Both the position numbers and the translations under genes were made by a program. From NCBI GenBank assembly GCA_021740045.1, contig JAIPAP010000034.1, positions 1 through 37,428 on the forward strand: a stretch of 37,428 nt of DNA, read 5' to 3'. This document shows, one piece after another, positions 1-37,428 of this stretch. Position 1 is the first letter of the stretch, and each line of letters starts with the position of its first letter. Below the pieces are notes generated by a model. That model searched no databases. It was not told where the DNA came from and saw nothing but the letters and a program-made list of their open reading frames with translations. Origin of the DNA: Bacteroidales bacterium (GTDB lineage Bacteria > Bacteroidota > Bacteroidia > Bacteroidales > JAIPAP01).

Positions 1-11
1 AGGGTACCTAC

Positions 12-54
12 AAAAAAGTCATGCCCTTTTTAAAACTGATGGGCATGACTTTTA
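12..54 (-). terminator. Rho-independent terminator downstream of dps
   Basis: A 13-bp inverted repeat (AAAAGTCATGCCC / GGGCATGACTTTT) encloses a short loop and has A/T runs on both sides, so it can end transcription on either strand. It lies just past the dps stop codon. Confidence 0.7.
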
Positions 55-75
55 TAAAGATTGAATTTTCAGAGA

Positions 76-579
76 TTACTTCAAGAACGCATTGTACATC
101 CAAATGCTCTTTTCCTGCTCGCCAATGTAGTCGCTCATCATACTGTTGGTGCCTTCATCATTCAATTGATCCGTTAGCTCCAGCAATTCACGCTCTTTGC
201 TTACAAGTGTTTGCAACCCTTCAACTACGCGGCTCACGGTTTCCTTCTGTTCGCTAACATCCGTCATTTCCCCGATTTCTGACTTGTCGAGAAAGCGTGA
301 ATAACTATGATCGGGCGTTTCGCCAAGCATAAGGATGCGTTCGGCAATTTCGTCGATTTTTTCAAAGAGATCGTTATACAATTCTTCGAATTTTTCATGC
401 AATATAAAAAATTGCTCACCTTTTATGTTCCAGTGGAATCCACGCACATTTTGGTAAAATATGTGGTAATCGGCCAGCAATTCATTCAACTTGCCAACTA
501 TGCGATTTGATTTTTCCTGTTCCAATCCAATTTGATTTAATGCTTCGTTGTTTTTCGCATTCATGGTTGCTTTATTCAT
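76..579 (-). CDS. dps: Dps-family ferritin-like DNA-protection protein
   Basis: This 167-residue protein is the usual length for Dps, a dodecameric mini-ferritin that oxidises and stores iron with hydrogen peroxide and protects DNA in stress or stationary phase. The inter-subunit ferroxidase pattern is visible: H49 in GFHWN, H61 in LHEKF, then D76 and E80 in IDEIAERI. The N-terminus is polar and Lys/Asn-containing, as in DNA-binding Dps proteins. The start at 579 is supported by AAGGAGG four bases upstream, which is notable in a phylum that rarely uses Shine-Dalgarno sequences. The AT-rich upstream region holds imperfect ATTAT...ATAAT dyads (615-630) that could bind a PerR/Fur-type repressor, but this is only inference. 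Confidence 0.93.
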   Translation of the reverse strand: MNKATMNAKNNEALNQIGLEQEKSNRIVGKLNELLADYHIFYQNVRGFHWNIKGEQFFILHEKFEELYNDLFEKIDEIAERILMLGETPDHSYSRFLDKSEIGEMTDVSEQKETVSRVVEGLQTLVSKERELLELTDQLNDEGTNSMMSDYIGEQEKSIWMYNAFLK

Positions 580-583
580 AATT

Positions 584-590
584 CCTCCTT
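584..590 (-). promoter_or_regulatory. Strong Shine-Dalgarno of dps
   Basis: AAGGAGG lies 4 nt before the dps start codon on the minus strand. Most genes in this window have no recognisable Shine-Dalgarno, so this site supports the chosen start and is itself unusual. Confidence 0.7.
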
Positions 591-810
591 TTTAAATATT
601 CCTAAATTAAAATAATTATAATTTGATAATAATTACAATCATAATTTGAAATTGTTCAATGAAGCGGCTTAAATTGTTTAACAATCTGATTATCACAATA
701 AAAATTATAGTTAAAATCCAACTTTTAACAGTAAGTAGTGTTAATTTTTAATGCATGATTCTATGCTTAAAACCGAAAAAACCTATTTACTAACCAAAAA
801 CCTATTACTT

Positions 811-1860
811 ATGAAACATTTACTTTGGATTGTTGCGGTTGTTTTGACAGCAGTATTGTCAATACACTCAACAAAAGACCTGAGGTACAGTTACGAGCCA
901 CCGCCCGGTAAAACAGGAGCACCCGGTGAAAACACCTGCACCCAATGTCATAGCGGTGGTTCAGGCGAGGGTGAAGTGACCATTGCTTTCGAAAACGGTG
1001 GAAGCACCTTTGCTTATGGCGAAACCTATGTAATGAACGTTGAGGTATCCGATCCGGTGCAATCGCGCTTTGGCTTTGAAACCACAGTGCTTGACCAGGA
1101 CGATAATATGGCCGGAACGCTTGCCTTGATCAATACGGATAACACATCATTACAATCGAGTGGCGGCAGGGATTATGTAGGCCATCAGGGTGCCAACTCG
1201 AACAACACCTGGTCCTTTGAATGGACAGCACCGGATGAAAATAGTGGAGTAGAGGAAGTAACCTTTTATATTGCCGGGAATGCCGCCAATGGCAATGGCA
1301 ATAGTACCGGTGATTATATTTATACCAGCGTGCTTTCCGCTACCCCAATGGTTCCCGAACAAACTATATCCTTGTCGCAGGGATACCAGTTCGTTTCATC
1401 TTATATCATGCCTGAAAACCCTGACATGCTTGTTGTAACGGAAGATTTACAGGATGTAAGCCTGGATTTCGTACGAAATTCGGAGGGTAACACCCTTCAA
1501 AAGATTGGCCCCAACTGGGTTAATAATATTGGCGATTGGGTAACTACCGAAGGTTACCTTTTCCGCATGACCGGCGATGATGAACTGGTGATAAGCGGTA
1601 CACAAATTGCTTCCGATACGCCGATCAGTTTGCAAAGCGGTTACCAGTTTGTGAGCTATATCCTCGATATGCCGGTGGATGCAGAAGTAGCTTTAAGTGA
1701 AATTCTAAACGATAACCTCGATTTTGTTCGTAACTCCGCAGGCAATACCCTTCAAAAGATCGGCCCGAATTGGGTGAATAACATCGGTGATCTTGAGCCT
1801 GGTGAGGGTTACCTGTTCCGGATGAATAATGGCGATGAGTTGATCTACCAAACGCAATAG
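811..1860 (+). CDS. Secreted choice-of-anchor V-type protein with CxxCH motif and duplicated C-terminal module
   Basis: The preferred start at 811 (349 residues) gives a clear signal peptide, MKHLLWIVAVVLTAVLSIHS. An in-frame ATG at 751 would add 20 polar residues ahead of it. After the signal comes a GAPGENTCTQCHSGG segment with CxxCH at residues 43-47, followed by a beta-rich domain resembling the choice-of-anchor V/Reeler-like domain of Bacteroidota surface proteins. The C-terminal half is two copies of an about 86-residue module starting at G191 and G277. Each has GYQFVS, then FVRNS.GNTLQKIGPNWVNNIGD and a GYLFRM segment. The same double module ends the beta-helix protein at 33081-35129. 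No typical T9SS tail is seen, so the module itself may handle attachment. CxxCH could bind haem c, but the motif alone does not show this. Confidence 0.8.
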   Translation: MKHLLWIVAVVLTAVLSIHSTKDLRYSYEPPPGKTGAPGENTCTQCHSGGSGEGEVTIAFENGGSTFAYGETYVMNVEVSDPVQSRFGFETTVLDQDDNMAGTLALINTDNTSLQSSGGRDYVGHQGANSNNTWSFEWTAPDENSGVEEVTFYIAGNAANGNGNSTGDYIYTSVLSATPMVPEQTISLSQGYQFVSSYIMPENPDMLVVTEDLQDVSLDFVRNSEGNTLQKIGPNWVNNIGDWVTTEGYLFRMTGDDELVISGTQIASDTPISLQSGYQFVSYILDMPVDAEVALSEILNDNLDFVRNSAGNTLQKIGPNWVNNIGDLEPGEGYLFRMNNGDELIYQTQ

Positions 1861-1892
1861 ACCAATAGGATGGTTTGTTAAATGGCGATGAT

Positions 1893-1926
1893 TAAAAAAG
1901 CCTCCGTTCCTAGGAACGGAGGCTTT
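1893..1926. terminator. Bidirectional Rho-independent terminator
   Basis: A perfect GCCTCCGTTCC / GGAACGGAGGC stem flanked by A6 and T4. It lies between the choice-of-anchor V gene (plus) and the tRNA-Val/mini-ORF unit (minus) and can serve both. Confidence 0.85.
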
Positions 1927-1948
1927 TCCTTTTATTTAAGGAGCGTAA

Positions 1949-2077
1949 TTATTCCGAAATAATGATCTTATTGCTTTTTTCCTTAACGATTTCGGGCATG
2001 TTTTTATCCTGTGCCCATACTCCGGTAGCTATAAAAACAGCCACAAATAAAAAAGGTAGTTGGGATTTGTACCCCAT
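1949..2077 (-). CDS. 42-residue secretory mini-protein (hypothetical)
   Basis: A short ATG-to-TAA frame of 43 codons. The first 23 residues form a convincing signal peptide (MGYKSQ, hydrophobic LPFLFVAVFIATGV, then WAQ). The remaining about 19 residues are charged and end in KSNKIIISE. The ending resembles the last residues of T9SS-sorted proteins, so it could be a deletion product joining a signal peptide to the end of a sorting domain, or a genuine secreted peptide. It begins 18 nt after tRNA-Val on the same strand and is followed by a terminator, so it is probably co-transcribed with the tRNA. I recognise no family. The clean signal peptide and the terminator are the only support for it being real. 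Confidence 0.45.
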   Translation of the reverse strand: MGYKSQLPFLFVAVFIATGVWAQDKNMPEIVKEKSNKIIISE

Positions 2078-2095
2078 AACTACCTAATTTCTATG

Positions 2096-2170
2096 TGGGT
2101 TGTACTGGATTCGAACCAGTGACCTCATGCCTGTCAAGCATGCGCTCTAAACCAACTGAGCTAACAACCC
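2096..2170 (-). tRNA. tRNA-Val(GAC)
   Basis: Read on the minus strand it forms a full cloverleaf: acceptor GGGTTGT/ACAACCC with discriminator A, D-arm GCTC...GAGC, anticodon arm CATGC-TTGACAG-GCATG (anticodon GAC) and T-arm with GGTTCGAATCC. CCA is not encoded. Upstream in its own direction sit five tandem copies of a defective 5' half of this same tRNA. Confidence 0.93.
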
Positions 2171-2435
2171 TTTAATGCTGCGCTCTAAACCTCCCGATAA
2201 TCATCGGGATGAGCTAACAACCCTTTAATGCTGCGCTCTAAACCTCCCGATAATCATCGTGATGAGCTAACAACCCTTTAATGCTGCGCTCTATACCTCC
2301 CGATAATCATCGGGATGAGCTAACAACCCTTTAATGCTGCGCTCTATACCTCCCGATAATCATCGGGATGAGCTAACAACCCTTTAATGCTGCACTCTAA
2401 ACCTCCCGATAGACATCGGGATGAGCTAACAACCC
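2171..2435 (-). repeat. Five tandem 53-bp defective tRNA-Val 5'-half units
   Basis: Five contiguous 53-bp units (2171-2223, 2224-2276, 2277-2329, 2330-2382, 2383-2435) differ by only a few bases. In tRNA orientation each starts with the acceptor and D-arm of the adjacent tRNA-Val (GGGTTGTTAGCTCA). The D-loop is interrupted by an 18-nt hairpin, TCCCGATGATTATCGGGA. The unit then resumes GGTTTAGAGCGCA and ends in GCATTAAA. There is no anticodon, T-arm or 3' acceptor strand, so the units cannot be functional tRNAs. The last unit keeps the stem but has a different loop; the second has one arm base changed. There are no unique spacers, so this is not CRISPR. Confidence 0.9.
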
Positions 2436-2446
2436 TTGCCGGGGCA

Positions 2447-2454
2447 CAAAAATA
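2447..2454 (-). promoter_or_regulatory. Candidate -7 box for the tRNA-Val repeat/tRNA transcript
   Basis: TATTTTTG on the minus strand matches the Bacteroidota -7 consensus TAnnTTTG. Initiation would fall about 2440, just before the first repeat unit, so the array and tRNA-Val would be one transcript. No clear -33 element is present. Confidence 0.4.
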
Positions 2455-2476
2455 ATAAAAGAATAGCCATTAGGGC

Positions 2477-3430
2477 TTATAAAATGATTTTTTTGGACAG
2501 CACCTGCCGGCCGGCATTGATTTTTATGATATAAGCCTGGCTTGATAATCCGTTTAAGTTCACGGCTTGATGACCTTTGTGTTGATATCCCAGATCCAAC
2601 CGGGTGATTTCTTTCCCCCGTAGGTCATAAATGCTGATCGTCAGCCGCTTTTTTTCATGGAAGTCGAATTCCACATCCAACCGGTCGGGTTGGGAGTGTG
2701 GATTTATGTGAATGTGCTCGGCCAAGGCTGGTTCGTTAATTCCGGTGGAATATTTTAATTCCAGATCATCGATATATAAGCGACTTCCAGGCTGTGGATC
2801 GGTGGCTGATGAAGAAATTGCTAAAATGTTAAGGGTATCGGGGTCTTCGGTGGATAAATAGGTGAATGTTGCCTTAAATCTGGTCCAGCTGTTTACCGTT
2901 TGGGTTGTGAAAAATGAAGCAATCCCAATGGTATCTTTATTATTCCCACTGCCTTTGGTTAAAAGACCGCCAACCGAACATGTATCATTATTTTCAGGAA
3001 CATATTGAAAATATCCCTGCACCGAGGAAGGTCTTTTTTCAAAAGCGATACCCCCGGTTATTGAATATTCCTGGCTTTGCGGATCCATGGTGAATTCACC
3101 GGTTGTGGCAAATCCCGGTATAACTTCAACCTCGGCGTCCTTTGTTTGAAGCATAGCCGAAGCATTACCGCTATGCACAATGCTTTCTTCCTTCATCACC
3201 ACAGCAATATTCAAAAAAGATAACTCCTCATTAGGGGTGTCCCACTCTGCGGGATCCTGATAACTACCATGATCTACCCAGTTTTCAAACCCGGCGTTAG
3301 GAATTTCCTGGGCTGAAGTCACCTGCCAGGAAAAAACCAAGCCTGTGATAATCAATCCGTAAATGCCTATCTTTTTGATTGCGTTTAGAAATATAGAAAT
3401 ACGTTCCATGTCAATGTAGGGTTTATTCAT
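2477..3430 (-). CDS. Secreted PCMD-domain protein with T9SS C-terminal sorting domain
   Basis: This 317-residue protein begins with a short cytoplasmic stretch and a signal peptide ending in TSAQ; an alternative ATG at 3409 (MERIS) would shorten the leader. The mature N-terminus, IPNAGFENW, and the following jelly-roll-like region up to SRLYIDDLELKY match the PCMD (putative carbohydrate metabolism) domain common in Bacteroidota surface proteins. The last about 75 residues (LDVEFDFHEKKRLTISIYDLRGKEI ... KINAGRQVLSKKIIL, with a gap) have the pattern of a type IX secretion sorting domain, so the protein is predicted to be exported and anchored or released by T9SS. The substrate is unknown. It is divergent from the S9 peptidase gene with a short shared upstream region. 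Confidence 0.8.
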   Translation of the reverse strand: MNKPYIDMERISIFLNAIKKIGIYGLIITGLVFSWQVTSAQEIPNAGFENWVDHGSYQDPAEWDTPNEELSFLNIAVVMKEESIVHSGNASAMLQTKDAEVEVIPGFATTGEFTMDPQSQEYSITGGIAFEKRPSSVQGYFQYVPENNDTCSVGGLLTKGSGNNKDTIGIASFFTTQTVNSWTRFKATFTYLSTEDPDTLNILAISSSATDPQPGSRLYIDDLELKYSTGINEPALAEHIHINPHSQPDRLDVEFDFHEKKRLTISIYDLRGKEITRLDLGYQHKGHQAVNLNGLSSQAYIIKINAGRQVLSKKIIL

Positions 3431-3441
3431 CGTTTAATTTT

Positions 3442-3449
3442 TATCTTTG
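3442..3449 (+). promoter_or_regulatory. -7 promoter element of the S9 peptidase gene
   Basis: TATCTTTG matches TAnnTTTG and lies about 50 nt before the ATG at 3498. This argues that the in-frame TTG at 3447 is not the start, since it lies inside the promoter. The -33 region (about 3420) is weak. Confidence 0.55.
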
Positions 3450-3497
3450 GCTGTTGCAAAACCATATAAAACATTTAAAAGTAAAAATTATACTCAT

Positions 3498-5729
3498 ATG
3501 AAGAAAACAACAACCGTACTTATCGCCACTTTGATGATGACTATTGTGGCGCTGCAAACCCAGGCACAGAATGATCACAAAGAAATCACGCTTAGTGACG
3601 TATTCCGCTCGGGTAAGTTTTATCCAAGGGGAGTAAGTGGAATGAATTCCATGAATGATGGCAAACATTACACAGTGCTTGAAAAGGACTCTCTGGTAGA
3701 ATACAGCTACAAAACCGGGGATAAAACCAGGGTAATCGTTGGTGGCGATCAGCTTATTCCCGAAGGTGAGGAAGAAGCCATCAGAATAAGCAGCTATAAG
3801 TTTTCCGATGATGAGTCCAAGCTGTTATTGGCTACCCAGCGCGAAAGCATCTATCGCCGCTCGAGTAAATCACATTTTTACATTTATGACCTTGAAAATA
3901 ATTCACTCCAACCTTTAACTGACATGGAAAAGGGTAAGGTTAACCTGGCCGCTTTTTCACCCGATGCAAGTAAAATAGCCTTTGTAAGGGATAATAACCT
4001 TTTCCTTAAAAACCTGGAAACAGGCTCCGAGAAACCAATAACTTCCGATGGGCTCGATCGGCATATTATTAATGGTACCACCGACTGGGTGTATGAAGAA
4101 GAATTTTCCATTGTTAAAGGTTTTTACTGGTCACCCGATGGCGAAAACATTGCCTATATGCGATTTGATGAAAGCGATGTGAAAGAATACTGGTTAACCA
4201 AGTACGGCGACCTCTACCCTGATGAGCATAAATATAAGTACCCCAAGGCCGGAGAAGAGAATTCAGTTGTAGACGTGTATATTTATCATGTGTCTTCAGG
4301 GGAAAAAGTGCAGGTGGATATGGGTGACAAAAAATATGAATATGTTCCACGCATCCGGTGGACTCAAAACCCCGAGGAGTTGGCCGTATACCTGATGAAC
4401 CGTCATCAGAACAAGCTTTTTATCCTTGGTGCCGATGCATCAACCGGAAAGAGCCGTAAAATCTATTCGGAAAAGAATAAATACTACCTCGAAATAGAGG
4501 ATTACGATAATATGAAGTTCCTGGAAGATGGAGAGCATTTTATTTTAAAAAGTGTGCAGGACGGTTATCACCACATTTACATGTATGATCTGCAAGGTAA
4601 CCAGGTAAGCCAGATTACTGATGGTGAATGGGAGGTAACTTCCATTGAGGGTATTGATGAGGATAGGGAAGAAATATACTTCATGTCAACCGAAAATTCT
4701 CCCTTACAGCGCCAATTGTATAAGATCAAATTTAACGGAAGGCGAAAAAAGCAATTAACTGAGCGGGAAGGTATCAATAGTATTTCATTCAGCTACACTT
4801 ATGATTATTATGTAAACAACTGGTCCGATGCCAATACGCCTTCTTATATAAGTGTGCATAAATCGAACGGTAAAGAGTTGCGCACACTGCAAAAAAATGA
4901 AAAGGTGCAACAAACCATTAAGGAATACGGTTTTTCACCTATTGAGTTTTTCAGCTTTAATCATGATTCTGTAGGCGGTGATGTGTATCCATACGAAGGA
5001 AAGGTAACCCTGAATGGCTATATGATAAAACCACCCGATTTTGATCCTGCCAAAGAGTACCCCGTATTCATGTATGTTTATGGAGGTCCTGGATCGCAAC
5101 TGGTAATGGACCGGTGGAATTACCGCTCGGCCTGGTTCCAGATGCTGGCGCAAAAAGGATATATTGTTGCATGTGTTGACAATCGTGGCACCGGCGGTCG
5201 TGGACAGGAATTTCAGAAAATGACTTACCTGGAACTTGGCAAATATGAAACCATCGATCAGATTGAAGCAGCCAAATACCTGGCAGGTCTCGATTATGTT
5301 GATGAAGAACGCATCGGTATGTTTGGATGGAGCTACGGCGGTTTCATGACCTCGCTTTGCATGACTAAGGGTGCCGAACACTTTAAAACCGGCATTGCCG
5401 TGGCCCTGGTTTCCAACTGGCGTTATTATGACAATATCTACACCGAACGGTTCATGCGTACTCCCCAGGAAAACCCCGATGGTTATGATCAAAACTCCCC
5501 CATTAATCATGCTGAAAAACTGGATGCCAATTTTCTGATCGTTCATGGAACAGCCGATGATAATGTGCATCCCCAAAATTCATGGGATTTTATAAAAGCG
5601 TTGGTTGCTGCCAATAAGCAATTTGACATGCAAATGTATGTAAACAGTAATCATGGCATATATACAGGGAAGAACACTACCTATCATTTATACGACAGGA
5701 TGACCAGGTTCATACTGGAAAATCTGTAA
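3498..5729 (+). CDS. Dipeptidyl-peptidase IV-like serine peptidase (S9B)
   Basis: With the start at 3498 the protein has 743 residues and a signal peptide (MKKTTTVLIATLMMTIVALQ...QAQ). Residues about 60-480 form the DPP-IV N-terminal beta-propeller and include YEEEF (E200-E202), the paired glutamates that hold the substrate N-terminus in DPP-IV. The C-terminal alpha/beta hydrolase domain has the catalytic triad: Ser612 in GWSYGG, Asp in TADDNVH (687/688) and His719 in SNHGIY. It should remove X-Pro or X-Ala dipeptides from peptide N-termini in the periplasm or at the surface, feeding peptide catabolism. It appears monocistronic, with its own promoter and a terminator directly after it. The fit to the family is complete. 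Confidence 0.92.
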   Translation: MKKTTTVLIATLMMTIVALQTQAQNDHKEITLSDVFRSGKFYPRGVSGMNSMNDGKHYTVLEKDSLVEYSYKTGDKTRVIVGGDQLIPEGEEEAIRISSYKFSDDESKLLLATQRESIYRRSSKSHFYIYDLENNSLQPLTDMEKGKVNLAAFSPDASKIAFVRDNNLFLKNLETGSEKPITSDGLDRHIINGTTDWVYEEEFSIVKGFYWSPDGENIAYMRFDESDVKEYWLTKYGDLYPDEHKYKYPKAGEENSVVDVYIYHVSSGEKVQVDMGDKKYEYVPRIRWTQNPEELAVYLMNRHQNKLFILGADASTGKSRKIYSEKNKYYLEIEDYDNMKFLEDGEHFILKSVQDGYHHIYMYDLQGNQVSQITDGEWEVTSIEGIDEDREEIYFMSTENSPLQRQLYKIKFNGRRKKQLTEREGINSISFSYTYDYYVNNWSDANTPSYISVHKSNGKELRTLQKNEKVQQTIKEYGFSPIEFFSFNHDSVGGDVYPYEGKVTLNGYMIKPPDFDPAKEYPVFMYVYGGPGSQLVMDRWNYRSAWFQMLAQKGYIVACVDNRGTGGRGQEFQKMTYLELGKYETIDQIEAAKYLAGLDYVDEERIGMFGWSYGGFMTSLCMTKGAEHFKTGIAVALVSNWRYYDNIYTERFMRTPQENPDGYDQNSPINHAEKLDANFLIVHGTADDNVHPQNSWDFIKALVAANKQFDMQMYVNSNHGIYTGKNTTYHLYDRMTRFILENL

Positions 5730-5752
5730 ATATTACGTATGGATGTTGAATG

Positions 5753-5788
5753 AAAAAGGGAGGCACATTTCGATGACCTCCCTTTTTT
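5753..5788 (+). terminator. Rho-independent terminator after the S9 peptidase gene
   Basis: The AAAAAGGGAGG / CCTCCCTTTTTT stem with a 13-nt loop and a T6 tract begins 24 nt after the stop codon. Confidence 0.85.
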
Positions 5789-5877
5789 AATTTGAAAAAT
5801 ATTATCGAGGATCTGATGCCATGATTAACGGTTTTGTTACCTGAAAACGGGTAAGTTCTAATAAATCCTGTGCATAC

Positions 5878-6651
5878 TCAGAAAGAATTACTGCAATCGA
5901 ATTTATCGGCATCGTATTGATGATCCCTGTTATATTGGCTACCACCTCCGTTTCCATTCAGGAAGAAATAGCTAATCCCAATGGAGAAATAATTATAGGC
6001 ATCGTTATTCGTGCCGGTAGGCTCAGCATCCAACATATCGCCACCACCATCACGATCGGCATTTACCATATAATTTAATGCGTTTTCCATGGTAATGTAC
6101 CAGTTGTCATTAATCCGTACGTTAGCTCCTATACCGAATGGCGATGTTATCTCGGTGGTCCAGTCTCCACTAAGGCCGTTTCCGGCCAATTGGGCATCGG
6201 TATCAATTGCTCTAAGTGTTGTTCGCCAGTTACTAAGACCAATTCCTCCAAGAGCATAAAATGAAATAAACCTATCGGGATTATAACCGGCAACAAGTGT
6301 CGAAAGGTCGAATGTAGCTACCAGGTTATAGGCAAATATATCAGCAATAAAATATTTATTCCGGTCTGTTCTGATACTCGTGAGCTGACCATAAAATACC
6401 TGGCCACGGGCACCAATTACAGGCGTTAATCGCCATATAGCATTTAAACTGAATGCCGCTTCAGTTTCATTATTAATTTTCGAAAACGGATTGCTTTCTT
6501 GTTGAACATCACCATAAAACTGATTGGCGCCAGCGCTTATGTTTACTCCTATTTGCGGTGTGAACACCTGGCTACCACTATAAAGCTGCCCCTTTGTGAA
6601 AGGGGCAATTAATATAATTATTAATCCAATGATTGTTATTCTTATGTGCAT
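5878..6651 (-). CDS. Outer-membrane beta-barrel protein
   Basis: A 257-residue protein with an N-terminal signal peptide (hydrophobic ITIIGLIIILIAPF, then TKGQ). The mature part shows alternating hydrophobic/polar strands, aromatic-rich turns and glycines typical of small Bacteroidota outer-membrane barrels (for example FISFYALGGIGLSNW and NYFSIGISYFFLNG). The pattern GANQFYGDVQ near residue 45 recalls the PorT/outer-membrane beta-barrel superfamily. The C-terminus carries a Gly/Asn/Asp-rich tail (NGNGGGSQYNRDHQYD) rather than ending in an aromatic strand residue. Ligand and exact family are unknown. It points away from rpsU across a 266-bp intergenic region. Confidence 0.7.
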   Translation of the reverse strand: MHIRITIIGLIIILIAPFTKGQLYSGSQVFTPQIGVNISAGANQFYGDVQQESNPFSKINNETEAAFSLNAIWRLTPVIGARGQVFYGQLTSIRTDRNKYFIADIFAYNLVATFDLSTLVAGYNPDRFISFYALGGIGLSNWRTTLRAIDTDAQLAGNGLSGDWTTEITSPFGIGANVRINDNWYITMENALNYMVNADRDGGGDMLDAEPTGTNNDAYNYFSIGISYFFLNGNGGGSQYNRDHQYDADKFDCSNSF

Positions 6652-6844
6652 CTTTCCCCCTAGCTTCTTCCTCCTTTAATCGTCAAACTCCCTTTTTGTA
6701 ACCCCTGTTTTGAGATAAATCTCCCATTCTTTTCATCTTCAAAATTGGGGCCCCAGGTAATTTATTCACTTTCATATAATAACGTTGGGATTAAAAAAAT
6801 TGTTTTAATTCCGCAAGCGCGTACAATAAAATTGAGAAGAATAC

Positions 6845-6875
6845 TTTGTTTTAATGAAAAATATAAATACTTTTG
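6845..6875 (+). promoter_or_regulatory. Promoter of rpsU-xerC-hpf
   Basis: TTTG (6845-6848), 19 nt, TACTTTTG (6868-6875) is an exact match to the Bacteroidota vegetative promoter, 43 nt before the rpsU start. The rest of the 6652-6845 gap shows nothing I recognise. Confidence 0.75.
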
Positions 6876-6917
6876 CACCGCCAAATCAATAAATAATAAA
6901 AAGAGAGGTATTTCTTA

Positions 6918-7109
6918 ATGATTATTGTACCAGTAAAAGAAGGTGAAAACATAGACAAGGCTTTGAAGAAGCTGAAGCGTAAGTTTGAGAAAACAGGAGT
7001 CGTAAAAGAGTTGCGCGAACGACAGAAGTATACCAAACCGTCTGACTCCAAACGGCAGCAAAAGATGAAAGCTATCTATGTACAGCAGTTGAGACAAAAG
7101 AGCGAATAA
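6918..7109 (+). CDS. rpsU: 30S ribosomal protein bS21
   Basis: A 63-residue basic protein beginning MIIVPVKEGENIDKALKKLK, the standard bS21 fold start, with a Lys/Arg-rich tail. bS21 sits near the 3' end of 16S rRNA. In Bacteroidota, bS21 with bS18 and bS6 has been reported to sequester the anti-Shine-Dalgarno, which explains rare Shine-Dalgarno use in the phylum. The start is preceded by GAGAGG and the gene has a strong promoter. It heads the conserved rpsU-xerC-hpf group. Confidence 0.97.
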   Translation: MIIVPVKEGENIDKALKKLKRKFEKTGVVKELRERQKYTKPSDSKRQQKMKAIYVQQLRQKSE

Positions 7110-7220
7110 GCTTTTATCCCTTCATTCTTGGTTGAGAAGAAATTTTGATCCGTAAAAATATTGTTGTAACTTTAAACGTTTCAATTTAACGGGTTAAAAT
7201 TTCTTCTTATTCATTGGTGG

Positions 7221-8108
7221 ATGTTGGATGAACGGTTTATAGCATATCTGGTTGATGAAAAACGATACTCTACCCATACCGTTAAGGCCTATCGTAATGA
7301 TTTAGAACAACTATCCGCTTATCTTTACAACAATTACCACATTTCCAATTTACATGAAGCTAATGCATCCATGTTGCGTTCATGGCTTGTTGATATGCTG
7401 AACCATGATTATACCGCGCGAACCATCAATCGAAAACTATCTACATTAAAGACTTATTTTCAATATTTGATGCGCGAAAAAACCATTACGAGCAATCCAG
7501 TTGGTAAGCTTATTCCCCCAAAAACATCCAAACGTTTACCCGCCTTTGTTGAGAAAGACAATCTGGATAAACTATTTACTGAGATTGATTTTGGAGAGGA
7601 TTTCAAGGCCAAACGCAACCAGTTAATAATTGCTTTGTTATATGCAACCGGCATGCGTCGTGATGAATTGGTCAATTTACAACATCAGGATATCGATTTT
7701 TACAATTCTTGGATTCGTGTATTGGGAAAGCGTAATAAAGAACGTCTTATTCCTTTGGGCCCTCAGATGATAAAACTCTTGAAGACTTATTTGGAGGAAA
7801 GGGAAAAAACCCTTGGTAAGCCAGGGCAAGACAGTTGGTTATTTGTAACGGATAAGGGGAAACAAATCTATCCGCGTCTTGTTTATAGGGTAGTTAACAA
7901 TTACTTAAACCTGGTAACAACTATAGAAAAGAAAAGCCCACATGTGTTACGGCATTCATTTGCAACACATATGCTGAATAATGGAGCCGACCTGAATGCG
8001 GTCAAGGAATTGCTGGGGCATTCGAGTCTTGCAGCCACGCAAGTATATACCCACAATACCATTGAGAAGTTAAAAGCAATTTATAACCAAGCCCACCCAA
8101 AGGCTTAA
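7221..8108 (+). CDS. xerC: Tyrosine recombinase XerC/XerD family (chromosome dimer resolution)
   Basis: A 295-residue protein with an N-terminal SAM-like core-binding domain (residues 1-90) and a catalytic domain carrying the full tyrosine-recombinase set: R146 in TGMRRDEL, K170 in GKRNKER, H241 and R244 in HVLRHSF, H267 in LLGHSS and the nucleophile Y276 in VYTH. Together with its Xer partner it resolves chromosome dimers at dif. The place between rpsU and hpf is the conserved Bacteroidota location, so this is the housekeeping enzyme, not a mobile integrase. Whether it is named XerC or XerD cannot be decided from the sequence alone. The hpf start follows 16 nt after the stop. Confidence 0.93.
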   Translation: MLDERFIAYLVDEKRYSTHTVKAYRNDLEQLSAYLYNNYHISNLHEANASMLRSWLVDMLNHDYTARTINRKLSTLKTYFQYLMREKTITSNPVGKLIPPKTSKRLPAFVEKDNLDKLFTEIDFGEDFKAKRNQLIIALLYATGMRRDELVNLQHQDIDFYNSWIRVLGKRNKERLIPLGPQMIKLLKTYLEEREKTLGKPGQDSWLFVTDKGKQIYPRLVYRVVNNYLNLVTTIEKKSPHVLRHSFATHMLNNGADLNAVKELLGHSSLAATQVYTHNTIEKLKAIYNQAHPKA

Positions 8109-8111
8109 AAA

Positions 8112-8119
8112 AAGGAGGT
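8112..8119 (+). promoter_or_regulatory. Perfect Shine-Dalgarno of hpf
   Basis: AAGGAGGT lies 5 nt before the hpf ATG and is fully complementary to the canonical 16S 3' end. It fixes the start codon and is exceptional among the genes of this window. Confidence 0.75.
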
Positions 8120-8124
8120 TATCT

Positions 8125-8421
8125 ATGAATGTAAACATTCAATCAGTCCACTTCAAGGCCGATAGAAAACTTGAGGATTTTATTAATGAGAAGTTGGGAA
8201 AGTTGGCTAATATGCACGATGGTGTTATAGGTAGTGAGGTAATGTTAAAAATTGAAAATACCGATAAACCGGAGAACAAGGTGGCCGAAATACGGCTTAA
8301 GGTTCGCGGTGATGATCTCTTTGCCAAGAAACAAAGCAAAACTTTTGAGGAAGCAACTGATACGGCGGTTGGTGCACTTAGAAAACAGCTTAAAAAGCAC
8401 AAAGAAAAAGCCAGACGCTAA
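8125..8421 (+). CDS. hpf: Ribosome hibernation-promoting factor, short form (HPF/RaiA family)
   Basis: A 98-residue protein with the beta-alpha-beta-beta-beta-alpha HPF/YfiA fold: MNVNIQSVHFKAD strand, LEDFINEKLGKL helix, EVMLKIEN, KVAEIRLKV, DLFAKKQSKTFEEATDTAVGALRKQLKKHKEKARR. It binds the decoding and mRNA channel of idle ribosomes. It has the short form without the C-terminal dimerisation domain. Last gene of the rpsU-xerC-hpf unit; a hairpin about 70 nt downstream may terminate it. Confidence 0.93.
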   Translation: MNVNIQSVHFKADRKLEDFINEKLGKLANMHDGVIGSEVMLKIENTDKPENKVAEIRLKVRGDDLFAKKQSKTFEEATDTAVGALRKQLKKHKEKARR

Positions 8422-8457
8422 ACTGCGCTCTTAATTTTAGAAAATTTTTTGAAAAGC

Positions 8458-8489
8458 TTTGTTTGTTAATTATATGTTTCATACATTTG
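8458..8489 (+). promoter_or_regulatory. Candidate promoter upstream of the tRNA-Thr/Tyr/Gly cluster
   Basis: TTTG (8458-8461), 20 nt, TACATTTG (8482-8489) fits the Bacteroidota consensus. The expected start point lies inside the hairpin at 8490-8513, so this may be a genuine promoter with a structured leader or a chance match beside the hpf terminator. Confidence 0.4.
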
Positions 8490-8523
8490 CAGTCCTTTTT
8501 GACGAAAGGGCTGCTTTTATTTT
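8490..8523 (+). terminator. Hairpin with T-rich tail after hpf
   Basis: CAGTCCTTT / AAAGGGCTG (9 bp with one G-U pair) around a 6-nt loop, followed by CTTTTATTTT. It is probably the terminator of the rpsU-xerC-hpf operon. Confidence 0.65.
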
Positions 8524-8641
8524 AACAGGGCAGGATTGAAGCAGTTTTTATTGGATTTACCCACGTTTAAATAAAATTCATAAAGTTATAATAAAAAAGG
8601 TGGGTGGTAAGTTGTTCAATGCGAAGGTTTTTTGAAATCAT

Positions 8642-8715
8642 GCCAATGTAGCTCAGTTGGTCAGAGCAGCTGATTTGTAATCAGCCGGTCGGCGGTTCGA
8701 ATCCGTCCATTGGCT
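8642..8715 (+). tRNA. tRNA-Thr(TGT)
   Basis: Acceptor GCCAATG/CATTGGC, D-arm GCTC...GAGC, anticodon arm GCTGA-TTTGTAA-TCAGC with anticodon TGT, and T-arm with GGTTCGAATCC. CCA is not encoded. It is the first tRNA of the Thr-Tyr-Gly cluster that precedes tuf. Confidence 0.95.
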
Positions 8716-8717
8716 CG

Positions 8718-9261
8718 CGTTCTTAACATATTGTAAATTGGGGAGATTCCAGAGCGGTCAAATGGGGTCCCGACTAAATCGGGATTGGCTTTATTCCTTC
8801 GCAGGGGCTAAAGTTAGCCAGGCGGCAAGCAGGAAATTTCACCACACGTTCTTAACATATTGTAAAAAGGGGAGATTCCAGAGCGGTCAAATGGGGTCCC
8901 GACTAAATCGGGATTGGCTTTATTCCTTCGGAGGGGCTAAAGTTAGCCAGGCGGCAAGCAGGAAATTTCACCACACGTTCTTAACATATTGTAAAAATTG
9001 GGGAGATTCCAGCGCAGTCAAATGGGGTCCCGACTAAATCGGGATTGGCTTTATTCCTTCGCAGGGGCTAAAGTTAGCCAGGTGGCAAGCAGGAAATTTC
9101 ACCACACGTTCTTAACATATTGTAAAAATTGGGGAGATTCCAGAGCGGTCAAATGGGGTCCCGACTAAATCGGGATTGGCTTTATTCCTTCGCAGGGGCT
9201 AAAGTTAGCCAGGCGGCAAGCAGGAAATTTCACCACACGTTCTAAACATATTGTAAAAATT
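8718..9261 (+). repeat. Four tandem pseudo-tRNA-Tyr units with spacers
   Basis: Four 107-nt pseudo-tRNAs (8740-8846, 8869-8975, 9000-9106, 9131-9237) are separated by 22-24-nt spacers (CGTTCTTAACATATTGTAAA...) that copy the Thr-Tyr intergenic sequence. Each begins exactly like the real tRNA-Tyr (GGGGAGATTCCAGAGCGGTC through TGGGG). The anticodon arm is then replaced by the hairpin TCCCGACTAAATCGGGA, the variable arm (TTGGCTT..., CCTTCG.AGG) is kept, and the T-arm is replaced by GGCTAAAGTTAGCC. The 3' end AATTTCACC-ACA can still pair imperfectly with GGGGAGATT. Without anticodon and T-arm consensus these cannot translate. Copy 3 has changes in the D-arm and tail; copies are otherwise nearly identical. 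Confidence 0.9.
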
Positions 9262-9347
9262 GGGGAGATTCCAGAGCGGTCAAATGGGGCAGACTGTAAA
9301 TCTGTTGGCTTATGCCTTCGGAGGTTCGAATCCTCCTCTCCCCACCA
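9262..9347 (+). tRNA. tRNA-Tyr(GTA)
   Basis: A class II tRNA with a long variable arm: acceptor GGGGAGA/TCTCCCC, anticodon arm CAGA-CTGTAAA-TCTG (anticodon GTA), T-arm GGAGGTTCGAATCCTCC, discriminator A at 9344 and encoded CCA at 9345-9347. It is the only complete copy after four defective ones, and the only tRNA in the window with an encoded CCA. Confidence 0.96.
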
Positions 9348-9352
9348 AATAA

Positions 9353-9426
9353 GCGGAAATAGCTCAGTTGGCTAGAGCGACAGCCTTCCAAGCTGTAGGT
9401 CGCGGGTTCGAACCCCGTTTTCCGCT
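9353..9426 (+). tRNA. tRNA-Gly(TCC)
   Basis: Acceptor GCGGAAA/TTTCCGC, D-arm GCTC...GAGC, anticodon arm ACAGC-CTTCCAA-GCTGT with anticodon TCC, and T-arm CGGGTTCGAACCCCG. It starts 5 nt after the tRNA-Tyr CCA, so the two are one transcript. Confidence 0.96.
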
Positions 9427-9490
9427 CAATGCAAGATATTCAGGTGGCTTTTGCCCATGTGGGGGTGATAAAGTTCCTGAAGAGTGTAAA

Positions 9491-9522
9491 TTTTAATGAG
9501 CAAGTAGCAAAACATAAATTTG
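9491..9522 (+). promoter_or_regulatory. Promoter of tuf
   Basis: A TTTT -33-like element (9491-9494), 20 nt, then TAAATTTG (9515-9522), which fits TAnnTTTG. It is 28 nt before the tuf start, giving a short leader. Confidence 0.55.
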
Positions 9523-9550
9523 TAAATACCACTAACAAAACATTTTTGAT

Positions 9551-10738
9551 ATGGCAAAAGAAAAATTTGATCGTTCCAAACCGCACGTAAACATTGGGAC
9601 TATTGGGCATGTGGACCATGGTAAAACTACTTTAACTGCTGCAATCACCTTGAATCTGAAGGACAAGGGACTTGCTGAAGTGAAGACATTTGATTCTATC
9701 GACAACGCTCCCGAGGAGAAAGAAAGGGGTATTACTATCAATACAGCACACGTTGAATACCAAACTAAAAATAGACACTATGCACATGTTGACTGTCCCG
9801 GTCACGCTGACTATGTTAAGAATATGGTAACTGGTGCAGCGCAGATGGACGGTGCGATCTTGGTTGTTGCTGCAACCGACGGACCTATGCCACAAACCCG
9901 TGAGCACCTCCTTCTTGCTCGCCAGGTTGGTGTGCCTAGCATTGTGGTTTTCATGAACAAGATCGACCTTGTTGATGACGAAGAGCTCCTGGAATTGGTT
10001 GAGATGGAAATCAGGGAATTGCTTAATTTCTACGAATTCCAAGGTGACGATGCGCCTGTTATTCAAGGTTCAGCACTGGGCGCTTTAAACAAGGAAGAAA
10101 AATGGGTTGAAAAAATCTGGGAACTCCTCGAGGCAGTTGATACATGGATTCCGCTTCCGGAGCGTGATAGCGAAAAGCCATTCCTGATGCCTGTTGAGGA
10201 CGTATTCTCCATTACCGGCCGTGGTACTGTTGCTACCGGTAGAATTGAAACCGGTGTTATTAACTCAGGCGATCCTGTTGATATAATTGGCCTTGGCGCT
10301 GAAAAAATGAAATCAACAGTAACAGGTGTTGAGATGTTCCGTAAGATCCTCGATAGAGGTGAAGCTGGTGATAACACCGGCCTGTTGCTTAGAGGTGTTG
10401 GTAAAGATGAGATCAGAAGAGGTATGGTAATTGCCGCTCCCGGTTCCATTACCCCACACCACAGGTTTAAGGCTGAGGTTTATATCCTTAAAAAAGAAGA
10501 AGGTGGTCGTCACACACCATTCCATCAAAACTATCGTCCGCAGTTCTATTTCAGAACTACTGACGTTACCGGTGAGATCCACCTGCCTGAAGGCGTACAA
10601 ATGGTTATGCCCGGTGATAACGTAACTATTGAAGTTGAACTGATCTCTCAGATCGCCATGAACAAAAACCTGCGTTTTGCTATCCGCGAAGGTGGCAGAA
10701 CAGTTGGCGCCGGTCAGGTAACTGAGATTTTGGAATAA
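9551..10738 (+). CDS. tuf: Translation elongation factor Tu
   Basis: A 395-residue GTPase that delivers aminoacyl-tRNA to the ribosome. All G-motifs are present: GHVDHGKT (19-26), the switch region [34 protein letters not shown] and GSALGALN. Domains II and III end in the standard [11 protein letters not shown]. It lies between the Thr/Tyr/Gly and Trp tRNA genes, the conserved Bacteroidota arrangement. Confidence 0.99.
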
Positions 10739-10751
10739 AATACAATAACCC

Positions 10752-10790
10752 CCATGAAGGTATCCTTATTGATAAGGGTACCTTTCATGG
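10752..10790 (+). terminator. Hairpin between tuf and tRNA-Trp
   Basis: CCATGAAGGTATCC pairs with GGTACCTTTCATGG (one bulge) across an AT-rich loop. There is no T tract after it, so it may be an RNA-processing or partial termination structure rather than a full terminator, leaving tRNA-Trp and secE to be read from the tuf promoter. Confidence 0.5.
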
Positions 10791-10796
10791 ATATAC

Positions 10797-10869
10797 ACGG
10801 GTGTAGCTCAACTGGTAGAGCAACGGTCTCCAAAACCGTAGGTTGTGAGTTCGAGTCTTACCACCCGTG
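10797..10869 (+). tRNA. tRNA-Trp(CCA)
   Basis: Acceptor ACGGGTG/CACCCGT with discriminator G, D-arm GCTC...GAGC, anticodon arm ACGGT-CTCCAAA-ACCGT (anticodon CCA), and T-arm with AGTTCGAGTCT. It sits 16 nt before secE, as in most Bacteroidota. Confidence 0.96.
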
Positions 10870-10885
10870 CTAAATTATACGTACA

Positions 10886-11083
10886 ATGGCTAAATTAAAA
10901 CTGCAGACATACGTTAAAGAAAGCTACGATGAGCTTATGCATAAGGTTTCATGGCCATCATGGAGCGAATTGCAAAACAGTGCCATCGTTGTATCGATTG
11001 CTGCACTTATCATAGCGCTGATAGTGTATCTTATGGATATATCCTTCAGCAGGATCTTGCAGGAATTTTACAAATTGTTCTAA
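10886..11083 (+). CDS. secE: Preprotein translocase subunit SecE
   Basis: A 65-residue single-span SecE: amphipathic helix YVKESYDELMHKVSWPSWSEL, whose VSWPSW is the family signature, then the membrane helix AIVVSIAALIIALIVYLMDISF. It clamps SecY in the SecYEG channel. Its place before nusG is universal. Confidence 0.96.
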   Translation: MAKLKLQTYVKESYDELMHKVSWPSWSELQNSAIVVSIAALIIALIVYLMDISFSRILQEFYKLF

Positions 11084-11137
11084 TAATAGAGGGCTCCTAA
11101 AACATACTCCAAAGTTAAGGGAGAAGAGGTATTATAT

Positions 11138-11689
11138 ATGAGCGAAGACAACAAAAACGTTAAGAAGTGGTATGTAATCAGGGCCTTGAGCGGAAACGAG
11201 AAAAAGGTTAAACAATATATCGAAAGCGAGATTAAACGTTTAAACCTTGAAGATCAGATCACTCAGGTGCTAATTCCTACTGAGAAGGTCTATCAGATAC
11301 GCAAGGGAAAAAAGGTTAGTAAAGAACGGAACTATTTTCCGGGCTATGTTTTGATAGAGGCAGTTATGACCGGTGAAATTCCACACATTATTAAAAATGT
11401 TCCCGGAGTGATCGATTTCCTCGGATCTAAAGAGAAGCCGGTACCACTGCGTCCTTCAGAAGTAAAGCGGATATTGGGTAAAGTTGATGAGCTTGCTGAG
11501 CAGGGCGAGGAGGTTAATATACCGTTTATTGTTGGCGAAACTGTTACAGTTACCGATGGCCCTTTCAGTAGTTTTAGCGGGGTTATTGAAGAAATAAATG
11601 AAGAAAAGAAAAAACTCAAGGTGATGGTGAAGATTTTCGGTAGGAAAACCCCATTGGAGTTGAGTTTTATGCAAGTTGAAAAACAATAA
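11138..11689 (+). CDS. nusG: Transcription termination/antitermination factor NusG
   Basis: A 183-residue protein. The NGN domain ([21 protein letters not shown], then [11 protein letters not shown]) binds RNA polymerase across the main channel. The C-terminal KOW domain ([21 protein letters not shown]) contacts ribosomal protein S10 or Rho. It is preceded by GGGAGAAGAGG and followed 26 nt later by rplK. Confidence 0.97.
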
Positions 11690-11715
11690 TAAGGGAAGAA
11701 AAATAATATATAACA

Positions 11716-12171
11716 ATGGCTAAAGAAGTAAGCGGCGTAATTAAGTTGCAAATCAAAGGCGGTGCAGCCAATCCTTCTCCGCCGGTAGGTCCGGCACTTG
11801 GTGCCAAGGGTATTAACATTATGGAATTTTGTAAGCAGTTTAATGCCCGTACACAGGATTATGCCGGCAAGCTTATCCCGGCTATTATCACTGTATACAA
11901 GGATAAATCGTTTTCCTTTATAACCAAGATGCCCCCGGTGGCGGTCCAAATTATGGAAGCTTCAAAGATCCAAAAGGGCTCCTCGGAACCCAACCGTGCC
12001 AAGGTGGCTACCATAACTTGGGAGCAGGTGCAAGGCATCGCCGAAGGTAAAATGAAAGACCTGAATGCATTTACCGTGGAATCGGCTATGAAGATGGTAG
12101 CCGGTACGGCAAGAAGCATGGGAATAAGGGTAAAAGGTAAACCTCCATTTGCAACAGCAAAAAAAGCATAA
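11716..12171 (+). CDS. rplK: 50S ribosomal protein uL11
   Basis: A 151-residue L11. The N-terminal domain has [21 protein letters not shown], and the rRNA-binding C-terminal domain ends with [10 protein letters not shown] plus a short Ala/Lys tail. It binds the GTPase-associated centre of 23S rRNA. First gene of the rplK-rplA-rplJ-rplL block. Confidence 0.98.
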
Positions 12172-12204
12172 GCGTTGAATAATACATTATTAAGGAGAAG
12201 ACCA

Positions 12205-12900
12205 ATGGGTAAATTGACAAAGAAACGTAAAGAAGCGCTTGAACTGTACGATAAGAATGCAACGTATTCTGTAGGAGATGCGGTGGATTTGGTGAAAAAG
12301 ATTACAAAGACCAATTTCGATGCTTCGGTCGATCTGGATGTACGCTTGGGTGTTGACCCACGTAAAGCCAACCAGATGGTGCGGGGATCGGTTACGCTAC
12401 CCCATGGCACCGGTAAGACCAAAAAAGTATTGGTGCTTTGCTCACCCGATAAGGAAGATGAAGCTAAGGAAGCAGGCGCCGACTACGTTGGCCTCGATGA
12501 CTATATCGAAAAAATTAAAGGTGGTTGGACAGATATTGATGTCGTAATTACCACCCCCAACGTTATGCCGAAAGTAGGTCGCTTGGGTAAGATACTCGGC
12601 CCCCGTGGACTTATGCCGAACCCTAAAACAGGTACGGTTACCATGGATTTGGCAAAAGCCATTAACGAAGTAAAAGCCGGTAAGATCGATTTTAAAGTCG
12701 ATCGCTATGGTATTATCCATGCACCGGTTGGAAAAGTTGGTTTTGATAAACAGCAACTTGTTGAAAATGCAAGAGAACTGGTACAAACCATCATTAAATT
12801 GAAACCGGCCGCGGCTAAAGGTACCTATGTAAAGAGCATTTACATGTCAAGTACCATGAGCCCCGGTGTTCGTGTAGAAGCAAAATCATTTACAGCTTAA
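12205..12900 (+). CDS. rplA: 50S ribosomal protein uL1
   Basis: A 231-residue L1 with the signature around [21 protein letters not shown]. The start at 12205 ([11 protein letters not shown]) is chosen because AAGGAGAAG lies just upstream; an in-frame ATG at 12175 would add ten residues that cover the ribosome-binding site. L1 forms the L1 stalk at the E-site and in many bacteria represses the L11 operon. Confidence 0.97.
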
Positions 12901-12920
12901 TCATATAGAAGACTGAAATT

Positions 12921-13445
12921 ATGACTAGACAAGAAAAAGATCAGGTCATAGATAACCTTACGGAGCAGTTGAAAGAAGCAACCCACTGGTATGTAACCGA
13001 TACTTCGGAACTGAATGTTGAGGTTACTAATAAGTTGCGGGGAATGTGCCACAAGCGTAACATCAAGATGATGGTGGTTAAGAATACGCTGCTGCGTAAG
13101 GCTATGGAGCGTGCCGAACAAGATTACGGTGAACTCTATGAAGCATTAAAAGGGCCTACAGCCATTATGTTTTCGGAAACCGGCAATGAGCCTGCAAAAC
13201 TCATCAAGGAATTTCGTAAAACGTCCAACAAACCCATCCTGAAAGGTGCCTTTATCGAAGAGATGGCATACCTTGGTGATGATCAGTTGGATAACTTGGT
13301 TAAGATCAAATCGAAGAACGAATTGATTGCCGATGTAATTGCTTCATTGCAGTCGCCTGCTCAGAATGTGATCTCTGCATTGCAGTCGGGTGGGGGTAAT
13401 TTGGCCGGTATACTGAAAACATTATCGGAAAAAGAAGAGAAGTAA
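12921..13445 (+). CDS. rplJ: 50S ribosomal protein uL10
   Basis: A 174-residue L10. The N-terminal RNA-binding domain contains LRGMCHKRNIKMMVVKNTLLRKAM and FSETGNEPAKLIKEF. The C-terminal helix (NVISALQSGGGNLAGILKTLSEK) binds L7/L12 dimers. It lies 20 nt after rplA. Confidence 0.97.
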   Translation: MTRQEKDQVIDNLTEQLKEATHWYVTDTSELNVEVTNKLRGMCHKRNIKMMVVKNTLLRKAMERAEQDYGELYEALKGPTAIMFSETGNEPAKLIKEFRKTSNKPILKGAFIEEMAYLGDDQLDNLVKIKSKNELIADVIASLQSPAQNVISALQSGGGNLAGILKTLSEKEEK

Positions 13446-13510
13446 ACAATTGAAAGAGGAACATTTACGTTAAAGAAATCCATTAAGAAACAATAAAAAT
13501 AATTAATAAA

Positions 13511-13891
13511 ATGGCAGATTTAAAAGCTTTTGCAGATCAGTTGGTTAATTTGACGGTTAAAGAGGTTAACGAATTAGCCGAAATTCTGAAAGAAGAATAT
13601 GGAATTGAACCTGCAGCAGCTGCCCCTGTGGCAGTTGCCGGAGCCCCGGCCGCAGAGGGTGGAGAAGCACAGGAGGAGCAAACCGAATTTGATGTTATCA
13701 TTAAAACAGCAGGGCAATCTAAACTTAAAGTGGTTAAACTTGTTAAAGAATTGACAAGTTTAGGCCTGAAGGAAGCCAAAGAATTGGTTGATTCAGCTCC
13801 CAAGCCTGTTAAAGAAGGCGTAACGAAAGAAGAAGCCGAAGGATTACAAAAACAATTGGAAGAAGCTGGCGCAGAAGTTGAAGTTAAATAA
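13511..13891 (+). CDS. rplL: 50S ribosomal protein bL12 (L7/L12)
   Basis: A 126-residue stalk protein. An N-terminal dimerisation helix is followed by an Ala/Pro/Gly hinge ([18 protein letters not shown]), and then by the C-terminal factor-binding domain with [20 protein letters not shown] and [13 protein letters not shown]. It recruits and stimulates translational GTPases. A structured 136-bp gap separates it from rpoB. Confidence 0.98.
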
Positions 13892-13916
13892 CGATATTCA
13901 ATTCCTACATAACAGT

Positions 13917-13961
13917 AAGAGATAGACCTCATTTACAAAGGCAATGCAGGTCCTATCTCTT
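13917..13961 (+). terminator. Attenuator-like hairpin between rplL and rpoB
   Basis: AAGAGATAGACCT pairs with AGGTCCTATCTCTT (one bulged base) across an 18-nt loop. A GTTTTT tract comes only 10 nt later, so it resembles the partial terminator or processing site between rplL and rpoB in other bacteria. Confidence 0.55.
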
Positions 13962-14027
13962 ATTGTCGTGTTTTTGGCTTTCTTTCTATTATAGTTCATT
14001 GTTTGTTTTACCAAAAATCAATACACC

Positions 14028-17000
14028 TTGGCTACAAGTATGACCGACAGGATAAATTTTGGTAGAACCAAAGTTCACACCAATTACCCGGACTTTCTTG
14101 AAATACAGTTAAAGTCGTTCCAGGATTTTTTCCAGTTGGAAACCAATCCTGAAAACCGTGTGAATGAAGGTTTATACAAGGTTTTCAGCGAGAATTTTCC
14201 AATTACCGATGCCCGGAACAACTTCGTACTGGAGTTTCTGGATTATTTTATCGATCCCCCACGCTATACACTCGAAGAGTGCCTGGAGCGGGGATTAACC
14301 TATAGTGTGCCGCTTAAGGCAAAACTAAAACTGTATTGTACCGATCCTGAACATGAGGATTTCGAAACCATCATACAGGATGTCTATTTAGGAATGATAC
14401 CCTATATGACTCCTAAAGGCACCTTTGTTGTTAATGGTGCCGAAAGGGTTGTAGTATCGCAGTTGCATCGTTCACCCGGTGTATTCTTCGGTACAAGTTT
14501 TCATGCCAACGGTACACAACTGTTTTCAGCAAGGATAATCCCCTTCAAAGGATCGTGGATGGAATTTACCACTGATATCAATAATGCAATGTATGCATAT
14601 ATTGACCGGAAGAAAAAATTACCCATCACTACCCTTTTGAGGGCTATTGGCTATGAAAGCGATAAGGAGATCCTTGAGATTTTCGACCTTGCCCAGGAAG
14701 TAAAAGCTACCAAGACTAACCTGAAGAAGGCGCTTGGTCGCAAGCTTGCTGCGCGAGTTGTTCGTTCATGGATAGAGGATTTTGTTGATGAGGATACCGG
14801 AGAGGTAGTTTCCATTGAACGTACCGAGGTAATTATTGAACGTGAAACGGTTCTCAAAGAAGAGCATATCGACCAGATCATTGAAGCAGGTATCGAAACC
14901 ATCCTTATTCATAAGGACGATGCCAGTGCCAATGACTATGCAATTATATTCAACACCTTGCAAAAAGACACCGCTAACTCGGAAAAAGAAGCGGTGGAAT
15001 TCATCTATCGCTTGCTGCGTAATGCAGAGCCCCCGGATGAAGAAACGGCAAGGGGTATTATTGAAAAATTATTTTTCTCCGAAAAACGCTACGATCTTGG
15101 TGAGGTAGGCCGTTACCGTATAAACCGGAAATTGAAAATGGATACACCCATTGATACCCGTATCCTGACCAATGATGATATCATTTCCATTATCCGGTAC
15201 CTGATCGAATTGATCAACTCCAAAACCGAAGTGGACGACATCGACCACTTGAGTAATCGTAGGATACGTACAGTAGGAGAGCAGCTTTATAACCAGTTTG
15301 GTGTTGGTTTAGCCCGTATGTCGAGAACCATACGTGAGCGCATGAATGTTAGGGATAATGAGGTGTTTACACCCATCGACCTGATCAATGCCAAGACCTT
15401 GTCTTCGGTTATTAACTCATTCTTTGGTACAAACCAGTTGTCGCAGTTTATGGACCAAACCAACCCGCTTTCGGAGATCACTCACAAACGCAGAGTCTCC
15501 GCTTTGGGTCCGGGTGGTCTTTCTCGTGAGCGTGCCGGATTTGAGGTTCGAGACGTTCACTATACACATTATGGGCGACTTTGTACCATCGAAACACCTG
15601 AAGGGCCCAACATTGGTTTGATCTCTTCACTTTGCGTTTATGCTAAGATCAATAAACTCGGTTTTATTGAAACGCCCTATTACCAAGTTGACAGCGGTCA
15701 GGTGGATTACGCTAAACCCCCGGTTTACCTGAGTGCCGAGGAAGAAGAGAACAAGATCATTGCTCAGGCCAATACCGTTATGGATCAAGAGGGGCAATTT
15801 GTGAATGAGCGGGTTAAAGCCAGATATCTTGCCGATTACCCCATCATTGAACGCGACAAGGTCGATATGATCGATATTGCACCTAACCAGATTGCATCCA
15901 TTGCCGCTTCGTTGATTCCTTTCCTCGAGCACGACGACGCCAACCGCGCATTGATGGGATCGAACATGATGCGCCAGGCAGTACCGCTTGTTAAAGCCGA
16001 AGCCCCGGTAGTGGGTACCGGTATTGAAGGGCAGGTAGCACGTGATTCTCGTGTGCTCGTGAACGCCGAAGGAGATGGTACGGTCGAGTATGTTGACGCC
16101 ACAACCATCAAGATCCGTTATGATCGCGATGAGCGTGAACAACTCATTAGCTTTGAAGATGATGTGAAGACCTATAGCCTTCCCAAATTCATGCGTACCA
16201 ACCAGAATACAAGTGTTACCCTTCGTCCTATTGTACAGCGGGGTCAGCGTGTGGAAAAAGGACAGGTGCTTTGTGAAGGATATGCTACACGCGACGGAGA
16301 ACTTGCCCTGGGACGTAACCTTATGGTGGCATTTATGCCGTGGAAAGGCTACAACTTTGAGGATGCTATCGTGATCTCGGAAAAAGTGGTTAAAGATGAC
16401 CTCTTTACTTCCATACATATTGAGGAATTCTCCCTTGATGTACGCGATACCAAACGTGGTGTTGAAGAACTTACCTATGATATTCCAAACGTAAGTTCCG
16501 AAGCTACCAAAGACCTTGATGAAAACGGCTTGATCCGTATCGGCGCCGAAATCAACGAAGGTGATATTCTTATCGGTAAAATCACACCTAAAGGAGAAAG
16601 CGATCCTACACCGGAAGAGAAATTGCTTCGCGCTATTTTCGGTGACAAGGCAGGCGACGTTAAAGATGCTTCGCTGAAAGCGCCACCGTCAATGCAAGGT
16701 GTGGTTGTTGATAAGAAATTGTTCTCAAGGGTTATTCGTGATCGTCGCTCCAAATCGAAAGAAAAGGAAACTATCCAGGCCCTTGATGAAGAATTTAACC
16801 AGGAAGCCCAGGAATTGAAGTCGAAGTTGATCGATAAGATGAATAAGATTGTCGGTGGAAGGACTTCACAGGGTGTGTACAATAGCTTTAAGGAAGAAAT
16901 TGTACCCAAGAAAACCAAATTCACCACCAAGATCCTTAGTGAGATCGATTATCTGAATGTGAATGCCAATAAATGGACCACCGATAAGGATCGGAACGAT

Positions 17001-17834
17001 ATGGTGAAAGAATTGGTGAACAATTATATCATCAAGTACAAAGAGGTCCTGGGTCGATACAACCGCAAAAAGTTTGTTGCAACCGTTGGTGATGAATTGC
17101 CCAACGGAATTGTACAAATGGCCAAGGTATATATTGCCAAGAAACGTAAACTTAAGGTGGGTGATAAGATGGCCGGACGTCATGGTAACAAGGGTATTGT
17201 TGCCAAGATTGTGCGTGAGGAGGATATGCCTTTCCTCGCCGACGGAACGCCGGTTGATATTGTTCTGAATCCCTTGGGTGTGCCTTCACGAATGAACCTT
17301 GGTCAGATATATGAAACAGTACTTGGATGGGCTGCCAAGAAATTGGGTGTTAAATTCTCAACCCCGATCTTCGATGGTGCATCCAGTGACCAAATCAATG
17401 GTTATATGGAAGAAGCCGGCTTGCCGCGCAATGGTCAAACCTTCCTTTACGACGGAGGTACAGGTGAACAGTTTGATCAGCCGGCAACTGTAGGTTACAT
17501 CTATATGATGAAACTCCACCATATGGTTGACGATAAGATGCACGCCCGTTCCATAGGTCCATACTCACTTATTACACAGCAACCACTTGGTGGTAAAGCC
17601 CAGTTCGGTGGTCAGCGCTTTGGTGAGATGGAAGTTTGGGCACTCGAAGCCTTTGGCGCTGCAAATGTACTGCAAGAGATCCTAACCGTGAAATCGGACG
17701 ATGTTCAGGGTCGTGCCAAGGCATATGAAACCATTGTTAAAGGTGAAAATATGCCAAAGCCCGGTGTACCCGAATCATTTAATGTGCTGGTTCACGAATT
17801 GAGGGGACTCGGCCTTAACGTAACCTTTGATTAA
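14028..17834 (+). CDS. rpoB: DNA-directed RNA polymerase subunit beta
   Basis: A 1268-residue beta subunit covering the full family length. Recognisable parts include [25 protein letters not shown], the rifampicin region ([19 protein letters not shown] ... [22 protein letters not shown]), the active-site region [14 protein letters not shown] and the C-terminal [21 protein letters not shown]. The start is a TTG at 14028 (read [11 protein letters not shown]); an ATG four codons later (14040) is the conservative alternative. S/Q/D residues of the rifampicin pocket look wild-type. No ribosome-binding site is visible. Confidence 0.98.
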
Positions 17835-17850
17835 AAACATATAAGCACAA

Positions 17851-17897
17851 TTGCTGGATCAACGGCGGGGTTTGAGAGCTAAGCCTTGATTCGGCAA
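17851..17897 (+). promoter_or_regulatory. Long hairpin in the rpoB-rpoC spacer
   Basis: TTGCTGGATCAA (17851-17862) pairs over all 12 positions, two of them G-U, with TTGATTCGGCAA (17886-17897). An inner GGC/GCC pairing is possible. There is no T tract, so an RNase processing or stability element is more likely than a terminator. Confidence 0.45.
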
Positions 17898-17960
17898 TTC
17901 TGTGGTAAACAAGGGATATATTCGAATTGTTAAACTTATTCGTACATTTAATTAAATCCT

Positions 17961-20900
17961 ATGGCCTTTAGAAAAGAAAATAAAATCACCAGTGACTTCT
18001 CCCGGATTACCGTGAGCCTCGCTTCACCGGAGGAAATACTCGAGCGTTCGAGCGGAGAGGTGCTAAAGCCCGAGACTATTAATTACCGGACGTTCAAGCC
18101 TGAGCGGGACGGATTGTTTTGTGAGCGCATTTTTGGCCCGGTAAAGGACTATGAATGTCACTGTGGTAAATATAAACGTATTAGATATAAAGGTATCGTC
18201 TGCGACCGTTGTGGTGTTGAGGTTACCGAGAAGAAAGTACGTCGTGAGCGCCAGGGACACATACAGTTGGTGGTCCCGGTAGCTCATATCTGGTTCTTCC
18301 GCTCCCTGCCCAACAAGATAGGTGCCTTGCTTGGCCTTCAAACCAAGAAACTCGATTCTATCATATATTATGAACGTTATGTGGTGATCAATCCGGGTGT
18401 TAAAGCTGCCGATGGGGTCAAATACCTCGATTTCCTGACGGAAGAGGAGTATTTCGATATCATGGAAAGCTTGCCCAGAGAAAACCAGCAGCTTGATGAC
18501 AGTGATCCGGAAAAATTCATCGCCAAGATGGGTGCCGAGGCATTGCATGATTTGCTGGCCCGACTGGACCTTGACCAGATGTCATACGACCTTCGTCATA
18601 AAGCCAATACCGAAACTTCACAGCAGCGTAAAGCCGATGCTCTGAAACGTTTGCAGGTATTTGAAGCATTTCGCGATGCACAAAGCCGTATTGAAAACCG
18701 TCCCGAATGGATGATCACCAAGGTGGTCCCGGTTATTCCCCCGGAATTGAGACCTTTGGTGCCATTGGATGGAGGCCGATTTGCCACTTCCGATCTCAAC
18801 GACCTATACCGTCGTGTGATCATTCGTAATAACCGTTTGAAAAGACTCATTGAGATCAAAGCTCCCGAAGTGATCATGCGTAATGAAAAACGCATGCTTC
18901 AGGAAGCTGTTGACTCGTTATTCGATAATTCAAGAAAATCAAATGCCGTTAAAACGGATAACAATCGCGCCCTTAAATCGTTGAGCGATAGCTTAAAAGG
19001 TAAGCAAGGTCGTTTCCGTCAAAACTTGTTAGGTAAGCGTGTTGACTATTCAGGTCGTTCGGTTATTGTTGTCGGTCCCGAGCTGAAGCTGAATGAATGT
19101 GGTATTCCTAAAGATATGGCTTCCGAATTGTTCAAGCCATTCATAATCCGGAAAATGCTCGAAAGGGGCATCGTTAAAACCGTTAAATCTGCCAAAAAAA
19201 TCGTTGACCGTAAAGATCCGGTAGTTTGGGATATACTCGAGAACATTCTTAAAGGTCATCCCGTGATGCTTAACCGTGCACCTACATTGCACCGTTTGGG
19301 TATTCAGGCGTTCCAGCCCAAATTGATCGAGGGCAAAGCTATTCAGTTGCACCCGCTGGTATGTACCGCCTTTAACGCCGACTTCGACGGAGACCAGATG
19401 GCTGTGCATCTCCCCATGGGACATGCCGCTATCCTTGAGGCTCAGTTGCTGATGCTGGCATCGCATAACATCCTTAATCCGGCTAACGGTGCACCTATAA
19501 CCGTACCTTCACAGGATATGGTGCTTGGCCTCTATTACATGACTAAGGGTCGTAAAACCGAAGGCGAATATGTGGTGAAAGGTGAAGGTAAAACCTTCTA
19601 TTCACCCGAGGAGGTCATCATTGCCTTTAACGAAGGTGCTGTTGATATGCATGCCTGGATCAAGGTGAGGAATATGGTTCAGGAAAACGGTGGAACCAAA
19701 TCGGAAATCATGGAAACAACGGTGGGCCGTGTGCTCTTCAACCAGGTGGTTCCCAATGAATATGGTTTCATCAACCAGTTGTTGACCAAGAAAGCCCTGC
19801 GTGATATTATCGGCGATGTACTGAAAAAAACCGGTACCGCCAAAACGGCACAATTCCTCGATGATATTAAGGGCTTGGGTTATAAAATGGCCTTTGAAGG
19901 TGGTCTTTCCTTTAACCTGGGTGATGTTATTATCCCACAGATTAAAGAAGATCTTATCCAGAAAGCCAATGAAGAAGTTCAGGAAGTGATGACCAATTAC
20001 AACATGGGATTCATCACCAATAATGAACGTTATAACCAGATCATCGATATCTGGACCCATACCAACTCCAAGCTTACAAAGACTTTGATGGACCAGCTCA
20101 CCAATCACAAGCAGGGATTCAACCCTGTATTTATGATGCTCGATTCCGGCGCTCGTGGTTCTAAGGAACAGATTCGTCAGCTTTCGGGTATGCGTGGTTT
20201 GATGGCTAAGCCTCAGAAGTCAGGGGCTACCGGAGGTGAGATTATTGAAAACCCCATTCTATCAAACTTTAAGGAAGGCCTTTCGGTTCTTGAGTACTTT
20301 ATTTCAACACACGGTGCCCGTAAGGGTCTTGCCGACACCGCTCTTAAGACAGCCGACGCCGGTTATCTTACCCGTCGTTTGGTTGACGTATCGCAGGATG
20401 TGGTGGTTACTGATGAAGACTGCGGAACCCTCCGTGGTTTGACCATTACGGCTTTGACCAAGAATGAGGAGATTGTGGAAACCCTTTATGATCGCATTCT
20501 TGGACGTGTATCACTTCATGATGTATTTCACCCGCAATCTGGTGAACTGCTTGTAGGAGCAGGTGAAGAGATCAACGAGGAGATTGCGGCCAGGATACAA
20601 GAGTCGCCACTTGAAAATGTCGAAATCCGCTCGGTATTGACCTGTGAATCGAAACAAGGTGTTTGCGCCCGTTGCTACGGCCGTAACCTGGCAACAGGTT
20701 CGCTGGTTCAGAAAGGTGAAGCTGTTGGTGTTATTGCTGCTCAGTCAATCGGGGAGCCCGGTACACAGCTTACCCTTCGTACTTTCCACGTTGGTGGTAC
20801 TGCTTCGAATATTGCCGTGGCCTCTAAGATCAAGGCTAAGTATGCCGGTGTTATTGAACTGGATGAACTGAGGGCTGTTGAATATTTTGATAGTAAGTTG

Positions 20901-22253
20901 GATAAGGATTACCAGGTAGTAATCGGCCGTTCGGCCGAAATGCGTATTAAGGACCCGAATACCGGTGTGATCCTTAATTCACATCATATACCTTATGGAT
21001 CACGATTGTATTATAAGGATGACGATAAGATAGAAAAAGGCGATTTGATCGCTGAATGGGATCCTTACAACGCTGTAATCCTTTCGGAAGTTTCCGGAAA
21101 GATCAATTTCGTGAACGTCATCGAAGGACAAACATACCGTGTTGAATCGGATGAACAAACCGGTTACCATGAAAAAGTGGTTATCGATACCAAGGTCAAG
21201 AGCAAGAACCCGGTTATTCAGATTATGAATGATGAAGGTGAGGTAATGCGGAATTACGACATACCCGTGGGCTCCCACATCGTGGTGGAGGAGGGTGATT
21301 CCATCACCGCCGGTGAAGTTCTGGTTAAGATACCAAGGGCCATAGGTAAATCAGGTGACATCACCGGAGGTCTGCCGCGTGTAACCGAACTGTTTGAAGC
21401 ACGTAACCCATCCGATCCGGCTGTTGTTTCGGAAATTGATGGGGTGGTTTCATTTGGTAAAAAGCTGAAACGCGGTAACCGTGAGGTTATCATTACTTCA
21501 AAGACCGGTGAAGAAAAGAAATACCTTGTTCCGGTAACCAAGCAGATCCTTGCCCAGGAAAACGACTATATTAAAGCAGGTACGCCACTCTCAGAAGGTG
21601 CGATGACACCGGCAGATATCCTGGCTATTAAGGGACCGATGAAAGTTCAGGAATATATTGTGAATGAAATTCAGGAAGTATATCGTTTACAGGGTGTGAA
21701 GATCAATGATAAGCACTTTGAGGTTATCGTTCGTCAGATGATGCGTAAGATTGAAGTGGAAGACCCCGGCGATACTAAATTTCTTGAAGGCGAATTGGTC
21801 AACAAGGTTGATTTCCAAGAAGAAAACGACTGGATATTCGGTAAAAAGGTTATTGAAGAACATGGTAGCTCCGAGAACTTCAAGGCTGGACAAATCGTTA
21901 CAGCGCGCAAGCTACGCGACGAAAATTCGGTGCTTCGCCGTAAAGATAAGCGTTTGGTTGAAGCCCGCGAAGCTCAGCCTGCTACCGGTAAACAGGTATT
22001 GCAAGGTATTACCAAGGCTTCGCTGCAAACCAAGAGCTTTATCTCAGCAGCATCCTTCCAGGAAACCACAAAAGTGCTTACTTCCGCAGCTATCCAGGCT
22101 AAGCGTGATGAAATGCTCGGCCTGAAAGAAAATGTGATTGTTGGTCATAAGATCCCGGCAGGAACAGGTTTGCGTGAGTATGACAATATAATTGTGGGAG
22201 CGAAAGAGGATTATGAGAATTTAATGGCTCCTGAAGAAGGGGAAGAAAAATAA
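17961..22253 (+). CDS. rpoC: DNA-directed RNA polymerase subunit beta'
   Basis: A 1430-residue beta' subunit. The N-terminal zinc site is [20 protein letters not shown]. The catalytic magnesium loop NADFDGDQM is at residues 472-480. The bridge-helix/trigger-loop region contains [22 protein letters not shown] and [21 protein letters not shown]. The second zinc site uses DCGT plus [17 protein letters not shown] Bacteroidota-type insertion occupies residues about 970-1120, and the protein ends in an acidic tail (APEEGEEK). It is 126 nt after rpoB. Confidence 0.99.
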
Positions 22254-22273
22254 ATCGTTAAATCCCTAAGATT

Positions 22274-22594
22274 ATGGAAGAACCGAAAAAAGACAAGAAA
22301 CAGAATCAAATGAATGTTGAACTGAATGATGAAATGGCGGAAGGAACTTATTCTAACCTGGCCATTATCACCCATTCCCATTCAGAATTCATACTCGACT
22401 TCATAAAAATGATGCCGGGTGTGCCGAAAGCTAAGGTGAAGTCTCGCATCATTCTCACACCGCAGCATGCCAAGCGGTTGATGAAAGCACTGCAAGACAA
22501 TATAAACAAGTATGAACAGGTACATGGCGAAGTAAAGGAATCACAAAAGGAAAAGATTCCATTCAGCCTTGGAGGACCTACGGCACAAGCATAG
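22274..22594 (+). CDS. DUF3467 domain protein
   Basis: A 106-residue protein with a polar, Lys-rich start and then the DUF3467 core: ELNDEMAEGTYSNLAIITHSHSEF, FILDFIKMMPGVPKAKVKSRIILTPQHAKRLMKALQDNI. The function is not known. The gene starts 20 nt after rpoC, before the terminator, so it is part of the rpoBC transcript. This linkage, with rpoC directly upstream, is familiar in Bacteroidota and hints at a role linked to transcription, but that is inference. Confidence 0.88.
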   Translation: MEEPKKDKKQNQMNVELNDEMAEGTYSNLAIITHSHSEFILDFIKMMPGVPKAKVKSRIILTPQHAKRLMKALQDNINKYEQVHGEVKESQKEKIPFSLGGPTAQA

Positions 22595-22619
22595 GTATTA
22601 TACATCGTTTTAATAAACA

Positions 22620-22674
22620 CCCGAAAAGTGATCGTGAAGCAGGAGACTGCCTATGGATTGCTTTTCGGGTTTTT
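22620..22674 (+). terminator. Terminator of the rpoBC-DUF3467 operon
   Basis: CCCGAAAAG / CTTTTCGGG encloses a 32-nt loop and is followed by T5. It lies between two convergent genes. Confidence 0.7.
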
Positions 22675-22687
22675 AAGGCCAAAAAAG

Positions 22688-22936
22688 TTAGTGAATCAAT
22701 TCAATTTGCCGGATTTCCGGGGCTGATTTACGGACAACGTGAAGTACACCGTCCATCATAATCTCTTTATTCACATCACATTCTTTACACTTACCGGTCA
22801 AACTCACACGAACGGTAAAATCATCGGTAATTTCATTAATCACCATATCACCGCCGTCATTCCACAGATATTCTCTTATAGGATCCATGGCAGTATAAAC
22901 CTTTTGGTATATGGGGTCTTTACGGGAATAGGTCAT
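22688..22936 (-). CDS. NifU-like C-terminal domain protein (Fe-S scaffold type)
   Basis: An 82-residue protein when started at the ATG at 22936 (MTYSRKD); the longer frame begins at a TTG (22960) and looks unlikely. It matches the NifU C-terminal/NFU fold: IREYLWNDGGDMVINEI (cf. the family's RP.L..DGGD), then CxxC at C50 and C53 in TGKCKECDVNKE. NFU domains carry or transfer a 4Fe-4S cluster using this CxxC in a dimer. The usual GxCxxCP context is altered here, with Lys-Glu between the cysteines and Asp following, so cluster binding is likely but unproven. Convergent with the rpoBC operon. Confidence 0.78.
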   Translation of the reverse strand: MTYSRKDPIYQKVYTAMDPIREYLWNDGGDMVINEITDDFTVRVSLTGKCKECDVNKEIMMDGVLHVVRKSAPEIRQIELIH

Positions 22937-23038
22937 GGTTTTGGTTTTTATTTCTCTCAAAGATAATGCTAATGAACCGTAAAAAGAAGTTATAGCGCAA
23001 GTTTCTGCATTTTCTTGTTTAGATTAATTAAAATTTAG

Positions 23039-23188
23039 GGTGTTGATTATCATCAGGATGAACTTCATGCTTTGCTAAACAGGATAGAAGGCAACAAATT
23101 GACCCTATTGTACAGCGCTAAGGATGAAAATCATAATAATGCTATCGTACTTTTGAAATACCTTGAGGAAATTATAATGGATGGATAG
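23039..23188 (+). pseudogene. C-terminal remnant of a DUF488 protein
   Basis: Fifty codons in frame directly after a stop codon read GVDYHQDELHALLNRI, then LTLLYSAKDENHNNAIVL and KYLEEI. This is the well-conserved end of DUF488 proteins (typically VTLLYAAKDEEHNNAVVL). No start or N-terminal two thirds is present upstream, so it is a degraded remnant, not an expressed gene. Confidence 0.6.
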
Positions 23189-23233
23189 ATAAATCATACT
23201 TCTCAGCCTGAACGCAGATATTATATATTAATC

Positions 23234-23267
23234 AGTTGCGTTATTATTGAATAAAAACCTATATTTG
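23234..23267 (+). promoter_or_regulatory. Candidate promoter of the vapB-vapC pair
   Basis: TATATTTG (23260-23267) matches TAnnTTTG, with GTTG about 22 nt upstream as a weak -33. The predicted start point would give a leader of about 17 nt to the ATG at 23291, supporting that start over the TTG at 23282. Confidence 0.45.
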
Positions 23268-23290
23268 AAAAGCTTAATATTTTGAATGAG

Positions 23291-23488
23291 ATGATATACT
23301 TTAAAACTAAACTGACATCTTCCACCATTAAGCTTAAGGAGCTTGACCCATACATTGGTAAGGAGGTGGAAATAATTGTGAAGGAGGTTTCTGATAATCA
23401 TAAAACGCACCACTGGAAACATTCCGGAAGTGTGAATTTACAAGGTAGATTGGATAAAACCAATATTCGCGATCTGGCTCATGAATAG
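23291..23488 (+). CDS. VapB-like antitoxin
   Basis: A 65-residue protein (start ATG 23291; TTG 23282 is the longer option). The N-terminus MIYFKTKLTSSTIKLKEL, then PYIGKEVEIIVKEV, resembles the short swapped-hairpin antitoxins paired with PIN toxins in Bacteroidota. The tail HHWKHSGSVNLQGRLDKTNI would wrap the toxin. Its stop codon overlaps the toxin ATG (ATGAATAG), the coupling typical of vapBC. As the partner is frameshifted, the antitoxin may now be an orphan. Confidence 0.65.
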   Translation: MIYFKTKLTSSTIKLKELDPYIGKEVEIIVKEVSDNHKTHHWKHSGSVNLQGRLDKTNIRDLAHE

Positions 23489-23884
23489 TGTGGTTATCGA
23501 TACTAATGTATTTATTTATGATCTTGATGCATCTTCCATATATCATAGGAAGCAAATAAGATCCTGAGGTCGGATTATAATTTATATACAACAAGTAAAA
23601 ACATTACTGGGTATTTTGCTGTATTAACCAAATTTGGCATAAACCTTAATAAGATCCTAAACTATTTTACTGATATACAAAACAATGTCGAGATCTTATA
23701 TCCTAATAAAGCAAGTATGGTTCTTTTTGAGAAGTTAATGGAGAAATATAAGGTACAAGGTAATCGAACAAATGATATTGAAGTGATATCAATTATGTTA
23801 ATGCACAATGAAAAGACATTGAGCACTTTTAATATTAAGGAATTTAAGGAAATTGAAGAAATAGAGATTTTACAGGTTCATTAA
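23481..23884 (+). pseudogene. VapC-type PIN-domain toxin, frameshifted
   Basis: Frame 1 starts at the ATG overlapping the antitoxin stop and reads MNSVVIDTNVFIYDLD, the PIN start with the first acidic residue, but stops after about 28 codons. From about 23553 the next frame continues without a stop as KILRSDYNLYTTSKNITGYF, then EILYPNKAS, RTNDIEVISIMLMHNEKTLSTFN and EEIEILQVH, the rest of a PIN domain. The total span is 404 nt, one short of 135 codons, so a single missing base near 23553-23556 explains it. All PIN acidic positions seem present if the frame is restored, so inactivation is recent, a sequencing error, or rarely a programmed shift. Confidence 0.75.
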
Positions 23885-24037
23885 ACCTTTTTAGTTTTTT
23901 ACGCATATTATTAAACACAGTAAATCAATTACTTCAAAATATGTAATGGGGTAGAATTGGAATTGTGAACTTCTTTTCACCTTAGCTATAGGAATATTAA
24001 CTTGTTATAATTACCAGTTTACTCGTCTAACAATAAA

Positions 24038-24976
24038 CTACTTTCCAAGCTTCCGCATAAAAAACTGTCTCCCGTTAAATTCGGTTTGTAGCAACTTTTC
24101 TTCTTCCAATAATTTTTCAACAATTTCCCATTGCGCATTATCCTTTTGCAGGAGTTCCCTAACTGCCTCCTCGCGCATGGGATGTACGGCCGTAATGCTA
24201 AGTAAATCCTCTTCGGCATTGCCGCTTGAAGCAAAAGAGTTTCCCTCATAACCCAGTAACAGTTCAACATTATGGATCTTCTCCGAAAAAATTTGATAAG
24301 CTTTATTGATACTTGTCTCATCCGCGGGTGTTACATCTTTCCTTGCCGGAGGACGTGTAGGGATGGAAAGGTAGGCTATAGCAGGATTTATGTCGCCGGT
24401 AAATAATGCCGTTTTTTCCAGCTGATCCGGAGCATCGTTGATGCCTTTGATCAACATGGTTTCAGTGACCAGTTTTCCTTTGAATTCCTTACTGAATGAT
24501 TTTATGCCATCCAAAATACTTTCCAGGTTGAGATTTTTATGCGGGCGATCCACATGCTTCCAGCAATTTTCTTTCACTGCATCAACTTTTACCGAAACCC
24601 AATCGGCCGCTTTCAACTCATCCCTTACATCCTGACGCCAGAGAAGGGAACTGTTGGTGATCACTGCAATCCTGACCCCCAGGGACTTGAGCAATTCAAT
24701 TTCTTTACCCAGGTTAATGTCCAGCGTTGGTTCTCCATCGGGCACAAGGCTCAGGTAATCAATTTTTTCACCCTGGTTCTTGAGCTGGGCAACTTTTTGC
24801 TTGATTTCTTCCACCAGCTCAAGGGGATCATAGTGTTCCCTCCGTTCGGTTTCCATACGTATGGCTTTGCCTAGCTGGCAATATACACAGGAATAACTGC
24901 AGACTTTCGGGGGAATGTTGTTGATGCCCAGGCTTCTGCCCAGCCTTCTTGAAGGAATTGGACCAAATGCTTTCAT
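24038..24976 (-). CDS. Radical SAM protein (COG0731-like)
   Basis: A 312-residue protein. After the FGPIPSRRLGRSLGINNIP start comes the cluster motif C26-x3-C30-x2-C33 (CSYSCVYCQLG), which binds the 4Fe-4S cluster that cleaves S-adenosylmethionine. Further radical SAM parts are the VPDGEPTLD and AVITNSSLLW segments and KVDAV. This group, which includes relatives of wyosine-forming enzymes, starts with a conserved PSRRLGRSLG. The C-terminal about 80 residues resemble a winged-helix-like appendage (MREEAVRELLQKDNAQWEIV). The substrate is unknown. It begins 5 nt after the methyltransferase stop, so the two are co-expressed. Cofactor or RNA modification are both possible. Confidence 0.85.
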   Translation of the reverse strand: MKAFGPIPSRRLGRSLGINNIPPKVCSYSCVYCQLGKAIRMETERREHYDPLELVEEIKQKVAQLKNQGEKIDYLSLVPDGEPTLDINLGKEIELLKSLGVRIAVITNSSLLWRQDVRDELKAADWVSVKVDAVKENCWKHVDRPHKNLNLESILDGIKSFSKEFKGKLVTETMLIKGINDAPDQLEKTALFTGDINPAIAYLSIPTRPPARKDVTPADETSINKAYQIFSEKIHNVELLLGYEGNSFASSGNAEEDLLSITAVHPMREEAVRELLQKDNAQWEIVEKLLEEEKLLQTEFNGRQFFMRKLGK

Positions 24977-24981
24977 GCTGT

Positions 24982-25614
24982 TTATTTTTTTGTTGCCCTG
25001 ATCACGACAAAGCCGCCTTCACCATGTCCTTCTTTAAAATCCTGGACACCTTTTATCTGATCAAGCGCTCCGAATACCGTTTGTACCGCCTCCGGATTTT
25101 CAAAGCCTGTTTTTTGCAAAAGACCAAGTACGTCTTCGGTGCTAAAAAATTCAGCCTCCTTGTAAAATGGATCGTGATCTTTAATTTGGTTGTATATTTC
25201 ACCTAATGGGCTGGCTTCATCCACAAAAGCTATAATGAATTTTCCGTTGTCCTCCAAAATCCGGTTTACCTCATTAAAGGCTTTTTCCACATTATCAAGA
25301 AAACAAATAGTGGTTACAATAAGGGCAAAATCAAACGATTGATCGTCAAAAGGGAGTTTTTCACCACAGGCATCATAAACCTCCAGGCCACGTTCCTTGG
25401 CTTTTTCCCGCATTTTTTCCGAAGGCTCCACACCGGTCTTAATGCCCAGTGGTTGGGCAAATAAACCGCTGCCAATGCCCACTTCCATTCCTTTTCCTTT
25501 TTTTGGAATAAAATGGCGTATGGCTTCTAATTCGGTTTCATAAATATGCTTGAAATCCTTAAACCACTGTTCGTATTTTTCAATGTTTTCGTTGAATGGT
25601 CTTACTTTCGGCAT
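24982..25614 (-). CDS. Class I SAM-dependent methyltransferase (Methyltransf_11)
   Basis: Using the ATG at 25614 (MPKVRPFNENIEKYEQWF) gives 210 residues. The longer frame to 25695 would overlap the exporter gene upstream and adds an unlikely N-terminus. Motif I is MEVGIGSGLFAQPLG, followed by GVEPSEKM, CGEKLPFDDQSFDFALIVTTICFL (motifs II/III) and LEDNGKFIIAFVD, the standard Methyltransf_11 order. There are no conserved Cys triplets of ArsM arsenite methyltransferases, so arsenic is not the obvious substrate. It is coupled to the radical SAM gene. Confidence 0.83.
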   Translation of the reverse strand: MPKVRPFNENIEKYEQWFKDFKHIYETELEAIRHFIPKKGKGMEVGIGSGLFAQPLGIKTGVEPSEKMREKAKERGLEVYDACGEKLPFDDQSFDFALIVTTICFLDNVEKAFNEVNRILEDNGKFIIAFVDEASPLGEIYNQIKDHDPFYKEAEFFSTEDVLGLLQKTGFENPEAVQTVFGALDQIKGVQDFKEGHGEGGFVVIRATKK

Positions 25615-25681
25615 AATAATGTGTTTTTCGTTTTTCAATCTAACGTAAGCTGTTTCTTGATGGTATATTTGATATTTAGAG

Positions 25682-26704
25682 CTACCATCCCCCAAAATAG
25701 CCTAAAAATCCAACTAACAGGCCTATCAATAAATTGACCACCTTAACAGCCACAAAACTCTTTTTCGATTCTGCCAGCAAAGGCAACGCTGCATGGCCGT
25801 CTTGAACAATAGAGTTGGCCAACAACACACTAAATGGAATAGTGCCATTTGCAAACAGCGTAATAAAGACAATATGCGGCCCCGATTCAGGTATGATCCC
25901 AACCAGCACAGCAATCAGGATAATGGTCATTTGATTGGTCTCGAGCCATTCTTTAATATTCAAATACTCCAAGCCATAATGGATGAATAAGAGCGCCCCG
26001 AAGGTCCATAAAAAGATCTTGACCAGGTGCTTTTTAATAATATGCTCCCAAAGGTGCTTACTGATGAAATGATCGGGGACTGTCGCAATAATAAACAATC
26101 CAACTACGCTTATGCCCAGGAAAATCCAGCGTTTCCAGTTCCACTCCGGCGGACCGATCTCACCCAGGATCAGGAAAATAAAGAAAAATATAATAACGGT
26201 TAGCAAAAGCGCCCTTTGAAATGTGATGCGTCTTAATTGCGGTAGCAGTAGTTTTTTGTCAAAGCAAACACAGTCCGGCTGATCGTGGTGAAAAGGGGTA
26301 TAATGATCGGGGAGCTTAACGATGGACTTATCGCCAATAAAAATGTTGATAAGAAATCCCACGGTAATGGCGATTAAAAAAATAATCCCCATTATTTCCA
26401 ATGCCGACCCCGGGATCATTGAAAACATGACAAAGGCTTCATCACCCGATGTTGCTATCATTACTGTTACCAGGGCTGCAAAATTCATTATGCGATGGGC
26501 ATACAAGGTAACAGCTACAAATGCTCCTAAACAGCCTGGCAAAAGCCCAAGAAATGCTGCAAACAGAATTTGTAGCCAGCTCGATTTTTGAAGCGGCACG
26601 CTCCAGCTTCCCCTGGTTTGCACGGTCAGGTATTCGATGATCAGCATCATGGCCAGCACAAAGCTGGTGATCATCAGGGCGTGTTCTATAATTTCAGCGA
26701 TCAT
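25682..26704 (-). CDS. ArsP_2-type 10-TM putative heavy-metal/manganese exporter
   Basis: A 340-residue membrane protein with about ten hydrophobic helices in two halves. Both halves carry similar signatures: LLGLLPGCLGAFVAVTLYAHR in the first region (with small differences) and GIIPESGPHIVFITLFANG plus LLANSIVQDGHAALPLLAESK in the second. This is the pattern of the PF11449 (ArsP_2) family of predicted metal exporters. A cytoplasmic loop at residues about 130-150 has HYTPFHHDQPDCVCFD, a His/Cys cluster suited to metal binding. The start follows the zinc-ribbon/HTH gene by 32 nt, and it is followed by the methyltransferase. The metal exported is not evident. Confidence 0.78.
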   Translation of the reverse strand: MIAEIIEHALMITSFVLAMMLIIEYLTVQTRGSWSVPLQKSSWLQILFAAFLGLLPGCLGAFVAVTLYAHRIMNFAALVTVMIATSGDEAFVMFSMIPGSALEIMGIIFLIAITVGFLINIFIGDKSIVKLPDHYTPFHHDQPDCVCFDKKLLLPQLRRITFQRALLLTVIIFFFIFLILGEIGPPEWNWKRWIFLGISVVGLFIIATVPDHFISKHLWEHIIKKHLVKIFLWTFGALLFIHYGLEYLNIKEWLETNQMTIILIAVLVGIIPESGPHIVFITLFANGTIPFSVLLANSIVQDGHAALPLLAESKKSFVAVKVVNLLIGLLVGFLGYFGGW

Positions 26705-26736
26705 ATATTTGCTAAATTAATATAGTTCTTAAATGA

Positions 26737-27138
26737 TTAATTCTGATTCAGGTAACCGGAAAAGCTGAGTTTTTCATCCAGGGTGATAAGCAGGAATCCA
26801 TGATCTGATCTCAACTCCCCTGATTTAAGCTTTTCCTCTAATTCATCCTTGGTGAACTCCTGTATTTCTGCAGGTTCCTTTCGCAGCTTTTCAATTTCAG
26901 GCCCCAGTGATTTGATCCAGTTCATCACCGTAACATTACTCACACTCAATATGCGTTCGATGGACCGGTAACTAAGGCCTTCGAGGTATAAGTGTAAAAC
27001 CATCCGCTTCAGTTCCAAGGATTTACCCCGGTTTTGAACCGTGAAATGGTAATTGCAGTCTTTGCATAAATAGCGTTGTTTACCGGCGACAATGCCGTCT
27101 TTTACCTTGTGCTCGCTGCTGCATTTCGGACAATCCAT
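26737..27138 (-). CDS. Stand-alone IS1/IS1595-type zinc-ribbon plus HTH protein
   Basis: A 133-residue protein. The zinc ribbon uses C3, C6, C25 and C28 (CPKC...YLCKDCNYHF). A helix-turn-helix follows (LEGLSYRSIERILSVSNVTVMNWIKSLG), exactly as in the N-terminus of IS1-family transposases. The DDE catalytic domain that should follow is absent. Instead there are about 40 residues of acidic linker ending LITLDEKLSFSGYLNQN and a stop. No inverted repeats or second transposase frame were seen. It has its own promoter and lies 32 nt before the exporter gene, so it may be a domesticated DNA-binding regulator, or simply a transposase fragment. Confidence 0.75.
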   Translation of the reverse strand: MDCPKCSSEHKVKDGIVAGKQRYLCKDCNYHFTVQNRGKSLELKRMVLHLYLEGLSYRSIERILSVSNVTVMNWIKSLGPEIEKLRKEPAEIQEFTKDELEEKLKSGELRSDHGFLLITLDEKLSFSGYLNQN

Positions 27139-27159
27139 AGTGCATTACTTTTGAGCGGA

Positions 27160-27191
27160 CAAAGGTAGGGTATCTATAATTAATTAGCAAG
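27160..27191 (-). promoter_or_regulatory. Promoter of the zinc-ribbon/exporter/methyltransferase/radical SAM unit
   Basis: On the minus strand CTTG (27188-27191), 20 nt, TACCTTTG (27160-27167) matches the Bacteroidota pattern. It lies 22 nt before the start at 27138 and overlaps the degraded toxin frame upstream. Confidence 0.55.
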
Positions 27192-27231
27192 ATTTGTTTG
27201 GCTTATTAATATTTTCATCAATAATGATCAT
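27184..27231 (-). pseudogene. Start of a DUF5615 PIN-like toxin, truncated after 15 codons
   Basis: The ATG overlaps the stop of the DUF433 gene (ATGA), the usual coupling in DUF433-DUF5615 pairs. The 15-residue frame begins MIIIDENINKP, which is the characteristic first strand of DUF5615 toxins (MIIxDENL/I), and then runs into NKSC and a stop. No further toxin sequence follows; the promoter of the IS1-type gene begins here. The toxin has been deleted. Confidence 0.65.
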
Positions 27232-27455
27232 ATTGTTTCATGTACTTCTTCATTAGCGATCACATCAGCTGCATACGCTAAGGAAGCTTTAATTTGTTCT
27301 GTTGATAAATGGGGGTAATCTTTTAATAATTCTTCGATGTTATACCCATCTGCCATCTTTCGCATGATTAGCTCAACCGTAATCCGGGTGCCTTTTATTA
27401 CCGGCTTGCCCAGCATGATCTTAGGATTGCGCTCAATGTATTTATTGTGATTCAT
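27228..27455 (-). CDS. DUF433 antitoxin (VapB-like)
   Basis: A 75-residue protein with the DUF433 core: YIERNPKIMLGKPVIKGTRITVELIMRKMADGYNIEELLKDYPHLSTEQIKASLAYAADVI. It is a winged-helix-type antitoxin normally paired with a DUF5615 PIN-like toxin. Here the partner is reduced to 15 codons, so it is an orphan that may still regulate its own promoter or neutralise toxins encoded elsewhere. Confidence 0.88.
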   Translation of the reverse strand: MNHNKYIERNPKIMLGKPVIKGTRITVELIMRKMADGYNIEELLKDYPHLSTEQIKASLAYAADVIANEEVHETI

Positions 27456-27548
27456 AATCGTAGATTTTATAATGTAAAACGCATTTTCAATCCACTAATT
27501 TCGCATTTATCTTATTCTCCTCCAAATGAAATAATTTAAAATCATGTT

Positions 27549-27929
27549 ATGCTAAACATTTATCTGCGTAATCAGTTTAAGGGCTTGAGAATAATAATTT
27601 GGATGATCAATAGAAGCACCATAGGCAAACTTATCGCTTATATCACCCTCCTGGTATTTTTCATACCCTGGAGCGTGCAGATTGTCCATATTTTCACCAC
27701 TCACCATCATACACTTCATTGCAATGCCCATAAGGAACAGCATTGGCATGATAAGCCGGATAAATGTGAGATATGTGCCTTCAGCTTTACACAGTTTGTT
27801 GATCATGACAAGATCAAAACAGCTTTAGTTGGAGAACATTCCATTGATAAATCGGAACAATCCATTTCCAATATTCATATCCGGTTTAAAGAACTTGGAT
27901 TCGATCTTCGCGCCCCGCCGGAAGCCTGA
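27549..27929 (+). CDS. Small membrane-anchored His/Cys-rich protein, metal-handling type
   Basis: A 126-residue frame; an internal ATG at 27603 (MINRSTIGK) gives a more typical N-terminus and is the likely alternative. A signal-anchor helix (LIAYITLLVFFIPWSVQIV, residues 28-46) precedes a His/Cys cluster: H52-H54, H57-C58, H61, H65, H67, and C73/C76 in KCEICAF. The C-terminus FDLRAPPEA recalls small proteins located next to TonB-dependent metal receptors in Bacteroidota. Here a collapsed receptor follows 300 bp downstream, so it may be the surviving member of a metal-uptake or sensing locus. A TAATTTCG element at 27496-27503 could be its -7 box. No exact family can be named. Confidence 0.6.
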   Translation: MLNIYLRNQFKGLRIIIWMINRSTIGKLIAYITLLVFFIPWSVQIVHIFTTHHHTLHCNAHKEQHWHDKPDKCEICAFSFTQFVDHDKIKTALVGEHSIDKSEQSISNIHIRFKELGFDLRAPPEA

Positions 27930-27996
27930 AACGACATCACAGATCATTCTTAAAGCATTAAGTAGTAAAAAGCCCTCAATGTGCCCAGTAGAGTAA

Positions 27997-28159
27997 GGTT
28001 AATTGGTGATTGGTCAAGTGGTTAATTTGTATTTGCTCAGCTAGAATCCATTTCGGAATTACTGCGAAAAACGATCTACAGCATAAGCTCTGGATTCAAT
28101 AATTGATTTTGAATATCACGAATTCCCAATCAACCAATTAACTAATCAACTAATTAACC
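27997..28159. repeat. MITE-like element with imperfect terminal inverted repeats
   Basis: The left end (GGTTAATTGGTGATTGGTC) and right end (ACTAATCAACTAATTAACC) are imperfectly complementary over about 30 bp and enclose about 105 bp of non-coding sequence. No frame is evident. It could be a small non-autonomous transposable element or a dispersed intergenic repeat of the type common in Bacteroidota. The rest of the 27930-28222 gap holds nothing I recognise. Confidence 0.4.
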
Positions 28160-28222
28160 AGTTAAAAGTCTCTACCGGAAATTCACTTATTCAATTTATC
28201 CACATAAAACCGACATATACCA

Positions 28223-28471
28223 ATGAAACAACGATATATCCTGGCAGTCATATTGCTGCTTATAAGCATTCAAGCTGCCATTGCACAAAATACCCTGAGC
28301 GGAAAAGTAACCGATGCCAAAACCGGTGAACCGGTTCCCGGTGTTATCAAGCCGGTTATTCGTGGATTATCCATGACCAATATCCTGGTACTGAAAAATG
28401 GCGTTCGCTTGGAAAATTTCCAGTTTTCCGAAAACCACCCCTTTTTAGTGAATGAAAAGTGGGAAAAATGA
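28223..28471 (+). pseudogene. TonB-dependent receptor with internal deletion and truncation
   Basis: An 82-codon frame: signal peptide (MKQRYILAVILLLISIQAAIAQ), then the first strand of a carboxypeptidase-D-like domain (NTLSGKVTDAKTGEPVPGV). The sequence then jumps directly into the receptor plug (IKPVIRGLSMTNILVLKNGVRLENFQFSE, given here with its repeat of family pattern KPVIRGL...V.VL.NGVR.EN). The frame ends EKWEK at a stop. The plug's remainder and the entire 22-strand barrel are missing. This is the scar of a metal- or siderophore-type receptor gene, consistent with the His/Cys-rich neighbour. Confidence 0.72.
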
Positions 28472-28541
28472 ACGGGGCGGTAGCTGTATCCGCTGAACAA
28501 AACACGCTCATAGATTGTATGTCTATAGAAAACAAAACACT

Positions 28542-29222
28542 ATGAATAAAGCAATATTGGTTACCGGAGCAGATGGTAATTTAGGCAAAGCCGTTACCCG
28601 CAAATTTTTGGATGAAGGTTATAAAGTAATCGGGTTTATTCATCCCACAAGCAGTCCTGATTTTATGGAATCCCCCAATCTGGAAATTCACCAGTTGGAT
28701 CTGATGGATGAAGAGAAGACTTTTTCCGGGATTGAACACATCGATACCATCGAAGGCGCTGTACTAACGGTGGGTGGTTTTGGAATGGGTTCGCTGGAAA
28801 AGACCAGCCTTTCTGATGTTAATAAAATGTACAAACTCAATTTTGCAACCGCTTATAATTCGGCCAGGGCAGTTTATGAGAAGCTAAAATCCAAAGGCCT
28901 TTCCGGGCAGATCGTTTTGATCGGTACCAAACCGGCTTTCACACCCGAAGCAGCAAAGGGATTGGTAGCTTATTCCCTTTCCAAGTCATTGGTTCATCGT
29001 TTGGCCGAGATCATTAATGCAGATGGGCAGGATAAAGGCATAACTTCCTCGGTGATCGTGCCCAGTATTATCGATACCCCGGAAAACCGCGAAGCTATGC
29101 CCAATGCCGATTTTGATAAATGGGTTAAACCGGAGGTGTTAGCGGATAACATTCATCACCTATTTACCGACTCGGGGAAAGCCCTGCGAGAAACGGTGCT
29201 CAAGGTATATCATAAAAGCTGA
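28542..29222 (+). CDS. Short-chain dehydrogenase/reductase (SDR)
   Basis: A 226-residue protein. The start at 28542 (MNKAILVTG) is preferred over an upstream in-frame ATG at 28515. The NAD(P)-binding motif TGADGNLG is at residues 8-15. The classical catalytic YxxxK (YSLSK) follows at about residue 150, and SSVIVPSIIDTP is the region after it. The usual catalytic Ser lies near IVLIGTKPAF, where Gly-Thr is present instead, so a Thr may substitute. The substrate is unknown. It stands alone with a terminator about 65 nt downstream. Confidence 0.82.
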   Translation: MNKAILVTGADGNLGKAVTRKFLDEGYKVIGFIHPTSSPDFMESPNLEIHQLDLMDEEKTFSGIEHIDTIEGAVLTVGGFGMGSLEKTSLSDVNKMYKLNFATAYNSARAVYEKLKSKGLSGQIVLIGTKPAFTPEAAKGLVAYSLSKSLVHRLAEIINADGQDKGITSSVIVPSIIDTPENREAMPNADFDKWVKPEVLADNIHHLFTDSGKALRETVLKVYHKS

Positions 29223-29285
29223 CATCACTACTTTCAACTTTTAACTTCACTATACATTAGTGGGGTGGTTTTGTTTTGAGCTATA

Positions 29286-29318
29286 TAAAAAAGCGGCCCG
29301 CAAGCAGGCCGTTTTTTT
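29286..29318. terminator. Bidirectional terminator between the SDR and tricorn-like genes
   Basis: CGGCC / GGCCG stem with an 8-nt loop, A6 before and T7 after, between convergent genes. Confidence 0.75.
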
Positions 29319-29337
29319 ATCGATGTATAATTAATCT

Positions 29338-32300
29338 TTATTCACTCTTATCCGGTGCTTCGGGAACATCGGGCAGTGGCTCATAATCTTCGAGATCTTC
29401 GAGAATGACTTCAATGGCCTTGTTTAGTTGCTGGTCTTCACCCATAAATTCTTTATAGGGATTGTTCTCCACTACAATATCTGGTTCCACACCATGGCCT
29501 TCTATGATCCATTCACTCTTTTTGCTGGAATAAGAAGCAAACTCGGGCTTTCGCAGGTCGCCACCATCAACAAAGGGCAAGGAACCACGAATACCGACAA
29601 CACCACCCCATGTCCTTACACCGATAACTTTGCCCATATCATGCTTTTTGAATGAATACGGGAACAGGTCACCATCGGAAGCTGAGTATTCATTAATAAG
29701 CAACACCATGGGCCCAAGGATCATCTTGGTGGGGGTATGACTCTTCACATCTACATTGCGAGCCATATTGGCACGGGTAACCTCACGGCGCAAGCGCTCG
29801 ATAAGCATGGGTGACACATTTCCACCGCCATTTCCGCGATCATCAATAATAAGTGCCTTTTTATTCAACTGCGGATAAAAATACTTGGCAAACTTGTTAA
29901 GACCATGCCGGCCCATATCGGGAACATGGATATAGCCAACCTGTCCGTCGGTAGCTTCATCCACCTTACGGATGTTATCCTGCACCCAGTTGTAATAATA
30001 CAACTCCGATTCATCCTTGATGGGAATAACGGTTTCATCATGAGCTCCTTTTTTATTAGGCTTGTCATTAACGGTTAATACAACCTGGTCACCGGCTTCG
30101 TCAACCAAACTCATAAACAGATTATCCATGTTCTCGGTGGATTCCCCGTTAATGGCAATAATGTAATCACCTTTGCTAACATCCACACCAATCTCGGTAA
30201 GGGGAGAGCGTATCTTATCCCGGAAATTCTCACCTTTCAAAATCTTTTCAACCTTGAAATATCCTGATTTATCACGTGAAAACTGTGCGCCGAGCAAACC
30301 GGTATAAATCCGTTCCGGCTCAGGCTTATCACCGCCATTTACATAAGCATGGCCTACACTAAGTTCTGCTATCATTTCACCAATCAGGTAGTTCAGATCA
30401 TTACGGTTATTCACATAAGGGAGCAGTTTGGCGTATTTGTCATGCATGGCCTTCCAGTCAAGGCCGTGCATATTTTCCACATAGAAGAAATCGCGCATCT
30501 GACGCCATGATTCATCATAGATTTGTTTCCATTCCTTATCCAGGTCAACTTTTACCTTTACTTCCGATAAATCCACAAAATCACTTAAGCTGATCTTACC
30601 CATCGGAAGGTCAATCACGGCATATTTGCTTCCCTTTTTCACCAGCATCTTCTTACCGTTATCGGAAATAGAAAAGGATAGGTTTTTACCCAGTTCGGTT
30701 TCCTTTTCTTTGTCCAGATCAAAATACTTGATGGTACGCTTGTCTTTCAGCGAACTTTCGTTGTAATAAATCTTCCCGTTTACCGGTGAAAGATTCCAAT
30801 AGTTTGATGCCTTGATGGGGAGAACGGTGATGCGGTCTTGCAAGCCGTCGATATCAACCTGCATAGCTTCGGTTTCTTTTTCTTCCTTGTCATTTCCGTT
30901 TTCATTTTCCTCCTCTTCATCATCTTTAATTTCTACCTCATCATTTTCAGGGGCAAAGGGCGATTCGGTGTCTTTTGCCAGGGTTACCAGGTATATCTTG
31001 CTCATATCGCGATATACGTGGTTCCACTCGGTTTGGCTGTATATGGGATTGAAATCACGGTTGGAGGTAAAGAACAGGTATTTACCATCGGGATCAAAAA
31101 CGGGGCTACCGGAACTGTAAAAGCCTTTGGTTACCGGGTAGGTCTCCTCTTCTTCCAGGCTGTAGAGCATGACCTTGCCCATATCATTGGCCATAGGTTT
31201 GGCATAGGTGATCCATTTGCTGTCGGGTGACCAATTGAACGAACGGATCTCCCAGGCATCGGCCTGAGCTACATCCGTTACTTTTTTGCTTTCCACATCA
31301 ACATAGCGCAAACGAAGCTTTTTATCGCTCCATAACAGTTTCTTGCTATCGGGCGACCATTTAACACTGAATTTATAAGTGTCGGCCCCGGTGGTAAGCT
31401 GAATAGGTTCCTCGCTGCCATCCTGCTTTTGGATGTAAATTTCGTATTCATCGATTTGGTCAGAAAGATAGGCTACGTATTTGCCATTGGGCGACCACAC
31501 GCCATTGCGATCATGGGAGCCTGAGCTCTTGGTAAGGTTACGGGTTTGACCTTCAATGGCCGGAACGGTAAAGATATCACCGCGTGCACCTACCACCAGC
31601 CGCTTCCCGTCGGGAGCTATGCCCACGGAATTAATGAATTCAGAAGCATCCTTTATTTCATCGCGACCATCAATCTGATCATTGGCAATTTCAATGTCAA
31701 TTTTCTCAGCTTGCTGGGTGGCCAAATCGAAACGATAGATATAACCGCCATTTTCATAAACAATGGCATCTTTACCAATGGATGGGAATTTAATATCATA
31801 TTTGGTATAGTTGGTCACTTTTTCAATCTCTTTGGTATCGGTGTGATACACAAAAAGGTTCATGGTACGGTCACGATCCGAAATGAAATACACATCATCC
31901 TCATGCCACATGGGGATGATGTCCTGTGAGATGTGATCGGTGATCTTGGTAATTTCCTTCGATTCGAGGTCAAAAATGCGGATATCGTCGGCCATGCCAC
32001 CTTTGTAATATTTCCAGGTGCGAAATTCGCGGAATACCTTGTTGAAGGCCAGTTTCTTTCCGTCGGGCGAATAGGAGCAAAAACCACCTTCAGCAAGGGG
32101 AAGTTGCTCCGAAAGTCCACCATCAACAGAAACCTTAAACAAGTCGCCTTTAAAGGAATTATAAGAATAGCGGCGTGAGCGGTAAACAATCTCTTTGCCG
32201 TCGGGCGTCCAAGTCATCACAATATTGTTGGGTCCCATGCGGTCGGAAATATCATCACGATCCAAAGTGGCCGTGTAGGTAAGGCGTTCCGGGTGTCCAC

Positions 32301-32586
32301 CTTTGGCAGGCATCAGGTACACCTCTGTATTGCCGTCGTATTGACCGGTAAAGGCAATGTGCTTGCCATCGGGCGAGAAGCGGGCAAACATCTCATAACC
32401 TTTATGGTTGGTTAGTTCACGGGCAATGCCACCGTCATTGGAGACGGTGTACAAATCGCCTGCATAGGTAAATACCACCTGATCACCATGGATGGCTGGG
32501 AAACGGAATAATCGGTCGATTTCCTCTGATTGTCCTGCCATAGCAAAAAGCAAGACCAACGAGCATACTGCAAGTACTTTTTTCAT
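29338..32586 (-). CDS. Tricorn-like protease (WD40-like propellers, PDZ, S41 peptidase)
   Basis: A 1082-residue secreted protein with an N-terminal signal peptide (MKKVLAVCSLVLLFAMAGQS). Residues about 25-520 contain repeated PD40/beta-propeller blades (FSPDGKHIAFTG, WTPDGKEIVYRS, WSPNGKYVAYLS and others). An acidic low-complexity insert lies near 545-570 (EEEENENGNDKEEKETE). A PDZ domain (DYIIAINGEST region) and an S41 core follow. Catalytic candidates are H746 in SVGHAYV, S968 in NEYSASDGD and E1034 in GHGVEPDI. The residue before H746 is Gly, whereas archaeal tricorn has Ser there. The enzyme degrades oligopeptides. A conserved C-terminal VENNPYKEF region ends the S41 domain. Transcribed alone. 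Confidence 0.9.
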   Translation of the reverse strand: MKKVLAVCSLVLLFAMAGQSEEIDRLFRFPAIHGDQVVFTYAGDLYTVSNDGGIARELTNHKGYEMFARFSPDGKHIAFTGQYDGNTEVYLMPAKGGHPERLTYTATLDRDDISDRMGPNNIVMTWTPDGKEIVYRSRRYSYNSFKGDLFKVSVDGGLSEQLPLAEGGFCSYSPDGKKLAFNKVFREFRTWKYYKGGMADDIRIFDLESKEITKITDHISQDIIPMWHEDDVYFISDRDRTMNLFVYHTDTKEIEKVTNYTKYDIKFPSIGKDAIVYENGGYIYRFDLATQQAEKIDIEIANDQIDGRDEIKDASEFINSVGIAPDGKRLVVGARGDIFTVPAIEGQTRNLTKSSGSHDRNGVWSPNGKYVAYLSDQIDEYEIYIQKQDGSEEPIQLTTGADTYKFSVKWSPDSKKLLWSDKKLRLRYVDVESKKVTDVAQADAWEIRSFNWSPDSKWITYAKPMANDMGKVMLYSLEEEETYPVTKGFYSSGSPVFDPDGKYLFFTSNRDFNPIYSQTEWNHVYRDMSKIYLVTLAKDTESPFAPENDEVEIKDDEEEENENGNDKEEKETEAMQVDIDGLQDRITVLPIKASNYWNLSPVNGKIYYNESSLKDKRTIKYFDLDKEKETELGKNLSFSISDNGKKMLVKKGSKYAVIDLPMGKISLSDFVDLSEVKVKVDLDKEWKQIYDESWRQMRDFFYVENMHGLDWKAMHDKYAKLLPYVNNRNDLNYLIGEMIAELSVGHAYVNGGDKPEPERIYTGLLGAQFSRDKSGYFKVEKILKGENFRDKIRSPLTEIGVDVSKGDYIIAINGESTENMDNLFMSLVDEAGDQVVLTVNDKPNKKGAHDETVIPIKDESELYYYNWVQDNIRKVDEATDGQVGYIHVPDMGRHGLNKFAKYFYPQLNKKALIIDDRGNGGGNVSPMLIERLRREVTRANMARNVDVKSHTPTKMILGPMVLLINEYSASDGDLFPYSFKKHDMGKVIGVRTWGGVVGIRGSLPFVDGGDLRKPEFASYSSKKSEWIIEGHGVEPDIVVENNPYKEFMGEDQQLNKAIEVILEDLEDYEPLPDVPEAPDKSE

Positions 32587-32672
32587 AAATGCGTTTTTTA
32601 AAAATTATGTTTTGATTAATTTACTAACAACAGCAAAAATGCCGGGCTGGTTTGACAACGGTTTCTTATTTG

Positions 32673-32680
32673 CAAATATA
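32673..32680 (-). promoter_or_regulatory. -7 promoter element of the tricorn-like gene
   Basis: TATATTTG on the minus strand fits TAnnTTTG and lies about 87 nt before the start codon; the -33 is weak. Confidence 0.45.
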
Positions 32681-32746
32681 GCACATTAACTCATTCATAT
32701 TGAATAAAGCTGAAAAATACGTGGAAGCACGGAGGGGGGAGAGTTG

Positions 32747-32815
32747 AAGTTCCAAGTTCTAAGTTTAAAGTTCCAAGTTCTAAGTTTGACCTTTCATACA
32801 TGACCTTTCATAAAT
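32747..32815. repeat. Two small direct-repeat pairs in the 494-bp intergenic region
   Basis: AAGTTCCAAGTTCTAAGTTT occurs twice with a 21-bp period (32747-32787), followed at once by GACCTTTCATA twice with a 14-bp period (32788-32815). These are simple slippage-type duplications. The remainder of 32587-33080 holds the tricorn promoter and otherwise nothing I recognise. Confidence 0.6.
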
Positions 32816-33080
32816 ATGGTTGATACAATGTACAGGTATTTTGGTTATAAAAAGGGTTTAGGGTTCTTTCTGGAAAATATAGAGTTTTTATAGCTGGTAA
32901 AACTATTATAGAAATTATTGTATAGGAATTTGGATATTTATCATTAACTTTATACAGAATTTCGAAAGGATTGAATAAATTAATGCAAGCTGAATTTCTT
33001 GACTACTGCTAAGCTCACCTACTTTGATTGTCTGATGCATTAATGAATTATGAGTATGAAACCTTAAAAGCATAGCAATC

Positions 33081-35129
33081 ATGAGATTAAATGTATTATT
33101 ATTGACCGGAGCCATGATCATTAGTCAAGTGCTCTCAGGAATGAATTATTACCTCAACGACTTAACAACTTTCCAGGATGTGTTGAATGAAGCGGCTTCC
33201 AATGGTGAAAACGACACCATTTTTATTGAAGCGGGAACTTTTGTGGTGGAATCGACCTACCAATATGCCTCGGCCGAGGATCATTCTCTTTCCATTATTG
33301 GAGATGTAATGATGAATACGAAACTTGACGGAGCCTCATCGGTTCAGATACTTCATGTTTCCGCTACATTTCCACAAGCTCATGTGATGCTCAGAAACCT
33401 GGTTTTTCAAAACGGCATGAGTACAGAAAACGGGGGAGGCATTCTGCTCGATGGTGATGCAGCCAATATCAACATGGAACACTGCCATTTTTTAAACAAT
33501 GAAGCCGGAAATCTGGGAGGTGGTTTAAACGGAGGAACGAACAGCGGACAGATAACACTCGAAAATTGCCTTTTTCAGGGAAATAGTTCCGGTAATGATG
33601 GTGGTGGTCTCAACCTGGGCTCCGAGTCGGGCACGATCAATCTTGTAAACTGTGAATTTCTTGCCAACATGGCTAGCGGTGATGATGCCGGAGGAGCTTT
33701 CCTTTACATGGGAGGCGATAATGGAGTGATCAATGCAGGTAATAACTATTTTGAAGGTAATGAATCGGCCGATGATGGCGGTGGCCTGATGTTGTATTAC
33801 CTGGGCGCCAATGTGGAGGCAAATGTCACCGAAAATTCTTTTGTGAACAATGTGGCTGGCCTTAATGGCGGAGGTAGTTATTTGCGCATCACGTCAAGTG
33901 GTACGGTTAACTTTTCGGATAATAGCTATAACGGAAATCTATGCAATACAGGTAATGGCGGTGGCTGTCATATTGAATTGCATAATGTGGACATGGCTTT
34001 CCAGGAAAATTCTTTTGTAAGCAATGCGGTCGAAAACGATGGAGCAGGGGCCTTTATCGAACATTTCGACGGATCCCTTGACTGCCATCATAATACATTT
34101 ACCCAGAACATAGCCAATCGCAACGGTGGCGCCATTCATATCTATAGTGAGCAGGGGTCGGTGCTTTTCTATCGAAATATCACCGACTCCAATCTTGCCG
34201 AAAATGTGGGTGGTGCTTTTAATGTAGCTTCCACTACCGGCAGTTTCAGTATTTATCACAATACTTTTTATGGTGATCAGGCCCTGAACGATGGAGGCAC
34301 TATCTATTTCTACGGTGAAAGCGGGGCTCTGGCAACAGTTTATAATTCTGTTTTTTGGTCGCAAAGCCTGCCGGCCATTGCATTTTCGGGAGGAATTGCG
34401 GTAGGAATGACCTATTGTGATGTGGAAGGAGGGAATGGACAACCCTGGTTTGGAACCGGTTGTATTGAGGATGATCCATTGTTTGTAGATGCTGTTGCCG
34501 GCGATTTCCATCTTACCGAATTATCTCCTTGTATTGATAGCGGCGATCCGGAATCTCCCCCCGATCCTGATGGTACACCGGCGGATATGGGAGCCTTGTC
34601 TTTTGATCAATCGGGCCAAGCCATTGAACAGACAATGGAATTAGGAACCGGCTACCAATTTGTTTCAACTTATGTTATTCCTAATGAGCCTGAAATGATG
34701 ATGGTGGTAGAAGAATTATTGGAAAGTAGTTTGGGCTTTATTCGAAATACCGAAGGAAGCATGTTTCAAAAGATTGGCCCTAATTGGGTAAATGGTATTG
34801 GAGATTGGAATGCCCTTGAAGGCTATTTGTTTTATATGAACGAAGCTGATATGTTAACGGTGGAAGGCGAACAAATCGATTATCAAACCCCGATAATGCT
34901 TAGCAGCGGTTACCAATTTATCAGCTACCTGCCGGATGAACCGGTGGATGCTATTATGGCCCTGGAAAATATTTTGAACGAAAACCTTAATTTCGTGAGA
35001 GATAGTGAAGGCAGCATGCTACATAAAATCGGACCGAATTGGGTTAATAATATTGGCAACCTCAATCCCGGCGAAGGATACCTGATCAAAATGAATAATC
35101 CGGATGAATTGATCTATAATGTGGATTAA
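33081..35129 (+). CDS. Secreted parallel beta-helix protein with choice-of-anchor Q and duplicated C-terminal module
   Basis: A 682-residue protein with a signal peptide (MRLNVLLLTGAMIISQVLSG). Residues about 30-450 carry regular beta-helix repeats, each with N.GGG and a C/N.F..N turn (ENGGGILLDGDAANINMEHC type), reminiscent of polymorphic outer-membrane proteins. Next comes a choice-of-anchor Q-like segment (DPLFVDAVAGDFHLTELSPC, then DSGDPESPPDPDG). The C-terminus is two copies of the 86-residue module starting at G524 and G610, the same as in the protein at 811-1860. Beta-helices often bind or cleave polysaccharides, but no catalytic residues can be assigned. The stop overlaps the convergent ATPase gene stop by a few bases. 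Confidence 0.8.
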   Translation: MRLNVLLLTGAMIISQVLSGMNYYLNDLTTFQDVLNEAASNGENDTIFIEAGTFVVESTYQYASAEDHSLSIIGDVMMNTKLDGASSVQILHVSATFPQAHVMLRNLVFQNGMSTENGGGILLDGDAANINMEHCHFLNNEAGNLGGGLNGGTNSGQITLENCLFQGNSSGNDGGGLNLGSESGTINLVNCEFLANMASGDDAGGAFLYMGGDNGVINAGNNYFEGNESADDGGGLMLYYLGANVEANVTENSFVNNVAGLNGGGSYLRITSSGTVNFSDNSYNGNLCNTGNGGGCHIELHNVDMAFQENSFVSNAVENDGAGAFIEHFDGSLDCHHNTFTQNIANRNGGAIHIYSEQGSVLFYRNITDSNLAENVGGAFNVASTTGSFSIYHNTFYGDQALNDGGTIYFYGESGALATVYNSVFWSQSLPAIAFSGGIAVGMTYCDVEGGNGQPWFGTGCIEDDPLFVDAVAGDFHLTELSPCIDSGDPESPPDPDGTPADMGALSFDQSGQAIEQTMELGTGYQFVSTYVIPNEPEMMMVVEELLESSLGFIRNTEGSMFQKIGPNWVNGIGDWNALEGYLFYMNEADMLTVEGEQIDYQTPIMLSSGYQFISYLPDEPVDAIMALENILNENLNFVRDSEGSMLHKIGPNWVNNIGNLNPGEGYLIKMNNPDELIYNVD

Positions 35130-36319
35130 TACAAAAACCCAAACATCCACAATGGAATCCTGTTTTTGTAGCCGTATTCCACATCATCAATAGCCAGGAA
35201 AGAATTTTCCAATCCCGATATTTGATAAGTGGTTTTATTTTTTCCACCTATTTCAAAGATGTATTGATCATCAACCCGGAAGTCACCTTCTTTTGAATAA
35301 TCAACCTGTTGTTTTGCACTGAGTTGGTTCAGGAAAAATGTTTCTCTCAATGTTCCTTTCTCAGGTATATTGGGATTTATGGCATAAAACAAATTACCGT
35401 TATTGAGATAGAGTTTTGCCGGTTTACTCATATAGCTTAATCCTTTTACGGGGCTATTTAGCGAGAGTATTAATTGCGCTTGTTCCAGATAATGAAGATA
35501 ACGTAGCAAGGTATCGCGAACGATTCCTATTTTTCGGCTTAATTCACTGATATTGGGCTTAAATGGTACACTATGACTGATGATGTATAAAAGCTTCTTT
35601 ATCTTAACTATTGAGGAATAGTCCATATTAATGATACCGGGAAGGTCGGTTTCCAGCATAAGGTTCACAATACGTTCCAGGTGATGATGATAATCTTCAC
35701 CCGTTTCCTTAAAAAAAGGATAGGCTCCAAAACGGTTAAATTCATTGAATGCCTTCACAGGCTTTATTTTCGAAGAGAATTCAGCTGCAATTTCCTTGTG
35801 ACGATTCAATATTTCGTTTAAGGTGAAACTCGGAAAGGATATCCCATACTGCAGTTCAACAAACTCCCTCAATGATAAGCTTGGAAGGGTATACAGCATT
35901 GCCCGCCTGCTAAGGTCTGCTTTACTCTTATCAATCTCCAGAACCGATGATCCGGTAAAAATCACTTTTAATTCCGGGTATTGGTCATAGAGGTTTTTAA
36001 TTTCTTGTGACCAGCCAGGGTATTTATGGACTTCATCCAGGAAAAGGTATTTACCGCCATTCTTCACAAAATGATCGACAAAATCAATCAATCTATTGTC
36101 GGAAAAGTAGATGTGATCCAAACTAAGATAGATTGCCTCATCAGTTAACCCGAAATTTTCTTTCAGGAATTGAAGGATAAGCGTTGTTTTCCCGGTTCCG
36201 CGGGCACCTTTTATAGCGATCAGGCGCCTTTCCCAATTAATTTCTGTATATAGAAATCGTTTGAAGTCAAGGGAGACTCCCTGTATGCTTTTAGCTGAAA
36301 TGTCGAATAGGTTTTCCAT
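35126..36319 (-). CDS. AAA_14/DUF4143 family ATPase
   Basis: A 397-residue protein with the start at ATG 36319 (MENLFDISAK); the in-frame TTG at 36352 overlaps the promoter and is unlikely. Walker A is GARGTGKT (38-45), Walker B is KYLFLDEVHKY, followed by the sensor-like VIFTGSSVLEI. The C-terminal part has the DUF4143 winged-helix pattern (ISELSRKIGIVRDTLLRYLHYLEQAQLILSL). These ATPases are numerous in Bacteroidota and archaea and of unclear function, perhaps linked to DNA binding or mobile elements. Three TGTCGAAT sites with exact 33-bp spacing cover the promoter and start, suggesting autoregulation. Confidence 0.87.
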   Translation of the reverse strand: MENLFDISAKSIQGVSLDFKRFLYTEINWERRLIAIKGARGTGKTTLILQFLKENFGLTDEAIYLSLDHIYFSDNRLIDFVDHFVKNGGKYLFLDEVHKYPGWSQEIKNLYDQYPELKVIFTGSSVLEIDKSKADLSRRAMLYTLPSLSLREFVELQYGISFPSFTLNEILNRHKEIAAEFSSKIKPVKAFNEFNRFGAYPFFKETGEDYHHHLERIVNLMLETDLPGIINMDYSSIVKIKKLLYIISHSVPFKPNISELSRKIGIVRDTLLRYLHYLEQAQLILSLNSPVKGLSYMSKPAKLYLNNGNLFYAINPNIPEKGTLRETFFLNQLSAKQQVDYSKEGDFRVDDQYIFEIGGKNKTTYQISGLENSFLAIDDVEYGYKNRIPLWMFGFLY

Positions 36320-36374
36320 TTTATCATATATATTGTCGAATGCATAAGGCAAAATTAATTAAAAATTGTCGAAT
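36301..36374 (-). promoter_or_regulatory. Three phased TGTCGAAT operator-like sites and promoter of the AAA_14 gene
   Basis: TGTCGAAT occurs at 36301-36308, 36334-36341 and 36367-36374, each exactly 33 bp apart (about three helical turns). The middle and outer copies share the extended ATTGTCGAAT. The -7 box TAATTTTG (36350-36357, minus) sits between the second and third, and the first lies inside the coding start. Confidence 0.6.
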
Positions 36375-36504
36375 AGATAATACAATAATGAATAAAACTC
36401 ACAACCTTTTGGATATCTGCCATGCTGATGGACTATATGTGATTGGAGAAGCCTTGCTATTTAAAGATTCTTGAAGAATTTGAAATAAAATTTCACGATT
36501 TCCA

Positions 36505-36552
36505 TTGTTTATGAACATAAGTTCATTACTTTTGCAAATGAACATAAGTTCA
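36505..36552 (+). promoter_or_regulatory. DUF134 promoter flanked by two identical palindromes
   Basis: The 14-bp perfect dyad TGAACATAAGTTCA occurs at 36512-36525 and 36539-36552. Between them is the -7 box TACTTTTG (36527-36534), with TTG at 36505-36507 19 nt upstream. A protein bound at both dyads would cover the promoter, so repression is likely. The second dyad ends two bases before the start codon. Confidence 0.65.
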
Positions 36553-36554
36553 AA

Positions 36555-37229
36555 ATGAATATGCCAAGACCAAAACGATATAGAAGAATGAACCATCCGC
36601 CGGTGATACAGGGCTTCAGGCCGTTTGGCAGTCCGGCCGTGTTGAAGGAGGCGGTAAAATTGCTCTTTGAAGAGTATGAGGCCATCAAGCTGGCCGATTA
36701 TGAAAATCTCTCCCAGGAAGAGGCCGCCGGCCGCATGGATGTTTCCCGGCCAACCTTTACCCGTATTTATGAGAAAGCCCGCCGGAAAATCGCCCGGGCC
36801 TTCGCCGAAACCCGTTCCATTGTGATCGAGGGGGGCTATGTTCACTTCGACCGCGAATGGTATCGCTGTATGAGTTGCGAAAGCACTTTTGTGGTCAAAG
36901 ATCATGACAAGGAGGTGCATCAGTGTCCGGTGTGTAAATCGGAAGATGTAGTGCACATCAATGCGGGCATTGGAAAAGAAGGAAAACATGAGCAGGAGAA
37001 AGAACCGCCGCGTCCCAAAGGTGACACCGGTTTTTGCATGTGCCCTTCCTGCGGTATGAAGCTTTCACATCAGCGGGGTGTTCCCTGCCGCAGTGTGGAA
37101 TGCCCGGAATGCGGTGAGTTTATGATGCGCGAAATTGCAGGACTTGGAAACCAACATCGTCATCAAAATCAAAACCAAACGAAAAACAAACAGGATAATG
37201 AAGATAGCGATCAGCTCGAGCGGGAATGA
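36555..37229 (+). CDS. DUF134 DNA-binding protein with zinc ribbons
   Basis: A 224-residue protein. The UPF0251/DUF134 start (MPRPKRYRRMNHPPVIQGFRP) leads to a sigma-70-like HTH at residues 52-75 (LSQEEAAGRMDVSRPTFTRIY). Two Cys4-type clusters follow (CMSCES...CPVCKSED and CMCPSCGMKL...VECPECGEFM), separated by a Lys/Glu-rich linker, and a Gln/Asn-rich tail. DUF134 genes are habitually next to NifX/NifB-type proteins, as here, where the next gene starts inside this one. It likely binds the two palindromes ahead of its own start, as a metal- or redox-linked regulator. The alternative start at 36561 makes little difference. Confidence 0.88.
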   Translation: MNMPRPKRYRRMNHPPVIQGFRPFGSPAVLKEAVKLLFEEYEAIKLADYENLSQEEAAGRMDVSRPTFTRIYEKARRKIARAFAETRSIVIEGGYVHFDREWYRCMSCESTFVVKDHDKEVHQCPVCKSEDVVHINAGIGKEGKHEQEKEPPRPKGDTGFCMCPSCGMKLSHQRGVPCRSVECPECGEFMMREIAGLGNQHRHQNQNQTKNKQDNEDSDQLERE

Positions 37230-37428
37230 ACCCGATGCAAAAATGAACCATCACTTTGGCAGGTGCCCGTGGTTCATCATTTATGATACGGAAACAGGCT
37301 CTTATGAGGCTCTGGAGAATTCTGCCAAAGAAGCTTCATCGGCTGCCGGACCGCAAGCTGCAGAACTTGTGTCGGAAAAAGGTGTGAAAATAACCATAGC
37401 CGGTGACTTTGGTCCTAAAGTCAAATTC
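37198..37428 (+). CDS. Dinitrogenase Fe-Mo cofactor-binding (NifX/NifB-type) domain protein, partial
   Basis: The frame starts at an ATG 32 nt before the end of the DUF134 gene and runs off the window edge after 77 codons. It begins MKIAISSSGNEPDAKMNHHFGRC, then WFIIYDTETG and AGPQAAELVSEKGVKITIAGDFGPK, the signature of the PF02579 domain that binds iron-molybdenum or iron-sulfur precursors. Such small stand-alone proteins occur widely in non-nitrogen-fixing anaerobes. The overlap implies translational coupling with DUF134. Confidence 0.87.
   Translation, partial: MKIAISSSGNEPDAKMNHHFGRCPWFIIYDTETGSYEALENSAKEASSAAGPQAAELVSEKGVKITIAGDFGPKVKF

Follow-up and report, generated by a model that had tools for sequence, protein, structure and literature searches.

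The window, meaning the whole 37,428-nt stretch of DNA analysed here, carries two tandem arrays of altered tRNA copies, each upstream of the intact gene that it resembles. The gap between tRNA-Thr and tRNA-Tyr is occupied by four pseudo-tRNA-Tyr copies of 107 nt each, arranged in units of 129-131 bp and all located 5′ of the real gene. The second, shorter-period array is built on tRNA-Val and lies on the other strand. The features are as follows.

2095..2170, minus strand: intact tRNA-Val(GAC) (ARAGORN)
2171..2437, minus strand: sister array of five 53-bp copies of the 5′ part of tRNA-Val, upstream of tRNA-Val (TRF, sequence)
8642..8716, plus strand: tRNA-Thr(TGT), which opens the Thr-Tyr-Gly-tuf cluster (ARAGORN; Rfam, 73.2 bits)
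8718..8739, plus strand: spacer CGTTCTTAACATATTGTAAATT, recurring ahead of each copy and ahead of the real tRNA-Tyr (the TRF repeat unit begins here)
8740..8846, plus strand: pseudo-tRNA-Tyr copy 1, with an anticodon-arm hairpin at 8768-8784 and a T-arm hairpin at 8806-8819 (sequence, TRF)
8869..8975, plus strand: pseudo-tRNA-Tyr copy 2, anticodon-arm hairpin at 8897-8913 (sequence, TRF)
9000..9106, plus strand: pseudo-tRNA-Tyr copy 3, anticodon-arm hairpin at 9028-9044 (sequence, TRF)
9131..9237, plus strand: pseudo-tRNA-Tyr copy 4, anticodon-arm hairpin at 9159-9175 (sequence, TRF, fold)
9262..9347, plus strand: intact tRNA-Tyr(GTA) (ARAGORN; genome-wide Rfam tRNA search)

The two pseudo-tRNA arrays of the window

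A first-pass annotation had claimed four near-identical pseudo-tRNA-Tyr copies ahead of tRNA-Tyr, and both the coordinates and the TRF result (period 131, 4.4 copies, 96% matches, score 1081, far above chance) confirm this. Its description of the arms is accurate on comparison with the real gene. The copies retain GGGGAGATTCCAGAGCGGTCAAATGGGG and keep the 5′ acceptor strand and the D arm; the real anticodon arm CAGACTGTAAATCTG is exactly swapped for TCCCGACTAAATCGGGA, and a stretch containing GGCTAAAGTTAGCC stands in place of the T arm. The ends of the copies can still pair, as had also been proposed, the fold of the unit containing the anticodon-arm hairpin and a closing 5′/3′ stem (z = -1.9, with 9 of 200 shuffles equally good). 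Neither ARAGORN nor Rfam scores the copies, which lack the anticodon arm and T-loop of a tRNA, as tRNA genes, and at the gathering score no Rfam family other than the tRNAs themselves matches. The gene at 9262..9347 is the sole intact tRNA-Tyr among the loci examined with ARAGORN and the genome-wide Rfam search.

A leader motif, GTTCTTAACATATTG, precedes each Tyr unit (8718-8739 onward), and similar GTTCTTTAA motifs occur in other genomes. By eye, the leader motif looks like an antitermination boxA. A tRNA-targeted integrase was considered as the agent behind the Tyr array and rejected: the sole recombinase-like ORF seen nearby is XerC-like (7221-8108) and lies outside any unit. Standing beside an hpf-like ORF, it is judged by eye to be a housekeeping gene.

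The Val array was missed by the first-pass annotation, as was a solo pseudo-tRNA-Tyr on another contig of the same genome. In the Val copies, the GTT of the D-loop is replaced by TCCCGATGATTATCGGGA or a variant, giving hairpins at 2192-2209, 2245-2262 (one stem mismatch), 2298-2315, 2351-2368 and 2404-2421. In the solo pseudo-tRNA-Tyr (contig C71, positions 24436-24520 of G000:C71, minus strand; 1481-1565 of locus L003), the anticodon arm alone is replaced and the T arm is intact. The flanks of this solo copy are promoter-like and terminator-like.

Partial tRNA copies in the source genome and across Bacteroidota

Further pseudo-tRNAs in the source genome include a pseudo-Met (C61) and pseudo-Asn copies (C107 and C152). 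Same-strand partial copies lie within 1.5 kb of 16 of its 35 tRNA genes, as against 2 for the opposite strand and 20 of 210 in a foreign-locus control. Nearby same-strand copies are interrupted by an insert at 13 of the 35 genes, and 20 of the 21 inserts are hairpins, of types that include TCCCGA.., CCTGCCTGCCGGCAGGCAGG, TCTCGCCTGAGGCGAGA and a two-hairpin form of 63-89 nt. Two-hairpin inserts (CCCCGAAAAACC.. followed by ..CCTCGAAAT..ATTTCGGGA; 63-94 nt over all loci) constitute a third, larger insert class; this class sits in the Leu D-loop and in Gly and His T-loops, at source-genome loci L105, L074, L054 and L060 and also at L277 and L316. Upstream of tRNA-Arg(TCT) (L055), four 13-nt matches to the T arm are evenly spaced at about 80 bp and are probably another tandem array.

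Small ORFs of the GIY-YIG nuclease family accompany some of these copies. In the source genome such ORFs occur at tRNA-Arg(CCT) and tRNA-Asn, with hairpin-bearing copies on both sides; of the 16 genes that have partial copies nearby, only 2 have the ORF alongside. The window has none, and none was found at the Tyr and Val loci of the source genome. A truncated GIY-YIG gene next to a TCCCGATTTCAATCGGGA hairpin (G000:C11:7725-7938, L248) has no nearby tRNA.

Among 393 genomes of the source's order, 7 have the pattern of a D-loop joined to a TCCCGA hairpin (reversed-pattern control, 0); a species-level genome collection contains it in at least 116 stretches, essentially all of them Bacteroidota. 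A real same-strand tRNA of one of many isotypes lies less than 600 bp downstream in 107 of the 116 evaluable matches listed, from which 14 further matches that run off a contig end were excluded. A GIY-YIG ORF is present at about 33 of these 116 hairpin-selected loci. The D-loop pattern gave 0 matches in IMG/VR, which rules against phage-borne arrays. In several genera of Flavobacteriaceae, a pseudo-tRNA-Asn precedes the real tRNA-Asn by about 350 bp, and a GIY-YIG ORF of about 90 aa lies between them; one locus (L234) has two such pseudo-Asn/GIY-YIG units in tandem. Homologous arrays of the Tyr type likewise exist, so that their absence from related genomes, which would have counted against the first-pass annotation, is not what is seen: in a genome of another family, tRNA-Thr is followed by tRNA-Tyr with a pseudo-Tyr on either side of it, and the hairpin of these copies occupies the same site but has a different loop. 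The earlier argument that a clean exchange of arm for hairpin speaks against decay is supported, since partial tRNA copies next to tRNA genes show such an exchange as a rule throughout Bacteroidota.

An assembly or binning artefact could be suspected, since the assembly is fragmented (161 contigs) and many of the TCCCGA hairpins are close to the end of a contig. However, the copies in the window are not identical to one another, and the same anatomy recurs in many independent assemblies and in cultured isolates (among the matches listed, Algoriphagus, Flavobacterium, Leeuwenhoekiella, Gelidibacter and Belliella, with others). We regard an artefact as extremely unlikely.

Small GIY-YIG genes and the anatomy of the units

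In an unbiased sample, 90 small GIY-YIG loci were chosen by Pfam score, irrespective of any tRNA, from 119 genomes of the source's order. A tRNA gene lies within 400 bp of 35 of the 90, on the same strand in 34 of those 35; our own estimate from tRNA density puts the chance expectation at about 1%. Partial tRNA copies are present in 34 loci, and the ORF is flanked there by putative homology arms that resemble its presumed target. In upstream copies the interruption usually falls in the D arm or the anticodon arm; in downstream copies it is usually found in the anticodon arm or the T arm. The positions are isotype-specific: the 21-22 junction in Arg, the 55-56 junction in Arg, His and Met, positions 25-36 in Asn and positions 28-46 in Val. 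Inserts fold better than their shuffles in 39 of 44 cases (p <= 0.05; median z -4.0), and almost all are hairpins in which pairing is kept while the stem sequence varies (TCCCGA.., TCCCGC.., CCTGCC.., TCCGTC.. and two-hairpin forms). The hairpin type tracks the element rather than the host, because the CCTGCC hairpin (CCTGCCTGCCGGCAGGCAGG) recurs at the Arg 21-22 junction across families and the hairpins of a single genome (G066) differ from one tRNA to another.

These last two observations also bear on an origin in which tRNA fragments were simply duplicated in tandem and a RAYT or some other hairpin mover then inserted REP-like palindromes into them, with GIY-YIG genes as hitchhikers. The source genome has 60 TCCCGA hairpins, as against 2 for the reversed pattern, many of them inside other dispersed repeats, and it does contain Y1 transposases. 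Such an origin is nevertheless hard to reconcile with one hairpin at one Arg position across families and with hairpins that differ by tRNA element within a genome. Nor was a CCCGA..TCGGG hairpin found in any of the four Y1 loci of the source genome, where this origin would place the palindrome on the flanks of the transposase gene, and the RAYT/REP route was rejected on this ground. We consider the explanation as a whole very improbable. About 49 of the TCCCGA..TCGGGA hairpins are not part of a tRNA copy and frequently form the tip of a larger palindrome in another dispersed repeat; the hairpin may therefore have a separate history, a point that counts against the mobile-element interpretation preferred below. 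Some of these hairpins adjoin contig ends.

A complete counterpart of the window arrays is found at L336, where the order is a promoter-like site, five tandem 5′ pseudo-Val copies, the intact tRNA-Val, a terminator, and then three repeats of a GIY-YIG gene, a 3′ pseudo-Val and a terminator. L225 and L144 have D-loop 5′ Val arrays like that of the window and a GIY-YIG gene downstream. The full element is thus composed of n 5′ tRNA copies with hairpin, the intact tRNA, and m units of a small GIY-YIG gene followed by a 3′ tRNA copy with hairpin; in some lineages the ORF is placed between the 5′ copy and the tRNA. On the basis of these three layouts, the two arrays of the window look like the left-hand half of an element, devoid of the ORF. 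Two genomes that are 96% identical (G066 and G400) differ by one unit of GIY-YIG gene plus 3′ copy at tRNA-His, and therefore units are gained or lost whole. The G400 site retains a 5′ remnant of the GIY-YIG ORF; what the pair documents is a unit gained or lost, and the site is not cleanly empty.

The same layouts can be read in terms of RNA. The pseudo-copies could be functional leader RNAs under selection for RNA structure, serving for example as attenuators, to guide processing or to stabilise the mRNA of the nuclease ORF, with the nuclease secondary. The 5′ copies are presumably co-transcribed with the tRNA, being on the same strand and, by eye, having a promoter-like TAnnTTTG upstream of several arrays; the Tyr unit of the window retains its closing stem, and pairing is maintained while stem sequences differ. 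Against this, some copies lie downstream of a terminator, the stem is broken in one Val copy of the window, a closing stem is not evident by eye in every array, and no Rfam family matches. We think this explanation improbable. The first-pass suggestion of structured RNAs processed with the tRNAs may still hold: location in a presumably transcribed leader and the fold agree with it, but a closing stem is not evident in every array. The accompanying suggestion of decoys for tRNA enzymes found no support here.

The GIY-YIG domain (Pfam PF01541) was recognised in all six proteins tested, and the active-site residues Y, Y-x-G, R, H and E are conserved at 97-100% in 68 GIY-YIG proteins. The dN/dS is about 0.19, with many pairs saturated, and the nuclease is under purifying selection. 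Searches of NCBIfam and of PDB sequences with the nuclease returned no match. In a tree of 132 rows, which is based on a short alignment and has many open forks, tRNA isotype changes 22 times, as against 41 when shuffled (minimum 35), and the state of being linked or unlinked to a tRNA changes 18 times, as against 44. Nuclease phylogeny, as judged from this tree, follows tRNA isotype, as target-site-specific lineages would. A separate, well-supported GIY-YIG clade of 33 rows from the same order (L249-L269 and others) has no tRNA-linked member and serves as an internal control.

In the proteins tested, Pfam detects no separate DNA-binding domain, only GIY-YIG and an overlapping weak T5orf172. 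A different substrate could be considered in this light: a structure-specific GIY-YIG enzyme, like Slx1, might cut the palindromes or cruciforms of the pseudo-copies rather than the intact tRNA, the ends then recombining with intact genes. This proposal deserves to be taken seriously because a bare catalytic domain without an evident DNA-binding module and the survival of the real tRNA are both accounted for, and it agrees with the conservation of structure over sequence in inserts that differ and yet are almost all hairpins. Isotype-specific insert sites and an enzyme tree ordered by isotype suggest, however, that tRNA sequence is recognised, and we judge cleavage of the hairpins to be unlikely. 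The corollary that the pseudo-copies are safe cut sites which spare the essential tRNA seems to us doubtful to the same degree.

A proposed mobile element and its known analogues

Of the three origins suggested by the first-pass annotation, the best fit is an element that makes copies of tRNA genes, and an associated small GIY-YIG nuclease gene was found. We think it fairly probable that the arrays, the Tyr stack included, are tandemly amplified copies, lacking the ORF, of a mobile GIY-YIG element that lives as a parasite of tRNA genes in Bacteroidota; the copies would have been left behind by such an element or mobilised in trans by one. Each GIY-YIG lineage would recognise one arm of one tRNA gene and break the DNA there, the presumed targets being the anticodon arm of Val or Tyr, the D-loop of Arg (21-22) and the T-loop of Arg, His or Met (55-56). 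The partial tRNA copies would act as homology arms through which recombinational repair copies the unit in, and unequal repair could lengthen or shorten the tandem stack. The hairpin would overwrite the target site and mark its position; the flanking copies would therefore be neither target nor tRNA, and the real gene would stay whole. What was observed directly is the anatomy, the link to tRNA genes with its strand bias, the hairpins at isotype-specific positions, the isotype-ordered nuclease tree, the conserved active site with purifying selection, and the difference of one unit between close relatives; cleavage, homing and the role of the hairpin are inferred. Counting against this explanation are the lack of a GIY-YIG ORF in the window and at the Tyr and Val loci of the source genome, the bareness of the GIY-YIG domain, and the real tRNA itself, which keeps the presumed target, so that self-cutting must somehow be avoided.

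A precedent for such a mechanism exists in SegB, a free-standing GIY-YIG nuclease of phages T4 and T6. Through homologous recombination, SegB causes a tRNA-Tyr segment to be amplified in tandem (PMC13096335). SegB is the nearest known analogue, and the two systems share a free-standing GIY-YIG nuclease beside tRNA genes of many isotypes. SegB, however, is a phage protein that amplifies intact tRNA genes, whereas the Bacteroidota units are chromosomal, encode a minimal domain of about 90 aa and consist of partial copies with a hairpin arm. Homing endonuclease genes, whether in mobile introns or free-standing, resemble the Bacteroidota element in having target-like flanks around the nuclease ORF, site-specific lineages and, going by G066 and G400, gain or loss of units; the element, by contrast, has no intron or intein, and its host gene is flanked by altered copies instead of being interrupted. 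Replacement of an arm by a hairpin is not known from homing endonuclease genes.

Other repeats offer partial parallels. REP/BIME palindromes with RAYT (Y1) transposases are likewise short and numerous, but the Bacteroidota arrays have no Y1 gene, and their hairpins occupy fixed tRNA positions and track the nuclease lineage. The 178-bp repeats of E. coli tyrT (rtT RNA) are tandem repeats by a tRNA-Tyr gene that contain tRNA sequence; they lie downstream of the gene, comprise 3′-end fragments, and are not known to have a hairpin graft or a nuclease, and the window copies have no Rfam match. Integrative elements that target tRNA genes also repeat a tRNA fragment at the element edge, whereas the Bacteroidota units are 50-600 bp long, show no integrase, and have copies on both sides in the form of hairpin-marked fragments.

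No paper that connects GIY-YIG genes with tRNA genes in Bacteroidota was found in the open-access literature, although one may exist elsewhere. Mobile GIY-YIG genes located at tRNAs are a kind already known from phages; within the reach of these searches, the hairpin-grafted copies of bacterial chromosomes represent a new form of this kind. They belong to a widespread and apparently undescribed family of selfish-looking DNA units. A broader proposal, which we offer as possible rather than probable, is that they represent undescribed, phylum-wide minimal mobile elements, in which tRNA-hairpin chimeras are paired with a single-domain GIY-YIG nuclease, one tRNA arm per lineage, and the hairpin-tagged pseudo-tRNA, as a DNA cruciform or as RNA, might supply the specificity that the bare domain lacks.

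Annotation and assembly at such tRNA loci may be unreliable, and this should serve as a warning. On the interpretation favoured here, a puzzling class of pseudo-tRNAs would be explained, and many small GIY-YIG genes of Bacteroidota would gain a target and a context. How a bare nuclease of about 90 aa finds one tRNA arm, how essential genes tolerate such elements, and why a hairpin is needed are thereby opened to test. Such an element would exploit essential genes as a parasite and yet leave them intact.
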